This document shows positions 1 through 64,000 of a stretch of 64,000 nt of DNA, one piece after another; position 1 is the first letter of the stretch, and every line of letters starts with the position of its first letter. The position numbers were made by a program, and so were the translations under genes. The notes below the pieces were generated by a model. That model saw nothing but the letters and a program-made list of their open reading frames with translations, was not told where the DNA came from and did not search any database. This DNA is from a virus, in IMG/VR virus record IMGVR_UViG_3300008113_000084, positions 1 through 64,000 of that record, one strand, 5' to 3'.

Positions 1-4764
<4,764 letters not shown>

Positions 4765-4776
4765 CTAAAAGCTAGC

Positions 4777-9388
<4,612 letters not shown>

Positions 9389-9402
9389 CTACGCGTCCTC
9401 TA

Positions 9403-9436
9403 AGAAAACAGCACGGGATAGTGAATCCCGCGCTGT
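9403..9436 (-). terminator. Rho-independent terminator
   Basis: On the minus strand a 12-bp stem (ACAGCGCGGGAT with ATCCCGTGCTGT, one G-U pair) with a 5-nt loop is followed by TTTTCTT. It lies 21 nt after the stop of the 95-aa gene and before the collagen-like gene at 9388, so it would separate the fibre genes from the upstream block. Confidence 0.8.
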
Positions 9437-9456
9437 CTCGGGAACAACGAGTTATT

Positions 9457-9744
9457 CTAGAGAATGCCTTGTTCTTTGCCGTAAGACTCAAGGGCTGCCT
9501 GCACAAGAACCAGAGCCTCAGCGAAGTCTGGTCGAGTTGGGATCAGAGCCCAGACGTCAGGAATGAATATGTTCTTGCGACCGCCTGGGTACACGTCCCA
9601 TGTTCCGTCTTCTTTACGGTGACCTGGGAGCAAAAAGGCCTCAGCAGCCAGGGGACGGGTAATGCCGTCACCCTCGAACACTAAGTAAACCTTGGCGGGT
9701 ACGGCAGGAATCTCTACAGGTGTTGTTGCTTCGATGTCAGGCAT
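9457..9744 (-). CDS. Small hypothetical protein, 95 aa
   Basis: No family recognised. The protein is acidic to neutral with a Pro/Val-rich N-terminus (EATTPVEIPAVPAKVYLVFEG) and ends in a short helix (DFAEALVLVQAALESYGKEQ). It has an upstream Shine-Dalgarno (TAAAGGAG) and a terminator straight after it. Its place between a probable virion protein and the fibre genes suggests a structural or decoration role, which is inference. Confidence 0.6.
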   Translation of the reverse strand: MPDIEATTPVEIPAVPAKVYLVFEGDGITRPLAAEAFLLPGHRKEDGTWDVYPGGRKNIFIPDVWALIPTRPDFAEALVLVQAALESYGKEQGIL

Positions 9745-9786
9745 GTCTAGCTCCTTTAAGCTGTTATTTGAATATTACCTAAAAGC

Positions 9787-9903
9787 TTATTCAGAAGGTA
9801 GTGCAAGTGAGGGCTCAACAGCTATAGGGTAAAGCACAAAAGGATGAGCTATCGCCACAAAAGCCTGCAAAGTCTCAACGTTAAGACTGACTTCCTCTGA
9901 CAT
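9787..9903 (-). CDS. Possible 38-aa small protein
   Basis: ATG at 9903 is preceded by AAGGAGA with 5-nt spacing, one of the better ribosome sites here. The ORF (MSEEVSLNVETLQAFVAIAHPF...LPSE) overlaps the end of the 1029-residue gene by 23 nt and stops 43 nt before the 95-aa gene. Length and lack of homology leave doubt, but the ribosome site and sensible composition support translation. Confidence 0.5.
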   Translation of the reverse strand: MSEEVSLNVETLQAFVAIAHPFVLYPIAVEPSLALPSE

Positions 9904-12900
9904 TGGAATCTCCTTGTTGATTGTTGCCTAAACCAAGAGCGTCGCCGTAACCAAAGTATCTAGCCACTGGCGTAGCCATAGCAGCTGTACCAGCGGCTAA
10001 ACCCAATAGAGGCAGGAAGCTGCCGCCGCTGTCCTCTTCGCCATCTTCCTCATCTTCGTCTCCGCCCGCAAGGCTACTAAACAAGCCTATGGCTCCAAGG
10101 CTTAGCCCACCCAGCGTAAGCGCCTTCTCCCACGGCTGCATGTTGCCCCAAACTTCATTGGTCAGCTTAGACCACATGCCTGGGTTGTTCTCAAGGGCTC
10201 CGTTTGACTGGTTGTTCAGAGACGCCGCAATGTTGCGCCTGCTTTCCGCGTTCAAAACATCAGCAGCTGAGTTGTCCCTAACGTCTTGAGCAGGCACAGG
10301 CTGCAAGGAATTTGGATCGATCTTATAGGCACCCTGGTTTGCTGCCATGTCTACCTGCTTACCCTTGAACAGGTCGTCAATCAGCTGCTTGGCTGCTGCT
10401 GGGTCCTTGGAAAGCTTGAGGTCCAGGTCGGCTTTTGTGATCTTCCCAGACTTCATCAGCGCCAGCATGGCACTGTTGTAGCTGTGTCTGTTGGCTGTTT
10501 CTTGCATGCTTCTAGCTTTAGCTATAGCCTGCTCACCCTCAGGCGTGTTAATGCCTTTCATCCTGTCGCTAATGGCCTTCTGGGCTGCTTGAGCCACAGC
10601 TGGCAGCTCCTGCTCCATCGGCGCGATCACCTTCCTGTACTGGTTGTCCTGGTACTTGGTCAGGAAAGGTACGACTTTCTCAGTTGCCTGCTTGGAGACA
10701 GCCTCGTAGTTCTGAAGCGACTCCATGTAGGCTTTTTCGTTATTAGCTCGAATGTCTTGCTGCTCTTTGGTTAGAGGCTTTCCAGGAGGAAGAGCCGCCT
10801 GCTGCTGCGTCATCGCTTGAAACTTTGCAGCTATCTGCTGGTTGGCTTCGTTCAAACCTTTCGATGTCTGGTTGTAGGCTTCAAGCTCGTCAAGTGAAAC
10901 GCCTAGCTGCTGCGTCACCTGTCCATTGAGCTGCATGCGCGTGGCGTTTCTGGCGACGGGGTCCGCTATGGAGTTGAGCTTGGCAAGTTGTTCCGAGAAA
11001 CCAGCTACCTGTGGGTCGCTTCCAACGATCCTGTCGGCGTTGATCGCTGCCATATGGGCTGGGAACTGGTTCTCCACAGCCTTGAACGAATCGACAGAGA
11101 TCGGCGCGTTGCCGTCGATGACGTTCTCGGGAGACACGTCGTTGGCGCGCAGAAGGGCGTCCTGGATGGGGGCTGGAGACAACGCTTTCTGTCTGTCGAA
11201 GTAAGCCTGTTCTATGTCCTTTTGAGTGCTGTAGGGATTCAGCTCAGCCGCAATGACGTCCCTGTTCTTGTAGATTTCCTTTCCGCCCATGAAGGTCGGT
11301 AGGCCAGAGCCGATCATGTTAGGCGCAGAAGAAGCCAGGCCAGCCAGGCCTCCAGACATAAACGCCTTGGCTGGCTCGTAGATAAGTCCTCTACCGCCGT
11401 AATAGCCGGTGGCCGCTATGTTGGCGATATGGCTGGCGGCATCCTCACCGACGATGGGAGTCAGAGCTTCTCGACCCAGACCTACCTGCGTGTTAAAAGT
11501 GCCGATGCCTTGCGCCAAGCCGCCAGCCAGCTCACCAACAGCCGCTGGAGCCTTGGCCGCTCCCTGAGCAGTAGCTGCCACAGCCCTGTTTCCTAAGTTG
11601 GACCATGTCCTGGTCGCTGGGTTGTTCAGCAGGTTGGCTCTAGTAGCCATATTTCTGGTCAACGCAGCCGTGCCAGCCCTACCAGCTGCTCTCAAGCCAG
11701 CTCCAGCCCCTGCGCCGATCAGCATGCCCGCATTTGAGTTGAGCATGTCCCAACCAGTGCCCGCTATATCGCCAGCGTAGCCCAGGGCACCTCGATTGGC
11801 GTAGTGCTGCTCCAGCTTCTGTATTTCCTTGAGCGCGCTGGTGTCGCCAGAGCGAGCCCGCAGTCTTAGCTCTTCTGGGATAGTGCCAGACAACCTGTTC
11901 AGCGTCGCCTCATCCAAGCCTGTCCAACGCTTGGCCGTGGCGTTTATGTCTCTGGAATATTGCTCGGCTGCCGCCTGCTGAGCGTTGATGTTCTGGAACT
12001 GGCGCTGCCTGGCGTCTGTGTCTAGCGTGGCTTTGACGCGGTTGTCAAAGTAAGCTTGGGCCAGCTGTTTTTGAGGAGTCTGTTCTTTGGAATTAAGGGC
12101 TTCTACCCAGCTAAAAGGAGCCCCTTCGTAAGCCTGTTCCTGGGCAAACTCGTTAAACCTGGACGCGTCCCTGTTCATGACGTCATACATCATTTCGGCA
12201 GACAGAGGTTTGTTGGGATTGCTCAGGACCTGACGGTCGTTGATATCGGCAACGGGTGCGATGGCGTTGAAGCGGTTCAGGTCGGGAATGGATACGCTGT
12301 CAGGGTTTACAAGACGCTGGTTAACACCGTGTCGTGATAGATTGTCCTGTCCTGAAGTGACACCCTGCCGTATTTTACCCTCAGCACTTACGTAGCCAGG
12401 AAGTTGCCTTAGGCTAAATGGGTCTTGAACAGGCTGAGGCTGCGGCGGCTGCGCTTTAATTCTGGCTCGAAGAAAGGTGGGCTCTGGAGTAGGTTGAGGC
12501 GGCGGGGTTGGAGCTGTGGGAGTCTGCGGTTTTTCTGCAAAAGCTTCCTGTATATTCTTTAGATAGTTGGGCGGTGTCTCAGCTAATTTGCGCAGGAAGG
12601 CCATCTTCTGGGGTTGCTGCGGCTGACCTAGCTGCTGAGCCTTCTGCTGCACAGCCTGCTGAGAGTTAGCGCCGTACTGCGGGCTGTTGCCGGTCAGCGG
12701 GTTTTGCTGGACTGGCTTGATACCGAGAGTGGGTCGGTTGGGGTTGATAGCCGAGGGCAGCGGCACCGAGGGTTTGCCAGAAATCCTGTTGCTGAGAAGC
12801 GCGGCAGCCTTGTCGAGAAGCTCAGCGCTTAAACTGGCTTCTTTCTCTTTGTCGTTTTCTTTCTTCTCTGGCAAAGCTTTCATATCTTTCGTATGGTCTG

Positions 12901-12970
12901 CCCACCTCTTGGCCATCTCTGGGTGGTTTGCAAACATCCAGCGCATCTGTGCTTTTGATTTGAATGGCAT
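9881..12970 (-). CDS. Large probable virion-associated protein, 1029 aa
   Basis: The start was set at ATG 12970 (MPFKSKAQMRWMFANHPEMA), because this PFKSKAQxRWMFA opening is common at the N-terminus of phage virion-associated proteins; an upstream start at 12991 is also open. The body is Gln/Ala-rich and mostly helical, with Pro-rich segments near residues 150-180. Gly/Ala-rich hydrophobic stretches occur around 420-520 (GAGAGLRAAGRAG). The C-terminus has two hydrophobic segments flanking an acidic Asp/Glu run (about 945-990). The size, composition and hydrophobic segments resemble internal virion or DNA-ejection proteins; a tape-measure role is less likely. The function is inferred. It shares 149 nt with the endonuclease gene upstream. 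Confidence 0.7.
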   Translation of the reverse strand: MPFKSKAQMRWMFANHPEMAKRWADHTKDMKALPEKKENDKEKEASLSAELLDKAAALLSNRISGKPSVPLPSAINPNRPTLGIKPVQQNPLTGNSPQYGANSQQAVQQKAQQLGQPQQPQKMAFLRKLAETPPNYLKNIQEAFAEKPQTPTAPTPPPQPTPEPTFLRARIKAQPPQPQPVQDPFSLRQLPGYVSAEGKIRQGVTSGQDNLSRHGVNQRLVNPDSVSIPDLNRFNAIAPVADINDRQVLSNPNKPLSAEMMYDVMNRDASRFNEFAQEQAYEGAPFSWVEALNSKEQTPQKQLAQAYFDNRVKATLDTDARQRQFQNINAQQAAAEQYSRDINATAKRWTGLDEATLNRLSGTIPEELRLRARSGDTSALKEIQKLEQHYANRGALGYAGDIAGTGWDMLNSNAGMLIGAGAGAGLRAAGRAGTAALTRNMATRANLLNNPATRTWSNLGNRAVAATAQGAAKAPAAVGELAGGLAQGIGTFNTQVGLGREALTPIVGEDAASHIANIAATGYYGGRGLIYEPAKAFMSGGLAGLASSAPNMIGSGLPTFMGGKEIYKNRDVIAAELNPYSTQKDIEQAYFDRQKALSPAPIQDALLRANDVSPENVIDGNAPISVDSFKAVENQFPAHMAAINADRIVGSDPQVAGFSEQLAKLNSIADPVARNATRMQLNGQVTQQLGVSLDELEAYNQTSKGLNEANQQIAAKFQAMTQQQAALPPGKPLTKEQQDIRANNEKAYMESLQNYEAVSKQATEKVVPFLTKYQDNQYRKVIAPMEQELPAVAQAAQKAISDRMKGINTPEGEQAIAKARSMQETANRHSYNSAMLALMKSGKITKADLDLKLSKDPAAAKQLIDDLFKGKQVDMAANQGAYKIDPNSLQPVPAQDVRDNSAADVLNAESRRNIAASLNNQSNGALENNPGMWSKLTNEVWGNMQPWEKALTLGGLSLGAIGLFSSLAGGDEDEEDGEEDSGGSFLPLLGLAAGTAAMATPVARYFGYGDALGLGNNQQGDSNVRGSQS

Positions 12971-13448
12971 CGCTTTTACCTGTGTAAACAAGGGCCTGCT
13001 TCAAAAAGTTACCAGCGCGCTCAATCACACCTACGCCGTGGTTGCACCTGTGGCAAAGCAGGCCTCTAACCTCGCCAGTAACGTGGCAATGATCAACGAC
13101 CTCTATTTGGTTAGAACAAAGCTTACACTTTCCACCTTGATTATTATACATCTCCATGAACATTTCTTGCGATAGCTTGTACTTCTGCATGCGTCGCCTA
13201 TTCTGATCGTCGGGTACGCAGGTTTTGCACCATATCTGTCTGGCTGACACAGGCTTGAACCACCTGGAACAGTGTTCGCAAGCCTTTTCTCGTTTGTCTG
13301 CTGCGTTTCCCAAAACAGCGCTGATGGCTCTAGACTTGTTTAAACAATCTTCGCTGCCACATGTCTTGCGGACAATTGAAACGCTTCCATCTTTGTTCCT
13401 GACAACTTTGGCAGGCTTGTCGCAAAATAGACATGTTTTTTGGCACAC
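12822..13448 (-). CDS. Recombination endonuclease VII-like HNH nuclease, 208 aa
   Basis: A GTG start at 13448 with GAGG 8 nt upstream. Two N-terminal Cys pairs (CLFC...C and CEHC...CKTC) suggest zinc binding. Then comes the endonuclease VII signature: CKLC, VDHCHVTGEVRGLLCHRCNHGVG (about residues 110-145). In T4, endonuclease VII cuts Holliday junctions and branched DNA before packaging; many phage copies are instead free-standing homing nucleases. The last 50 residues (12822-12970) overlap out of frame with the conserved start of the next gene, so the functional protein may be shorter or the overlap may follow an insertion. Confidence 0.8.
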   Translation of the reverse strand: MCQKTCLFCDKPAKVVRNKDGSVSIVRKTCGSEDCLNKSRAISAVLGNAADKREKACEHCSRWFKPVSARQIWCKTCVPDDQNRRRMQKYKLSQEMFMEMYNNQGGKCKLCSNQIEVVDHCHVTGEVRGLLCHRCNHGVGVIERAGNFLKQALVYTGKSDAIQIKSTDALDVCKPPRDGQEVGRPYERYESFAREERKRQRERSQFKR

Positions 13449-13458
13449 AGTTATAACC

Positions 13459-13824
13459 TCAAGACGACGATCTTCTTCTGAGGCGGGCTTTGGCTCTTTT
13501 TATTAGCAGTCTAAAGTACAATATAGCGTTATCTACATCGTCGTTATATGTGGCGTAATTGTACAGATGACCAATAAAAAAGTGACATCTAGAACAGAGT
13601 ACAACAAGATTCTTTTCTTCAAGCTCAAGTTCTGGGTATTCGTGTACTGGTTTTTTGTGATGTACTTCTAAATCTTTGTCACTACAGCAAACAGAGCATT
13701 TTTTATTTTTTACAAAGTTGTCTCTACAAGACTGCCAGAGAGGATGACGTCTACTTCCTTGTGTTTGAAATGCTTCAGACCGTACAAACAAAGATGTAAA
13801 CCAATAGGTGAGTTTTTTGAGCAT
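13459..13824 (-). CDS. HNH endonuclease, 121 aa
   Basis: Compact HNH domain: CSVC...C (residues 43-47), HHKKPVHEYPELELEEKNLVVLC (54-76) and CxxCH. The N-terminus is hydrophobic and aromatic; the C-terminus is Arg/Lys-rich. It sits 10 nt upstream of the endonuclease VII-like gene, making a tandem pair of HNH-fold nucleases inside a structural region, a common setting for homing endonucleases. Cleavage target unknown. Confidence 0.8.
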   Translation of the reverse strand: MLKKLTYWFTSLFVRSEAFQTQGSRRHPLWQSCRDNFVKNKKCSVCCSDKDLEVHHKKPVHEYPELELEEKNLVVLCSRCHFFIGHLYNYATYNDDVDNAILYFRLLIKRAKARLRRRSSS

Positions 13825-13842
13825 CTCAAAACCTCACCTTTT

Positions 13843-14244
13843 TTAGACTGGGTAAATGCCGCCAATGTCCTTTCTGACAATGTCGTCTTGGTTTACATCA
13901 GAATTCCAATAAGCCTCTATCAAGTCAACACCACTACCGTTTTCAGGAGCGTAAAACCTGTGCCAAACCCTAGGAGGAACTATGAGCCTCTCGCCAACTT
14001 CAAGTATCACTGTGTGCGCTATGTCAGATATGTTTGAAAGCGTAGGCTCGGCTCTGTAGAAATGAATGTAAAGTTCACCTTTCACGGTGTAGAACAAGTT
14101 GTATTTGTTCTGGTGGCAATGACACGACGAATAGCCACCTGGCTCTATAAAAGCGTGATGCAGCTCAAAGTTGGCATTATGAAAAACTGGGAAGTTTGTT
14201 CCCCAAGCTTTCTCCATAGCCTTTATTACGTCTGTGCTGATCAC
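13843..14244 (-). CDS. Cupin-fold protein, 133 aa
   Basis: A GTG start at 14244 with GAGG upstream. A double-stranded beta-helix (cupin) pattern is visible: HHAFIEPGGYSSCHCHQNKYNLFYTVKGELYIHF holds the first motif with metal-binding His residues, and VGERLIVPPRVWHRFYAP holds the second. This form resembles sugar-nucleotide isomerases/epimerases and mannose-6-phosphate isomerase-like cupins. It begins the sugar cassette, so a sugar-modifying role is likely, but the substrate cannot be told. Confidence 0.75.
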   Translation of the reverse strand: MISTDVIKAMEKAWGTNFPVFHNANFELHHAFIEPGGYSSCHCHQNKYNLFYTVKGELYIHFYRAEPTLSNISDIAHTVILEVGERLIVPPRVWHRFYAPENGSGVDLIEAYWNSDVNQDDIVRKDIGGIYPV

Positions 14245-14254
14245 GCGCAGGCCC

Positions 14255-14548
14255 TCAGCGCATGTTGTCCTTTATGGAATACTTCAACTGTATATCATAA
14301 TCAGGTTCCGTGTCCTTAAACAATTTGAGATTGATAAGTATTTGTTTTTTACTTGTTCTTGATATGACGTCGTAATGGATGTGGTCTGTTTCCATTAGAG
14401 CAGCTTTTAAGCATTGTTTTAAACAAAGCATAGCCTGCTGATTGTCAAGCTGATGGAAACTAGAGCGGCTGACAAGGGCGTCAACCCTGTCAGCCGCTAC
14501 CATCACAGCGCGCTCGACAATCTCGTCTTTTTGACTTTCTGTCATCAT
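14255..14548 (-). CDS. Hypothetical protein, 97 aa
   Basis: Not recognised. Mostly helical, with basic and acidic residues mixed and no hydrophobic segment. GAGG precedes the ATG by 5 nt. It is packed tightly between the cupin gene and the 125-aa gene, so it is co-transcribed with the sugar cassette, although nothing in it suggests an enzyme. Confidence 0.6.
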   Translation of the reverse strand: MMTESQKDEIVERAVMVAADRVDALVSRSSFHQLDNQQAMLCLKQCLKAALMETDHIHYDVISRTSKKQILINLKLFKDTEPDYDIQLKYSIKDNMR

Positions 14549-14550
14549 GT

Positions 14551-14928
14551 CTACCTCGTGATCGGAACTGAGGTATCAATTTGACGGTAGACGACTGGTC
14601 CACCTTTTTTCTCTGCGTCAGTGATAGTTACAGAGCTTGCTTTATTATTGCTTTTTTCAACAGCGTTAACCAGAACAACTCGGCTATAGTCAGCGAGCTG
14701 CAAGGCCAGGCCGTTGTCCAGGAAAGTCATGGTAACTGGAGGATTCTTTAGCAGTTCCTCCTTGCAAAAAGCCACGAATTCTTGAATGGCTTTAGCCTTC
14801 TGCTTGGCCGACGTGCCTTTCTGGCCAGACATGAATCGAGCCATCATTGAGTCAAAAAGGTCAAGGTCCTCGTTGGTGGTGATGCCGAAGCCCTGCGATT
14901 TCAGAGCCTGCATTTCTTCAGGAGTCAT
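14551..14928 (-). CDS. Hypothetical protein, 125 aa
   Basis: Not recognised. It has a helical N-terminal half (MTPEEMQALKSQGFGITTNEDLDLF) and a beta-rich C-terminal half. Its ATG overlaps the kdsB stop in ATGA, so the two are translationally coupled. AAAGGA lies upstream. Confidence 0.6.
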   Translation of the reverse strand: MTPEEMQALKSQGFGITTNEDLDLFDSMMARFMSGQKGTSAKQKAKAIQEFVAFCKEELLKNPPVTMTFLDNGLALQLADYSRVVLVNAVEKSNNKASSVTITDAEKKGGPVVYRQIDTSVPITR

Positions 14929-15653
14929 GGCTGTCCTTTCTCTAGCTGCGCTAGAAACCTGTCGTAATCTTCCCGAGTATCCACTCCAACAGACGAGCTT
15001 ACCGAGCTGATGACGTCTATGGTCAAACCAGAGTCGAGCAGTCGAAGCTGCTCCAGCCTGTTGGTTTTCTCGTTCTCTGATTGCGGCAGAGCTGAAAAAG
15101 CCAACAGGCCTTTCTTGGTATAGCCATAAACACCAACATGTCTTTCCAAGAATAGATCGGCAACACCACTTTGTAAAACTTTCCTGCTGAAAGTAACAGC
15201 GCTCTTTCCAGACGGATCGATGTATACCTTCACTACGTTTTCGTTAGACTCGTCTTCTGGAGCTAGCTGCTCGCATAGCGTCACGTAGTCAGAGTCGTGG
15301 TTTTCCAGGAAGCTAAACAAGTTGTCGATGTTGGCAGGGTCTATAAGCGGCTCGTCCGCCTGGACGTTGACAATGCGCTGGACTCCCAGAGACTGGGCAG
15401 CTTCACAGACCCTGTCCGTGCCGCTCTGGTGCTGTCTTGACGTTAAGACACAGTGCGCACCAAAGCTGCTGCACGCCTCCATCACTTCCTGGGAATCAGT
15501 AGCGATGACGGCGAAGTCTGCGGCTTTGCTTTTGAGTGCCTGCTCGTAAACGTGTTGCAAGAGATACTTTCCGCTCTCTTTCAACAGAACTTTGCCAGGA
15601 AGACGTGTCGAATCCAGACGGGCTGGAATGATGACGACGTTTTCTCCGTTCAT
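14925..15653 (-). CDS. kdsB: CMP-Kdo synthetase (3-deoxy-manno-octulosonate cytidylyltransferase)
   Basis: Full-length KdsB-like protein (242 aa; the E. coli enzyme is 248). The nucleotide-binding signature IIPARLDSTRLPGK spans residues 8-21. IATDS (about 50), QHQSGTDRV (about 74-82) and NVQADEPLI (about 95) are the expected CTP and metal motifs. The family joins CTP and Kdo to make CMP-Kdo, the donor for Kdo transfer into lipopolysaccharide or capsule. It overlaps both neighbours by 4 nt, downstream of a GT4 glycosyltransferase. In a phage it presumably supplies Kdo or a related acid sugar for glycosylation; a related sugar such as pseudaminic acid cannot be fully excluded. Confidence 0.88.
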   Translation of the reverse strand: MNGENVVIIPARLDSTRLPGKVLLKESGKYLLQHVYEQALKSKAADFAVIATDSQEVMEACSSFGAHCVLTSRQHQSGTDRVCEAAQSLGVQRIVNVQADEPLIDPANIDNLFSFLENHDSDYVTLCEQLAPEDESNENVVKVYIDPSGKSAVTFSRKVLQSGVADLFLERHVGVYGYTKKGLLAFSALPQSENEKTNRLEQLRLLDSGLTIDVISSVSSSVGVDTREDYDRFLAQLEKGQP

Positions 15654-16729
15654 GCTTTATCCTTTCCGTATCCAAATTGCTCGAGCGTGCTGCTCCAAAA
15701 CTTGAAAAAACTTTCTTTGTGCTTGGCTAGCAGCTTGTGGCTTGTGTTCTTCAGGCTGTGTACAGACTGAGGATCGTTGTTTATAGCCTTGAACATATCG
15801 ACAATCTTTCTGTGGTTGTGCTCAACGTAGCTGACGCCCAGTTCTGTTTGCTTTGTTTCACATGGAATAAGTATGCCGTTAACCCTGTCTGACACAAGCT
15901 CATTCATGGGTGAGTGGTTATAGGTAATGACAGGGGTACCCATAGTCAAGGCTTCTATACCAACATATCCAAAGCTTTCTAGCTGGGTTGGCCAGAACAC
16001 AGCGTCGCAGAGCGAGTAAGCCAGAGGACCTTCCGACCAACCCGTACTGTCGTCGATCAGACCCAGAGAGTTGCCGCCTGTGAACGTCTTCTCGTGCTTC
16101 TTGATGTTGGCCTTGATCTGGCTAGCCACCTTGGAAGAGTAGAGAAAGTCCACGTCGATGGCTGGGCAGGCTTCCAGGGCCTCGTTCAAGGCGTCAAAAA
16201 GTTTGTTGTAATCCACGCGCTTGATCTGATACCCAGGGCAGGCGGTGATGACGCGCAGCCTATCGCCGTTGACTCTTTCGTTGTTGGTGCAGGGCCAGTT
16301 GCAGTCGAAGTAAACATGGCTGATATTGGGCAGGTTCCAGTAGGTCTTGAAATACTCGGTCTGTACCTTGGACGGGCAAACAAGTAAGTCGCACGGTTTT
16401 ACTGACGCCACCGTTTCTGAGTCAACGCTGTCCCACGTTATCGACGAGATGCAGGAGATACCCCGCTTCTTGACGACTTTCATTTCTTTCGATGTGGGGT
16501 AGCTGAAAAAGATGACCAGCTGACATTCGTCTAGCCAGGAGGAGAAATCAACGTCATTTGACGCCTGGACAAAGTCGTCCCAGTAAGCGTGAAGACTGGC
16601 TCTGGTTGTCTTGGTAGCTTTGTCGAAGAAAAGTATGCCGTAGCCTAAGTCTCTGATTACTTCGGCCGTGCGTAGGGCTGCGTAGGTTGAATCGTGACGG
16701 GTGTAGTTGAGAACTATACCTACGCGCAT
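15650..16729 (-). CDS. GT4-type glycosyltransferase, 359 aa
   Basis: GT-B fold. The C-terminal donor-binding domain has the GT4 pattern ESFGYVGIEALTMGTPVITYNHSPMNELV (about 255-285), including the E-x7-E arrangement that contacts the nucleotide sugar. The N-terminal domain begins RVGIVLNYTRHDSTYAALRTAE. It couples to kdsB by an ATGA overlap. It is a retaining glycosyltransferase by family; donor and acceptor are unknown. Confidence 0.82.
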   Translation of the reverse strand: MRVGIVLNYTRHDSTYAALRTAEVIRDLGYGILFFDKATKTTRASLHAYWDDFVQASNDVDFSSWLDECQLVIFFSYPTSKEMKVVKKRGISCISSITWDSVDSETVASVKPCDLLVCPSKVQTEYFKTYWNLPNISHVYFDCNWPCTNNERVNGDRLRVITACPGYQIKRVDYNKLFDALNEALEACPAIDVDFLYSSKVASQIKANIKKHEKTFTGGNSLGLIDDSTGWSEGPLAYSLCDAVFWPTQLESFGYVGIEALTMGTPVITYNHSPMNELVSDRVNGILIPCETKQTELGVSYVEHNHRKIVDMFKAINNDPQSVHSLKNTSHKLLAKHKESFFKFWSSTLEQFGYGKDKA

Positions 16730-16740
16730 GGCACACCTCG

Positions 16741-17364
16741 TCAGTTATGCACATAAAGGTAACTGTCTACCTTAGCGTGCCTCCCTTCTACTGCTTTATG
16801 AAGCTTGTGTATGAAGCTCCAGTCACCAGCAAACGTGAAGTCAGTCCACTGTACCGACTGCACCAACCCCTTTGAAGCCATCCAACAGCCAACATCAATC
16901 TTACCACGCTTCATCTCTGTCTTCATAGGCTGCCATAACTTATGGCTATGTACCATGTTGCAATAAACAAGGTTAGTGCTATCTTTCTGCATCTGATACA
17001 GCATGCTTTCAAAATAGTTTGGAGTGTACCAACAATCTCCGTTGGTTGTGCAAAGCATGTCGCAGCCGTTATCGATCAGAAACTGAAAGCCTGGGTAGCG
17101 CCTCTCATGTCCAAACTTGTTCTGCCTGGTGGGTGTCTCCTGAAAGACAAAGCGTGGGTCTGACCCCGCCACAGACTTGAAGGCTTGCTTGACCTCCTGG
17201 CTGGCAGGTCCGTCGTGAGACACCAGGATTATGAAGTTCTTCCAGGTCTGCGTTTTCAGGCAAGCCAGCAGGGACTGCAAGCAGTCTGTCTGGTTGTATG
17301 TCGCCACGACCATGCCGACTTTGTGATTGTTGCTGAGACTCTTGAGCTTCCAATAACGCATCAC
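16741..17364 (-). CDS. GT2-type glycosyltransferase, 207 aa
   Basis: The GT-A core starts at VGMVVATYNQTDCLQSLLACLKTQTWKNFIILVSHDGP (about 17-53), the standard inverting GT2 opening. CTTNGDCWY (about 107) stands where the DxD metal motif is expected. It is short for the family and lacks membrane segments, so it is soluble. It overlaps the next glycosyltransferase reading frame by 4 nt. Confidence 0.78.
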   Translation of the reverse strand: MMRYWKLKSLSNNHKVGMVVATYNQTDCLQSLLACLKTQTWKNFIILVSHDGPASQEVKQAFKSVAGSDPRFVFQETPTRQNKFGHERRYPGFQFLIDNGCDMLCTTNGDCWYTPNYFESMLYQMQKDSTNLVYCNMVHSHKLWQPMKTEMKRGKIDVGCWMASKGLVQSVQWTDFTFAGDWSFIHKLHKAVEGRHAKVDSYLYVHN

Positions 17365-18101
17365 TTATCCTTCTTAAGCCTGAAAGCGCCCCTGTCCTTA
17401 CCGTTGGGTCGGCGAGTGACACTTCGATAGTGCCACACAAACGAAGAAGGACAGATGGCGATGGTTTTACCCATCTTCAGCCACCTGCCCTCAAGCTCAT
17501 CTTCGTTTTTGGTCATTTTGTGTTTCGGATTGAAAACACACTCTGAGTTAAAAGCACCGCTGAACCAAGTGTCGGTTTTAGCCCCCATGCAGAAGCCGTT
17601 CACTGTCGTGAACCAAAGCTCCTGAGGATACTTGACTTCAACGAACTTTTGAACCGAATCCAGATACTTCAGGTCATCCGTTATCTTGTAGCCCTTCATT
17701 ATCCTGGCTATCTGTTGTTTCGGTTTGTGACCTGGAGCGTTTGTTACGGGACCGACGAGATCGGCGCGACCCTCTAGAAGAGTCCTCGACAGCGTCCTGC
17801 TCCACCCCGCTGGGAACATCACGTCGCTGTTCGTCACCACTGTCAGCGGTATTCCCAGCTCCTTGGCCTTCGACAAGCCCCAGTTCCAGCTTCTGGTCAG
17901 GTTCTTGTCGTTCTTCGGGAAGCGGTGCAGGATCAACCGGTGCTGGGGAAACTTCTGCCAGATGTCCTCCCTCCACTCGGGGCTTGCATCGTCCACCACC
18001 ATCACAAGGCTGTCCGGTGTATTGGCAATCGCTGTCTGCACAGCCTTCAAGGCATACCCCAGATGGTTGTACGTCGGTATAACTATGGCTATCTTCGGTA
18101 C
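17361..18101 (-). CDS. GT2-type glycosyltransferase domain, apparently the shifted second half of a methyltransferase fusion
   Basis: Reading upstream of the first in-frame start (TTG 18050) restores the classic GT2 opening VPKIAIVIPTYNHLGYALKAV, which the TTG start would cut away. Further on are VVDDASPEW, RSWNWGLSKAKELG and TNSDVMF, all normal for GT2. No ATG, GTG or TTG exists in this frame before an in-frame stop near 18170. The domain therefore most likely follows the methyltransferase of 18849 after a +1 slip near 18102-18105. Either one base is extra in the sequence, or the frame change is programmed, or the gene is broken. Confidence 0.7.
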   Translation of the reverse strand, partial: VPKIAIVIPTYNHLGYALKAVQTAIANTPDSLVMVVDDASPEWREDIWQKFPQHRLILHRFPKNDKNLTRSWNWGLSKAKELGIPLTVVTNSDVMFPAGWSRTLSRTLLEGRADLVGPVTNAPGHKPKQQIARIMKGYKITDDLKYLDSVQKFVEVKYPQELWFTTVNGFCMGAKTDTWFSGAFNSECVFNPKHKMTKNEDELEGRWLKMGKTIAICPSSFVWHYRSVTRRPNGKDRGAFRLKKDK

Positions 18102-18849
18102 GAAAGTTCTGCGGCTCTGGAGGGACCTCCACGGCTGGAGCAGGCGTTGACTCCTCCAACACTACAGGATCGGGAGAAGGTGTGGATATAACCTCAACCA
18201 CCTCAGGCACAGACTCGACAGCCTCTGGCTCGACTTCTGACATCGTCACGCGGACGAACTGCACAGACAGGCCGCTCTCGGGATAGTCGTCAACCGGTTC
18301 CAGAACTTCGACGCGCAGGCCGCGTCGGGACTTCAACTCGTTCTCAACCAGGAAGGCACAGCCCTTGGTGAGATCGCCAGGGTAGTAATCATCCAGCAGG
18401 ATTATGGTCTTCTCGTGCGCCAGTTTCAAGGCGTGCTCGAAGTCGGACTGCACCGTGGCCAGAGAGTGACCTCCATCCACGAAAATGATGTCCATCTTAG
18501 GCAGAGTGGGCACAGCTGCTGGCAGCGTCTTTTTAGTATCACCCTTAAACAGCTTGATAATGCGAGCCTTGGTGCGCGTACGCAGGTACTTCATGACCTC
18601 GTCATAGGACTTGGCCAGGGTCTTCTTGCCGACTTCGGCCTCGTTGACCTCTGGGGTCATTTGCTCAAACATGTCGAAGCCGTAATACTCGACGAAAATG
18701 CGGCCGTTGCGAGCGGCCCGCTCAATCATCTGACGGCCGTGGGCTGCATCAAAAACGCCAATTTCCAGAATACGAAGTGGCTTGTGCTTCTTGGAATTGC
18801 CCGAAACTGTATCGACAGATTGGATTAGATGCTGGTACCTAATAGTCAT
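17674..18849 (-). CDS. Class I SAM-dependent methyltransferase, frame-shifted fusion to GT2
   Basis: Residues 1-205 form a Methyltransf_24-type Rossmann domain: LRILEIGVFDAAHGRQMI (SAM site, about 25-42), YYGFDMFE, then MDIIFVDGGHSLATVQSDFEHAL and IILLDDYYPGD. Residues 206-249 are a Pro/Glu/Val linker. Beyond about residue 249 the frame becomes Cys/Pro/Arg/Ser-rich (SRGSRRSRRSRNKRSRS) and looks like out-of-frame translation of the glycosyltransferase that overlaps it. The intended product is probably methyltransferase-linker-GT2. The methyl acceptor is unknown; sugar or lipid-linked glycan is likely by context. Confidence 0.75.
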   Translation of the reverse strand: MTIRYQHLIQSVDTVSGNSKKHKPLRILEIGVFDAAHGRQMIERAARNGRIFVEYYGFDMFEQMTPEVNEAEVGKKTLAKSYDEVMKYLRTRTKARIIKLFKGDTKKTLPAAVPTLPKMDIIFVDGGHSLATVQSDFEHALKLAHEKTIILLDDYYPGDLTKGCAFLVENELKSRRGLRVEVLEPVDDYPESGLSVQFVRVTMSEVEPEAVESVPEVVEVISTPSPDPVVLEESTPAPAVEVPPEPQNFRTEDSHSYTDVQPSGVCLEGCADSDCQYTGQPCDGGGRCKPRVEGGHLAEVSPAPVDPAPLPEERQEPDQKLELGLVEGQGAGNTADSGDEQRRDVPSGVEQDAVEDSSRGSRRSRRSRNKRSRSQTETTDSQDNEGLQDNG

Positions 18850-18907
18850 AACTGCCTCCAGTTGAAGATAAATTAATTTACTATCGTGCTTTTATAAACG
18901 CAAGTCC

Positions 18908-19606
18908 TTACCTATCAACAGACTTCCTTAAGTATGTGCTTGTATCTTCAGGTTTAGGAAGTTTTGGTAGCTTTAGCTCTGTGCAAATACGTGTATAGTC
19001 TTCTGAGGCGTCACATGAGCCTACAAACGGAGAAAGAGTCATAACGTTTATTTTTAGCTTTCTGAGCTCGTGTCGAGCTTTGGCTGTGTAATCTCTGTAT
19101 TCGGCGTAAACATCTTTGGGCTCTAAACCATGGAACTTGACGTGCTGGTGATGCCCGTGGTGATCGCCGCCAACAGCTGTCATGTCTACGCCGACAAGTA
19201 TTATGTTCTTAGCGCCCATAAGAGCTGCTAAGTTCATAGCCGTTTGCTGCACACCTCGGCCTATAAACAAGTGATCCGCTTTTGGTTTTGTGAAGATAGA
19301 AAAGTCGCGATCAACTGTTTTGAATATGTAGTACTCAGGGTCGTCCAGTGACTTGTTTATAAACTCGCCTTTCTGCTTGACCACCCAGTTTGTTTTATTC
19401 TTTGTCCTGCTCTGCTCGTACTCAATAACAAGTTCTGGATGTACAGATACGGAGTAAACCGTAGGCAGGTGCTTCCAAGCCTGGTTGAGGCCTATGGTGA
19501 CTTTGTCTGAAAGGTACTGCTTGTCAAAGACTCGAAGGCTAGGCCCCGTGCCGACAATGTAAATGTCAGAGTTGGCGTGCCTGTTGGCTAGAAGGCTAAT
19601 CCGCAT
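18908..19606 (-). CDS. DUF115/Maf-like glycosyltransferase-type protein, 232 aa
   Basis: The start was set at ATG 19606, with GGAG upstream, overlapping the previous gene by 11 nt; a longer TTG start at 19678 lacks a ribosome site. IYIVGTGPSL near the N-terminus, GLNQAW, then GAKNIILVGVDMTAVGGDHHG match the DUF115 / MptE-like fold also found in Maf flagellin glycosylation proteins and in sialyltransferase-like enzymes. A relative lies at 22156-22812. Transfer of an acidic sugar is one possibility, and CMP-Kdo from KdsB would be a fitting donor; this is inference. Confidence 0.65.
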   Translation of the reverse strand: MRISLLANRHANSDIYIVGTGPSLRVFDKQYLSDKVTIGLNQAWKHLPTVYSVSVHPELVIEYEQSRTKNKTNWVVKQKGEFINKSLDDPEYYIFKTVDRDFSIFTKPKADHLFIGRGVQQTAMNLAALMGAKNIILVGVDMTAVGGDHHGHHQHVKFHGLEPKDVYAEYRDYTAKARHELRKLKINVMTLSPFVGSCDASEDYTRICTELKLPKLPKPEDTSTYLRKSVDR

Positions 19607-20213
19607 CTGGACCAGCTCCAGCCAGGAAGCTGTTTTGCGTGTCAAATCCTCGGCTTCTAGCTTCTCCGTTCTCAACAAAGCCGAGAATCACGTTGTCTGT
19701 CAGCATGTCGTCCAAAGCCAACACGCAAGTCATGCCCTTGCCTAGGACCGCCTGGCACAGCCCCAACCACCAGTCACCGCTCTCAACGATAAGGTGTGCG
19801 TTCAGGCCGTTTTCCAGAACCTGGTTGGCAGACCGAGTGGCTATAGCCAGAAAGGCGTACTTGACGTTCTTGTCCATCAGCTTGTGCAGAAAGCTAACAG
19901 CCTGGTTGACTGTCATGTGCTCAAGAACGTCAGCGCTGAAAATGGCCTGGAAGTCCTGCTGCCAGGGGTCGGCAGAGAACTTCTCTACAAAGGGATCGTA
20001 CGGTATGGCGTTGAAACCGTAGTTGAGAATGCCACCGTTACTACCACAACCAAAGTCCAAAACTTTGATTGTCTGCTTGCTGGGTCCCAGCAGCCAGTCG
20101 AAATAGGTGAGGTAGCGTTTGAAGGTGTCGTTGCCAAAGGCATTTTTCTGGTGAAGTTTTTTGTTCCAGTCTGGAAGATTGTCTAGAAGCTTTTTACTTT
20201 CTGGGTTCTGCAT
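19596..20213 (-). CDS. SAM-dependent methyltransferase, 205 aa
   Basis: VLDFGCGSNGGI (about 50-61) is the glycine-rich SAM-binding loop, and IFSADVLEHM (about 91-100) is the usual motif after the third strand. Short compared with typical class I enzymes. It lies among glycosyltransferases, so a glycan or sugar-nucleotide substrate is plausible. The C-terminal 25 residues are shared with the alternative start of the next gene. Confidence 0.75.
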   Translation of the reverse strand: MQNPESKKLLDNLPDWNKKLHQKNAFGNDTFKRYLTYFDWLLGPSKQTIKVLDFGCGSNGGILNYGFNAIPYDPFVEKFSADPWQQDFQAIFSADVLEHMTVNQAVSFLHKLMDKNVKYAFLAIATRSANQVLENGLNAHLIVESGDWWLGLCQAVLGKGMTCVLALDDMLTDNVILGFVENGEARSRGFDTQNSFLAGAGPDAD

Positions 20214-20214
20214 A

Positions 20215-20427
20215 TTACACCGAGTTTTGGGAAGGAACCAGCATGTCGAAGTGCTTTCCGCAGTACCAGCGATGCACGACCTCTTGGCAGTCTTGACCTG
20301 TCTCGCTGGAGAATGAGGAGCTGATGCACAGATGGTGTGTGCCGTTTTTACGGCAGTTTTTAAACTCGCACCTCTGTACGGCTATGCAAAAAGGAGAATC
20401 ACTTGCAGCAGTTAACTTCGACGCCAT
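20215..20427 (-). CDS. Small Cys/His-rich protein, 70 aa
   Basis: Several Cys and His residues (CEFKNCRKNGTHHLC, then DCQ...HRWYCGKHFD) suggest one zinc site. GGAGAAGTTCA precedes the ATG. It overlaps the upstream gene by 29 nt. No family recognised. Confidence 0.6.
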   Translation of the reverse strand: MASKLTAASDSPFCIAVQRCEFKNCRKNGTHHLCISSSFSSETGQDCQEVVHRWYCGKHFDMLVPSQNSV

Positions 20428-20614
20428 TGAACTTCTCCTGTCTATTGGCTACAAGGTTTAACTTCAGCTGCCCATCCTTAGTGATAACCTCAAATTCAGC
20501 TTCGCTATCTTCTCCATTGTAAGAAGACGTAGCTAAACGAACAACCTGGTTTAGAAGAGACAGCAGCTCTTCCTGAGAATCGTCACATTGCAGACTTAGT
20601 TCAACTTTTATCAT
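20399..20614 (-). CDS. Hypothetical protein, 71 aa
   Basis: Not recognised. It alternates strand- and helix-like segments (IKVELSLQCD, then SQEELLSLLNQVVRLA), giving a small alpha/beta protein. It is coupled by ATGA to the upstream glycosyltransferase-like gene. Confidence 0.55.
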   Translation of the reverse strand: MIKVELSLQCDDSQEELLSLLNQVVRLATSSYNGEDSEAEFEVITKDGQLKLNLVANRQEKFNGVEVNCCK

Positions 20615-21408
20615 TTCATAATACCCAAGCCGCGTCCATGCGTTCCCTTGTTGTGCGTCAAGAAGGGGTGCAAAGGACTGTGCGGAACAACGTCAGCGTG
20701 CCCGCTAGCGTTTGTTGCTAAGTCTATAGCTTTGAGCTTGGGCATGGCTTCAGCCGTATTTTGCAACGTATAGCTGTCGTCCCACCTGGGAAACTTTCGG
20801 AACGATCCGTCTTGCAGCCGGTCATAAGCGTTCTGAACCAGGGTAAGCCCGCGATTGGCTGAGAAGCCGACAATGCCAGTCTCCCAGATTTTGCGCTTGG
20901 GTCCCTTAAGAAAAAATACGTCGTGACGATTGAACCAGGCATTGACGTCTGTCTCAGAAACGCGCTTCTTAAACAGCACGTCAGAGTCAAGCCATATGGC
21001 GTGCGTATATCCCAGATAGCTAGCCTGCATGAAACTGCGCAGAGCCAGGAACTTCCTGAACCACCTAATGGCGTGCTTGCAGAACCAGGAGCCAGGGCAG
21101 CCTGGCTTGTGACGCTTGTCCTTGGGATCATCTGGTTTGGGACACTTGCACGGCCCCGTCCAGTCACCGCCAAACTCCTTGTGGATGATGTCTCGGTTGC
21201 TTGAGACAAAGAACTGCAAGTCAGCGCTGTCGGCTGGGTCGGGCAGCAGGACGACCGACTCAGGCTTTTTGTTGCGAAAGTCAACCAGCCGTTCACCTGC
21301 TACGAATAGCTTGCCGCAGGATTGCGACTTCTCGTAGCTCTCGACGAGAGACTTGCCAGTTGCCTGGTAAAGGTCTTCGGAAAAAGAAGTGATCCAGGCT
21401 ACGCTCAT
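20611..21408 (-). CDS. GT-A-like glycosyltransferase, 265 aa
   Basis: AIWLDSDVLFKK (about 138-149) is a strong DxD metal and nucleotide-sugar motif in a GT-A setting. A Cys-rich stretch CKCPKPDD...CPGSWFC (about 87-108) may bind zinc, which is not typical of the family. No transmembrane segment. It overlaps neighbours by 4 nt on both sides within the glycosylation operon. Donor and acceptor unknown. Confidence 0.68.
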   Translation of the reverse strand: MSVAWITSFSEDLYQATGKSLVESYEKSQSCGKLFVAGERLVDFRNKKPESVVLLPDPADSADLQFFVSSNRDIIHKEFGGDWTGPCKCPKPDDPKDKRHKPGCPGSWFCKHAIRWFRKFLALRSFMQASYLGYTHAIWLDSDVLFKKRVSETDVNAWFNRHDVFFLKGPKRKIWETGIVGFSANRGLTLVQNAYDRLQDGSFRKFPRWDDSYTLQNTAEAMPKLKAIDLATNASGHADVVPHSPLHPFLTHNKGTHGRGLGIMK

Positions 21409-22163
21409 CGGGCTAGTTCCAGGTACTTCTTGTAGTGAGGATGCAACCCGTTGGAGATGCGCTTGTCGCCGGTTGGTTTGCCCCAGCGTCCCAAAGCCTC
21501 CTCAAGGTCCGCCTTGGTAACGACACCGTCGGTCAAAGCGTCTTTGAGTTCCTTTTCCCACAGGTGGGCCAAGGGGTGGTTTGGCTTATACCAAGGTTGT
21601 TCAGGCTCCTTGGTGTAATGCAGCAGCCGTGTCTCAGCGCTGTGGACATTCAGGTTGTTCCAGTAAGTAGGAAGTTGCAGCGGCGGCTGGCGCAGCCAGT
21701 CAAGATGAATGAACTTGGGATAGTCGTGGCCTTTGCGCAGCATAGTCCACAGTCTATCGGGCTGCCAGTCGGCACAGGCCGCGCAATTGATCAACATGAC
21801 AGCCGACTGCGGCCAAGGCTTCTTGTTGAACTTGTCAGGTTGGTAGGTGCAGGCTACCTCGCGGTCAGACAGCATCAGTTGCTGCGCGTAGGTCAGCAGC
21901 TCAGCCACGTCCTTAAGGACTAGCATGTCCGCATCGACATAAATACCTATGCCCTCAAAGTTCTGACGGGTTGGAATGAGAAAGCGTCGCAGGCTGAAAC
22001 CAGTACCCTGGTGCAGGCCAGGAGGAATAACCCAGCCTTCGCCAATCATCGATGTGATGTTTACCTTGCAAGTGGCCCTACGCTTGATGGAGTAAGCCAG
22101 GACCTTTTCAGGAACCTTGGTTTTTTCCTCTGTTCCAATGTAAAAATTAAGCGTGTCAGTCAT
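21405..22163 (-). CDS. GT8-like glycosyltransferase, 252 aa
   Basis: LNFYIGTEEK at the start, GIGIYVDADMLVLKD (about 72-86; DxD motif), SAVMLINCA (about 120) and LLHYTKEPEQPW (about 184-195) are the ordered motifs of retaining GT8 enzymes such as lipopolysaccharide galactosyl- or glucosyltransferases and glycogenin. Length fits the family core. Lies between two other sugar genes with short overlaps. Confidence 0.78.
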   Translation of the reverse strand: MTDTLNFYIGTEEKTKVPEKVLAYSIKRRATCKVNITSMIGEGWVIPPGLHQGTGFSLRRFLIPTRQNFEGIGIYVDADMLVLKDVAELLTYAQQLMLSDREVACTYQPDKFNKKPWPQSAVMLINCAACADWQPDRLWTMLRKGHDYPKFIHLDWLRQPPLQLPTYWNNLNVHSAETRLLHYTKEPEQPWYKPNHPLAHLWEKELKDALTDGVVTKADLEEALGRWGKPTGDKRISNGLHPHYKKYLELAR

Positions 22164-22812
22164 CGCAGGTAATCCTTTTCAAATCGAGCTTATGCCTTCT
22201 AGTGGATATGGCTATTTCTCTAAACTGGACATCGAAACTTTTACGGCCGTTAGTCAAAGCCGTCAAGTCTGAAAACTGTTTATCGTATTTCGTTCCGCCG
22301 TCTATGCCTAATAGCGTTATGTTCTTTACACCAGACGAGGCTAAAAGATTGACAACAGCCACGCTGGAAAAATAGCGAACATACACAGTTCTGCCTATAT
22401 CTCTTCGCTTACACAAATGACCTAGATGGCTGGACCTGTAGGTCAGCAACCTGTTTTGCTTGAATAGGTGCCTAAAAAGCTCATGGTGAGGTTTATCTTT
22501 GCTGGACACAAGTGCGTCAGTTGACAAGTCAGAGTTGGCTTTATTATTACTGTGCAGAAAATAAGGAGTGACAAGTGTAACTGAACTGTTTGTGAGCCTG
22601 TCGGAAATCCTGTCAAAAACGTCTAGGTCAGCTACGTGTACGTAATCAACGCCGTCAATTTTGTTGACGGCGTGATTCAAGGCTATCGAGTTGTATTTGC
22701 GCAGATCAAACGAGGCTATCTTGCTGAACGAGGGACCTTTGCCGACGACAAGCCAGGGCTTTGTTTTTACCCTGGGAGCGACATTGGCCGCAAAGCCTGG
22801 AACAGCCTGCAT
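22156..22812 (-). CDS. DUF115-like / sialyltransferase-fold-like protein, 218 aa
   Basis: PWLVVGKGPSFSKI at the N-terminus followed by SIALNHAVNKI, VHVADLDVFD, and later NLLASSGVKNITLLGIDGG. This is the same layout (xVGxGPS, LNxA, GVKNIxLxGxDGG) as the gene at 18908-19606, so the two are probably distant paralogues. The ATG at 22812 overlaps the portal stop as TGATG. It is the first gene of the sugar cassette after the portal. Confidence 0.62.
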   Translation of the reverse strand: MQAVPGFAANVAPRVKTKPWLVVGKGPSFSKIASFDLRKYNSIALNHAVNKIDGVDYVHVADLDVFDRISDRLTNSSVTLVTPYFLHSNNKANSDLSTDALVSSKDKPHHELFRHLFKQNRLLTYRSSHLGHLCKRRDIGRTVYVRYFSSVAVVNLLASSGVKNITLLGIDGGTKYDKQFSDLTALTNGRKSFDVQFREIAISTRRHKLDLKRITCDD

Positions 22813-24713
22813 CAACCACCGCCATACTGCTGCTGCATAACCATGTTGCCGCCAGCAGTTTGGGCCTGCTGGCGTATGTTCTCGATGGTCTGCTTGACGG
22901 CAGCGTGCAGCGTCGGGTCCTGTCCCTTCAGCTTCGTCATCTCGGACTGCCTTTGGGATTCGGGCATGCCCAACAGCTGAGAGGCAATAGCCTCGGCCTT
23001 GGCTTGCAGCTCCTGCGGCGTGATCTTCTGATTCGGAGAAGTCGGTGCTGCGAGAGCGCTGGCTTGGGCCGCAGCGTCCATAGGACCGGCTGGAGGCTGA
23101 TTGGGCGGCGTAGCACCGCCGCCTGGAGCGGGAGCGCCGCCAGGGGCAGCGCCTGGAGGAGGCTGGGGCGGAGCTGCCAGCTGGTCCATGACAGCAGCCG
23201 TCTCCATCTCCTCCTGAATCTTGGCCTGCTCCTCCTGCTTGAAACGCTCCTCGTCCATGAGCTGGCGCGTCTCCTGCTTGAAGTCCAGACCCATACCCCG
23301 CAGAGCCGTGGTCTGGCTGATCTGCTGAGCCTGCATAAGTTGCAACTTCGCCATAATATTGTTCATGTCGTCCGTCAGCGTCGGCGGCAGCAGCTTGACG
23401 GTGGCGGGCTCCCAGCCCATGCCGTCAGCGGTGCGCTTGGCAACGAACGTCAGGAAGTCGTTCATAAAGTGCGTCAGGTAGGTCCAGCTGGACTGGAACA
23501 GCCGAATTGCAGGCAGCATGGCTTGCAGACTAAGCGTGCCGTTGTACAACTCGGCAGGCATGCCGAAGCCGTTGAGCAGCGTCGTGATGCCCTGCTGCAA
23601 CAGCTCAGTCGGGGCGAGCTGGTTGGCTTCGCCGCCCAGCATCTGATACTGGATTGGGTGGCTGAGGAAGTTCCAGGCGGCTGGGTCACGTCTGCGCTTG
23701 CGCAGCATGCCGCGTACCTCCGCCGCAAAGCCGCCCATATCCAAGTTCATCAGAGGATCGCCCGCCTCGGGATTAGACGAGCTGGACGGAGCCGGATGGA
23801 TAACGCGGAATGGCACGACATAGTCGAGGGCGATGGCCTCGTTGTAACGGTGCAGAACCTGGCAGTACCAGGCCTGGCGGAAGTTGACGAGGGTCCTGGA
23901 GATGCCCCAGCCACGCGAGCGCACGCCAGACAGCGTCGGCTCGTACATGTGGAAGATAACGTCTTTGTCAAACAGCAGATAGCCGTTTGAGTTGACGGCT
24001 TCCACCACTTCCCATGGAACCTGAGGCAGAACCTGCGGATCGCCTCGGCGAATCTGTAAGCGGTAATCCTCGGGAATACGCCAGATGTAATCTTTGTGGT
24101 CAGTAATGAGGTCGTAGCGAATCTCCATCTCGTAGGGAGACCAGCGCTTCACTGTAACTTGAGTCTCGTCGGTAAGCCGACGGTCGATACGGTTCCATTT
24201 GCCGCTGTAATGGCACTTTGGGTTGGGGCACCTGGCGATAAACTCGGGCATCTTCCATTGGAAGCCGAATACCGGATTGCGCATAACCTCTTGCAGAGGA
24301 ACATCGAAGAAGCACTTAGGGCAAGAAAGGTAGCGCCTGAACGGCAGCACCAGACTGGTAAAGCTGTTGCCGTAGCACAGGAAGTCCAGACCGACAGAAT
24401 GCAGAATATTTTTTACTTTAAGAACATCAGTCAGAAACGTGTAATACTTCTGACGCTCATCCTCACCCAGGTCGTCGCCGTTGACGCCTTGTATCTCAAC
24501 ATCGGTTATGAAATAGCTGATGACCCTGCGTGCAGCCTCGCGGATCATAGAGTTTGTGTGAAATGTAAACTCGCAGAAGCGTAGCGCGTCACGGATGTTT
24601 TCAGGCATCACCGTTGACGCGTAGTCCATGAAGGGGTCAGGAAACGGTTCCTCACCCCTGTTCAGGGACCAGTTCTTACCGATAGTGCTATCGAATAGAT
24701 CGCCAGCAGCCAT
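22812..24713 (-). CDS. Portal protein, 633 aa
   Basis: The portal vertex forms the dodecameric DNA channel at one capsid corner and docks the terminase. The length, the IREAARRVISYFITDVEIQG core, the YGNSFTSLVLPF segment, the long helical region about 330-480 and a Pro/Gly/Gln-rich tail after about 510 fit phage portals. An insertion at about 131-166 carries CPKC and CPNPKC, a probable zinc ribbon that is unusual for portals. GAGG precedes the ATG. It is the one firm head-assembly gene in the window. Confidence 0.8.
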   Translation of the reverse strand: MAAGDLFDSTIGKNWSLNRGEEPFPDPFMDYASTVMPENIRDALRFCEFTFHTNSMIREAARRVISYFITDVEIQGVNGDDLGEDERQKYYTFLTDVLKVKNILHSVGLDFLCYGNSFTSLVLPFRRYLSCPKCFFDVPLQEVMRNPVFGFQWKMPEFIARCPNPKCHYSGKWNRIDRRLTDETQVTVKRWSPYEMEIRYDLITDHKDYIWRIPEDYRLQIRRGDPQVLPQVPWEVVEAVNSNGYLLFDKDVIFHMYEPTLSGVRSRGWGISRTLVNFRQAWYCQVLHRYNEAIALDYVVPFRVIHPAPSSSSNPEAGDPLMNLDMGGFAAEVRGMLRKRRRDPAAWNFLSHPIQYQMLGGEANQLAPTELLQQGITTLLNGFGMPAELYNGTLSLQAMLPAIRLFQSSWTYLTHFMNDFLTFVAKRTADGMGWEPATVKLLPPTLTDDMNNIMAKLQLMQAQQISQTTALRGMGLDFKQETRQLMDEERFKQEEQAKIQEEMETAAVMDQLAAPPQPPPGAAPGGAPAPGGGATPPNQPPAGPMDAAAQASALAAPTSPNQKITPQELQAKAEAIASQLLGMPESQRQSEMTKLKGQDPTLHAAVKQTIENIRQQAQTAGGNMVMQQQYGGG

Positions 24714-24714
24714 G

Positions 24715-24903
24715 CTATTTAGCCTCGGCGTTGCGCATTCTGTCTGACACTACGTCAGATAACGTTTTAGTCAGGTGTGACTCCAGCTCAGAGCACGCCG
24801 CCGAAGCCACCTTCGAGGCTTTCGTAAGCGTCTTCGGCTCGTCCGTCAGACGGACTGGGCTCGGAGGCGTCAGTCCCTCTTGTATGACTGCTCTCTTCTC
24901 CAT
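24715..24903 (-). CDS. Small hypothetical protein, 62 aa
   Basis: Starts inside the 3' end of the upstream gene (116-nt overlap), with GGGGA 8 nt before the ATG. It ends one base before the portal ATG. Helical, polar (ASKVASAACSELESHLTKTL). No homology recognised. The placement is suggestive, but the overlap leaves doubt. Confidence 0.45.
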   Translation of the reverse strand: MEKRAVIQEGLTPPSPVRLTDEPKTLTKASKVASAACSELESHLTKTLSDVVSDRMRNAEAK

Positions 24904-25588
24904 CGCTGCTGTCCCCTTTAGCTGAGTTTACTATACCAAGTTCTTTCATCATAGCTGAATCTAAAGTTTTAGCTCCAGCTATAGGAACTATGCAAAGTTC
25001 ATACGGGTCGCAGTCAAACTTGATGGGAAAACCTTTGATGGTGGGGTCCAATAAAAACAGGTTTGTCTCGCCCTCGACGTAAACACCTACTGGCTTTTTC
25101 TGCTCTCCTGAGCGCATGTTGCAGTAAGGGTAGAACTCGGCAGAGCCGCCAAATCGCTTGTCTGTGACAAAGACTATCTGCTCTCTTAGCGTTAAGACTT
25201 TGTGGTACTTGAATGAGATAGACCCCAGCCCAGGCATGTCAAAGAACACTTTAACCTGAGGAGGGCTGACGGAAGCAGGAACTGGGTTAGCTGGATGGGT
25301 GTGATCGACATCCTGAATATTCGGAATAGCCCTGCCAACTTTTTTGGGCGGGCTGATGGTAGGACCAGAGGCTGAAAACTTCATAAGGTTTTCGACCACA
25401 GCTGCCTTTTGCTTATCGTCCACAGCCTTCTCCTTGGGACCTAAGGCAGAACCGAGCTTACGCATATCAATAACAAACGACTCACCAAGGTGAGCCCTGT
25501 CTGGATCGACCACAATCTCGTAAATCTTTTTGTCTGCAAGAGTTGTTGGTTGAGTCGCGGATGAGACAGAATCGAAGTCAGCGCTCAT
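24788..25588 (-). CDS. Hypothetical protein upstream of portal, 266 aa
   Basis: Not recognised. The start was put at ATG 25588, 6 nt after AGGA. The middle is beta-rich (QVKVFFDMPGLGSISFKYHKVL, VYVEGETNLFLLDPTIKGF) and the C-terminus is disordered and acidic or Ser-rich. A head-related accessory role is possible from its position beside the portal gene. Confidence 0.65.
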   Translation of the reverse strand: MSADFDSVSSATQPTTLADKKIYEIVVDPDRAHLGESFVIDMRKLGSALGPKEKAVDDKQKAAVVENLMKFSASGPTISPPKKVGRAIPNIQDVDHTHPANPVPASVSPPQVKVFFDMPGLGSISFKYHKVLTLREQIVFVTDKRFGGSAEFYPYCNMRSGEQKKPVGVYVEGETNLFLLDPTIKGFPIKFDCDPYELCIVPIAGAKTLDSAMMKELGIVNSAKGDSSDGEESSHTRGTDASEPSPSDGRAEDAYESLEGGFGGVL

Positions 25589-25667
25589 CACTGTTCCTTT
25601 CTATGGTATGCCCTGAACTAATATAACCGTTTTATTGTAAACGGAAACCTGTGTTTCTCTGATAGCT

Positions 25668-25709
25668 AAAAAAAAGCCCCACAGACTAGCCCGAAGGCTA
25701 TCTGTGGGA
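25668..25709 (-). terminator. Strong rho-independent terminator
   Basis: On the minus strand CCCACAGA-x-AGCC, loop TTCG, GGCT-x-TCTGTGGG, then eight T. The UUCG tetraloop and long U-tract make it very convincing. It starts 6 nt after the stop of the gene at 25715. Confidence 0.92.
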
Positions 25710-25714
25710 CTGTG

Positions 25715-26566
25715 TCACGCTGTAACGGAATCCCCAAAGCTGAGGACTCCATAAGGCGTGATGGCATCTAGGCCCGCCGTCAGGACAGGCTTGCGCTGGG
25801 GACGAGCGCAAGCCTTGACCTCCAGGACGTAGCCGCCATGGTTGGGGCTCATCCTGAAGTCTTCTGGGATGAGTTGCAGGGGAACTTCCCCCGCACTCAT
25901 CAAGCCGTCGATGTAATCCTCGACGAGCCTCTCGGCCTGGGACGAGGCCATGAGTTGCTCCCAGGTGTAGCTCACCTTGGGCAGCAGATCGGCGACGACG
26001 GTGCCTTGCTGCACCACGACGCCGATCTTCAGCCAGGGCTTGAGCCTGGCTGTGGGAGGGAGGGACATGACCGGACCCTCCCTGAAGCCGACAAGGGTCT
26101 CAACCTCGTCGGCTATGATTTCCTCGACCTGCCCCGTCAGGGGGGCCTTGGAGCTCGGGGCCGGTACCCCGAAGTTGACTCGGCTCAGGATAAAGTCCTG
26201 AACCGCTGGATCGTCGAACTCCACGTGGAGTTCGGGTGTGACCCGTGCCACCAGCTGTGGCATCGGGGCTGGGTAGGCCTTGTCGGCAGACCTACCCACT
26301 TCGCCCATGAGGGCGACAAGACGGGCCGTGCGCCCGTCCTCGGCCCTGCCGCCGAGGCGGGAGGGCCTTTGCCAGCTGCTGGACGGGCAGCGCAGAACGC
26401 GCTTCGTCCACAGCTGGCCCGTGCGCTGGGAGTGGTGGATTTTGTAACCCTCAACCACCCCAGCGTGGTCGAGGGTCATCATCATCCCCTCGTCGAGGGG
26501 AAAGGTCCCTTCATCGAAGGGACGGGCGTGGGTCGGCACCCACGCCATGACTTTGGGAGCGCTCAT
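25715..26566 (-). CDS. Hypothetical protein in a GC-rich block, 283 aa
   Basis: Not recognised. Starts MSAPKVMAWVPTHARPFDEG after a GGGAGG ribosome site and the preceding TAAC. Beta-rich with several short hydrophobic strands (GVVVQQGTVVADLLPKVSYTW). The gene is visibly richer in G and C than its neighbours and is bracketed by terminators on both sides (25668 and 26684), so it and the 33-aa gene look like an inserted transcription unit. The plus-strand open frame across it is a shadow. Confidence 0.65.
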   Translation of the reverse strand: MSAPKVMAWVPTHARPFDEGTFPLDEGMMMTLDHAGVVEGYKIHHSQRTGQLWTKRVLRCPSSSWQRPSRLGGRAEDGRTARLVALMGEVGRSADKAYPAPMPQLVARVTPELHVEFDDPAVQDFILSRVNFGVPAPSSKAPLTGQVEEIIADEVETLVGFREGPVMSLPPTARLKPWLKIGVVVQQGTVVADLLPKVSYTWEQLMASSQAERLVEDYIDGLMSAGEVPLQLIPEDFRMSPNHGGYVLEVKACARPQRKPVLTAGLDAITPYGVLSFGDSVTA

Positions 26567-26567
26567 G

Positions 26568-26669
26568 TTAGCGCCCTCCCAGCGACTGGATAATCATCCA
26601 GACGCAGAAGAAGACCACAAACCCCCACATGGGGACTACGATCTTCCCTTCAACTTCTTTCTCTTGCAT
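26568..26669 (-). CDS. Tiny single-span membrane protein, 33 aa
   Basis: ATG at 26669 with AGGAGAGCGA just upstream. Sequence begins MQEKEVEGKIVVPMW and continues with the hydrophobic helix GFVVFFCVWMIIQSLGG. It stops one base before the ATG of the 283-aa gene, so the two are coupled. Candidate functions for such phage peptides include holin-like or host membrane modulators; nothing here decides. Confidence 0.6.
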   Translation of the reverse strand: MQEKEVEGKIVVPMWGFVVFFCVWMIIQSLGGR

Positions 26670-26683
26670 TCGCTCTCCTAGCT

Positions 26684-26720
26684 AAAGAGAAATGCCCAGA
26701 GCGATAGCTGCTGGGCATTT
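26684..26720 (-). terminator. Probable rho-independent terminator
   Basis: On the minus strand AAATGCCCAG, an 11-nt loop, CTGGGCATTT, then CTCTTT. The 10-bp stem is perfect and lies 27 nt after the stop of the gene at 26748. Confidence 0.75.
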
Positions 26721-26747
26721 GATTATGACGTGTTTGTAGGGCTGTAT

Positions 26748-27071
26748 TTAGCTGATGAGTCCTGACTCGTTTATCTGGTCCTCTGGCTCCTCGTCAAACA
26801 GCGGTACGCGTACCTTGTTGTCGTACGACACAAGATACGGACTGTGGCCAGAGGTGGTGTGCCAGCGCTTGCCTTCAAAGATGTAAGCGTTAAACCTCTT
26901 GTGGGACTGCTTGTACTCTTTGATACAGTTAGCCACTTCCTCAGCAGAGCTGAAGGTCAGAAGCTGCGGAGCGTCGAACTCAGACACCAGAACGATATGC
27001 AGCTCAAGAGGCTGCGGCTGTTCCGTCTGTGAAGTCTGCTCCGAGTTCTCTGTACTCTGGGAAGGTTCCAT
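26748..27071 (-). CDS. Hypothetical protein, 107 aa
   Basis: The start was chosen at ATG 27071 (MEPSQSTEN), with GAGGA 8 nt upstream; the longer frame upstream overlaps the next gene. A Gln/Ser/Glu-rich leader is followed by an alpha/beta part (LELHIVLVSEFD, AEEVANCIKEYKQ). Not recognised. Overlaps the upstream gene by 68 nt. Confidence 0.55.
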   Translation of the reverse strand: MEPSQSTENSEQTSQTEQPQPLELHIVLVSEFDAPQLLTFSSAEEVANCIKEYKQSHKRFNAYIFEGKRWHTTSGHSPYLVSYDNKVRVPLFDEEPEDQINESGLIS

Positions 27072-27324
27072 CGGCTGTGTCCTCAACAGGCATATAGATA
27101 ACGACAATAGACAGAATGATAACTTTTCGAGTGTACGTATTGTCAAGCCATTCGGCATGCATGGCTGGCGCAGATACGTTCACTATTCGGCTATGAGTAC
27201 TGTCTACCCAGTCGCTCACCTGCTTGTCGATATCGTCGGTCTTGTTAAGCAGGGACCAGAAGTCCTGCCCTGGACTTCTCTCCAAAACAAACTGCGACGA
27301 GAATGTTTTAGTCTTATGGTACAT
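27004..27324 (-). CDS. Hypothetical protein, 106 aa
   Basis: Not recognised. One moderately hydrophobic strand or helix near residues 67-80 (TRKVIILSIVVIYMPVED), followed by an acidic tail. Overlaps the downstream gene considerably. It starts 11 nt before the end of the 229-aa gene. Confidence 0.5.
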   Translation of the reverse strand: MYHKTKTFSSQFVLERSPGQDFWSLLNKTDDIDKQVSDWVDSTHSRIVNVSAPAMHAEWLDNTYTRKVIILSIVVIYMPVEDTADGTFPEYRELGADFTDGTAAAS

Positions 27325-28003
27325 GGTTGTTTATAGCCTCTTGCAAAGCCAGGGTCTCAGGTTCAGGGTCATCATAAACAATATACGGCTTTAAACCAGA
27401 CTTCATGTAAGCCAGACGGTCTGGTCCAGACACGCCCATAACGTAGATTTTGGCGGCGGTAGGATAGTTAGGAAAAGAGACGCTGGAATAACGCGCGTCA
27501 CCGCTCAAGCCCCTATCTGCTTTTTCGCACAGGTCGCCCCAGTCAGATAAAGGAACTGTGATCTTTTCCGTGGAGCCGTTCCACAGGTAGGGGTCTGGCA
27601 GATAGACGTTCTGCACAAAGCAGGAATAAACTTTTTTGTCCAAAGCCTTGAAAAGAATGCTGTTCAAAGCCGTGCGCAAAGCAGGCCACAGCTCTTTTTT
27701 GCAGCCAAATATAACGCTGTTCCAAAACGGGTTGACCAGGTTCCTGAACAGAGGCCTGTCATAGCTAAGAAAAAACACGGAATCGCTCTGACCAGACCGG
27801 TATACGAACTCCTGTACGGGGTCCGTATCCAGTCTGATCTCGGTGAAGAGGATTCCGTGGTTGAAGAAAACAAAGTCTGACTGCATGTCAGACAACTTCA
27901 GGGAGATACCAGCCCGATCTATAGCTGGAAGGTTGGAAAGCTCCTGGGCCGACAAGGAGTCGGCTATGCAGATTCCCTCAGGCTCAGGAAGCTTTCCGTC
28001 CAT
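27314..28003 (-). CDS. Hypothetical protein, 229 aa
   Basis: Not recognised. Aromatic-rich alpha/beta protein without cysteine clusters or membrane segments. The ribosome site is weak (GGCTAAGC before ATG), so it may be coupled to the gene ending at 28006, which stops 2 nt before its ATG. Confidence 0.6.
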   Translation of the reverse strand: MDGKLPEPEGICIADSLSAQELSNLPAIDRAGISLKLSDMQSDFVFFNHGILFTEIRLDTDPVQEFVYRSGQSDSVFFLSYDRPLFRNLVNPFWNSVIFGCKKELWPALRTALNSILFKALDKKVYSCFVQNVYLPDPYLWNGSTEKITVPLSDWGDLCEKADRGLSGDARYSSVSFPNYPTAAKIYVMGVSGPDRLAYMKSGLKPYIVYDDPEPETLALQEAINNHVP

Positions 28004-28005
28004 GC

Positions 28006-28626
28006 TTAGCCGTTGCTGCCGAAGTTTTTAACGATCTCTTCGTTAAGACCGATGGCTTTGTAAAGCTCATGCTGCTTTTCAGCCTGAGTTTTGACGTTGG
28101 CCAAATCGTCTATGGTTAGGCTTACGCCATAATATTTGAAGAGACCAAACACGCCAATCCTGGACTGCTCCTCAACAGTATTGAGAAACAGTTTGGGAAG
28201 GTCGTAAACGCAGTTGCGCACGCGGCTGTCGTGCAGAAGCCACAGAAGAGCAAAGGGGTTTGGCTTGATTCGCAGCGACTCAAAGCAAGCAATTCGCATG
28301 AAGTTGCTGCTGTTCATCAAGAAAACTTTTGCGTCGCCGTTGAAGTGCGCGTGCGCAAAGGTGGTGAAGTCGGTTACTGCGGTGGGACCGTTCCACCAGC
28401 GAGACTCCTTGACCACGCCGTCCTTGTCCACCTGCATGAGATAAATCTCCTTCACCTGAGCGGTGAAGGGTTTGGAGGAGGCAGTTGATAGCTGCTCAGC
28501 CACAGCCTTCTCTACATACTCGTCGATCTTGGCCTGGTCTTTGTAATTCCTGGGGGCTTTGACCTCAGACAAGTAGTCGCTGGCATTTTCGGCAGTAGCT
28601 GTTGTGTGACCGATGAAGTAAGTCAT
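28006..28626 (-). CDS. Hypothetical protein, 206 aa
   Basis: Not recognised. Contains a beta-rich centre (KEIYLMQVDKDGVVKESRWW, AKVFLMNSSNFMRI) and a helical C-terminus. It overlaps the RuvC-like gene by 4 nt, so the products may be made in equal amounts. Nucleic-acid work is a guess from context only. Confidence 0.6.
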   Translation of the reverse strand: MTYFIGHTTATAENASDYLSEVKAPRNYKDQAKIDEYVEKAVAEQLSTASSKPFTAQVKEIYLMQVDKDGVVKESRWWNGPTAVTDFTTFAHAHFNGDAKVFLMNSSNFMRIACFESLRIKPNPFALLWLLHDSRVRNCVYDLPKLFLNTVEEQSRIGVFGLFKYYGVSLTIDDLANVKTQAEKQHELYKAIGLNEEIVKNFGSNG

Positions 28627-29285
28627 GTCGTCGTTTCGTCCACTTCTTGTGAGATTGTGTCAAAAGTCAATCCGTTGGCGTAATGCTCCATGGTGAGCAA
28701 ACACACAAAGGCGCTGTCCGCAGCGTTGTCAAATCCAGCAGTCTCGTAGTTCTCTGGATCAAACTCAGTGCGGAACAGGGTGTTGCAAGCCTTGATCATG
28801 TCAGACTTGTTGGCATTACCTTTCCCAGTCGCTCGGCGCTTGATGGTACCGATGGGAAAGCTGCCGCAGGGTACGTTGTTCTCTTCGGCCCACGTGCAGA
28901 CCGTGGCCTTGAGGGCTCCGAAGAACTCGCAGGACGTGGCGGCTCTGGCCAGAATTGCATGCATGTTGAACTTAGTAAGCTTCTCGGAAGGCGTGTAACG
29001 CACATCTTCAAAAGCCAGCAAGTCTGGTTTCAACGCATGCAGAAACTGCCTAAGCCGAGCGAAACGAATGGCTCCGCTGTCGTAGGGACCTGCTGACAGG
29101 TCCCACTGGCCGATATGCATGTCCAGTTTTTCTGGAACTATCAGCTCGCCTTCGCGAACGTAGCAGTAGCTGTATCCGCAGTTTGTGCCCAAGTCCAAGC
29201 CAAGAACGATATTGGTCTTATCGCTTTTGGTGTTAAGCCCTTCTCTGAAAACCCAAGGATCGCTGGAGATGTTGTACTTGGGCAC
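28623..29285 (-). CDS. RuvC-like Holliday junction resolvase, 220 aa
   Basis: RNase H-fold acidic residues are in order: VLGLDLGTNCGY (about 27-38), LLAFEDVRYTP (about 87-97) and FDNAADSAFVC (about 186-196), matching the D...E...DxxD catalytic set of RuvC. Family enzymes cut four-way junctions symmetrically. In the phage this would resolve branched replication or recombination products. It sits next to a DnaQ-like exonuclease. The N-terminal 20 residues are extra compared with bacterial RuvC. Confidence 0.78.
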   Translation of the reverse strand: MPKYNISSDPWVFREGLNTKSDKTNIVLGLDLGTNCGYSYCYVREGELIVPEKLDMHIGQWDLSAGPYDSGAIRFARLRQFLHALKPDLLAFEDVRYTPSEKLTKFNMHAILARAATSCEFFGALKATVCTWAEENNVPCGSFPIGTIKRRATGKGNANKSDMIKACNTLFRTEFDPENYETAGFDNAADSAFVCLLTMEHYANGLTFDTISQEVDETTT

Positions 29286-29292
29286 GCTCTAC

Positions 29293-30048
29293 CTAGCTTT
29301 CTGTTGTAGCCAGCTGCTTATATTCTTGAAGCAGATGATGTGTCAGAACGCAGTCGAAGTCAGCTTCGTGGGCCTTCTCCATGCTGAGTCCGTGTTTGTT
29401 AGGTAAGTCGTACTTGACCGCGCAATGTCGGTCAAGCGACCCTTTTACTTTATGCCCGCCCAGGTGGTAAGCCCTGCGAGCAAAGTCCAGCCATGACTCG
29501 TTTTGGTCGATGTCTGGAAATATCTGGACGCTTTTCTCGATGGACAGGGTGTCAAAATAGTCGTCAGGCTTGAAGCGAAACCGCATCTCGCCTCCCGACA
29601 TGTCGCTTATAACCCTGTCCAATATGGGCTGGTCATGACGCAAGCCGTTATGGGCTATAAACCCAAAACCGTTTTTGCGACATTCAGAAAACAGCCTATA
29701 AAACTCAGAAAGAACTTGCTCTGGGTTCTCGCCCTCGGCCATGCGCTCCATGGATACGCTGTAAACGCTGCCCGTGGCGTAACCGTTCTTGAACTCAAAC
29801 TGACGCTTGGTTGTGGCTATCCTGTTTACCAGCCAGCTGTAGTCTTCGCTGGAACAGTTAGCAGCCCAGTTCATAAACCTGGCACCTGTGTCCACCAGCT
29901 TATTTTTCTCGATGATTGCCCAGCCAAGTTGGGCAGGCAAATCAACGTTGACGTTAAGCCCTGTGGTTTCGATGTCAAATACGAGGTAGCTGTCAGGTAA
30001 CGGCCCGAGACGTGTCTGGGCGTACCTGAGCCATTCTCCAGGTTTCAT
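29293..30048 (-). CDS. DnaQ-like 3'-5' exonuclease (DEDD family), 251 aa
   Basis: Exo I YLVFDIETTGLN (about 20-31), Exo II GFIAHNGLRHDQPIL (about 128-142) and Exo III HEADFDCVLTHHLL (about 231-244) with the second metal-binding Asp. Resembles Pol III epsilon and RNase T-type exonucleases. It is separate from the polymerase, which has its own exonuclease domain, so it may act in DNA degradation, RNA processing or repair rather than proofreading. Confidence 0.82.
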   Translation of the reverse strand: MKPGEWLRYAQTRLGPLPDSYLVFDIETTGLNVNVDLPAQLGWAIIEKNKLVDTGARFMNWAANCSSEDYSWLVNRIATTKRQFEFKNGYATGSVYSVSMERMAEGENPEQVLSEFYRLFSECRKNGFGFIAHNGLRHDQPILDRVISDMSGGEMRFRFKPDDYFDTLSIEKSVQIFPDIDQNESWLDFARRAYHLGGHKVKGSLDRHCAVKYDLPNKHGLSMEKAHEADFDCVLTHHLLQEYKQLATTES

Positions 30049-30060
30049 TGTTGAAGTCCT

Positions 30061-30558
30061 TTACGCAAAAAGTTTCCACGGCTTAAGCACGTAGTGGTAC
30101 CACCTAAGCCTGGACCTTTTGATAAAAGCTTCTTTAGCCTGCTTGCCTATTTCAACGATCTTGGCGTCGTTATAGGGCGGATCGTTGGAATCGATGTAAA
30201 CATCTCTCACAGCATAAAAGAAAGCGCCTGTGGCTACTTGACCCAGCCTGGTCAGAATCACCGCCTGGTGACTGACGGGCAGGTCAAAAAAGCCACAGGC
30301 CGCTAGTGCATCCTCAGGGCGCTTGTATTCCTTGCCGCCCTGAGCCAAACATTCTTTGAAGTAGTTGGCGTAGCGTTGAATGAGCTCACCAAGGTCGCGG
30401 TCGTTGATGTTGAACTCTTGGATAAGGAATGCCGTAATAGGCTCTCCCTTTTCCTTCTCAAAAGCAACCAGAGCAGCCTGCATAAGATTAGGCCAAGCGT
30501 AAGCTATGTCTCTGCTCGGGTTGTATCTGCGTGTGTCAACGTGCCCCTTGATGTTCAT
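30061..30558 (-). CDS. Hypothetical protein, 165 aa
   Basis: Not recognised. ATG 30558 gives MNIKGHVDTRRYNPSRDIAYAW; GTG 30564 with a nearby AGG is an alternative. The open frame extends further upstream only through the thyX 3' end in another frame. Mostly helical, with a basic C-terminus (KRSRLRWYHYVLKPWK). Confidence 0.55.
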   Translation of the reverse strand: MNIKGHVDTRRYNPSRDIAYAWPNLMQAALVAFEKEKGEPITAFLIQEFNINDRDLGELIQRYANYFKECLAQGGKEYKRPEDALAACGFFDLPVSHQAVILTRLGQVATGAFFYAVRDVYIDSNDPPYNDAKIVEIGKQAKEAFIKRSRLRWYHYVLKPWKLFA

Positions 30559-30571
30559 TACCACGGCAAAC

Positions 30572-31276
30572 CTAGCCTTTCTCTCCGTCACTATTGTATC
30601 CGTGCAGCTCGCGCCACAAAGACATAGTAACAGGGAAATGCTGTTCTGCAAGCTTAAGCATAGCTTTAGCGTACTGCCTTATCTCAAACTGGGCGTCTGA
30701 GCTAAGTCGTAGGTCTAAGAAATGCATCAGAGAACGCAGGTTGCATGTGGCCCACATTGAGCTGTACATGCCTACTGGCAATACAACTCTGGCTAACTCC
30801 CTGGCAACACCGTTCTCTATCAGTTTCCTGTAGGCTCCAGCAGAAGCTGAATAAGTGGCCAGAACAGCCAGAGTCAAAGACTCATCGACGAACGATTCAC
30901 CAGAAGCCTGTCGGTTGGACTTAGACTGCCTGCGCATCCGAACGGGCAGGTAGAACTCAAGCTCGATGTCCTTGCCACCCTCCAAGTAGCGCATCGACCA
31001 TTCGTTGTAGCTCCAGCCGACCCTGTGACGGTGCCATTCGCGAAACACGAACAGTGGAGCCTTGACCTCGAACACAAGCTGGTTGTGCTCGAAGGGGGTC
31101 TCGTGCTTGTGCTCGATGAGAAAGCGCATCAGCTTCTCATCGCGCTCCGTCATGGCATCTACCTTTTTGGCTCGGCTGACGCGAGCGGAGTTGACGACAT
31201 CGATGTCGGCCCCAGATACCCGCTCAAGCCTGACCAGGGATCGCTCGTCATTCAGCGGGTCGATTTCCGTCAGCAT
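30572..31276 (-). CDS. thyX: Flavin-dependent thymidylate synthase, 234 aa
   Basis: The ThyX signature RHRxxSxNExSxRY is present in the form HRHRVGWSYNEWSMRY (about 82-97). RVSRAK and HKHETPFEHNQLVFEVKAPLFVFREW upstream, and the C-terminal NLRSLMHFLDLRL motif, also fit. The enzyme methylates dUMP to dTMP using methylene-tetrahydrofolate and FAD, giving the phage dTTP. ATG 31276 was chosen over the long upstream extension, which is out-of-frame Ser/Arg/Pro-rich sequence; GGAG lies 11 nt upstream. Works with the Dcd gene at 40386. Confidence 0.9.
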   Translation of the reverse strand: MLTEIDPLNDERSLVRLERVSGADIDVVNSARVSRAKKVDAMTERDEKLMRFLIEHKHETPFEHNQLVFEVKAPLFVFREWHRHRVGWSYNEWSMRYLEGGKDIELEFYLPVRMRRQSKSNRQASGESFVDESLTLAVLATYSASAGAYRKLIENGVARELARVVLPVGMYSSMWATCNLRSLMHFLDLRLSSDAQFEIRQYAKAMLKLAEQHFPVTMSLWRELHGYNSDGEKG

Positions 31277-32165
31277 TCTCGGTAAAGCTCCTGAAAAGAT
31301 ATGCGCCAGTCGTATCCTCGTGCCGCTGGCAATTGACGCACTTGTCAACGGCATAACCCACGGACAAGGGATCGAACACCGATTCCTTGCCGCAGTATTG
31401 ACAGAAATCGCTCTCAAAGTCTTTGACGTGAACAGAGGCCAGGCAGGATTCCGTGCCGCGCCAGCAGCGAAAGCACGGAAGCTGCTCGGCTGTCTTGTCC
31501 AGCGGGCAGTTGAAGTTCCACTTCTGCATCGAGGTGGTGACGCAGACCTCCTTGAAGCTGGGCTTGTTGTCCCTGGCCAGGTCGGGCGTGCAGAGAGCGC
31601 CAAAGCGCATTCCGAACAGCTCGCGCTCGTCGCGAAACGGCATGTTCTTGAACGGCGGCGTGAACCCCAGGTCAGCGGCCATGTAGCGCAGGTGCTTCAG
31701 GGACATGAACTTGTCGATGGTGATGCCTGCGGCGTGGCCACATAAAATGAAGCAAGTCAGAATACAGCCACGCTGCCTCTTGTCTTTGGACTTGGCGTTG
31801 CGCAGGTAAGGTCGGCAGTAGGTGACCTGCACGGCGCACCAGCCAGCCTTGCGCACGGAGATGTCCTGCGTGATAATCTCGCCTCGTCGCAGCATCTCGG
31901 TGTTGCCAGCCAACCGCCAGGCCGTCTCGCTGAGAACCTGCTCGGTGAGAGGCCTGCCGAACAGGTGAGCCATAGAGTCCTGTATCTTGACCATGGATAG
32001 GTCTTGCGGTAGCACCTCCAGCGACCGCTTCATCAAAGACTTGAGCTGATCCTTGTCGAGGGTCAGACCGACGTAATCCCGAAAAGTCTGTTTTAGCTTG
32101 GTGACACGAGTCTTAGTCTCCGATATATCAAAATACTTTTTTATTTCAGTAGTTTGATCTTCCAT
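31248..32165 (-). CDS. Cys-rich hypothetical protein, 305 aa
   Basis: Not recognised. A helical N-terminal 150 residues, then several Cys pairs: CFRCWRGTESC (about 234-244) and FCQYCGKESVFDPL...DKCVNCQRH (about 257-283). The last looks like a zinc ribbon. It overlaps thyX by 29 nt. Placed among DNA metabolism genes, so nucleic-acid binding is plausible. Confidence 0.62.
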   Translation of the reverse strand: MEDQTTEIKKYFDISETKTRVTKLKQTFRDYVGLTLDKDQLKSLMKRSLEVLPQDLSMVKIQDSMAHLFGRPLTEQVLSETAWRLAGNTEMLRRGEIITQDISVRKAGWCAVQVTYCRPYLRNAKSKDKRQRGCILTCFILCGHAAGITIDKFMSLKHLRYMAADLGFTPPFKNMPFRDERELFGMRFGALCTPDLARDNKPSFKEVCVTTSMQKWNFNCPLDKTAEQLPCFRCWRGTESCLASVHVKDFESDFCQYCGKESVFDPLSVGYAVDKCVNCQRHEDTTGAYLFRSFTENADGNRPAE

Positions 32166-32167
32166 GG

Positions 32168-32866
32168 TTACAACCTACCTATCGGTTTGGCTGTCTTGCT
32201 GGCTCCCCTGCGCTCGGCAGCGGACTCTTTGCCTTCAGAGTTGGCATTGATCGCAACGCCTTCCCTGAAATGCTTGAGGCGCAAGCCGTGTTGATGCAGC
32301 AGAACGCCCAGAGCCACATCTCCACCGCAGTGCTGTAGCTCTGGTATGGGCCAGCCAAATGTGTTCAGGACCTGTGTCTTTATACACCACCAGCCGCCTG
32401 TAGCGAACTGCGGCCTGTCTGGAATAGTTTTGCCTGTGTACCAAGGCTGTTTTACACACCACTGCTTCTGCGACGGCGTGTAACCTATCGTGTAAACAGA
32501 ACCCAGCATATCGCATGAAGACATGGCTTTTTCTACAGAGTCAAGCCAGTCAGAAAGGTTGTCAGCCTTGACGTATGAGTCATCGTCGAACCACATAACG
32601 TAGTCCGTGCTGACAGGTTTGTCGTAGAAAAGCCTGCGCATCATTGGATACTTGAGTATCTGAGGATCGGCTGAGATAATCTCGGCTTCAGACGGGGCGC
32701 TATCCGCCACGTAGTCGCGAGTCTCCTGAGAAACCTCGTTCATGCCTATGCGCAGGTCCACCCGACCGGACCCGCAGAGCTCGAAAACAGGCTCGAGACA
32801 TCTGCGGGCCAGGTCTGGGTAGTTTCCGTAGAGAAGCACACAGACAGTGAATTTTCTGTCTGACAT
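32168..32866 (-). CDS. GT2-like glycosyltransferase, 232 aa
   Basis: FTVCVLLYGNYPDLARRCLEPVFELC at the N-terminus, VMWFDDDSYVKADNL (about 90-104; DxD), and FATGGWWCIKT (about 155-165) with a later GGDVALGVLLHQHG match GT-A glycosyltransferases. It lies 10 kb from the main sugar cassette, alone among unknown and replication genes, so it may act on a different target. Confidence 0.72.
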   Translation of the reverse strand: MSDRKFTVCVLLYGNYPDLARRCLEPVFELCGSGRVDLRIGMNEVSQETRDYVADSAPSEAEIISADPQILKYPMMRRLFYDKPVSTDYVMWFDDDSYVKADNLSDWLDSVEKAMSSCDMLGSVYTIGYTPSQKQWCVKQPWYTGKTIPDRPQFATGGWWCIKTQVLNTFGWPIPELQHCGGDVALGVLLHQHGLRLKHFREGVAINANSEGKESAAERRGASKTAKPIGRL

Positions 32867-32874
32867 AGCTTCTC

Positions 32875-33786
32875 CTACTTGGCGCGCTTCTCGGAAGTCA
32901 GGCGGTTTTGTATCGCCTGGACCTGGTCCAGGTACTCACCCACCTGCCCCTTCAAGGACTCCAGCACCTCGACAGAAGACTCGAAACCCTTGAAGACTTC
33001 CTTCTCGCAGCTGCTACCGTGAATCTCAGCTGTGGCGATGGTGAGGTCACCTACAAGCTCGACCAGCTTATCGCCAAACTTGGCGGCAGCTGTCACCAGC
33101 TTGCGCAGCACCACCTTGGGTCCGTCAGTGGACACCCAATCGTCGCCGCCGTCGGTGGCGTGCTCCTCGGGCAGCTCCTCAGACTCCTCCTCGGAATAGT
33201 CCTCGTTGGTTTCGTGCGCTGGCTGGGACATCTCGACGGGACCGGTGGCAGTCGGAAGTGCGGCATCGGCCCCGTCGGAAAACTCAGGCAGAACCTCGTC
33301 ATCATCGACGGTGATGCGCTTGCTCTTCAGCAGGTCGTGCAGGGCGCGAACAGACAGCTTGTTCTCCAGCGCCTGGCCGATCAGCTCCTCACGCAACGCC
33401 TCGTCGTTGACATGGACGAGGCAGTTGAAGTGAGACCAGGACAGGTCGAAGTTGCTGTTGTCAAAACTGTCCAACAGGTCCTGGAACTTGTCATTGTCCT
33501 GGTAGATTTCATAGAACGTGGCCAGCTTGTAGGCGTATGATCGGCTCACTCCCAGGCTGTCGGCCAGAATCTCGACAGGATTTTGGCCGTAGTCCACGGC
33601 TGTCTTACCGTCAAGACTTCGGCCGTTCTTGACGCGATTGATGACCTTGCCACGGTCACGGTGAAAGCGAAGGTTGCGACGCAACATGATGCTGCGCTCA
33701 GCCAGCTCCTGCTCGTAAACCTTGAAAAGGTTCTCGTTCATCGCAACGGGCTTGGTTTCTTTGACGACTACTGCGGTATCACTCAT
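32875..33786 (-). CDS. Helix-turn-helix protein with coiled coil, ParB-like, 303 aa
   Basis: The segment NPVEILADSLGVSRSYAYKLATFYEIY (about 69-95) has the shape of a helix-turn-helix. It is followed by a helical region (ELIGQALENKLSVRALHDLLKSK) like the second half of ParB/KorB DNA-binding domains. An acidic linker (about 170-215) and a C-terminal coiled coil follow. Could bind phage DNA for partition, replication or regulation. Not identified to family. Confidence 0.6.
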   Translation of the reverse strand: MSDTAVVVKETKPVAMNENLFKVYEQELAERSIMLRRNLRFHRDRGKVINRVKNGRSLDGKTAVDYGQNPVEILADSLGVSRSYAYKLATFYEIYQDNDKFQDLLDSFDNSNFDLSWSHFNCLVHVNDEALREELIGQALENKLSVRALHDLLKSKRITVDDDEVLPEFSDGADAALPTATGPVEMSQPAHETNEDYSEEESEELPEEHATDGGDDWVSTDGPKVVLRKLVTAAAKFGDKLVELVGDLTIATAEIHGSSCEKEVFKGFESSVEVLESLKGQVGEYLDQVQAIQNRLTSEKRAK

Positions 33787-34921
33787 GATGGAGCTTCAAC
33801 TTTCCTGACAACAACTTGAATGCAACCTGCTCTATGTTGTCTTGAGCAGGTCTATCGTAAATAGGGTTGGCGCTTTCCGCTAGTAGAGCTACGAACAGGT
33901 CCAAGTGATTTTTCTTGGGCCAACTTTCGTAGCTACTGCTAGCTAGACTTGATATCGAATGCTTGGACGCGCCAGACATAAGCAAGGAAGTGATGACCTT
34001 GTCAGCCACTTTCGGTTTAAGTTTGGCACGGCACAGTTTCTTTACAAGTTTTGACTTTGTCAACTTGTCTTTTTTAAACTCACCGACAAAGCCCAGTCTT
34101 AAGGCCTGCATGCTCTCAAGAAGCGTGACGACCCTATAGCCTTCAAACTGTTTCATGCTGTTACAGCAGGCCGTAAACATCGCATTCATTCTAAGGCCAA
34201 AGTCGTCTATACCCTTCTCGAATCGAATGGGTGGACCTAAGGCTGAACCCAACGAGTCAAAGCTTATGCAGATTTGAAATGAAATATGCTTGGCCGCATA
34301 TTCACTGTGCGTAAACACAAACCCAGTCTTAAAACCCAATCTGTCCAAGCTGTAAAACTTGTTTGAGTTTGTAGGCATTACCTGAACAAACAGCTTTCTG
34401 CCTGACAACTTTGCCTGCGACGCCTCTAGTAAGGTATCGCATCGTTTATTCTCCTTTAGCATTTTGGCTAGCGAGGAGTATGCGTCACAAAGAGGTATAC
34501 GACTATGCTGTTGAGATAACAAAGTCTCAATAACATTTGTCCTTATATTCTTTATGACTTGCTTGCGTTCTAATCCCTGGCTGAAGCGCCTATTAGCGAC
34601 CATGTTGTAAACAGACACGGCATCGATGTTGGAGTAAATAATCTTGTCAGACTTTTTACTGAAACTCCTGCCGCACAGATCAGCCACAACCTTGTAGAAC
34701 CCAGATGACATGGCGTTGCAGAATTGCCGTAGCGCCAACCAGGTCAGCCTGGAGACGCCGCTTATAGTCGTGAAGTTGTTGCTCAGCAAAACTTGCTGAG
34801 TTGTATCCAGAACAAAAACAGACGTGTTTTTCTCCAAATCGTTCAAAACGTCCATCAAGCTGTTTAGCTTGGCTTTGTCAAAAACGGCTTCTGGAAGCTC
34901 TACGGCAATCTGCTTGTCCAT
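33779..34921 (-). CDS. Hypothetical protein, 380 aa
   Basis: Not recognised. An alpha/beta protein rich in Ser and Lys, with a basic C-terminal third (KKDKLTKSKLVKKLCRAKLKPKVADK, about 282-307) that could contact nucleic acid. It overlaps the ParB-like gene by 8 nt. No catalytic motif visible. Confidence 0.6.
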   Translation of the reverse strand: MDKQIAVELPEAVFDKAKLNSLMDVLNDLEKNTSVFVLDTTQQVLLSNNFTTISGVSRLTWLALRQFCNAMSSGFYKVVADLCGRSFSKKSDKIIYSNIDAVSVYNMVANRRFSQGLERKQVIKNIRTNVIETLLSQQHSRIPLCDAYSSLAKMLKENKRCDTLLEASQAKLSGRKLFVQVMPTNSNKFYSLDRLGFKTGFVFTHSEYAAKHISFQICISFDSLGSALGPPIRFEKGIDDFGLRMNAMFTACCNSMKQFEGYRVVTLLESMQALRLGFVGEFKKDKLTKSKLVKKLCRAKLKPKVADKVITSLLMSGASKHSISSLASSSYESWPKKNHLDLFVALLAESANPIYDRPAQDNIEQVAFKLLSGKLKLHHE

Positions 34922-34924
34922 CGG

Positions 34925-35437
34925 TCACCCTGGTAGTTGCCAAGACAGCGTCTTCAATAACTGAGACAGAGGCTCGATTATAAATCTTTCCTCAGAGCTG
35001 GGCATCTTTCGTGTAATCCAGATACCGTCTGCGTTAGCCAGGTACGACGGAGTGTACTGGTGAATGCAGCAGATACCAAAAGACGGCCACGTGAAGACGC
35101 AGCCCGTGCTGCGCTCCTCATCCTCTGGCTTGGAGTCGTGGACCTCCTCCCAAGCCTTGTAGCACGGAGTCATCGTGAAGCGCTTCAGCAGCGTACCGAA
35201 GACGTCGCGCTGCCATTCGACGCGCCTGGTGCCGAGCCAAATTGGAAAGCTCGGATACCGGTTGACGAACCAGCTCAAGTTGACGGCGTTGACGCCCGTG
35301 TCCTCACGGCACTCGGCGAGCATGCCTTTGAAAGTCTGCGAAGCGTCAGCAGCCTTGAGAATGGCTTTGACGATCTTCTCCTCGCTGGTAAACGCATGGC
35401 TGTCGTCAGTCTCGGCTCTGAAGAAGTCATCAGTCAT
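34925..35437 (-). CDS. Hypothetical protein, 170 aa
   Basis: Not recognised. ATG 35437 chosen: GGAG 9 nt upstream, with an ATGACTGA overlap with the previous stop. Trp/Phe-rich, with Cys residues near GCVFTWPSFGICC (about 113-125). Confidence 0.58.
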   Translation of the reverse strand: MTDDFFRAETDDSHAFTSEEKIVKAILKAADASQTFKGMLAECREDTGVNAVNLSWFVNRYPSFPIWLGTRRVEWQRDVFGTLLKRFTMTPCYKAWEEVHDSKPEDEERSTGCVFTWPSFGICCIHQYTPSYLANADGIWITRKMPSSEERFIIEPLSQLLKTLSWQLPG

Positions 35438-35774
35438 CGAGCTTGACTCCGCCAGTTGCTGTTTCTTCACAAACCTTATCTATCAGCATGCGCATAACAC
35501 TGCCTTCAAGAAACTGGTCAGCCCAAATCTTCTCAAGCTGATCGCGACTAAACCGCTTGGCTAGCAAAACCTTGAAACTGTAACCCGACCAGGCCATCAC
35601 CACGTCAAATCCGTTAGAGCGCTGCATGGGCACTACTGCCAGAACGTAGGCCTTTTCAGACCCGCTGTCTGACGAGTAACGCAGCGTGCAGCTGATGTGC
35701 GTCGTCCTGTCTGTCGGGCTGTTAACGGGGAAGGCCTTGGAGATGCGGCGGTCGGCGCGATTGATCTTAGACAT
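35430..35774 (-). CDS. Hypothetical protein, 114 aa
   Basis: Not recognised. A basic N-terminus (KINRADRRISK), then a beta-sandwich-like alternating pattern (HISCTLRYSS, KAYVLAVVPMQ). Coupled by short overlaps with both neighbours. Confidence 0.55.
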   Translation of the reverse strand: MSKINRADRRISKAFPVNSPTDRTTHISCTLRYSSDSGSEKAYVLAVVPMQRSNGFDVVMAWSGYSFKVLLAKRFSRDQLEKIWADQFLEGSVMRMLIDKVCEETATGGVKLDD

Positions 35775-36099
35775 GACTTACTCCACTCTTCTTGTGACAG
35801 GCACATTCGCAACGACGGGCTTTGCCGTCTGCGTCCAAACCAAAAGTAAACGAGGACCCACCGCAGTACACGCAGCCAGCTGAGTGGTGGCGAAGCATGT
35901 ACTCCAGACGCAGGACCTCAATTGACAGCTTTTCTACCTTGTCGTTAGCCTCGGCTAACTTGTGTTGTAGGTTTTCGTTTTCAAGCATTAGCAAATCCTT
36001 TGAGTCTTTTAGCTCTACCCAGCTTTTATTGCAAGCTGTGAACATTGTTTTGAAGGCAGACTCAGAAGCTTCCATTTTCGATTTGCGGCAATCACTCAC
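35767..36099 (-). CDS. Coiled-coil plus zinc-ribbon protein, 110 aa
   Basis: A long heptad region (about 25-75, LMLENENLQHKLAEANDKVEKL) is followed by CVYCGG...RRCECACH (about 80-105), a Cys4 or Cys3His zinc ribbon. It starts within the stop of the next gene (ATGA overlap), which has the same two-part design. Probable dimeric nucleic-acid or RNA-polymerase-binding protein; this is inference. Confidence 0.62.
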   Translation of the reverse strand: MSDCRKSKMEASESAFKTMFTACNKSWVELKDSKDLLMLENENLQHKLAEANDKVEKLSIEVLRLEYMLRHHSAGCVYCGGSSFTFGLDADGKARRCECACHKKSGVSHV

Positions 36100-36350
36100 C
36101 GCTCCTTCTTAAACCAATACTTTCCACAACCGTTGCATCGGTCTAGACCACCAACGTCATCGTCTTCAAAGACGTCCTCTGTCCCGCAATAAGGACAGGT
36201 TCCGCCAAACTGAGCGCCGCTTTGCTCTGAAATAGCCTCTTGCTCAGAAATCGTTTTGCCGATGGCTTTTAGAATAGTGCTTAAGGCATTTACCTGCTCT
36301 TTTAAATTTTGGTTTTCTTGTTCTAATTGAGCTATACGTTCATCGGACAT
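36096..36350 (-). CDS. Coiled-coil plus zinc-ribbon protein, 84 aa
   Basis: Residues 1-40 form a coiled coil (IAQLEQENQNLKEQVNAL). Residues 50-80 hold CPYCGTEDVF...DRCNGCGKYW, a classic zinc ribbon like those in transcription factors. It pairs with the 110-aa gene of matching layout, suggesting duplication or a heterodimer. Confidence 0.65.
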   Translation of the reverse strand: MSDERIAQLEQENQNLKEQVNALSTILKAIGKTISEQEAISEQSGAQFGGTCPYCGTEDVFEDDDVGGLDRCNGCGKYWFKKER

Positions 36351-36398
36351 GTTGTTACTCCGTGTTATTTAAACATGCATAGCTCTTTGAATAGCCTG

Positions 36399-36599
36399 TC
36401 AAAGTGTATCCTCTAGCTTTCTAGCCGTTACGGGCTTTCCCTCAGCTATTTCAAGAATAGCTTTTCTGATCGCTTCGACTTCCTCGCTGTACAGCGGATC
36501 GTCCGAAGACCGCTCTAAACCTTTGGCCAGGGCGATAAGGTCATGCCTGTCAGCCTCTGAGACTTTGGGTTTAAGCCAATCCGCCAGCCTAATGTTCAT
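36399..36599 (-). CDS. Hypothetical protein, about 66 aa
   Basis: ATG 36599 (MNIRLADWLKPKVS) was preferred because the longer frame from 36713 overlaps the previous gene by over 100 nt, although that start has a fair AAGGGG site. Helical and acidic or basic mixed (SDDPLYSEEVEAIRKAILEI). Not recognised. Confidence 0.5.
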   Translation of the reverse strand: MNIRLADWLKPKVSEADRHDLIALAKGLERSSDDPLYSEEVEAIRKAILEIAEGKPVTARKLEDTL

Positions 36600-36609
36600 A
36601 CGATGGACG

Positions 36610-36798
36610 TCATAAACAATAAGCGGTATGACGCCTAAGAAGCTTCCAACCTGCCTTCTCCAGAAGTTTGACGATCCGGTCGTGCCTATCCCAGTATTGC
36701 TGCCTGGGACCATAATAAACCCCTTCTTCCTTGTTGTCCTTGAGCAGGCTCAGGACGTGGGCCGCTTCCACCAAGGTAAAGGTTACCGTTATTTTCAT
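36610..36798 (-). CDS. Hypothetical protein, 62 aa
   Basis: ATG 36798 (MKITVTFTLVEAAHVLSLL), with AAGGA upstream, fits better than the longer frame from 36837. Ends with a basic helix (DRHDRIVKLLEKAGWKLLRR). Not recognised. Confidence 0.52.
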   Translation of the reverse strand: MKITVTFTLVEAAHVLSLLKDNKEEGVYYGPRQQYWDRHDRIVKLLEKAGWKLLRRHTAYCL

Positions 36799-36837
36799 GG
36801 CTTTCCTTAAAGCTGAGCGGCCAAAATTACCAAACAA

Positions 36838-37008
36838 TCACGTAAGTGCTTTAGCCTCAACAGCTTGCTTGTTTAAACGCAAAGCGATAAACTGCTCGTG
36901 GGAATGGGGAACCCGTTCGGAGCAGGGGTGCAGCGCAAGCCACACCCCTGCTTTTATCCCTGTTACAAAACCTCGGTACTTATTGACAAGTACATACTTT
37001 TTGTACGA
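36838..37008. other. Intergenic region with stacked hairpins, no gene
   Basis: No convincing ORF. It holds an inverted repeat GCAGGGGTG / CACCCCTGC (36922-36951, followed on the plus strand by TTTT). Nested palindromes lie at 36964-37003 (TACAAAA...TTTTGTA enclosing GTACTT...AAGTAC). A possible outer pair CTGCTC / GAGCAG overlaps the first. The minus-strand reading runs from the zinc-ribbon gene at 37009 into the 62-aa gene, so these could be terminator, attenuator or RNA-processing structures. Confidence 0.5.
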
Positions 37009-37317
37009 CTAGACATTAAACCTGGCCTGGCAGTCCAGGCAGTCAAAGGTGTTCTCGTAAACTGTGCTTTCAGAGATGTGCTCAGAGCCGCACACCTTAC
37101 AGGTACCGTCGTATGGCGGTGCTTCATCCTCGGTCAGGTCAATGTCTGGGTAGGCCAAGTAAGGCTCCTTAACAGATACCTCTGATATATCGACTGTCTC
37201 TCCAGCCTCGTTTTCCCATATGAGGTCGTCTCCTACGACAAACTGCTGAGACAGCCAGGATCGTGTATGTGGGTCGTAAACCTGGCGCATATAGCCGTGT
37301 GTAATCTTGTGCAGCAT
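37009..37317 (-). CDS. Zinc-ribbon-like hypothetical protein, 102 aa
   Basis: C-terminal CKVCGSEHI...FDCLDCQARF (about 73-100) gives two CxxC pairs, a probable zinc ribbon. The N-terminal half looks like a small beta-barrel (RSWLSQQFVVGDDLIWENEAGETV). Not recognised otherwise. Confidence 0.6.
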   Translation of the reverse strand: MLHKITHGYMRQVYDPHTRSWLSQQFVVGDDLIWENEAGETVDISEVSVKEPYLAYPDIDLTEDEAPPYDGTCKVCGSEHISESTVYENTFDCLDCQARFNV

Positions 37318-37319
37318 TT

Positions 37320-37604
37320 TTACTTCCTAAAAGGATAAGCCCATCCAGTTCCCTCGTAGCGCATGTCGGCAATACCTCGCCTGTTTATGCGCCCTGGCTT
37401 GCGCATACGCATTCGCTGCCTAGCCTCTTCGCTTCTGACGCGTCTATAGTTTTCTTTGGTTTGCTGGACATCTTCGTCGTCTTCGGCCTCTTCCACCACT
37501 ATTTTTTCTGCTGGAGTAGGCTCGTACTTTTTGATTACCTTCTCGTAAACTTTGGTATGCCACTTACCAATAATGAACAAAGTGTCGCTGTAGTCTGTTG
37601 GCAT
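37320..37604 (-). CDS. Basic hypothetical protein, 94 aa
   Basis: Acidic centre (VVEEAEDDEDVQ) and a very Arg-rich second half (RRVRSEEARQRMRMRKPGRINRRG). May bind nucleic acid. Not recognised. Stops 2 nt before the next gene's start. Confidence 0.55.
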   Translation of the reverse strand: MPTDYSDTLFIIGKWHTKVYEKVIKKYEPTPAEKIVVEEAEDDEDVQQTKENYRRVRSEEARQRMRMRKPGRINRRGIADMRYEGTGWAYPFRK

Positions 37605-37641
37605 GGCTTCTCCTGGTCAGAAAAACCAGAGGTGAATGAAG

Positions 37642-37674
37642 AAACGCTGTAACGCCAGAAGCGCTACAGCGTTT
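37642..37674 (-). terminator. Hairpin after the recA-like gene, probable terminator
   Basis: 14-bp stem AAACGCTGTAGCGC / GCGTTACAGCGTTT with a 5-nt loop, starting 18 nt after the recA stop. The trailing sequence (CTTCATTC) is only weakly T-rich, so termination may be partial. Confidence 0.65.
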
Positions 37675-37691
37675 CAAGTCAGCCAGCGTTG

Positions 37692-38918
37692 TCAGTCCGC
37701 TGACTCTACGTCCAGGCCGCCGAGATATGAAGCATCCAGCTTGGCCTTGTCCACTTGTTCGCAGTAGGGCACGCCCAACTCAAACTTGCGGCGATTACGC
37801 ACACCAAAGAACCGGTCCAAGCCCTTGACGATCTCGGGCTCTTCCATGATGGCCTTACCCAGCTCGTGCCAGGAGGTCTTCTTCAGGCCGAGAGTCGGAC
37901 AGTCGGCGGTGCGCCTGCTCTTGTCCACGCTCTCGATGTTGATGATCTCGGAGATGCGGCGCTTGCGCGTCGCGTCAAACGAGGTAAGCAACTCGATGCT
38001 AGCGTCGTGCCAGTCCCAGATGGTCTGCTGCTCGCCATTCTCGTCGAAGCGCCAGGTCATGCGAACCTTGAGCTTCTCGTGGTTGGCTGGAGACAACGAG
38101 TTCTTCTCGGTGGCGATCTCGATGTAGCGACCGCTCTCGTTCAGAGTCTCAATGTCGTCCTTGCGCGAAAGGCGCAGCAGGAAGGTCGAGGCGAACTTGA
38201 TGGCCGTGCCACCAGGAATCTTACGGTCGATGGCACCATTAGCAGCCCTGTGTTCCTTCAGGTGGTTCACACCGACGAACGACACGGGCCAGCGTGCCAT
38301 CTTGTTGCAAAACACCTTGAACCAAAGGTTGATAGACTTCGCGATCTGGGAGTAGCCTGGATCGGCGAAACCCTGCGACCAAGTCTTGTCCATCTCGTCC
38401 TGGGTTGTCACAGCGGTCAGCGAGTCAACGCCCAAAGCCACGGGGTAAGGCATGGCTCCTAGCTCGAAACGCTCCTCGGCCTTCTTGACCCAGTCCGTGC
38501 AGCTTTTCTGCCAGTCCTCGACAGAGTCGCTCTGGATGACAGGGTAGGGGCTGTACGGCCCAAGTTGAAGAATCGACTCGCGCAAGTCTGGGCTGTCGCG
38601 AGGCTCGACCAGGTTGTGGACGTAGCCGCCGTGCATCTCTGACGGGTCGTAGGCAACGAGGTCGGTGGTGTTGAAGATGTGCCACCGATAAATCTCAAAC
38701 AGCAAAGCTGTCTTGCAGCTCTCGGACACGCCCACCAGCTCAGTCACGCGACTGTATGGGAACACGTCGTTGCTGAATATGTAACGGAGGCTGATGGCAT
38801 TCAGCGGAAGGCCGATCACAATTTTGTCGAAGTTCTCCTTCTCTCGCTGTGCCAGCTGCGTGGCGAAAAAGTCATTGTTATTGAACTGCTCAACTGCGGT
38901 CGTCTTACGCTTGGCCAT
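37692..38918 (-). CDS. RecA/UvsX-like recombinase, 408 aa
   Basis: ATG 38918 with AGGAG 7 nt upstream. The RecA-fold ATPase core is clear: Walker A region ELVGVSESCKTALLFEIYRW (about 60-79), Walker B-like YPVALGVDSLTAV (about 171-183), and VSFVGVNHLKEHRAANG...KIPGGTAIKF (about 228-255), corresponding to the RecA L1/L2 region. It would pair strands during recombination-dependent replication. The invariant Walker A glycine before lysine is cysteine (Cys68). The gene begins a block that continues with polymerase, primase and helicase. Confidence 0.82.
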   Translation of the reverse strand: MAKRKTTAVEQFNNNDFFATQLAQREKENFDKIVIGLPLNAISLRYIFSNDVFPYSRVTELVGVSESCKTALLFEIYRWHIFNTTDLVAYDPSEMHGGYVHNLVEPRDSPDLRESILQLGPYSPYPVIQSDSVEDWQKSCTDWVKKAEERFELGAMPYPVALGVDSLTAVTTQDEMDKTWSQGFADPGYSQIAKSINLWFKVFCNKMARWPVSFVGVNHLKEHRAANGAIDRKIPGGTAIKFASTFLLRLSRKDDIETLNESGRYIEIATEKNSLSPANHEKLKVRMTWRFDENGEQQTIWDWHDASIELLTSFDATRKRRISEIINIESVDKSRRTADCPTLGLKKTSWHELGKAIMEEPEIVKGLDRFFGVRNRRKFELGVPYCEQVDKAKLDASYLGGLDVESAD

Positions 38919-38948
38919 GTAACAACTCCTGAGGCAAAAGGGGGCAAG

Positions 38949-38982
38949 GAACACACGCAGGAATTTCTTCCTGCGTGTGTTC
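38949..38982 (-). promoter_or_regulatory. Perfect 15-bp hairpin just upstream of recA
   Basis: GAACACACGCAGGAA and its exact reverse complement, separated by 4 nt, lie between the stop of the 457-aa gene (39002) and the recA ribosome site (about 38926). There is no immediate U-tract; CCCCCTTTT follows 8 nt later. Could be a weak terminator, an RNA-processing site or a leader element. Confidence 0.6.
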
Positions 38983-39001
38983 TGTCAACAGTCAAAGGTG
39001 A

Positions 39002-40375
39002 TTAGTTGCCTGCGGGGCGGGGAACAGAACCGCCGCGCATGGCCTCTTGACGAGCGCGCATAACCAGGTTGAGCGCGTTGGACATGTCGTCCTGGTTGGC
39101 CAGGGTCTCTCGGACTACGGGAGCACCTGTCGGTTGCACCCCTGGAAAACTAGTCCCAGGGGTATTTGTAGGGGGATCGATGCTTTCGCTGCTCCTAGGT
39201 GCTGGAGCGCCAAAGCCCGAAGCCCTAGGTCGGGCAGGGGCCGGTTGGCTGGCCGCTGGAACGTGCTGCACAGGAGCCTGGGCAACGGGAGCTTGAACAA
39301 CCGGTGCCACCTCGGGAGGACGAGTGCGCCCAAGGCGAATATTGCCCTCGCGGCGGATGGTCGGATCGAGCACGTCGCCGTAGACGTCGTCCAGAGCGTA
39401 GACCAGCAGGTCAGGATAGGGTCGGAACACCTGCTCCAGGTATTTGACCTGCTCCTCGTTGCTGGGGAAGTAAACGGCATCCTCCCAGTTCTTGACGTGA
39501 GCACGGACGATGTCTTCGTACTCAGCCAGATTGGAACCAATACCGTTCCAATCTTTGGTGAGGAAGGCGTCGTAGCCGATAACTTCACGACCGGAGCGGC
39601 TTTCTCGGGACTGGCCGAAGCCTCCAAGATGCTGCTGCGCGTTGCGGGGGTCCTTGCCCTTCGGGAACAGTACGACAAAGCAACCGTCATTCAAAGCGAT
39701 GGGGTCGCCGTGAAGATAGTGGCCAGCGATGTTCTCGGGATCGCCACGGAACTCTGGGTTGCGCTGATCCATGGCCGACTTGATGGCCTGGACAGCGCTA
39801 ACCGGAAGCAGCATGAACACAGTCTCGTCGTCGGCACCGCCGCCGCGAGGAGGGTTGTAGGTGTTGCCCTTGTGCTCAAGGAGCGCCACCTGGACCAGCC
39901 AGCACTCCTTGGCCTCAGCCAACTCAGCGCCGCGTCCCTGCCCGCCCTGCATCATCGATATCCAGTTGACGGAGAAGGGCTGCTTCTGGGCCAGCGCCGA
40001 CTTGACTGCCGTGCGCATGAGTACCAAGGGGTTCCTGCTCATGTCGTATCGGTTGTCGAGAGGGTGGCACAGCGCCCACGCCCTGCCCATGCCGGAAGCC
40101 TGGCAGCTGACATTGGCCGTGACGATGGGAAAGAACCACTGACCGTAGTTGTCAGCGCGAGTGTCGAAGCGCCAGGGATCGAACTCGACAGGGTTGTCGG
40201 GGTTTAGACCTGGGTAGATGCGAAAGACGTTGGGCTTCCCGCTGAAGTCTGGACGCCACAACTCGCCATAGCCGCGCTTCAGAATCATCGTCTGAAACGG
40301 GCGATCCGAGGTGTTGAGAGCGCTCAGGGTTGCGGAAACGCGACGGGAACGAGACATACCATCATTCGTAGACAT
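39002..40375 (-). CDS. Putative ssDNA-binding or replication accessory protein, 457 aa
   Basis: ATG 40375 with AAGG 6 nt upstream. No sure family match. The first 290 residues are a folded, aromatic-rich domain (NVFRIYPGLNPDNPVEFDPWRF, WALCHPLDNRYDMSRNPLV). The tail from about 350 is Pro/Ala-rich and disordered, ending in a short helix (DMSNALNLVMRARQEAM). A folded core with a long flexible tail, next to recA, dcd and polymerase, resembles phage single-strand binding proteins in outline. Position is the main argument. Confidence 0.5.
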   Translation of the reverse strand: MSTNDGMSRSRRVSATLSALNTSDRPFQTMILKRGYGELWRPDFSGKPNVFRIYPGLNPDNPVEFDPWRFDTRADNYGQWFFPIVTANVSCQASGMGRAWALCHPLDNRYDMSRNPLVLMRTAVKSALAQKQPFSVNWISMMQGGQGRGAELAEAKECWLVQVALLEHKGNTYNPPRGGGADDETVFMLLPVSAVQAIKSAMDQRNPEFRGDPENIAGHYLHGDPIALNDGCFVVLFPKGKDPRNAQQHLGGFGQSRESRSGREVIGYDAFLTKDWNGIGSNLAEYEDIVRAHVKNWEDAVYFPSNEEQVKYLEQVFRPYPDLLVYALDDVYGDVLDPTIRREGNIRLGRTRPPEVAPVVQAPVAQAPVQHVPAASQPAPARPRASGFGAPAPRSSESIDPPTNTPGTSFPGVQPTGAPVVRETLANQDDMSNALNLVMRARQEAMRGGSVPRPAGN

Positions 40376-40385
40376 GCTATACCTT

Positions 40386-40907
40386 TCAAGAAAAATCTTT
40401 ATACAGGCAGCTGGGCATGACGCCCTTTTGCCCTGAATACTTACCAGAGTATGGAACAATCTTTCCGTACGGTGTCTCGTAAGAAATCTGACAGACACAC
40501 GTACCGGCGTACACCTTCAAAGGATGCACAACAGTAATTTCCAAAGTCCACTTGCCTTTGAAGCCCACGTCGCCGAAACCGGCTGTAACGTGAACCTGCA
40601 TACCAAGCCGACCAACGGAACTGCGCCCCTCTATGTGAGGAACGTGATGAGGGGTCTCGGTGTACTCCTCAGTCTCACCCAAGTATAGGACTCCTGGGTT
40701 AAGGTATAAACCCTCTTCGGGTATTTTTATCTCCTGGACCGGATTGTCTCTGCGCATGTCCAAAATAGCGCTTTTGTAAACAAGCAGCCTTTTGCCAAGG
40801 CGCAGGTTGTAACTGTTTGGGTTCACCTGCTCCAGCTTAAACGGCTCGATCACAATTCTTTTTTGGGCAATCTCTTCGACAATAGCCGATCCAGTGAGAA
40901 TTGACAT
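40386..40907 (-). CDS. dcd: dCTP deaminase / dUTPase family enzyme, 173 aa
   Basis: VEPFxLEQVNPNSYNLRLG (about 20-38) and EGRSSVGRLGMQVHVTAGFGDVGFKGKWTLEI (about 93-124) are the conserved trimer-active-site motifs; the Glu of WTLEI is the deaminase base. The C-terminus (KYSGQKGVMPS) fits the nucleotide-covering tail. The family converts dCTP to dUTP (sometimes on to dUMP), feeding ThyX. It ends 10 nt before the 457-aa gene. Confidence 0.87.
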   Translation of the reverse strand: MSILTGSAIVEEIAQKRIVIEPFKLEQVNPNSYNLRLGKRLLVYKSAILDMRRDNPVQEIKIPEEGLYLNPGVLYLGETEEYTETPHHVPHIEGRSSVGRLGMQVHVTAGFGDVGFKGKWTLEITVVHPLKVYAGTCVCQISYETPYGKIVPYSGKYSGQKGVMPSCLYKDFS

Positions 40908-43900
40908 TTACACTCCGTAGCTTTCACTGATGCCCATCTGCTGACACTCCTCCTTGGTAACAGGAACCGACCATTTGCGGAAGATGTCGGGAGGAGGAAC
41001 CTGCAAATGAAAAGGTCCAGCTTGAGTGTATCTCGTGCCATCCAAGTGACAAGGGTAAACCTCGACTCTTTTACTCATGCACGTTGGAATGACGTCGGTT
41101 ATCACCCAATCGACGCAGTGATATGGGACTTCCAGAACCACGGCATCATGCACCTGTAGGACGATGTCGTACCACAGGTCTGGGTTTTCCTGCTCATACC
41201 TGTACCAGTACAGGTGGTCCAGGGCGCGGGACATGGCGTCTGCCACAGCGCTCTGGATGGGGAAGTTCATCGCTTGCCTCTGCTGCTCGCTGACAACGTC
41301 CCTTTCTCGCGTGGGGACGAATCGACGATATCGGCCAAAGCAGTTGACGATGTAGCCAGGGTTCTGGCTCATCTCCCTACAGCTGTGGAAATAGTGAGGC
41401 AAAGCTTCATACATAGCCACCAGCCCGTCGATGAGGCGCTGGGCCTGCTCGACGCTGACGTCTGCACCTTCTTGCTTGGCTTTGCGTGAGGTTGCTTCAG
41501 CTTGCTGGCCGTAAGCGTAGCCGAATACCACAGCCTTGGCCGCAGTACGCAGTGCCGCCTTGCCGATGCTAGCCAAGCCTTTCTTGGTGGCTGGGCAAGC
41601 CAGACCGAAAGCAGACACGGCCACATTGCTGTGGATGTCGTAGTACTCTGGATCGGACTCGTCCAAACCAGAGCGACGTACATGGTCGATCATGTTCTTG
41701 TCGCCAGACTGCCACGCCATGATAGCCAGCTCAGCACCTGTGTAGTCGGCATCGACGAACACATGGCCAGGTCTGGCCTCGACAATGGAGCGCAGGGGAA
41801 ACTTGTACCGAAGGCCAGTCTCGTCGCCGTGTCGTTTGAAGACCGCCTTGTACTTCTCCTCAGCCGTCTTTCCCAGATTCTGCAACGGAGGACGAGCGCT
41901 GGAGGCTCGCCCCGTCTCCTTGGTCTGGAAGAACTGGCTGCGCACCCTGCCGTCGATATGGACATACGACAGCAGGCCTGACTCGTATTCAATGCGCCCG
42001 TCCTCGTCCCTGACTGCCTCGCCCTCCTCAACGCCCTTGCCTGGCCTGAGCACGTACTTGGTCAGCTGGGCAACATAGCGAATATCCCGCAGCAGGGCCA
42101 CGCACTCGTGCTGATCGGCCATGATCTGCAAGACTTCCTTGTCGGTGGAGACTTGATTCTCGGCCTCCTGGCCCTTCTGCATGATCTCGCGCCACAGTTT
42201 GGGGCGCTTGCCCGTGGACTTGTAGGGAGTCAGCTCCAGGGAAAGCGCACCCTCGGGTCGGACACGCCTAGGGCCGAAGGTCTCCTTGTCGAATATGCCG
42301 TTGTACTTGACGCCGAAAAGCATCTCGCGGCAGTGCGACACGCTGTTGGGATTGAAATCAGGCCAGTTCAGTTTTCTGCGCAGAATTTCCAGAAGACTGT
42401 CCCTGGTGCGGACATAATGCTCGGTCAGCTCCTCGGCGGAATCCAGGTTGATCTTCAGGCCGGTCATGTGCATCTCGCCGAAAGCGAGGGCGGCGCGAGC
42501 AGACACCCAGAAGGGAATACGACAGTTGTTGCCGTAGGCGTCGCGGTCCAGCAGGCCAGGGCTGTCGCCCACGCCGTTGTAGACATCGAAGAGCCGTCGC
42601 GTCGTGTCGGCGTCGTAATTGCCGTACGGCACGATGATCTCGTCTGGGCAGTCGCCGTAGCCCTCCAAGCCGTCCGAGTCCAGCTTGTTCTCCTCGCAGT
42701 AACGCTTCTTCCATTTCTGTAGTTCAACGTCGTAGCGAGGAACACCGACGAGGCGAGTGCCCAAGACCTCCAGCTTGAAGTCGCCCGTCTCGTTGACCGA
42801 GTGGGCCGCAAGCAGGGTGTCAAAGCCGCCTTGTGTCTTTGTCTTCTGGTAACCGAAGAGCTTGGTGGTCCCGTCAGCCTCATAGTCGTCAATCGGAGCG
42901 CAATACTCCTCGCGGATATCCAGACCCACGCTCATCAGCCACGGCATGTCGGCGTTGAGGTAATGGCCGACAACACGGACTGGACGCTCAGGCGTGGACT
43001 TGAGTATTTTGCGCAGTTCTTGCACAGCGGCTGGGATGCCGCCCGCTATAGGCTCCTTTCCGCCCTGGGTGTGCATGATGACAGCAGCTGCCTTGCCTGG
43101 CTTCCAGCTGATCTGGATGGTGCGAACGTAGGAGTTCTTCTCGCCAGGAAAAGCGCCATTCCACTCAGCGTCTATGGCTATGACGTCGTTTGTCTTATCG
43201 CTAAGAATTTCTTCACGCAGGTCTGCCAGCTCCTCCACGGAACGTATAGTCCTGTGGTCGATCTGGTCAACGACTACGCTGCTGCCGTTAACGCACCTGG
43301 CCAGGTACTCTACAGAACATTTGATCTCGTCGAACTTCTCGGGCTTCTTGACGGCGATACTGGGACTGATCGAGGTTATGGCGTTGGCCTCGACAATTTC
43401 TCCATCTATGGCCGTGTACGTGTACTTGAGCACGCGTCCTTGGGTGTTGCTGATAGTGTGGCCTCTGCCGAGCACGGCGGAGATGGCTTCTGACCCAAGC
43501 AGAAGAATGTGCTTGGGTTTGACGATGCGTATCTCCTGGTGCAGAATAGGCAGGCAGTTCTTCATCCAGCATGCCTTGAAGTTGGTGCTTCTGGGGTCTG
43601 GGTGATCGTGCTTGATCACGGGAGTAGCGTAGACAGGCACGGTGTTGTCCAGACCAGCGCCCATGAAGCACCTGTCCAGAATGTCATGAACGCTGCCTGT
43701 GATGGGCCTGCCCTCACGAATGTCGGTCTTCGTGGCATGCTTGTAGATCATCATGATGTCGCAAGGCTGCGGCCCCATGACAACATCGGCGTCCCAAATG
43801 CCACCGATCAAAAACGGCAGAGTATGCATTCGGGCCATGTAGGCGACGGGCATGGCGAACATATCATCGTACATCGCTCTGTAGTAGAGCTGCTGCAACT

Positions 43901-44105
43901 CAAACTCTTTGGTCTTGTAGAGAATTCCTTTGTTCTCAAGCAGACTGGAATAATTGTCGAAGTCAGGTCCTGGTCCTGGCATCTCGTCCGAATCGATAGG
44001 CAGCATTGGAAAGAGTGAACCTAGACCCGCCTCTCCGTTCTCCTCTCCGCGCAGCATGTGCAAGAACTTGATCTCGGAATAAACACTTCTGAACAGGTGA
44101 CTCAT
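40908..44105 (-). CDS. PolA-family DNA polymerase with N-terminal UDG-like domain, 1065 aa
   Basis: Three parts. Residues about 80-270 resemble a family-4 uracil-DNA glycosylase (MGPQPCDIMMI, ITGSVHDILDR, KPKHILLLGSEAISAVLG). About 290-520 is a DnaQ-like 3'-5' exonuclease (VIAIDAEWNG; VRVVGHYLNADMPWL; PYGNYDADTTRRLF). From about 540 is the family A polymerase: motif A HVFVDADYTGAELAIM (about 782), motif B LRTAAKAVVFGYAYGQ (about 850), motif C LQVHDAVVLE (about 985). Motif C has HDA where HDE is usual. The UDG-like module may sense or exclude uracil, which is inference. It overlaps primase by 4 nt. Confidence 0.88.
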   Translation of the reverse strand: MSHLFRSVYSEIKFLHMLRGEENGEAGLGSLFPMLPIDSDEMPGPGPDFDNYSSLLENKGILYKTKEFELQQLYYRAMYDDMFAMPVAYMARMHTLPFLIGGIWDADVVMGPQPCDIMMIYKHATKTDIREGRPITGSVHDILDRCFMGAGLDNTVPVYATPVIKHDHPDPRSTNFKACWMKNCLPILHQEIRIVKPKHILLLGSEAISAVLGRGHTISNTQGRVLKYTYTAIDGEIVEANAITSISPSIAVKKPEKFDEIKCSVEYLARCVNGSSVVVDQIDHRTIRSVEELADLREEILSDKTNDVIAIDAEWNGAFPGEKNSYVRTIQISWKPGKAAAVIMHTQGGKEPIAGGIPAAVQELRKILKSTPERPVRVVGHYLNADMPWLMSVGLDIREEYCAPIDDYEADGTTKLFGYQKTKTQGGFDTLLAAHSVNETGDFKLEVLGTRLVGVPRYDVELQKWKKRYCEENKLDSDGLEGYGDCPDEIIVPYGNYDADTTRRLFDVYNGVGDSPGLLDRDAYGNNCRIPFWVSARAALAFGEMHMTGLKINLDSAEELTEHYVRTRDSLLEILRRKLNWPDFNPNSVSHCREMLFGVKYNGIFDKETFGPRRVRPEGALSLELTPYKSTGKRPKLWREIMQKGQEAENQVSTDKEVLQIMADQHECVALLRDIRYVAQLTKYVLRPGKGVEEGEAVRDEDGRIEYESGLLSYVHIDGRVRSQFFQTKETGRASSARPPLQNLGKTAEEKYKAVFKRHGDETGLRYKFPLRSIVEARPGHVFVDADYTGAELAIMAWQSGDKNMIDHVRRSGLDESDPEYYDIHSNVAVSAFGLACPATKKGLASIGKAALRTAAKAVVFGYAYGQQAEATSRKAKQEGADVSVEQAQRLIDGLVAMYEALPHYFHSCREMSQNPGYIVNCFGRYRRFVPTRERDVVSEQQRQAMNFPIQSAVADAMSRALDHLYWYRYEQENPDLWYDIVLQVHDAVVLEVPYHCVDWVITDVIPTCMSKRVEVYPCHLDGTRYTQAGPFHLQVPPPDIFRKWSVPVTKEECQQMGISESYGV

Positions 44106-45121
44106 GCCAAACCCCTTTTCTCAATCTCGTGATTGATGAGGCCCCAGCACTCCTCCCTGGTCATGCTTCCTGGGTCCTTGGCCGTACTGACCACGGGAAA
44201 AACCCTTCGACCCAGGTACGGGTACAGCGCCGACGCGAAGCCGACAGACTTGTCGGAAGCGTCGGCATCGAGAAAGATGGCGACGGGCTTGTCAGCAAAG
44301 CCTTCCTGAATCAGCTTTTTCTGGTTGTCGGTCATGTCCGACCCCAGCAATGCCACAGCTTCAGGACCTACTCGCCAAACGTCAGCTGCGCCCTCGACCA
44401 CAACGCAGATATTTCTGGTCTTGGCCAGGTCGTAGTTGTAGAGCATGTCTTTCTTGGACATGCCCCTAAGGTTGAAATACTTCTGTACGTTGCTCTCCTT
44501 CCAGTTGGGATCGCCAATATAGCGACCCTGCCAGCCCACAAGCATTCCCTTGAAGGCTATAGGTATGAAAATGCGATTGGTCAGCGGATAATAGGTGCGG
44601 TCAAAGACGCTCTCACAGTAACCTACTCCGAAATTCGACTCAAGCTCGTAGGGGTCGTAGCCCCTGCCTTGCAGATAGGTTATCGCGTGGTGCTCTGGCG
44701 GCAGCTCCGAGAAAAGCCTTATGACACCTGGAAGAGGTTTTTCTTCCAGGGGTTTAGACGGGTCTATCTCAGAACCTTGCGTGACTTGCAACACAACATG
44801 ACGCTGGCCGTTGAAGATAATGTTGTACAGCTCCTTGCGGTTCTCCGATCCGAAGATACCGTCAAGGCAGCGAGTTTCGTTGTAGCAGACTGCCAACCAT
44901 CGATGCTCGGCAAACCTGTGATTAACCCACAGTCGCTGTTTCCTGTCTCCACAGAAGGGACAGTTGACGCGATAGTATTCGCCAGGGGACAAAACCTCGG
45001 TAACAACCCTGTAGCCGATTAGCCTGTCGCGCATCTGTAGCGACATGCCTTGGTTGGCGATCTTGACTACACCGAATTTCTCCTCAAGTCTTGCATACAG
45101 CTCTCGACATAGTACTCGCAT
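44102..45121 (-). CDS. DnaG-like primase, 339 aa
   Basis: N-terminal zinc-binding region CPFCGDRKQRLWVNHRFAEHRWLAVC...C (about 54-85). Toprim catalytic core: ICVVVEGAADVWRVG (about 235-249, with the key Glu) and PVAIFLDADASDKS (about 279-292, DxD). Family role is synthesis of RNA primers for lagging-strand replication. Shorter than bacterial DnaG, lacking the helicase-binding C-terminal domain, as in phage primases. Flanked by polymerase and helicase. Confidence 0.87.
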   Translation of the reverse strand: MRVLCRELYARLEEKFGVVKIANQGMSLQMRDRLIGYRVVTEVLSPGEYYRVNCPFCGDRKQRLWVNHRFAEHRWLAVCYNETRCLDGIFGSENRKELYNIIFNGQRHVVLQVTQGSEIDPSKPLEEKPLPGVIRLFSELPPEHHAITYLQGRGYDPYELESNFGVGYCESVFDRTYYPLTNRIFIPIAFKGMLVGWQGRYIGDPNWKESNVQKYFNLRGMSKKDMLYNYDLAKTRNICVVVEGAADVWRVGPEAVALLGSDMTDNQKKLIQEGFADKPVAIFLDADASDKSVGFASALYPYLGRRVFPVVSTAKDPGSMTREECWGLINHEIEKRGLA

Positions 45122-45130
45122 GGTTCACTC

Positions 45131-46771
45131 TCAGTTTGGGTTCATGTCGTCAGCCGTGACGGATGGGACCCTGGCTGAGCGTGTCGCCCTCCTCTGTGGT
45201 GCTTCGTTAGTAACGGCAACGTTCCTAGCTTCTACGTGTTGTAAAGAATTGTTTACTATGCGGAACTCGTCGGTGAGGCGCAGACCCTGGCAGTAGGGAA
45301 TGTACTCAAGAGACGGCATCTTCCTGGGTGGCTCGACGTCGCGTGCCTTCGACATGTTCATGTTGACGACAAGTTTGTCGTCGCTGTCCTTGGTGGGCTG
45401 CGACAGAGTGAAGCAGAACCAGCAGTTTTCGCCGAAGTCGGAAGCCTCGGACGAGTCTATGTGCGACAACAACGTGCCAGGCTTCTTGCTCAACGCAGCC
45501 TTGTTCATCTGCTGCAAAATCAAGGATGCGCAGTTAAACTTGTCAGCCACCTGCCGTCTGACGTAGTCGGGCAACCTGCCCAGGTGGTGTCGAATCTGCT
45601 CGGCGGAAATGCCGTTCAGGTCCATGTACCGCCTGGTGAAGGCCTTCGCATAGTCGAGTATGAACAGCGACACGCCCTTGCCGGACTCCTGGCAGTACGT
45701 GTCCGTCATCATCTCCAGGTCGGACACATAGCCCTTGCCGAGAACGTCAGACCCTTCGGTTGCCCCAGACAGATCGATGATCTTCAAAAACTTATCGATC
45801 TTTTCTATAGCCTCTTCCAGCCGAACGGTCTCGGGAAGGGCTATGCCGTACTTGACTTGGTAGTCGTCTGGGTCGGTTGGAACATAATCACGCAGTGGGT
45901 TGATGGAGTTGAAATGATCGCGAATGCGCCTAGCCGGAATCTTGGACAGGAACGACAGCACCCTAAACGATATTTCCTCGGGAGCGCCCTCGCAGTTTGC
46001 GAATACAACAATCTCAGACTCTTCTCCACGCAGGTGCTTGTTCCACTCTAGGCTGATACGGCAGGCAGCCGCCTGTGTGGCAACGGTGGTTTTACAGCCG
46101 CCGAACACGCCAAACAGACCGCTGACTGTCTTCCTGTGCAAACCGCCCTGGGTCAGCGCGTTCAGAAAATCCATGTGCTGGTCGAAGGACACATAGTTGT
46201 TCAGCCGCTGCCGTACTTGAGGAACAGAAGATATGGTGCTGCGATTCAACAACCGCTGAACTTCCAGCAGATTGCGACTGGCCGCCTCAAAGATATCGCC
46301 TGGGTTGGCTAACGACGCGTTAGAAGCGTTGAGCAAAGCGCTGCGCGTCGGCATGACTACGCGACGATCAATAATCAGTTCGCGCAGCAGCTGCGTTGCC
46401 ACAAATTCTGTGGAACGCACTTCCTCTGGTGTCGAGATAGCCAGTAGCGAGTAGATGGCCAAGGTTTCTTCGCTGGCCACTTTCTCAGAAAAGCCTGAGT
46501 GGTTCTCCCTTGCCAGACTGGTCATCTCGGCTACCGCCAAGCCCTGCACGGGCAGTTCGTTGGTAGCGTCGAAGTGCGACAGTAGCATGCGTAGGAACGC
46601 TGCGTGAAATTCTTCGCCAGGGTTGTTGAGAATCTCAGGAAGAAATGAAGGCTTTACCTTGACGAACAGTACTTTGTTTCTGACCAGAACACCGAATATG
46701 ACTATCAGATGTTCTGGTGTTATTGCCCTCTTTACAAGCGGCTGTCGATTGCCAGGTCTCTGGCCAAACAT
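45131..46771 (-). CDS. DnaB-like replicative helicase, 546 aa
   Basis: GGAGG 5 nt before the ATG. The RecA-fold helicase core has Walker A GVFGGCKTTVATQAA (about 221-235), Walker B region GVSLFILDYAKAF (about 372-384), and CASLILQQMNKAALSK for sensing. The N-terminal 190 residues are helical, like the DnaB N-domain. Would unwind DNA at the fork with the primase next to it. The glycine before the Walker lysine is cysteine (Cys226), the same unusual change as in the recA-like gene. Confidence 0.82.
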   Translation of the reverse strand: MFGQRPGNRQPLVKRAITPEHLIVIFGVLVRNKVLFVKVKPSFLPEILNNPGEEFHAAFLRMLLSHFDATNELPVQGLAVAEMTSLARENHSGFSEKVASEETLAIYSLLAISTPEEVRSTEFVATQLLRELIIDRRVVMPTRSALLNASNASLANPGDIFEAASRNLLEVQRLLNRSTISSVPQVRQRLNNYVSFDQHMDFLNALTQGGLHRKTVSGLFGVFGGCKTTVATQAAACRISLEWNKHLRGEESEIVVFANCEGAPEEISFRVLSFLSKIPARRIRDHFNSINPLRDYVPTDPDDYQVKYGIALPETVRLEEAIEKIDKFLKIIDLSGATEGSDVLGKGYVSDLEMMTDTYCQESGKGVSLFILDYAKAFTRRYMDLNGISAEQIRHHLGRLPDYVRRQVADKFNCASLILQQMNKAALSKKPGTLLSHIDSSEASDFGENCWFCFTLSQPTKDSDDKLVVNMNMSKARDVEPPRKMPSLEYIPYCQGLRLTDEFRIVNNSLQHVEARNVAVTNEAPQRRATRSARVPSVTADDMNPN

Positions 46772-46785
46772 AAAAACCTCCGTGA

Positions 46786-47469
46786 CTACACGGCAGAAAG
46801 CTCAGCCTCTTCAACAATGTCTTTGGGAATAATTTCTTTCCACAAAGAACTGTCGTAAGACCTTTTCTGCCTGAGATATTCGATGACAGCAGGCGACCTT
46901 GTTACCTGTGCTACAGCGTCTATTCCGTTGACGAGAGCAAGGTGGTGCCTAAACAACGCAGAAAAAGGCAGGGTTAAGTCACGAACAATACTGTCGATGA
47001 CTTTCTCTGGAGTCCAACCGTAACGTGATATGTAAACACTTCTGTTCTCCGCTTCTATCTCTAGGTTTTTAAAGTATTGGTACAACTGTTGGTTTAGCGC
47101 GTCAACAGGTACCTCTTCTTTTCTACACAAATCCAGCGCAGCGCTGGACATGCAATCTGTCGGTTCTGGAGCGCGGGGGCCTCTAGTGTGTGTAAATCTT
47201 GTCTTGATCAGCTCTATGGGGTCCACGCCTGACTTAAAAGCAAACTGAGCTATCTTTGGCCATATAGGCTTATAGCTTTTACCGTATTTGTCTTGCACTG
47301 GTCTTCTAGTAGAGCCAGGCCTGACATCGTCTGTTCCGTCCCATTTAGGTATAGGTGATAAACCATAGGAGCTAGGCCGACCGCTCAGTCTCGACTCAAA
47401 CTTTCTCCTTTCTGTAACGTATGTCTGCCGTATGCGCTGGTGCAGCTCTGTCTCTGCGTCTCTTTGCAT
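46786..47469 (-). CDS. Hypothetical replication-block protein, 227 aa
   Basis: ATG 47469 immediately follows the helicase stop (TGATATG). Polar, helical, Arg-rich at the N-terminus (HQRIRQTYVTERRKFESRL). No motif recognised. Its place between two helicase genes suggests a loader or accessory factor, by context only. Confidence 0.55.
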   Translation of the reverse strand: MQRDAETELHQRIRQTYVTERRKFESRLSGRPSSYGLSPIPKWDGTDDVRPGSTRRPVQDKYGKSYKPIWPKIAQFAFKSGVDPIELIKTRFTHTRGPRAPEPTDCMSSAALDLCRKEEVPVDALNQQLYQYFKNLEIEAENRSVYISRYGWTPEKVIDSIVRDLTLPFSALFRHHLALVNGIDAVAQVTRSPAVIEYLRQKRSYDSSLWKEIIPKDIVEEAELSAV

Positions 47470-47470
47470 A

Positions 47471-48976
47471 TCACAGCTTACCCCTTGTCCTGGCTGGAGG
47501 CTGCTCCCAGCCCTGTCGAACATACGTCCGTTTGCGCTCTTGGCTACGCCTGAAGAAACCGCTGTCGAAGTAGTCCATACAGTCTATGACCAAACCGTGA
47601 TCTTTGCCAGAAGCGTCATGCCTACGAACAACACGGCCAGGAGCCTGTATGTCCATAATCTCACTGGCACGAGCGTCTGCTCGTATCAGTACTGACAGCT
47701 GAGGAAAGTCCACGCCTGTGGACCATACATCTGTAGCTATCACCTTCTTCAAGGTACCAGCTTCAAAATCCTTAGACATCTTGTCTCGAATCTGCGGTGT
47801 CATGGCAGGCTCGGTTAGCTTGTCGAGCATACCCTTCTTGACAAGCGCCTCGTACTGGTCGGTATCCATTTTGTCGTAGCAAAGTTTGAAGTCTGGCAGC
47901 TCTTGCTTGAGATAAACGGCATGCTCGAGCGTGCGCACCAAGATAAGCACCTGGTCGTCAGAGTCAAACTCGTTTGCCTTCTGGGCAATGAGGTTGTTCC
48001 TGAACTGGTTGCGCCAGATGCCCCAGCGCTCCTTGGCGGTGTCCTTCTTGAACTCGCATGGATTAACCGGCATGCGCACGTCAATCCACTCAACCTGAAC
48101 AGGCAAAACCAGTCCGTGCTGTACAGCCTCCTGGTAAGTCATCTCAAAGATGCGTGGGCCGAACAGGCCTTCCAGTCGGTGGTGAGCACCGTCGAATCGA
48201 CCCTCTGGTGTTGCCGTAAACCCGAACATGCGAACATGCTGGTACTTGGCTAGCTCGACGGAATAAGACGGGGCCGCTGCTTCATGCACCTCGTCGTATA
48301 GGACGATGTCAGCGCACTCGCCTGGCGTGTGGTCAACCAGATGCAGCGAGTCAGCCGTGATAACGGTAACCCGACCCCACCGACGCTGACCGCCGCCGAC
48401 TTGACCGACGTCAGGAATGAACTTGACCAGATGGCGCAGCAATCGCTGCATAACATCTTTGCGCTTGGTGATGACGTGGATACGGGCGTTGGGATGCATC
48501 ATGCAGATAGCGCCGAACAGGAACGACTTGCCGAAGCCTGTCGGTGCGACAATGATGCCTCCCTCGCTAACGGATATGGCAGCTATACACTCGTCCTGTT
48601 TGGCCTTCAAGTCCATCCGCGCGAAAACACGATTAAAGTCTGTGTGAAAGCGCTCAGGGTTTGGCAAAGGTGGAGGGTAGTCCACAATCTCAACTGGCGC
48701 GCCGAATTCCTGACACAATCCGTAAACCCTGTGGCTGAAGCCTTTGGGAAAAATTAGACGGCCTGTCTCGTCGTAGGCGAAGAGCTTTACTTCCTCGGAT
48801 TGAAAGGGGGCGTATCCGCCTCGCTGATAGGCGTCCTGTCCGCGCAACTGGGATACGTGGGTGTAGGTCAGCTGGCTTTCAATCTTCTTGATCATGCCAA
48901 AAGGCGGTTCACCACTGACTACTTCCAGCTCCGCCAGGTTGCCTTTTCTGTGCAGTCTGAAACGTGAAGACGACAT
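47471..48976 (-). CDS. SF2 DEAD/DEAH-type helicase (UvsW-like), 501 aa
   Basis: ATG 48976 with GGAG 5 nt upstream. Motif I IIVAPTGFGKSFL (about 137-149), motif II IVLYDEVHEAA (DEVH, about 221-231), motif III MFGFTATPEG (about 249-258), motif VI-like IQAPGRVVRRH (about 458-468). Resembles T4 UvsW, which processes stalled forks and R-loops. The Walker A here is normal (GFGKS), unlike the RecA-fold proteins. Confidence 0.82.
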   Translation of the reverse strand: MSSSRFRLHRKGNLAELEVVSGEPPFGMIKKIESQLTYTHVSQLRGQDAYQRGGYAPFQSEEVKLFAYDETGRLIFPKGFSHRVYGLCQEFGAPVEIVDYPPPLPNPERFHTDFNRVFARMDLKAKQDECIAAISVSEGGIIVAPTGFGKSFLFGAICMMHPNARIHVITKRKDVMQRLLRHLVKFIPDVGQVGGGQRRWGRVTVITADSLHLVDHTPGECADIVLYDEVHEAAAPSYSVELAKYQHVRMFGFTATPEGRFDGAHHRLEGLFGPRIFEMTYQEAVQHGLVLPVQVEWIDVRMPVNPCEFKKDTAKERWGIWRNQFRNNLIAQKANEFDSDDQVLILVRTLEHAVYLKQELPDFKLCYDKMDTDQYEALVKKGMLDKLTEPAMTPQIRDKMSKDFEAGTLKKVIATDVWSTGVDFPQLSVLIRADARASEIMDIQAPGRVVRRHDASGKDHGLVIDCMDYFDSGFFRRSQERKRTYVRQGWEQPPARTRGKL

Positions 48977-49002
48977 GTTGACTCCGTGGACAAAAAGACA
49001 TC

Positions 49003-49028
49003 TATGTCGGCAGGGGTGTGCCGACATA
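49003..49028 (-). terminator. Rho-independent terminator-like hairpin
   Basis: On the minus strand TATGTCGGCA, loop CACCCC, TGCCGACATA, then GATG and TCTTTTTG. It lies between the 333-aa gene and the UvsW-like gene and follows a second hairpin at 49043. Confidence 0.7.
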
Positions 49029-49042
49029 GGAGAGTATGCGCC

Positions 49043-49072
49043 TGTAAGAAAAACAGTCTAGGTTTTCTTACA
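49043..49072 (-). promoter_or_regulatory. Hairpin overlapping the stop codon of the 333-aa gene
   Basis: A perfect 10-bp stem TGTAAGAAAA / TTTTCTTACA, loop of 10 nt, contains the TAG stop at 49058-49060. It may act with the downstream terminator hairpin or protect the 3' end of the message. Confidence 0.55.
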
Positions 49073-50059
49073 GAAAGTTTCCCTAAACCGAACTACTTCT
49101 TCAGGGCTGGCGAAGAAGTGCTCTGGAACGAACAGGGACTCGTTCCAGGGATTGGGCATAGGGTACAGCAAGTTTAGCCAGCAGCCGTGTAGATACGATA
49201 GGAATTTCTGGCACGTGGCAAGAACAGCCTCGTCAAAATATTCTTTACGCTCTAGAGGGCTGCCGCTGATAAAAGACGACGCGACGTTAAAATAAGTGCC
49301 TAGCAGGAAATCCGTCTTGCCTGAGTCAGGCGTGATTAACATGGCGTCCCAGTTCTTGTAGGCCTGCCAGGAGCTGACCACAAAACCTCGGCGCTGTGCC
49401 TTGGTGATAACGCCATCGTGGCCCTGCTCTTCGGACAGCCCGTGCTTGAGCTTGTTGACACCCATGTAGTCGTAATACTTCGACAGCTTGTTGGGGAAGA
49501 AAGTGTCAACAAACCAGCGAGGATCAATAGTCTGAGCGACGACCAGCATGCACGCATGATCGTTGACGCCTGGGACAAAACGCAGGTATTTAGCCAGAGG
49601 AAGCTGCTCGTACAGGGCCATCAAAACATCCAGGTTAGCCGACACTGAACCAGGCTCAGCCAGGATGTGCGACATCGTGTACACGATGTGATCGTCTTTG
49701 GTAACGCTGTGAAAGCCACCCAGAGTCGATGGATACTTCCAGCGACGCATGTTGAGCAAAACTTTTTCTGGGCAATATTCATCGAGATTGATCAGCTCGA
49801 CTTGAGGGCTGCAAACCTGTACGTCTTTCAGCTCTCCCTTAACTTTGGCTTCATACAAAGCCGTTATCATCCTGGCATTTCTGCTGTCACCAACCAACCG
49901 AACAGTCAGTTTCTTGTTTAGAAAAGAAGGGCTGTCGCAGTAGTCCTCGTAGAGTATGTTGGACGGCCTTGGTGTGCCGTTACCTGAGATATACCACACT
50001 TCATCGTCGAGAGAGTTGTACAACTTGAGTGTGGTTGTTTCATCGGTAAGGACACCCAT
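49058..50059 (-). CDS. Hypothetical protein, 333 aa
   Basis: GAGGAGG precedes the ATG. Not recognised. A folded alpha/beta protein with a Trp/Tyr-rich C-terminal third (GCWLNLLYPMPNPWNESLFVPEHFF). Two hairpins end the gene. It sits between SbcC and the UvsW-like helicase. Confidence 0.6.
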   Translation of the reverse strand: MGVLTDETTTLKLYNSLDDEVWYISGNGTPRPSNILYEDYCDSPSFLNKKLTVRLVGDSRNARMITALYEAKVKGELKDVQVCSPQVELINLDEYCPEKVLLNMRRWKYPSTLGGFHSVTKDDHIVYTMSHILAEPGSVSANLDVLMALYEQLPLAKYLRFVPGVNDHACMLVVAQTIDPRWFVDTFFPNKLSKYYDYMGVNKLKHGLSEEQGHDGVITKAQRRGFVVSSWQAYKNWDAMLITPDSGKTDFLLGTYFNVASSFISGSPLERKEYFDEAVLATCQKFLSYLHGCWLNLLYPMPNPWNESLFVPEHFFASPEEVVRFRETFCKKT

Positions 50060-50074
50060 GGTGCCTCCTCAGAC

Positions 50075-52201
50075 CTAATGCAGGTCTATTGTATGGTCGA
50101 ATAAGTGTCCAATGTTCTTCTCGTGAGTTACCACGAGAATCTGCACACCGTTAGAGGCTGAAAATTGTTTTAATCGGTCAAAGGCTTTCTCCAACGCGCC
50201 CAGGTTAGCCTCGTCCAAACCCACCGTGGGCTCGTCAAGGCAAAGTAAACCCAAGTTAGCAGCGAAAGTGGAATTAACAGCCAACCTGTAGGCGATGGTC
50301 AGGATAACCTTTTGACCGCCCGACAACCTGGCTGCTGGTACTTTCTTAGACCCAAAATTCGCTGTGAATGATAGGTCTTGCTCTAACTCTATATTAAACG
50401 GAACGCCAATCTGAGCCAATGTGTTATTTAGCTCTGTGACAACCTTAGCCATGTACTTGTACGACAGCACCATAGGAAGCGCGTTGTACTTGAATACCTT
50501 TTTAAGGTTGTCAATGCGCTCGTTCCAAGAGTCGTGCAGCGCTGCGAGGCTGAGCTGGTTGCGCGCCGCTTCTATCTTTTGATTGCAATTTTTGACCTCA
50601 GCTTCAGACAGGGCAATGTCCGTCTTCAGCTTCTGGATGCGCGACTTGGTGATTTTCAGCTCGGAAATCACGGTGTTTGCCGAGTTGACGCTGCTCTCGT
50701 CCAGGTCGGAGTAGCCCTTCAGCTCATCCAATTCCTTCTGCATTTCAGCTGTCTGGTGGTCCAGAGAGGTGCCAAGCCTGCCGCCCAAGACATCCAGGGC
50801 GTTGATTTTGTTACCAGTGGCGACGAACGAATCTTTCAGGATTTTCTTCTTTTCCAGTATTCCCTTGGCCTCGTCCCTGGAGACGGAGGGTTGGGCCACC
50901 TCAACCAGATCGGCCAGAGTTTTGTTGGCTGTCTCCAGTCGCTTGACGAAGTTGGTCTTCCAAGCCAGGTGCAGCACCTTCTTCTTGTCAAATGCCGCCG
51001 TGCTGGCGATCTGCTCCGTCAAGGCCGTGATGCTGTCGGACAGAGCCAGCAGCTCCTCCTTGGCCTCAAGCCACTTGTCCTTCAGGTTGCTGGCTGGAGT
51101 ACCGCAGGTGGGACAGCTGGCTGACTCGTCCTCTGGGTTGATGGACGAGATGAACTGGTTGTGTTGGCGCTGCTTGAACTTCAAGCTGTCCAGAGTCAGG
51201 GTCACGGACTCCAAGTCCGTCAGGTAGTCGTAGGGTTGCTGGGGTTCTGGATTCAGCAGCTTCTCGGCCTCCAGGATGTTCAGGGCCTTCTGGGCCTGCT
51301 GCTGCTGGTGGAGGTAGCTGTCGTACTTGATCCACAGCGCCTCGACTTTCAAAGCCTCCTCAGCTGACGGCTCGATCTGGTCTATGGCGTCATGCAAAGC
51401 CAGCAGCTCATCGGTGAGCTCCTGGGTCTTGGCATCGTGCTCCGTCTTATCCTGCTCCAGCTTTTTGATCGCCTCCAGTCGGCTGGCTACAGAGTTCTCC
51501 AGCTTTACCTTTCTTGCCCACAGGCTGACGATGTTGCTGTACTGCAAAATTTCAGAGTCGAGATCGGTCTCGGAAGGCAGTGCTTCCAGGGCAGTCGTGA
51601 GGTCCTTGACAGCCTGCACCGCCTTGCTGAAATTGTCGTTAAGCTCCTGGAGGTTCTGCGAGGCGATGCCGACGGTGGACAGCTTGAGGCTGCCGTCAGA
51701 CAGGTTGTCGCCAATCTTGTTCAGCTGCTCAATCTTGAACAGCTTCTGGAAAGCCGAGATTCGCTTCGCTGCCGACAGCGCCAGAGGACCAAAGTTGTCC
51801 CACTGCTCGACGAAAACGTATTGCCCGAGAATCTCCTTGTCTACCTCCAGGATGTGCAGCAGCTTCTCCAACACTTCCTTGTCCGAGGTGTATATCTTGT
51901 CGTTGACAAACAGCTGGCGGTCCACGGGCTCCAGCCGACGTAGCAGCCGCAGGTCCTGGCTGTTGTGTGAGAAGTGCAGGTCCACACTGCACTCTCCGCC
52001 GTCGGTGTTCAAGGAGATGTTCTCGGCTGCCTTGCCCGCATTCCTGCCGAAGTCGCCAGTCAAAGCGCCGTAGACGGCGTTTAGGATGTTTGACTTTCCC
52101 GAACCGTTAGGACCGACGATGACGTTCAGACCCTTCTGGAACTCGACGGTCCTGCTGATGTGCTGGCAGAAGTTGCGCAGTTTTACCTTCTTAAGAAACA
52201 T
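50075..52201 (-). CDS. SbcC/Rad50/gp46-like recombination nuclease subunit, 708 aa
   Basis: SMC-type ATPase: Walker A NVIVGPNGSGKSNILNAVYG (about 27-46), long coiled coils (about 180-330 and 400-520) around the zinc hook SCPTCG (about 362-367), C-terminal signature ARLSGGQKVILTIAYRLA (about 622) and Walker B LGLLCLDEPTVGLDEAN (about 650). With SbcD it forms the end-processing nuclease that resects double-strand ends for recombination. It overlaps sbcD by 11 nt. Confidence 0.9.
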   Translation of the reverse strand: MFLKKVKLRNFCQHISRTVEFQKGLNVIVGPNGSGKSNILNAVYGALTGDFGRNAGKAAENISLNTDGGECSVDLHFSHNSQDLRLLRRLEPVDRQLFVNDKIYTSDKEVLEKLLHILEVDKEILGQYVFVEQWDNFGPLALSAAKRISAFQKLFKIEQLNKIGDNLSDGSLKLSTVGIASQNLQELNDNFSKAVQAVKDLTTALEALPSETDLDSEILQYSNIVSLWARKVKLENSVASRLEAIKKLEQDKTEHDAKTQELTDELLALHDAIDQIEPSAEEALKVEALWIKYDSYLHQQQQAQKALNILEAEKLLNPEPQQPYDYLTDLESVTLTLDSLKFKQRQHNQFISSINPEDESASCPTCGTPASNLKDKWLEAKEELLALSDSITALTEQIASTAAFDKKKVLHLAWKTNFVKRLETANKTLADLVEVAQPSVSRDEAKGILEKKKILKDSFVATGNKINALDVLGGRLGTSLDHQTAEMQKELDELKGYSDLDESSVNSANTVISELKITKSRIQKLKTDIALSEAEVKNCNQKIEAARNQLSLAALHDSWNERIDNLKKVFKYNALPMVLSYKYMAKVVTELNNTLAQIGVPFNIELEQDLSFTANFGSKKVPAARLSGGQKVILTIAYRLAVNSTFAANLGLLCLDEPTVGLDEANLGALEKAFDRLKQFSASNGVQILVVTHEKNIGHLFDHTIDLH

Positions 52202-53327
52202 TGGCTACTCCCTGTAAATGCTCGTTGCGCATCTCTAACAGCTCCTGCTCGACATTTCCTGAATTGAAGATGCGCACGGCATCCTTGTGGGCGACAGTGC
52301 TTTCGGAGAACCCTGTCTGTTCCACGCATTCAGATATGTCAACAAGCTCTTGTATGTGTTTACGTTCCACAGCTGCCGTGACTTCACTTGAGTTGAAGTC
52401 AGTCGGAATGATTTCGTAATTCCAGTTGCGGAACTTGTCACACAGCAAGTCGTAAGCGTTAGGAATGTTGTTTTGATATCGCACACATACCAGCGGAGTG
52501 GCTATGTGTTCTGGCAAATCCCTGTGCGGCCATTCGATCAGTAAGTCCTCGTTAGTCAGGTTCATCAGTATGTCAAAATGCTTTTCAGACTTGAGCTCAA
52601 ATAGAGCGAATGGCCTAGTCTTAAGACGATACTGAGTCCAACTAAGATCACTGTTCAAAATGAATATGAACTTGTGAGGAGGCTCATTAGTCGCCTGCAT
52701 ATTAATGGAGCCAGAAGACAAACACTCTGTGCCGTCTATGCGCAGAATCTCAGTCTTGTGGTAATCGCCAGTGTAGATAACCTTGGCGAAAGCGGCGTTT
52801 TTGAACATAAAGTTCTCGTCGCTTTTCTTTATAAAGTCAGCCCATACCTGGTGCGTCACGTATAGGTCAAAGCGGTCCTTGCCTGCATAAGAGTGCATGA
52901 CGCGACACTGATCGGCAAAGCGGTTGCCTGAGAACTCGATGTCTTGACCGACGACACGAAGACCCTGTATCTCAAACTCCTTGAACGGCTGGGAAGTCTT
53001 GAAGCTGTCAATATGGACGGCGTTGGAGCACAAGCTCATCCACGGAACTTCTGACAGCTCATGCTGGCCTTGCACGTAGAAAACAGGAATGCCGACGCGC
53101 TCCAACCGTTTCATCTGCTCAAAGCAGAATACGACAGACTCACTGGGCGGCTGTTTGATGTCGAAAAGATCGCCAGCAGCAATTAGAGGAACATCCAGCT
53201 TTATGCAAAGATCAACGATCTGTTGCAGAGAGTAATAAGAATCCCTGTGAACATTTGGATGTTTCTTCCAAGAAAAAGGACTCAGATGCCAATCGGACGT
53301 CAGCACCAGCAGGGGTTTTACAGCCAT
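52191..53327 (-). CDS. SbcD/Mre11/gp47-like nuclease subunit, 378 aa
   Basis: ATG 53327 with AGGAG upstream. Calcineurin-like phosphoesterase motifs: LTSDWHLSPFSW (about 10-21), PLIAAGDLFDIKQPP (about 47-61), FYVQGQHELSEVPW (about 82-95), and DLYVTHQVWAD and IYTGDYHKTEIL (about 155-200). The usual GNHE motif reads GQHE here, so one metal ligand differs. Forms a complex with the SbcC-like product. Divergent from csrA1 across 75 bp. Confidence 0.87.
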   Translation of the reverse strand: MAVKPLLVLTSDWHLSPFSWKKHPNVHRDSYYSLQQIVDLCIKLDVPLIAAGDLFDIKQPPSESVVFCFEQMKRLERVGIPVFYVQGQHELSEVPWMSLCSNAVHIDSFKTSQPFKEFEIQGLRVVGQDIEFSGNRFADQCRVMHSYAGKDRFDLYVTHQVWADFIKKSDENFMFKNAAFAKVIYTGDYHKTEILRIDGTECLSSGSINMQATNEPPHKFIFILNSDLSWTQYRLKTRPFALFELKSEKHFDILMNLTNEDLLIEWPHRDLPEHIATPLVCVRYQNNIPNAYDLLCDKFRNWNYEIIPTDFNSSEVTAAVERKHIQELVDISECVEQTGFSESTVAHKDAVRIFNSGNVEQELLEMRNEHLQGVANVS

Positions 53328-53343
53328 AAATCTTTCTCCTGGG

Positions 53344-53371
53344 TTGAAGTGCTGATGCGGGTCTATACAAT
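53344..53371 (+). promoter_or_regulatory. Candidate sigma70-type promoter for csrA1
   Basis: TTGAAG, 16-bp spacer, TACAAT, ending about 30 bp before the csrA1 start. It lies in the short divergent region facing sbcD. It is the only promoter-like sequence I could place with an obvious plus-strand gene after it. Confidence 0.5.
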
Positions 53372-53386
53372 GTCCCAAGAGGCACG

Positions 53387-53401
53387 TTGAAAGGAGTTCA
53401 A
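53387..53401 (+). promoter_or_regulatory. Hairpin displaying the csrA1 ribosome-binding site
   Basis: TTGAA-AGGAG-TTCAA: a 5-bp stem whose loop is the Shine-Dalgarno AGGAG, just before the ATG. CsrA proteins bind GGA shown in hairpin loops, often over ribosome sites, so this fits self-repression by CsrA1 (inference). Confidence 0.55.
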
Positions 53402-53402
53402 A

Positions 53403-53582
53403 ATGCTCGTTGTGACGCGGAGACCTAAAGAGATTATCAGAATAAATGAGAACATAGTTGTAGAGGTTTTAATCATCAACAATGGAAGTGTCAAGATAGG
53501 CATACAGGCTCCAAAAGATATACCGGTGATGCGTGGTGAATTAAGAGGTTCGTGCAGAAAGACTAGAAAGGATAGCGAATAA
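53403..53582 (+). CDS. csrA: CsrA-family translational regulator, 59 aa (first copy)
   Basis: Starts MLVVTRRPKEIIRINE and continues through IVVEVLIINNGSVKIGIQAPKD to IPVMRGELRG. It aligns from end to end with bacterial CsrA (61 aa): M1-L2, T5, R6, R7, the KIGIxAPK stretch, and Arg44 (the key RNA-contact residue). L4 is Val. CsrA dimers bind GGA motifs in mRNA and block or stabilise translation. Strong AAGGAG site 6 nt upstream. It overlaps the next gene as TAATG. It lies on the plus strand, opposite almost all other genes, so it probably has its own timing. Confidence 0.88.
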   Translation: MLVVTRRPKEIIRINENIVVEVLIINNGSVKIGIQAPKDIPVMRGELRGSCRKTRKDSE

Positions 53583-54214
53583 TGTCAATCAAGTGCGCTG
53601 TTGTCGTGAGTCATCCTGCTGGCGGCGGCAGTCTTATCGCTAAGACGCTTATGGCCATGGGCTTCAAAACTCCAGGCATTCCGTCAGACGAAACCAACGA
53701 CTGGAACCTGGTGGCTGTCAATCAGATCATGTGCGACAGAGCGCACAAACCAAAGATATCCCTAGGCATGGCCAAGCACGCCATGGAGCCTATGACGGGA
53801 TACATCGACGACAAGATCAAAGAGGGCCAAAACTGGATCATGCACGATCCAATGCTGTGCATGACATTTTTCGAGTTCGCGCAGCTGCTGAAGGAAAAGG
53901 GAGTAGACTACAAAATAATAATAGCCCTGCGTAAGCCCCACTACAGCGCGCTGGAAATTGTCAGGTCAGACAAAGAATGGACGCTTGAAGAAGCCTCCAG
54001 CCTGTTGGGAAAATACATCGTAGCCAGGTCTCTAAACACAGACCGCTTCTATCTGGAGAACAAAGAAGACGTGTCGCGTGTGCTGCATCTGGACGTCAAC
54101 AGTCTGCTGGACGACACAGACAAGGCAGTAGAGCTGTTGGCTACAGAAATTGGCGTCGAGCTGACTGACGAGGCTAAGGAAGCAATTGGAAAGCTGCTCA
54201 AGCCTGCGTCTTGA
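53582..54214 (+). CDS. P-loop protein, sulfotransferase-like, 210 aa
   Basis: N-terminal AVVVSHPAGGGSLIAKTLMAMGF (about 6-28) resembles the phosphate-binding loop and helix at the start of PAPS-dependent sulfotransferases. KIIIALRKPHYSALEIVRSDKEW (about 111-133) resembles their 3'-phosphate-binding strand and helix (R...S). A sulfotransferase would fit the sugar theme, but a kinase-like P-loop protein cannot be ruled out. It follows csrA1 with a one-base overlap and ends inside hldE (17-bp convergent overlap). Confidence 0.5.
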   Translation: MSIKCAVVVSHPAGGGSLIAKTLMAMGFKTPGIPSDETNDWNLVAVNQIMCDRAHKPKISLGMAKHAMEPMTGYIDDKIKEGQNWIMHDPMLCMTFFEFAQLLKEKGVDYKIIIALRKPHYSALEIVRSDKEWTLEEASSLLGKYIVARSLNTDRFYLENKEDVSRVLHLDVNSLLDDTDKAVELLATEIGVELTDEAKEAIGKLLKPAS

Positions 54215-55655
54215 CGCCTTCAGCCGTTCTGGTGGTAGACATGTCAGGAACCATGTCTACCAGCATCAGCTGACCGCCGCTGTTCACAACGAACTCTGCG
54301 CCAGGAACAACAGAAGACACGTACTCGGAACCCTTGACAAGGATGTCCGGTTTGACCGCCTCGATCAGAGGCACCAGCTCTTCCTGCTCAAATGTGACAA
54401 CGGCATCAACGCACTCCAGGGCCGCAACCATACGCGCCCTGTTGGCAGCGCCGACAAACGGCCTGCCTTCCCCTTTGAGTGCCTTGATGCTGGCGTCGCT
54501 ATTCACACCAACGAGAAGATAGCCACCAGCGAATTTAGCCTGCTCGAGCAGATGCACGTGGCCTGCGTGCAATAGGTCGAAGCAGCCGTTGGCGAATACA
54601 ATCTTCTCGTTGGTAGATCGGAGTTGCTGCGCCCAAGACAGCGCAGCCTGCTGAGACATCAGCTTGGACAGAGAGCTAACCTGCGTGGGTCGGGCCATAA
54701 ACAGGTCCAGCTCCATGCGGTGAACAACAGTAGTGCCAGGCTTGGACACAGCCAAAGCGCTGGCCGCGTTGGCAAAGACGATAGCGTCCCGAATCGAGCG
54801 GCCCTCGCAGATGGCTACAGACAGCGCGGCTATAAAAGTATCTCCAGCTCCTATGACGTCTGTCTTGCAGGTTGTGAAGGCAGGCAAGCTGCCAGCCGTT
54901 TTGGTGTTGTTGTCGTACCAGCTGCAACCGTTTTGCGCCCGAGTTACCACGGCCAGGGACAGGTTGGGCAGACGCTGCGCCAACTGCGCGGCAAGAGACT
55001 CGCAAGCGGAGTCGCTTTTGGAAGACACGGCTCTGGCATCGACACCAAGCACAGCACAAGCCTCGTTGAAATTGGGCGTGATACAGTCGGCGCTGTGCCA
55101 GTCCAGCATGCCCGACGGCTTGGCGTCTACGAACAGAAAAATATTGGGGTGGCTTGAGCGTATATCCTGTAGGGCCTGGCGCAGCTCTGGGCTGACAGCT
55201 CCCTTGGCGTAATCAGAAACAATGATGGCCTTGATGTCCCTGCTAACGCTTCTGAGCTTGAACAGAACATTCTCCTGAAACTTGCCGTAAGTGGGCGAGG
55301 CGTCTGCCCGCATCTCTCTGTCGGTGCGCAGCACCTGGTAGCCTCCGACCATAATGCGCGTCTTGACAGATGTGTGGTACTCAGACAGCGTCGTAACATC
55401 TGTCGAGACATTCATAGTGTCGAGGCTGAATGTCAGGCGCTTGGCTTCGGGGTCAGCTCCGACCGGCGAGAACAGGATAACGGGGCTGTTGAGAGCCTGG
55501 ATCGACGAAGCGACGTGGGCGGCACCGCCTGGGCAAAACATCTCGTACTTGGTGGTGACGACAGGAACGGGGGCCTCTGGCGATATCCTGTGTACGTCGC
55601 CGTGGACGTAGTGATCCAGGATGGAGTCGCCGACAACCGCGATAATGGTAGACAC
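54198..55655 (-). CDS. hldE: Bifunctional heptose 7-phosphate kinase / heptose 1-phosphate adenylyltransferase
   Basis: 485 aa versus 477 in E. coli. The N-terminal PfkB-type kinase (1-320) begins IIAVVGDSILDHYVHGDVHRISPEAPVPVV, has CPGGAAHVAS and ends its active site with TDVIGAGDTFIAAL (about 263). The C-terminal nucleotidyltransferase has VFANGCFDLLHAGHVHLLEQAK (about 351), GVNSDASI and ILVKGSEY. Both halves look intact. HldE makes ADP-glycero-manno-heptose, the heptose donor for LPS inner core. It complements the kdsB gene at 14925. Confidence 0.92.
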   Translation of the reverse strand: MSTIIAVVGDSILDHYVHGDVHRISPEAPVPVVTTKYEMFCPGGAAHVASSIQALNSPVILFSPVGADPEAKRLTFSLDTMNVSTDVTTLSEYHTSVKTRIMVGGYQVLRTDREMRADASPTYGKFQENVLFKLRSVSRDIKAIIVSDYAKGAVSPELRQALQDIRSSHPNIFLFVDAKPSGMLDWHSADCITPNFNEACAVLGVDARAVSSKSDSACESLAAQLAQRLPNLSLAVVTRAQNGCSWYDNNTKTAGSLPAFTTCKTDVIGAGDTFIAALSVAICEGRSIRDAIVFANAASALAVSKPGTTVVHRMELDLFMARPTQVSSLSKLMSQQAALSWAQQLRSTNEKIVFANGCFDLLHAGHVHLLEQAKFAGGYLLVGVNSDASIKALKGEGRPFVGAANRARMVAALECVDAVVTFEQEELVPLIEAVKPDILVKGSEYVSSVVPGAEFVVNSGGQLMLVDMVPDMSTTRTAEGVKTQA

Positions 55656-55667
55656 GTCAGTCCTTTC

Positions 55668-55844
55668 TCAGCTGTCGCCGCCGTCGCATTTGAAAACTCT
55701 TGGGGTTCTTTCCCTGGAGTTCGAGTCGCTACAGTTGCCACAAATCCTGTTGGCGGTCATGTCGTACGACTTGAACTTCTTGCCACACTTCAAACAGTTG
55801 CGCTCACCTGGCTTTCTGTTGGGAAAATACCCTTTGTCTTTCAT
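55668..55844 (-). CDS. Small zinc-finger protein, 58 aa
   Basis: ATG 55844 with GAGG upstream gives MKDKGYFPNRKPGERNCLKCGKKF, then ICGNC: a CxxC-x17-CxxC zinc ribbon in a very basic protein. Stops 13 nt before hldE. Too short to be listed by simple length cut-offs, but composition and site are good. A nucleic-acid-binding role is likely. Confidence 0.68.
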   Translation of the reverse strand: MKDKGYFPNRKPGERNCLKCGKKFKSYDMTANRICGNCSDSNSRERTPRVFKCDGGDS

Positions 55845-55856
55845 TCCTTGGGAACC

Positions 55857-56315
55857 TCAGTCGGACAAGTCATCGGCGTCCTCTGACTCGTCGTGCGCAG
55901 CAAACAGCCTGCCCCCAAGCCCGTCTTTGCGCTTTCGGTTCCTGCAAAACTTCTCAAGCATCACGGAAGCGTCCTTGTAGTTCTTGAACTCCGTGAGCGT
56001 GAAAGTCACTTCAGGATCACCGACGGCCTTGGCGTAGGGCTCAGTCCAAGCGTCCGCTCTTGTATGCTGCCATCTACTGTTAAATATTTCAAGAACATCT
56101 ATTGCTTCTTGATATGTGTAAGTCTGTTCATCAAGCGGAAACGTTTTAAGCTTAATAAACACATATATTTCCCTGTCGTCTTTAACTTGGCCGTAGTTTA
56201 CTTTGACATCCTGGTCTGACGGCAGATAAGGAATATGAGGAACAACCACTTTAAACTGTCGTCCCTTGAAGTTCTTGAGGAAGTCTTCAATAGATGGCTG
56301 CATAAGCTGACCCAT
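55857..56315 (-). CDS. Hypothetical protein, about 152 aa
   Basis: The longest frame starts inside the terminator of the upstream gene, so I place the start at ATG 56315 (or 56303), though neither has a clear ribosome site. Alpha/beta with a basic C-terminal stretch (CRNRKRKDGLGGR) and acidic end. Not recognised. Confidence 0.55.
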   Translation of the reverse strand: MGQLMQPSIEDFLKNFKGRQFKVVVPHIPYLPSDQDVKVNYGQVKDDREIYVFIKLKTFPLDEQTYTYQEAIDVLEIFNSRWQHTRADAWTEPYAKAVGDPEVTFTLTEFKNYKDASVMLEKFCRNRKRKDGLGGRLFAAHDESEDADDLSD

Positions 56316-56350
56316 AAAAAAATAGGCTTGAGTTTGTCGTCTCAAGCCTA
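56316..56350 (-). terminator. Rho-independent terminator
   Basis: On the minus strand TAGGCTTGAG, 8-nt loop, CTCAAGCCTA, then seven T. The stem begins 8 nt after the stop of the 101-aa gene at 56359. Confidence 0.9.
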
Positions 56351-56358
56351 TAGGTGGA

Positions 56359-56664
56359 TCACTTTGTTGTCAAAAGTTTACTGCGAATAGCTTCTACAAC
56401 TTTGTTAATACCCGAACTGTTTGGCACATCCGCTCTCAAGTTAGGCTCGTCGTAAATGCCCAGGTGAGCCAGAAGGTTCTTCAAAAATATCATGTCATAG
56501 TACAGCTCAACCAGATACTTCTCTGACTGGGCTGAACCAATGGTGACATCAAAGTAAGAGCCTTTGAGCCGCTCCCGCATGTCGCTCAGTCGAGCAAAAG
56601 GATCAGCGAAATGTCGGCTAATCAGCGTCGGGTCGTCTGGGTTGTGGTCAACCGTCGTGCTCAT
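56359..56664 (-). CDS. Hypothetical protein, 101 aa
   Basis: ATG 56664 with GGAGG 5 nt upstream, overlapping the previous gene by 17 nt. Helical (LSDMRERLKGSYFDV, KYLVELYYDMIFLKNLLAHLG). Not recognised. Followed by a strong terminator. Confidence 0.62.
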   Translation of the reverse strand: MSTTVDHNPDDPTLISRHFADPFARLSDMRERLKGSYFDVTIGSAQSEKYLVELYYDMIFLKNLLAHLGIYDEPNLRADVPNSSGINKVVEAIRSKLLTTK

Positions 56665-57427
56665 TCGGGCCTCCGCTGCCGTAGAACTCCCCGAAGGATT
56701 TGAAACCTCGATCATTTTTTGTCTTTCTTTTCAGGAAGTAAACCAACTTCTTAGTGCCAGCGTTGGCGTTTAGAAAGTTGAACGGGTACAGGCCGAAAAC
56801 AAAAGCGGCCCTTACTTTGTTTCTTGACGCCAGGTTTGGCGTGAAGTCTTCCAAAGGCTCGAACGCCTCGGAGTCGCTGGCGATCAGATAGCGCGTCACA
56901 AGGCTGAAGCCCCCGTGAGAGGGCTCGAAGTAAACCAAGCTAAATCCACCTTTTATGTGTTTACGCCTAGTTAGTTTTCTAGACATAACTACAGCTGTTT
57001 GCAAGGCTTCTTTGTATAGCTTTATGCAATTCTTTACTGATTTGTTGCCATACCTAACCTTGCGATACATCGAGTAAAAGATGTAGTTGTCTGACTTGAG
57101 CGTGCGCTTGAGCACCTCAGCAGCATATCGTCTAGACCAGCACCAAGGGCATGAGTAGAACTTGCAGGGTCGCAGCTGTTCGTTGGTCTTGTCAAACTTA
57201 CCCAGGCTAGGTGGGCAGTTTCTCAGGTACTGCACCCTGACAGGCTTGTCGGTAAACATGCCGTACTTCATAAGCTTATAGGTTTTGACGCGCCACAGGC
57301 TGAGCACCTTGGCGATGCCCATGCGCAGCTCTCTTTTGCTGCGCATGGTTTTCTTGAATAGCGTTACAGACTTGCAACGGAAAAACGCGCTGCGACGAAA
57401 AGACGCCAGCTTGAACTCCACATCCAT
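56648..57427 (-). CDS. Basic Cys-motif protein, 259 aa
   Basis: Strongly basic. CKFYSCPWCWSRRYAAEVLKRTL (about 88-110) has a CxxxxCxxC motif followed by RR, as in some Rep-type and zinc-binding phage proteins. The rest shows no HUH or other catalytic signature. The translation start is enclosed by a 15-bp inverted repeat (57399-57461). The second half of that repeat encodes residues 5-10. Confidence 0.6.
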   Translation of the reverse strand: MDVEFKLASFRRSAFFRCKSVTLFKKTMRSKRELRMGIAKVLSLWRVKTYKLMKYGMFTDKPVRVQYLRNCPPSLGKFDKTNEQLRPCKFYSCPWCWSRRYAAEVLKRTLKSDNYIFYSMYRKVRYGNKSVKNCIKLYKEALQTAVVMSRKLTRRKHIKGGFSLVYFEPSHGGFSLVTRYLIASDSEAFEPLEDFTPNLASRNKVRAAFVFGLYPFNFLNANAGTKKLVYFLKRKTKNDRGFKSFGEFYGSGGPNEHDG

Positions 57428-57461
57428 ACGGACCTCCGTGAAAGCCCAAGCTGGCGTCTTT
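57399..57461 (-). promoter_or_regulatory. 15-bp inverted repeat enclosing ribosome site and start codon
   Basis: AAAGACGCCAGCTTG at 57461-57447 (minus) and its exact reverse complement at 57413-57399. The ribosome site GGAGG and ATG 57427 lie in the 33-nt loop. The loop itself can fold ACGGA-GG-TCCGT around the Shine-Dalgarno. Likely a translation-control structure. Confidence 0.6.
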
Positions 57462-57471
57462 GGAAAAGGCG

Positions 57472-57825
57472 TCAGGTTTGGGTCATCAGTTTTTTGACGT
57501 GTTCAATAAGGCTGTCCTCGTCAGAAGACAGGGCATGGATAGGATTGAAAAACTCAGTGACGTCCTGGTTGGACATCCTATGCCAGGGACGAAACTGGTC
57601 GTCATCCCGCTCAGTCCTCACCCCGTGGCAGGAGCAGTGATCGAGATACTTGTACCAAAGCTCGCCATTACGATCCCTGGCAACAGCCTTACCGAAACCC
57701 TCCAAGAAGCCAGCGCTTTCGTACCAGTAGACTACCCAGACAAAGCTTTCGTCGCTGACAAGGTCTTCAAGAGTCAACGAGGAAGGACCCGCCTTGTGCA
57801 GGGCGGGTTTGGTCGAGGTAAGCAT
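57472..57825 (-). CDS. Hypothetical protein, 117 aa
   Basis: ATG 57825 with AGGAG 5 nt upstream; the ribosome site overlaps the stop of the preceding gene. Aromatic-rich centre (FVWVVYWYESAGFLEGF), acidic C-terminus. Not recognised. Confidence 0.6.
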   Translation of the reverse strand: MLTSTKPALHKAGPSSLTLEDLVSDESFVWVVYWYESAGFLEGFGKAVARDRNGELWYKYLDHCSCHGVRTERDDDQFRPWHRMSNQDVTEFFNPIHALSSDEDSLIEHVKKLMTQT

Positions 57826-57827
57826 GT

Positions 57828-58103
57828 TCACTCCTGGTTGAAGTCAGTCAAAACAAAGACAGGCGTTCCTTCTCCGACCCAGGCTGACGTGACGTTGAAA
57901 GACATGTACTCTTCCGCGTCTTCCTCGGTCATGCCGTCTCGTTTCATCAAGATAGCTACGCACTTGCTGTGGTCGTAAGCGACGGTCTCGTGCTTAGAGG
58001 CCTGTACGCTGACGCCAATAATAGCGTCGTCAAATCCGTCCGCGAATAGAAGCTCTATACCTGTGTCTTCCGCGTACTCTTCAAGCTTTTGTCGCATGCT
58101 CAT
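57828..58103 (-). CDS. Conserved phage protein of unknown function, 91 aa
   Basis: ATG 58103 with GAGG 9 nt upstream. The pattern GFDDAIIGVSVQ...VAYDHSKCVAILMKRDGMTEEDAEEYMSFNV...GEGTPVFV matches a small family I know from many phages and plasmids, without known function. It overlaps the upstream gene by 23 nt. Confidence 0.7.
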   Translation of the reverse strand: MSMRQKLEEYAEDTGIELLFADGFDDAIIGVSVQASKHETVAYDHSKCVAILMKRDGMTEEDAEEYMSFNVTSAWVGEGTPVFVLTDFNQE

Positions 58104-58338
58104 GCTGTTGCGCCTCTTCTTCAGTGGGGTTAATGTGGGCAAGGGCTTGGTCTAGCAACTCGACAGCTTTGTTGAACCTGTCTGGGTCTAGCCCTACTTT
58201 GTCAAAGTCAGCAGCCACGACCTTCAAGTAATCTTTTACAACCGACAAGACGTCATGCGGAGTAACCTCTTCGCACAGACGCATGACTATCTCGTCCCAC
58301 TTTTCAATCAAATGTTTAAAGTTATAACCCTTGCGCAT
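58081..58338 (-). CDS. Hypothetical helical protein, 85 aa
   Basis: Amphipathic helices throughout (FKHLIEKWDEIVMRLCEEV, NKAVELLDQALAHI), with a His/Glu-rich tail. No family recognised. Overlaps both neighbours by short stretches. Confidence 0.58.
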   Translation of the reverse strand: MRKGYNFKHLIEKWDEIVMRLCEEVTPHDVLSVVKDYLKVVAADFDKVGLDPDRFNKAVELLDQALAHINPTEEEAQQHEHATKA

Positions 58339-58777
58339 TCTTGTCCCTTTCGATAGCCAATAGCTCGGTCAGCTCTCGAACTTTAGCAATCAACTTTGGA
58401 ACTGCGTACTTGGCTTCACAGATAAACTCCATGTTGCGGTCGTAGCAGTCGTTTACGTCTGCCAACCTTGGAGACTGCAACAAAGTGATGGCAACGCACT
58501 TGTCAGATGGATGTTCATAAATAAACCCGTTGTGTCGATAGCCTACGCCTGGGTCGGTAGAAATCCATCTTGCATTCATGCACATGTCATCATCCCCAGC
58601 CCTGGGATACCACGGGCCTGGCGTTGTCTTGGAACAGAGCTTGTCAAGCATTGCGAGGTAATCTTCGTCAAGATTCTGCCGATGATGCGAGACATCAACC
58701 TGTTTGTCTTCTTGCTCGTTGAGTCCTTTGAGAAGCTCTTCCAAATCGCCGTCAGTTAGATCGGAGTCAGAAGACAT
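58322..58777 (-). CDS. Phage early-type protein with TPGPW motif, 151 aa
   Basis: ATG 58777 preceded by AAGGAGG, an ideal ribosome site. LDKLCSKTTPGPWYPRAG (about 44-61) and later FICEAKYAVPKLIAKVRELTELL resemble the common Ea22-like or TPGPW phage proteins of unknown function. It begins a run of small overlapping genes. Confidence 0.62.
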   Translation of the reverse strand: MSSDSDLTDGDLEELLKGLNEQEDKQVDVSHHRQNLDEDYLAMLDKLCSKTTPGPWYPRAGDDDMCMNARWISTDPGVGYRHNGFIYEHPSDKCVAITLLQSPRLADVNDCYDRNMEFICEAKYAVPKLIAKVRELTELLAIERDKNAQGL

Positions 58778-58877
58778 CGGTGCCTCCTTATTTGTCAAGA
58801 AACTTATCTCGACAGTTCGTAAGACTTGATCTTAGGTACACGTTTTGAATCTGTTTCAGCTTTGCCTTCAAACTCAG

Positions 58878-59357
58878 CTATGGTGAGTCAGGGTCTTTTC
58901 GGTCTAATTTGCGATAAGGACTTGAGTAGACAGTTGGGACATAATCGCAGTGCTCAACGCAAATTAAGCATGTCGATATGCCTTCGCCTTTAAGGTTCAT
59001 ATCACGCATAATCAAGTCTCTGTCGCACCTAGGGCATGTGGAGTTGCTCTGAACGCCGTAACCAAGCGCGTTTTGTTCTTTAGCCCACTCTTCTTCGTCT
59101 TGTCTTAGTAGGTGCTCAGATACTTCTGGAGATATCCAGTTTTCCGGTTCGGTTATCGCTAGTTTAATATCGTCTAGCATTGTCAAAAAATCTGAGCCAT
59201 CACGATACATTTTACCTTTGAACGCAATTTCAGGCGTTCCTAAGATAATATTTCCAAATCTGGGAGAAGCTGAAACACTCCAGTTCCAGGTTTTATCGTT
59301 TAAAAAAGGACCGTACATCCAAATTTTAAAATCGTATTTGGTTAAATCTAAACGCAT
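58878..59357 (-). CDS. Zinc-ribbon hypothetical protein, 159 aa
   Basis: C-terminal CPRCDRDLI...STCLICVEHCD (about 108-137) has CxxC pairs like a zinc ribbon. The N-terminal 100 residues are alpha/beta (FKIWMYGPFLNDKTWNWSV). AAAGG upstream. Not recognised. Confidence 0.6.
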   Translation of the reverse strand: MRLDLTKYDFKIWMYGPFLNDKTWNWSVSASPRFGNIILGTPEIAFKGKMYRDGSDFLTMLDDIKLAITEPENWISPEVSEHLLRQDEEEWAKEQNALGYGVQSNSTCPRCDRDLIMRDMNLKGEGISTCLICVEHCDYVPTVYSSPYRKLDRKDPDSP

Positions 59358-59377
59358 AAATTGCCTTTCTTAAAAGC

Positions 59378-59493
59378 TAACCCTGGAGGGACTCAGACCC
59401 TCATTTCCCCTTACGCGTTGGGGGTGTCCTCGTTGCGGCTCTCAGGCGACGCGCACGCTGATCCGCAACATGCCTCAATTAGACGACAGGGTT
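59378..59493 (-). ncRNA. tRNA-like structured RNA, 116 nt
   Basis: On the minus strand a 7-bp end stem AACCCTG / CAGGGTT is joined directly to a 5-bp arm GAGGG-TCTGAGT-CCCTC with a 7-nt loop, exactly where a tRNA acceptor and T arm sit. A short D-like arm (GTCT / AGGC), a 6-bp TTGCGG / CCGCAA arm with a 24-nt loop, and a CCCC / GGGG variable-like arm complete it. The T loop and the central loop do not match normal tRNAs, and no anticodon is evident. It fills the gap between two genes. Degenerate tRNA or tRNA mimic. Confidence 0.45.
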
Positions 59494-59502
59494 TACGGGA
59501 AA

Positions 59503-59916
59503 TTACTCAGAGTCTTTCTTGGGTGTTTTTGGCTGCTTGGGGAACTCGCCCACAGCCTTGACACGCATCGGCACGGCCACGGGCAAGCCTCGGTTATCGC
59601 GCCAGAGACGCTTGTCCCAAATAGCCAGGTACGGTACTTTGTCGCTGAAATAAATAGCAACGTACCACTGATTGGCTACAGCGTCCTCAGGGTGACGCCA
59701 CATGTCGGCCTCGGCTCTGGGAGAAGGAATAGGGATAACCGTGGAAAACGTCCTGGCGGCAGGCCTGACTTCAGCCTGCGCAAAACCAGATTTTTCTAAT
59801 TGCGTTTCTGCCTGCGGTCTAGAGACAGTGGCAACCTGCTCTGGTTTGCCCTCAGTCAACTGGGCAGTTCTATCAAGCTTTTTTAAGTTGTTTTCTGCTT
59901 TCAAAGATTTAGGCAT
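59503..59916 (-). CDS. Hypothetical protein, 137 aa
   Basis: GAGG 5 nt before the ATG. The first 60 residues are charged and probably disordered. Residues 70-125 look like a small beta domain (NQWYVAIYFSDKVPYLAIWDKRLW). The C-terminus is Lys/Pro-rich. Not recognised. Confidence 0.58.
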   Translation of the reverse strand: MPKSLKAENNLKKLDRTAQLTEGKPEQVATVSRPQAETQLEKSGFAQAEVRPAARTFSTVIPIPSPRAEADMWRHPEDAVANQWYVAIYFSDKVPYLAIWDKRLWRDNRGLPVAVPMRVKAVGEFPKQPKTPKKDSE

Positions 59917-59957
59917 ATGTACCTCTTACGTACTCCTATAGCTTGTGCAATATAAAC

Positions 59958-59993
59958 ACAACAGCGTAGCCTTTTGACGGGCTACGCTGTTGT
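59958..59993 (-). terminator. Rho-independent terminator
   Basis: A perfect 14-bp stem ACAACAGCGTAGCC / GGCTACGCTGTTGT with an 8-nt loop, then GTTTATATT on the minus strand. It lies 30 nt after the stop of the gene at 60024. Confidence 0.82.
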
Positions 59994-60023
59994 AGTAAAA
60001 TCTTAGCTGTTAAGACAGCTGGC

Positions 60024-60422
60024 TCACACTTCTTCAGAAACGGGCTCAAGAGCGCTCGTAATCCGTTGGCGAGGCACAGGCGGCTTTACGGCCTCCGCGA
60101 CCACCACGCGCGATTTCTGAGGCACAGGAACGCTAGTCTGAGACTGTGCTTGAACTTGAACGAACTGGCGAGTCTGCTCGGCCAGCTGGTTCAGCTTCTT
60201 GACATCCACCAGGTGGCGGATACGCACCGGCTCGGAAAGTCGCACACCGCAAGATGTCAACTTTTTGTACCGAGCGTTCACGGAAACAACCGCCATTCCG
60301 AGAGCGTTGGCAATAGCTCGCCTGCCCTTGGAAGCGTAAGTTTCCCAGACACGGACAAAAGTCTCGTCGTCGCACTTGCGCGCAATCTTCTCAGCCTTGC
60401 GAGCCTTGGGGTCGTTCAACAT
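60024..60422 (-). CDS. Putative helix-turn-helix DNA-binding protein, 132 aa
   Basis: Residues about 20-62 (FVRVWETYASKGRRAIANALGMAVVSVNARYKKLTSCGV) show the spacing of a homeodomain-like helix-turn-helix. A Gln/Val/Pro-rich tail follows. It is the first gene after a long AT-rich, palindrome-containing gap and is followed by a terminator, so it could be a single-gene regulator unit. Confidence 0.6.
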   Translation of the reverse strand: MLNDPKARKAEKIARKCDDETFVRVWETYASKGRRAIANALGMAVVSVNARYKKLTSCGVRLSEPVRIRHLVDVKKLNQLAEQTRQFVQVQAQSQTSVPVPQKSRVVVAEAVKPPVPRQRITSALEPVSEEV

Positions 60423-60552
60423 AACCTACTTCCTTTCTGGGACGTGTTTAAATTAGCGAAGATAGGGACATAAAACCGTATGCCCTATTTCCGAATACGT
60501 CAACTATCAAACAAACGCACCCAAAGCGGAACTGTTGAAGTTGTGACTTTAT

Positions 60553-60577
60553 TATATTTTATTTTCAATAAAATATA
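60553..60577. repeat. AT-rich inverted repeat
   Basis: TATATTTTATT and its exact reverse complement AATAAAATATA, separated by TTC. Easily melted; could be a DNA unwinding element or an operator. Confidence 0.6.
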
Positions 60578-60631
60578 TTCTATTTTTTTCTTGCATTGCC
60601 TGGGTCCAGACAATGACAAAAAAAGGTCTAG

Positions 60632-60661
60632 TACACTCATCTTATTAATAAGATGAGTGTA
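60632..60661. repeat. Perfect 30-bp palindrome
   Basis: Every base from 60632 to 60661 pairs with its mirror (half-site TACACTCATCTTATT). No spacer. Typical of a binding site for a dimeric regulator or an initiator; it would also form a cruciform or, in RNA, a hairpin. Confidence 0.75.
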
Positions 60662-60695
60662 TTAAACGCACAACCTCTACATCTCCGCCTGTGGG

Positions 60696-61064
60696 TCATA
60701 CTACTCCTGAAGAGTAATATTTAGTTATACTACCGACCAGTATCTGTGCTTGTTCTTCTTGGCTCAGTTTGTTTCTGGCACGTGTGATAGCTTTCAAAAG
60801 CTCCAAGTCTTTTGCGATGTCGTACAGAAGTTCAAGGCAGAACACACCACGAATGGAATTAACCTTTTCGTGATTCTTGTCCAGGACGGCAGCCTTGCCT
60901 TTCCTTTTCCTTCGATGTGTGTCGGTTACCCGATCAATCAGTAAAGCTGGAAATCCTTCTTGCTTCAAAAGCTCGGAGTCCAGTACTGCCCATCCGTCGC
61001 AAAATTCCAAAAGCGCCATAACCAGTTCAGGTTTCACACTCAGCCAAGTCGCCAGAGTTTTCAT
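60696..61064 (-). CDS. Hypothetical protein, 122 aa
   Basis: Helical, with a basic centre (DTHRRKRKGKAAVLDKNHEK, about 48-67). No family recognised. It overlaps the upstream gene by 38 nt and ends at the AT-rich gap. Confidence 0.6.
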   Translation of the reverse strand: MKTLATWLSVKPELVMALLEFCDGWAVLDSELLKQEGFPALLIDRVTDTHRRKRKGKAAVLDKNHEKVNSIRGVFCLELLYDIAKDLELLKAITRARNKLSQEEQAQILVGSITKYYSSGVV

Positions 61065-61350
61065 CGGTAGTTCCTTGCACCTCGCTAGACGCGTGTCCTA
61101 CGTCAGCAAAGTTCTTGGTTGTTACTTGGCTCGTCGTCTCTATCCAGACGCGAGCTCCGCAGGACAGTGGTTTGTCCGGTCGATAAATTATTTTACAAGG
61201 CCCAGAGATTTCGACCTCGTGGGCGTAAACGTTGGTCTTGCTTGTCTTGACTGTTAAGACAGGCTTCTGCTCTCCTTTCTTTTTGTTGGCGCGGATGACG
61301 TGCTGGTTTACGTGTATTACGGTCTTGCTAACTTGTTCTTTTGAAGGCAT
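61027..61350 (-). CDS. Hypothetical protein, 107 aa
   Basis: ATG 61350 with GGAG 7 nt upstream. Beta-rich centre (KPVLTVKTSKTNVYAHEVEISGPCKIIYR), Lys-rich N-terminal part, acidic end. Not recognised. Confidence 0.6.
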   Translation of the reverse strand: MPSKEQVSKTVIHVNQHVIRANKKKGEQKPVLTVKTSKTNVYAHEVEISGPCKIIYRPDKPLSCGARVWIETTSQVTTKNFADVGHASSEVQGTTDENSGDLAECET

Positions 61351-62536
61351 TGACGTACTCCGTAGCCGCTGTAACATTCTCTTTCTGCAAGAACGCATGT
61401 TCAATCACAGCGTATCGCTTGTTGTACTTGGCTATGTACTTGAAAAAGTTAGCGGCTCGGCTCAAAATATTACGCGCCGTTTGCCAACCAATTTCGTCTT
61501 TGCTGGCTTCTTTAACTAACTCAGCTGTGTACACAGCCATAGAGTTTAGAGTTGAGTCATTTATTTTGTGATCCAAAGTCAAAGATATGCATGCGTACTC
61601 AGGCCATAAACGTGGTTCTTCAGCGTACCCCTTCTCGATTTCTGGTGGTAAGGCGCTTACAGTTTTGTTGAGATACTTTGCCAAGTTTTCTGTAGCCGAG
61701 TCAATGTAAGACGCGCTGTCTGTGTCTTTTGACAAAAACTTTACTGCTGCTTTCAAATATCTAACAACGTTTTCCGCTAAACGAACATTGTAAATAAAAA
61801 AGATGTCATCTAAATAGTTTGCAAACCTAAAGCTTGCTTTTAACGTTTCGTTATAACGCTTCGCTTCCTTATGCTCTGGAGCGTCTGTATCCTCGTACCT
61901 GCTTGCGATTCTGGCATTGTACTGTTCTTTTGTTAAGCTGCTTTGTTCTAGCTTTGTGTTGATCAAATCCCAAGCAGCCGCATACGCGTCCGTTGCGGCG
62001 TTTAAACGAGCATCGTCTTTAGTGACTTTAAGGTACGCCACAACCTTAGCAAACTCGTTTACTACCCTGTGCGTTCTGTCGTCTCCAAAAAGAGACGCAA
62101 ACCACTTTTGCCGCCTGCCGCACATCTCGATGATTTTGTTGAACTTTCGTATTTTTTTGTCTATGCTTTTGTCTATAGCTTCGCTGTGTTTGTTTTCGCT
62201 ATAAGCTTCTTGAAAGTATATAAATAATTTTTCTAACCCCCAGTAGTATCCGAGCCGTTCGTTTACTGGTACAACATACCTACTTTCAAATTCAGGCCAT
62301 GGTGTTTTCCTTACCTCGCTGACATATTTTGCGCACTCATAAAACTCTTCAAGCAACGGGGTCTCAAACGCCGCATCGCCGATCAGCTCTGGGTTTTCTT
62401 TCAGGTATTTTATAATACCGTAATTGCTCCAGTTTGATGGCGGCTTCTTTAGCTTCTTTTTCTGCTTGGTTTTTGCTTCGTCTTTTTTGTCCAAGCTAGT
62501 AAGCAACCTCGATATCGTGTTGAATGCTTCGCTCAT
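61328..62536 (-). CDS. Helical hypothetical protein, 402 aa
   Basis: ATG 62536 (MSEAFNTISRLLTSLDKKDE) is the most natural start, overlapping the upstream gene by 41 nt; the ribosome site is weak. Nearly all helix, with no catalytic motif or membrane segment. AT content is visibly higher than in the replication genes. Not recognised. Confidence 0.6.
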   Translation of the reverse strand: MSEAFNTISRLLTSLDKKDEAKTKQKKKLKKPPSNWSNYGIIKYLKENPELIGDAAFETPLLEEFYECAKYVSEVRKTPWPEFESRYVVPVNERLGYYWGLEKLFIYFQEAYSENKHSEAIDKSIDKKIRKFNKIIEMCGRRQKWFASLFGDDRTHRVVNEFAKVVAYLKVTKDDARLNAATDAYAAAWDLINTKLEQSSLTKEQYNARIASRYEDTDAPEHKEAKRYNETLKASFRFANYLDDIFFIYNVRLAENVVRYLKAAVKFLSKDTDSASYIDSATENLAKYLNKTVSALPPEIEKGYAEEPRLWPEYACISLTLDHKINDSTLNSMAVYTAELVKEASKDEIGWQTARNILSRAANFFKYIAKYNKRYAVIEHAFLQKENVTAATEYVNAFKRTS

Positions 62537-62996
62537 ACTTCCACCATTCTGGTATGTCCCTGTCTCGCCACGCTGCCATGCTGGCTTTGTCGTGTATGTA
62601 GTAGGCACGATAAGCGTCTACTGCGTCGTGGCACTTGTATTTGTCAGGCATCGCCTGAGCAAAGTCTGTAAAGCTGCTTTCAGGTATGTGCTTGGACAGC
62701 CTGAAGCATTGATTGATTATGTGGTAACACTTGTGGACTTTGCCGTACCTAAACCTGTACTCGTGGCACAGTTCTAGTCCCAGGTCAACCAACCATAGGA
62801 AGTTCTGACGTGTCTCCCTTGTCCATATTGAACATGGGTGGTTCTTGTGCGCTTGTTTGTACGGAGCGGTGCCGCCATGAAAAATAACGGCCGTACACAG
62901 CATCTGCGCTGATTCCAGGGGCATCTTGACCACGTGCTTGTCCAGGTGATACCTGGCGCACAGCTGCGTGTCCCTGTCCAGGATGAATATGTTCAT
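62496..62996 (-). CDS. Conserved phage protein of unknown function, 166 aa
   Basis: The opening MNIFILDRDTQLCARYHLDKHVVKM, followed by ESAQMLCTA, HKNHPCSIWTRET, FRYGKVHK, FAQAMPDKYK and AYRAYYIHDKA, matches a family I have seen in many phages and a few bacteria. Invariant His, Asp and Lys residues suggest an enzyme, but the activity is unknown to me. Coupled by ATGA to csrA2. Confidence 0.75.
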   Translation of the reverse strand: MNIFILDRDTQLCARYHLDKHVVKMPLESAQMLCTAVIFHGGTAPYKQAHKNHPCSIWTRETRQNFLWLVDLGLELCHEYRFRYGKVHKCYHIINQCFRLSKHIPESSFTDFAQAMPDKYKCHDAVDAYRAYYIHDKASMAAWRDRDIPEWWKYERSIQHDIEVAY

Positions 62997-63199
62997 TCAA
63001 CATCGTCTTCAGACTCTTCCAGTAGCTCTTCCCTAAAGATTGCCACCTTTTCTGACGCGTTGAACCGAAGAGAAACTTTTCTCGGGTCGATCCAGGTCAC
63101 GGTTATCCATATCTTTTCGTCTCCTATCATAAGCATTACTTTCTGGCCAGGTTTGCGAGTAAGAACCAGTCCTGGCTTTGCTTCGTCTTCTTCGTCCAT
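62993..63199 (-). CDS. CsrA-like RNA-binding protein, 68 aa (second copy)
   Basis: After a 10-residue acidic leader the sequence reads LVLTRKPGQKVMLMIGDE...ITVTWIDPRKVSLRFNASEKVAIFREELLEE. This is the CsrA strand order: LxLTR, the IGD turn, ITV, VxxRxxA, then V-x-x-REEL. The residues equivalent to Leu4 and Arg44, needed for RNA binding, are kept, but the usual G-x-x-AP segment is changed. Its ribosome site GGAGG lies inside a switch-like hairpin (63205-63244). It differs strongly from the copy at 53403, so it is not a recent duplication. Confidence 0.72.
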   Translation of the reverse strand: MDEEDEAKPGLVLTRKPGQKVMLMIGDEKIWITVTWIDPRKVSLRFNASEKVAIFREELLEESEDDVE

Positions 63200-63204
63200 G
63201 TTTT

Positions 63205-63244
63205 CCTCCGCAAGTTTTGCGGAGCTTGCGTCACTATTCTCCGC
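63205..63244 (-). promoter_or_regulatory. Switch-like hairpin pair controlling the csrA2 ribosome site
   Basis: In transcript order: GCGGAG (63244-63239), CTCCGC (63224-63219), GCGGAG (63211-63206, containing the Shine-Dalgarno). The middle element can pair with either copy: 7 bp with the first, leaving the ribosome site free, or 8 bp (CTCCGCAA / TTGCGGAG, loop AAC) with the second, hiding it. Both outer copies hold GGA, the CsrA core motif. Confidence 0.55.
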
Positions 63245-63256
63245 ATTTTGGCTGCG

Positions 63257-63457
63257 TTAGTTACCCGACCTTTCGTTTAACACTTCCATGACTATGTCGA
63301 TAAGCACGTCAGTGAACCCTTCGTTGTAATAGTCCATCAACCTATCAACAATTCTTTTGAACTCGTCGTCACTGATGTTGGAAGGTTTGATCTCTATTAG
63401 CTCCAAGTCCTCGTCTGATACGAACAGAAATGGAGTGCCTTTTCTGTCAATTTCCAA
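63257..63457 (-). CDS. Hypothetical protein, 66 aa, TTG start
   Basis: TTG 63457 with AAGGAG 6 nt upstream gives MEIDRKGTPFLFVSDEDLELIEI, then helices (DEFKRIVDRLMDYYNEGFTDV). The longer frame starting at GTG 63577 runs through a terminator hairpin, so it is unlikely. Not recognised. The ribosome site begins 5 nt after the terminator T-run, so it probably depends on read-through. Confidence 0.6.
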   Translation of the reverse strand: MEIDRKGTPFLFVSDEDLELIEIKPSNISDDEFKRIVDRLMDYYNEGFTDVLIDIVMEVLNERSGN

Positions 63458-63474
63458 TACCGTCTCCTTGTGTG

Positions 63475-63508
63475 AAAAACCCCACCCAGCCGAGAAGGCT
63501 GGGTGGGG
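63475..63508 (-). terminator. Strong rho-independent terminator
   Basis: On the minus strand a perfect 12-bp GC-rich stem CCCCACCCAGCC / GGCTGGGTGGGG, loop TTCTC, then five T. It follows the structured RNA and lies 5 nt before the ribosome site of the 66-aa gene. Confidence 0.9.
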
Positions 63509-63515
63509 GTGGCGT

Positions 63516-63665
63516 CCTGTGTGTTGCAAGGGCATCACCCACGATCCTTGGGTGATTTTGGTGGCTTGGCTCGACACCTTGCGGCAGAGCCAGTCGTTGG
63601 GTACGAAAAGTTTACCCCCTACCCTTGCAAGAGCTATTGACCATGTAACCAGCTCTCCACACAGG
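63516..63665 (-). ncRNA. Multi-helix structured RNA, about 150 nt
   Basis: Perfect nested helices on the minus strand: outer CCTGTGTG (63665-63658) with CACACAGG (63523-63516); hairpin GAGCT / AGCTC (63655-63631); 9-bp TTGCAAGGG (63630-63622) with CCCTTGCAA (63532-63524); inside it TGGCTC / GAGCCA (63592-63567) and ATCACCCA / TGGGTGAT (63556-63534). The last loop reads AGGATCG in the context CAAGGAUC, close to the CsrA consensus. The terminator follows at once, giving either a small RNA or a leader with attenuator. Confidence 0.55.
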
Positions 63666-63693
63666 TGATCGTCTCCAGGCTGGGCCTGGTGTT

Positions 63694-64000
63694 TTACAGA
63701 GCTTTGAACGGATAAGCTACTCCACTCATCATCAGCTTTTTGCCGTCCCTGCTAGTTCTCAGTGTAGTTGAAGACTGTTTCCGCTTCTTCAAAAATCTAG
63801 CCAGAAACGCAGTGTGGATCAAGAACCTGGTTTCGTTTTTCTTGAGAAGGACGTAATTTTTGCTGGCGTTTACAACCCAACCTTTGCTGTTCTGGTTGTA
63901 CTTTACGACGTCCAGGTGCTCTGGGTTTATTCCCTCAGACTCTTTGACCCTTTGCTTTTCAGCCAGTTTTTCCAGCCTGGTCTTTCGGTTTTTGGTGTCA
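63694..64000 (-). CDS. Hypothetical protein, partial (C-terminal 101 residues)
   Basis: Open to the right edge of the window; stop TAA at 63696-63694. Basic, Lys/Arg-rich (NRKTRLEKLAEKQRVKESEG, LARFLKKRKQSSTTLRTSRDGKK), suggesting nucleic-acid contact. The N-terminus is outside the window. Not recognised. Confidence 0.65.
   Translation of the reverse strand, partial: DTKNRKTRLEKLAEKQRVKESEGINPEHLDVVKYNQNSKGWVVNASKNYVLLKKNETRFLIHTAFLARFLKKRKQSSTTLRTSRDGKKLMMSGVAYPFKAL

What the first reader, a model, noticed from the sequence alone, without database searches (positions are those of the whole stretch)
53403..53582. Phage-encoded CsrA on its own plus-strand unit
A full-length CsrA homologue with conserved Arg44 and the T-R-R and IGIxAPK segments is encoded by a phage. 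It is on the strand opposite to nearly all other genes, with its own candidate promoter and a P-loop gene after it. CsrA normally controls host carbon flow, motility and biofilm by binding GGA motifs in mRNA. A phage copy could reprogramme host translation or time phage genes.
Basis: partly seen in the sequence, partly recalled or inferred. Interest (0 to 1): 0.85.

Follow-up and report, generated by a model that had tools for sequence, protein, structure and literature searches.

The report
Phage CsrA at a conserved locus
This virus of bacteria carries a real copy of the bacterial RNA-binding regulator CsrA, as some other known phages do; the new points are that its uncultivated large-phage relatives keep the gene at the same place, on the opposite strand and with its own promoter, and that this phage also carries a second, divergent CsrA.

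Summary
Window 53403-53582 (+) encodes a genuine CsrA-family protein (Pfam CsrA, 62 bits) with R6, A36, P37 and R44 intact. A sigma-70-like promoter lies at 53344-53371. The stop codon overlaps the start of the next gene (TAATG). That gene is sulfotransferase-like, not a classical Walker-A protein.

The window is part of an 89-kb record of a tailed phage in an uncultivated clade with contigs up to about 235 kb. In 14 lineages csrA sits between sbcCD and hldE (or a neighbouring zinc-ribbon gene), always on the opposite strand. Thirteen of the 14 have their best promoter match at one distance from the start codon. R44 is invariant, and dN/dS of the core is 0.12-0.16. At least six lineages lack csrA at that place.

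Two-copy genomes also occur in three other clade lineages.

Phage CsrA itself is published, so this is a new member of a known kind. The most likely role is early expression by host RNA polymerase and GGA-directed control of host mRNA translation. Targets, host and RNA binding were not shown. A clade-wide autoregulatory hairpin was tested and not supported.

The parts
53344..53371 (+). sigma-70-like promoter of csrA1: TTGAAG (53344-53349), 16-nt spacer, TACAAT (53366-53371)
   Evidence: shuffle p 0.017 for this leader; Fisher p 1.5e-6 over 15 leaders, two with wrong starts; corrected starts: rank 3 of 106 leaders; orthologues vs all leaders of this record p 4e-8; -10 at -35..-46 in 13 of 14 lineages
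53392..53396 (+). Shine-Dalgarno AGGAG of csrA1, containing a GGA; lies in the loop of a possible TTGAA/TTCAA hairpin not conserved in orthologues
   Evidence: (combined p 0.72 and 0.99: no clade-level support)
53403..53582 (+). csrA1, 59-aa CsrA-family protein
53582..54214 (+). gp2, sulfotransferase-like protein (210 aa); start overlaps the csrA1 stop (TAATG)
   Evidence: homologues match Pfam Sulfotransfer_1/3; AlphaFold model pLDDT 74, best PDB hits tyrosylprotein sulfotransferases E 1e-5, TMq about 0.6
52191..53327 (-). SbcD-like nuclease, conserved divergent neighbour of csrA1
   Evidence: synteny; next to SbcC (phrog_77); named from position and conserved metallophosphatase-type motifs, no Pfam hit of its own
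50075..52201 (-). SbcC-like ATPase
   Evidence: Pfam SMC_N 5e-20, phrog_77 1e-34
54198..55655 (-). HldE-like bifunctional heptose kinase/adenylyltransferase, conserved convergent neighbour
   Evidence: Pfam PfkB and CTP_transf_like, phrog_7878; synteny
62993..63199 (-). csrA2, second, divergent CsrA-family protein (68 aa, N-terminal extension MDEEDEAKPG)
   Evidence: PF02599 44 bits E 2e-11; orthologues in G007 and G009
63206..63245 (-). csrA2 leader: anti-SD CTCCGCAA (63217-63224) can pair with the SD strand TTGCGGAG (63206-63213) or with upstream TGCGGAG (63239-63245); the two folds have equal predicted energy
   Evidence: rank 2 of 106 SD-pairing stems, shuffle p 0.0005; p 0.002 on re-test; both folds -21.0 kcal/mol; noticed by eye first; not found in other csrA2 leaders

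Best explanation
csrA1 is a phage-borne CsrA/RsmA regulator transcribed from its own host-type (sigma-70) promoter, against the direction of the surrounding replication and metabolism genes, and so probably made early. The protein should form the usual small dimer and bind GGA motifs near ribosome-binding sites, mainly of host mRNAs, adding to or overriding the host Csr/Rsm state in the phage's favour (metabolism, surface and motility genes, possibly defence mRNAs). gp2 is probably translationally coupled to it. Shown here: family membership, intact RNA-contact residues, purifying selection in close pairs, conserved position, strand and promoter. Inferred: early timing, dimerisation, RNA binding, host targets.
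For: CsrA profile match. R44 in all 25 clade CsrAs and R6 in 24 of 25. dN/dS 0.12-0.16 over the CsrA core in two close pairs. csrA between sbcD and hldE, or the neighbouring zinc-ribbon gene, on the opposite strand in 14 lineages. Conserved sigma-70-like promoter. No tyrosine or serine integrase match in 7 clade records, so no sign of lysogeny. Literature: csrA knockdown in phage PTXU04 reduces plaque size (PMC11879866); RsmA represses cas mRNAs and phage CsrA tracks with CsrA-bearing hosts (PMC8450108).
Against: Host unknown, so no host target could be examined. Below the NCBIfam csrA equivalog cut-off (54 vs 70-73 bits). At least six clade members lack csrA at the locus, so it is not essential. 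dN/dS rests on two pairs of a short gene. Promoter evidence is consensus matching. No expression data.
Confidence: 0.55

Rival explanations
1. CsrA1 mainly times the phage's own genes: it binds GGA-containing ribosome-binding sites of phage mRNAs, including possibly csrA2, and delays or boosts their translation.
For: Phage SDs are GGA-rich; leaders average 1.87 GGA against a background of 1.32 per 100 nt; the csrA2 leader has 4 GGA and a possible two-state SD hairpin. Vertical retention in a phage lineage fits a role inside the phage.
Against: The GGA excess is what SD sequences alone would give. No clade-wide GGA-in-loop hairpin in csrA1 leaders (p 0.72) and no SD-pairing stem shared by csrA2 leaders (p 0.56). 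Several relatives lack csrA at the locus.
Confidence: 0.25
2. CsrA1 (or CsrA2) is an interfering subunit: it forms mixed dimers with host CsrA or competes for CsrB-type RNAs, changing the host regulator's activity rather than choosing its own mRNAs.
For: CsrA acts as a dimer; divergent C-terminus and G45 in CsrA1; N-terminal extension in CsrA2.
Against: RNA-contact residues are kept under purifying selection. No Rfam family, Csr-type RNA included, matches in the window.
Confidence: 0.12
3. A passenger gene recently picked up from a bacterium, with no role in the phage.
For: csrA1 has lower G+C (0.40) than the genome (0.52); csrA genes move widely on mobile elements (PMC7366521).
Against: Same position and strand in 14 divergent lineages, conserved promoter, low dN/dS.
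Confidence: 0.04

Closest known systems
Phage-encoded CsrA/RsmA (Sobrero and Valverde 2020, PMC7366521; Campa et al. 2021, PMC8450108)
   Same: Small PF02599 protein on a phage; conserved RNA-contact residues; proposed host manipulation
   Different: Those papers are surveys of many phages; here csrA is syntenic, on the opposite strand and with its own promoter, in an uncultivated large-phage clade, and a second divergent CsrA is present
csrA homologue PTXU04_00028 of coliphage PTXU04 (PMC11879866)
   Same: csrA in a phage; the only experimental test of phage csrA found here (knockdown reduces plaque size)
   Different: Different phage; sequence similarity to PTXU04 not compared here; listed GenBank matches to the terminase and DNA polymerase are all below about 30% identity
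RsmA/RsmN in Pseudomonas aeruginosa and CsrA/CsrR in Legionella (own knowledge; both named in reference lists of papers read)
   Same: Two CsrA-family proteins in one genome, one possibly acting on the other
   Different: Bacterial chromosomal pairs with shown regulation; here the link between the two phage proteins is only a hypothesis
CsrT of Legionella integrative elements (cited in PMC7366521)
   Same: CsrA paralogue inherited with a mobile element
   Different: Linked to a type IV secretion system, not to phage replication genes

Membership tests
CsrA/RsmA family (PF02599) | Profile match above curated cut-off | tested here: met
   62.4 bits vs 27 for csrA1; 44 bits for csrA2
CsrA/RsmA family (PF02599) | RNA-contact residues L4/R6 and R44 | tested here: met
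   V4 (conservative), R6, R44 in csrA1; R44 in 25 of 25 and R6 in 24 of 25 clade proteins
CsrA/RsmA family (PF02599) | Interlocked five-stranded dimer | not tested
CsrA/RsmA family (PF02599) | Binding to GGA motifs in mRNA | not testable with these tools
   Needs a gel shift or CLIP
Bacterial csrA equivalog (NCBIfam TIGR00202/NF002469) | Equivalog score cut-off | tested here: not met
   54 bits vs 70.1 and 73: family member, not a canonical csrA orthologue
Phage-encoded CsrA | csrA inside a phage genome rather than on a host contig | tested here: met
   Same 89-kb record has TerL (phrog_675), DNA polymerase and tail fibres; synteny in related virus records
Sulfotransferase (gp2) | Sulfotransferase family match and fold | tested here: inconclusive
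   Homologues hit Pfam Sulfotransfer_1 (2.5e-6 for L056); gp2 itself has no hit; fold resembles sulfotransferases, E 1e-5; PAPS motif degenerate (HPAGGGS)
   Sequence HPAGGGSLIAKT; closest folds are sulfotransferases, weaker hits to nucleotide kinases

The most novel reading that the evidence does not exclude
The phage runs a two-CsrA circuit: an early, sigma-70-driven CsrA1 acts on host RNAs and also flips the two-state leader of csrA2 mRNA, releasing its Shine-Dalgarno, so that the second CsrA takes over later with different targets.
Probability: 0.07. Interest if true: 0.75.

Novelty: new member of a known kind. Interest (0 to 1): 0.42.

Why it matters
What phage csrA genes do is almost untested. 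A lineage that keeps csrA at one place, on its own strand and promoter, with some members having none at the locus and others two copies, is a natural comparison set. It shows that csrA can be a lasting part of a phage lineage rather than a stray acquisition, and it gives defined genomes in which to ask what the gene is for.

Tried and rejected
Autoregulatory hairpin (SD GGA in a TTGAA-AGGAG-TTCAA loop): attractive in this phage (p 0.04), but across the csrA1 leaders combined p is 0.72. SD-pairing stems are not shared by csrA1 (p 0.99) or csrA2 leaders (p 0.56). Csr-type sRNA sponge: no Rfam match in the window at gathering score and none meaningful at relaxed E-value in 52-64 kb. Host assignment: the one genome scan gave a single MAG contig labelled Alphaproteobacteria with a 49%-identical terminase, which may be a mis-binned phage, so no host is claimed. 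Direct GenBank phage search with CsrA1 found nothing at E 0.1, a sensitivity limit: E. coli CsrA found 94 records. On the TerL tree presence or absence at the locus needs six changes; G108's terminase was read out of frame there and its position is unreliable. Single-sequence fold of gp2 was poor; with five homologues usable.

Full report
Observation. The ORF at 53403-53582 (+) encodes MLVVTRRPKEIIRINENIVVEVLIINNGSVKIGIQAPKDIPVMRGELRGSCRKTRKDSE. It matches Pfam CsrA at 62.4 bits, far above the 27-bit cut-off, PHROG 9500 and solved CsrA/RsmA proteins. It falls below the NCBIfam equivalog thresholds, so it is a family member and not a canonical csrA orthologue.

The record. The window is part of an 89,381-base virus record. 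A virtually identical copy is IMGVR_UViG_3300008262_000133. Phage identity rests on a terminase (phrog_675), DNA polymerase, tail fibres and a DnaB-like helicase. GenBank phages hold only distant relatives: terminase about 29% identity to Salmonella phage Arash and Vibrio phage D69, neither of which has a CsrA match.

Second CsrA. A search of the record with PF02599 found a second match, 62993-63199 (-), 68 aa with an N-terminal extension. Orthologues lie at a similar distance from the terminase in G007 and G009, in G009 also beside a homologue of 62496-62996; the close relatives G010 and G011 have none. Two CsrA copies also occur in G090, G093 and G108 of the same terminase clade, and in 3 of 48 other CsrA-bearing IMG/VR records (a fourth, G050, had only a sub-cut-off fragment). 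Each of the 94 GenBank phage records matched by E. coli CsrA had one place, at the sensitivity of tblastn.

Conserved locus. Terminase searches gave an uncultivated clade with contigs up to 235 kb. After iterated profile searches (with for G032), 14 lineages show 49058 - SbcC - SbcD on one strand (with the 47471 helicase where the stretch reaches that far), csrA on the other, then HldE or, where HldE is missing, the zinc-ribbon gene 55668 again on the first strand: G000, G010/011, G012/013/014/024, G028/030, G032, G035, G084, G085, G087/089, G090, G093, G094, G106, G108. Identity of the flanking SbcC and SbcD is as low as 26-28%, so this is old synteny. Six lineages have SbcD and HldE adjacent but no csrA between them: G015, G018, G027, G036, G088, G112; G036 and G112 have a CsrA elsewhere. 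One ancestral gene with repeated loss is the simplest reading because position and strand are constant, but the terminase tree alone does not decide it.

Selection. R44 is invariant in 25 clade CsrAs (15 csrA1-type rows, of which G023 is not at the sbcD-hldE locus, and 10 others), R6 in 24. Nei-Gojobori dN/dS over the CsrA core is 0.12 for G084/G087 and 0.16 for G085/G035.

Promoter. In this phage TTGAAG-16-TACAAT at 53344-53371 is the third best match among 106 gene leaders. Over 14 csrA1 lineages the best match has median score 9.3 against 4.8 for leaders of this record (p 4e-8), and in 13 of 14 the -10 lies 35-46 bases before the start codon. Shuffle-based scans gave Fisher p 1.5e-6 before two start codons were corrected. 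Leaders are related, so these p-values overstate independence, but the sequences are divergent. Early expression by host polymerase is inferred from this, not shown.

gp2. The next gene overlaps csrA1 by one base (TAATG), suggesting coupled translation. Its homologues, directly after csrA in G010/G011 and about 2 kb downstream in G035, G084 and G087, match sulfotransferase families. A model built with five sequences (pLDDT 74) is closest to tyrosylprotein sulfotransferases (E 1e-5, TMq about 0.6). The PAPS-binding motif is degenerate in gp2, so activity is uncertain.

Leaders. A GGA-in-loop hairpin at the csrA1 ribosome site is not conserved. The csrA2 leader of this phage can form two exclusive stems of equal predicted energy, one hiding the Shine-Dalgarno. 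I noticed this by eye before testing and no relative shares it, so it is only a lead.

Known context. CsrA in phages is published: 30 of 2,517 phages (PMC7366521); many in GenBank and IMG/VR, correlated with CsrA-bearing hosts and proposed as a possible anti-CRISPR (PMC8450108); Vibrio phage J26 ORF99 (PMC12038007); and knockdown of PTXU04 csrA reduces plaque size, the paper stating that the role had not been tested before (PMC11879866). At least 403 IMG/VR loci encode a relative. This finding is therefore a new member of a known kind, with the conserved opposite-strand locus and the double csrA as new details.

Limits. Host unknown, expression unknown, no CsrA structure predicted (jobs spent on gp2), record probably incomplete (89 kb against about 190 kb for the longest contigs of close relatives), promoter evidence by consensus only.

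Noticed in passing
62993-63199 (-): Second CsrA-family gene in the same phage, with an N-terminal extension and a two-state SD hairpin in its leader.
   Followed up: yes
53582-54214 (+): Gene after csrA1 is sulfotransferase-like; homologues in G010/G011 directly after csrA and in G035, G084, G087 about 2 kb downstream.
   Followed up: yes
L243 (G108) and L244 (G112), CsrA proteins near the terminase: Two clade CsrA proteins carry an insertion of roughly 25-30 residues in the first beta-hairpin region; function unknown.
   Followed up: no
L031 (G023) and L029 (G021), terminase genes: Terminase of G023 is interrupted after GRQVSK by CMDENELVLLADG..., which looks like an intein; L029's longer match suggests another. 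Not tested.
   Followed up: no
1-9388 (-): Three long genes; the two tested (1-4752 and 6254-9388) are collagen-like tail-fibre proteins with extensive internal repeats, similar to each other.
   Followed up: partly
14925-18849 and 54198-55655 (-): Sugar genes: CMP-sugar cytidylyltransferase-like, glycosyltransferase, methyltransferase and HldE-like enzyme; possible surface-glycan or DNA/virion modification.
   Followed up: no
just upstream of 55857-56315 (-): 11-bp perfect stem (ATAGGCTTGAG/CTCAAGCCTAT) followed by a T-run just before the gene start; looks like a terminator.
   Followed up: no
L214, contig VBAH01000059.1 (MAG Alphaproteobacteria AP_29): Only genome-collection hit to the clade terminase (49%); 199-kb contig, perhaps a mis-binned phage or a host clue.
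   Followed up: no
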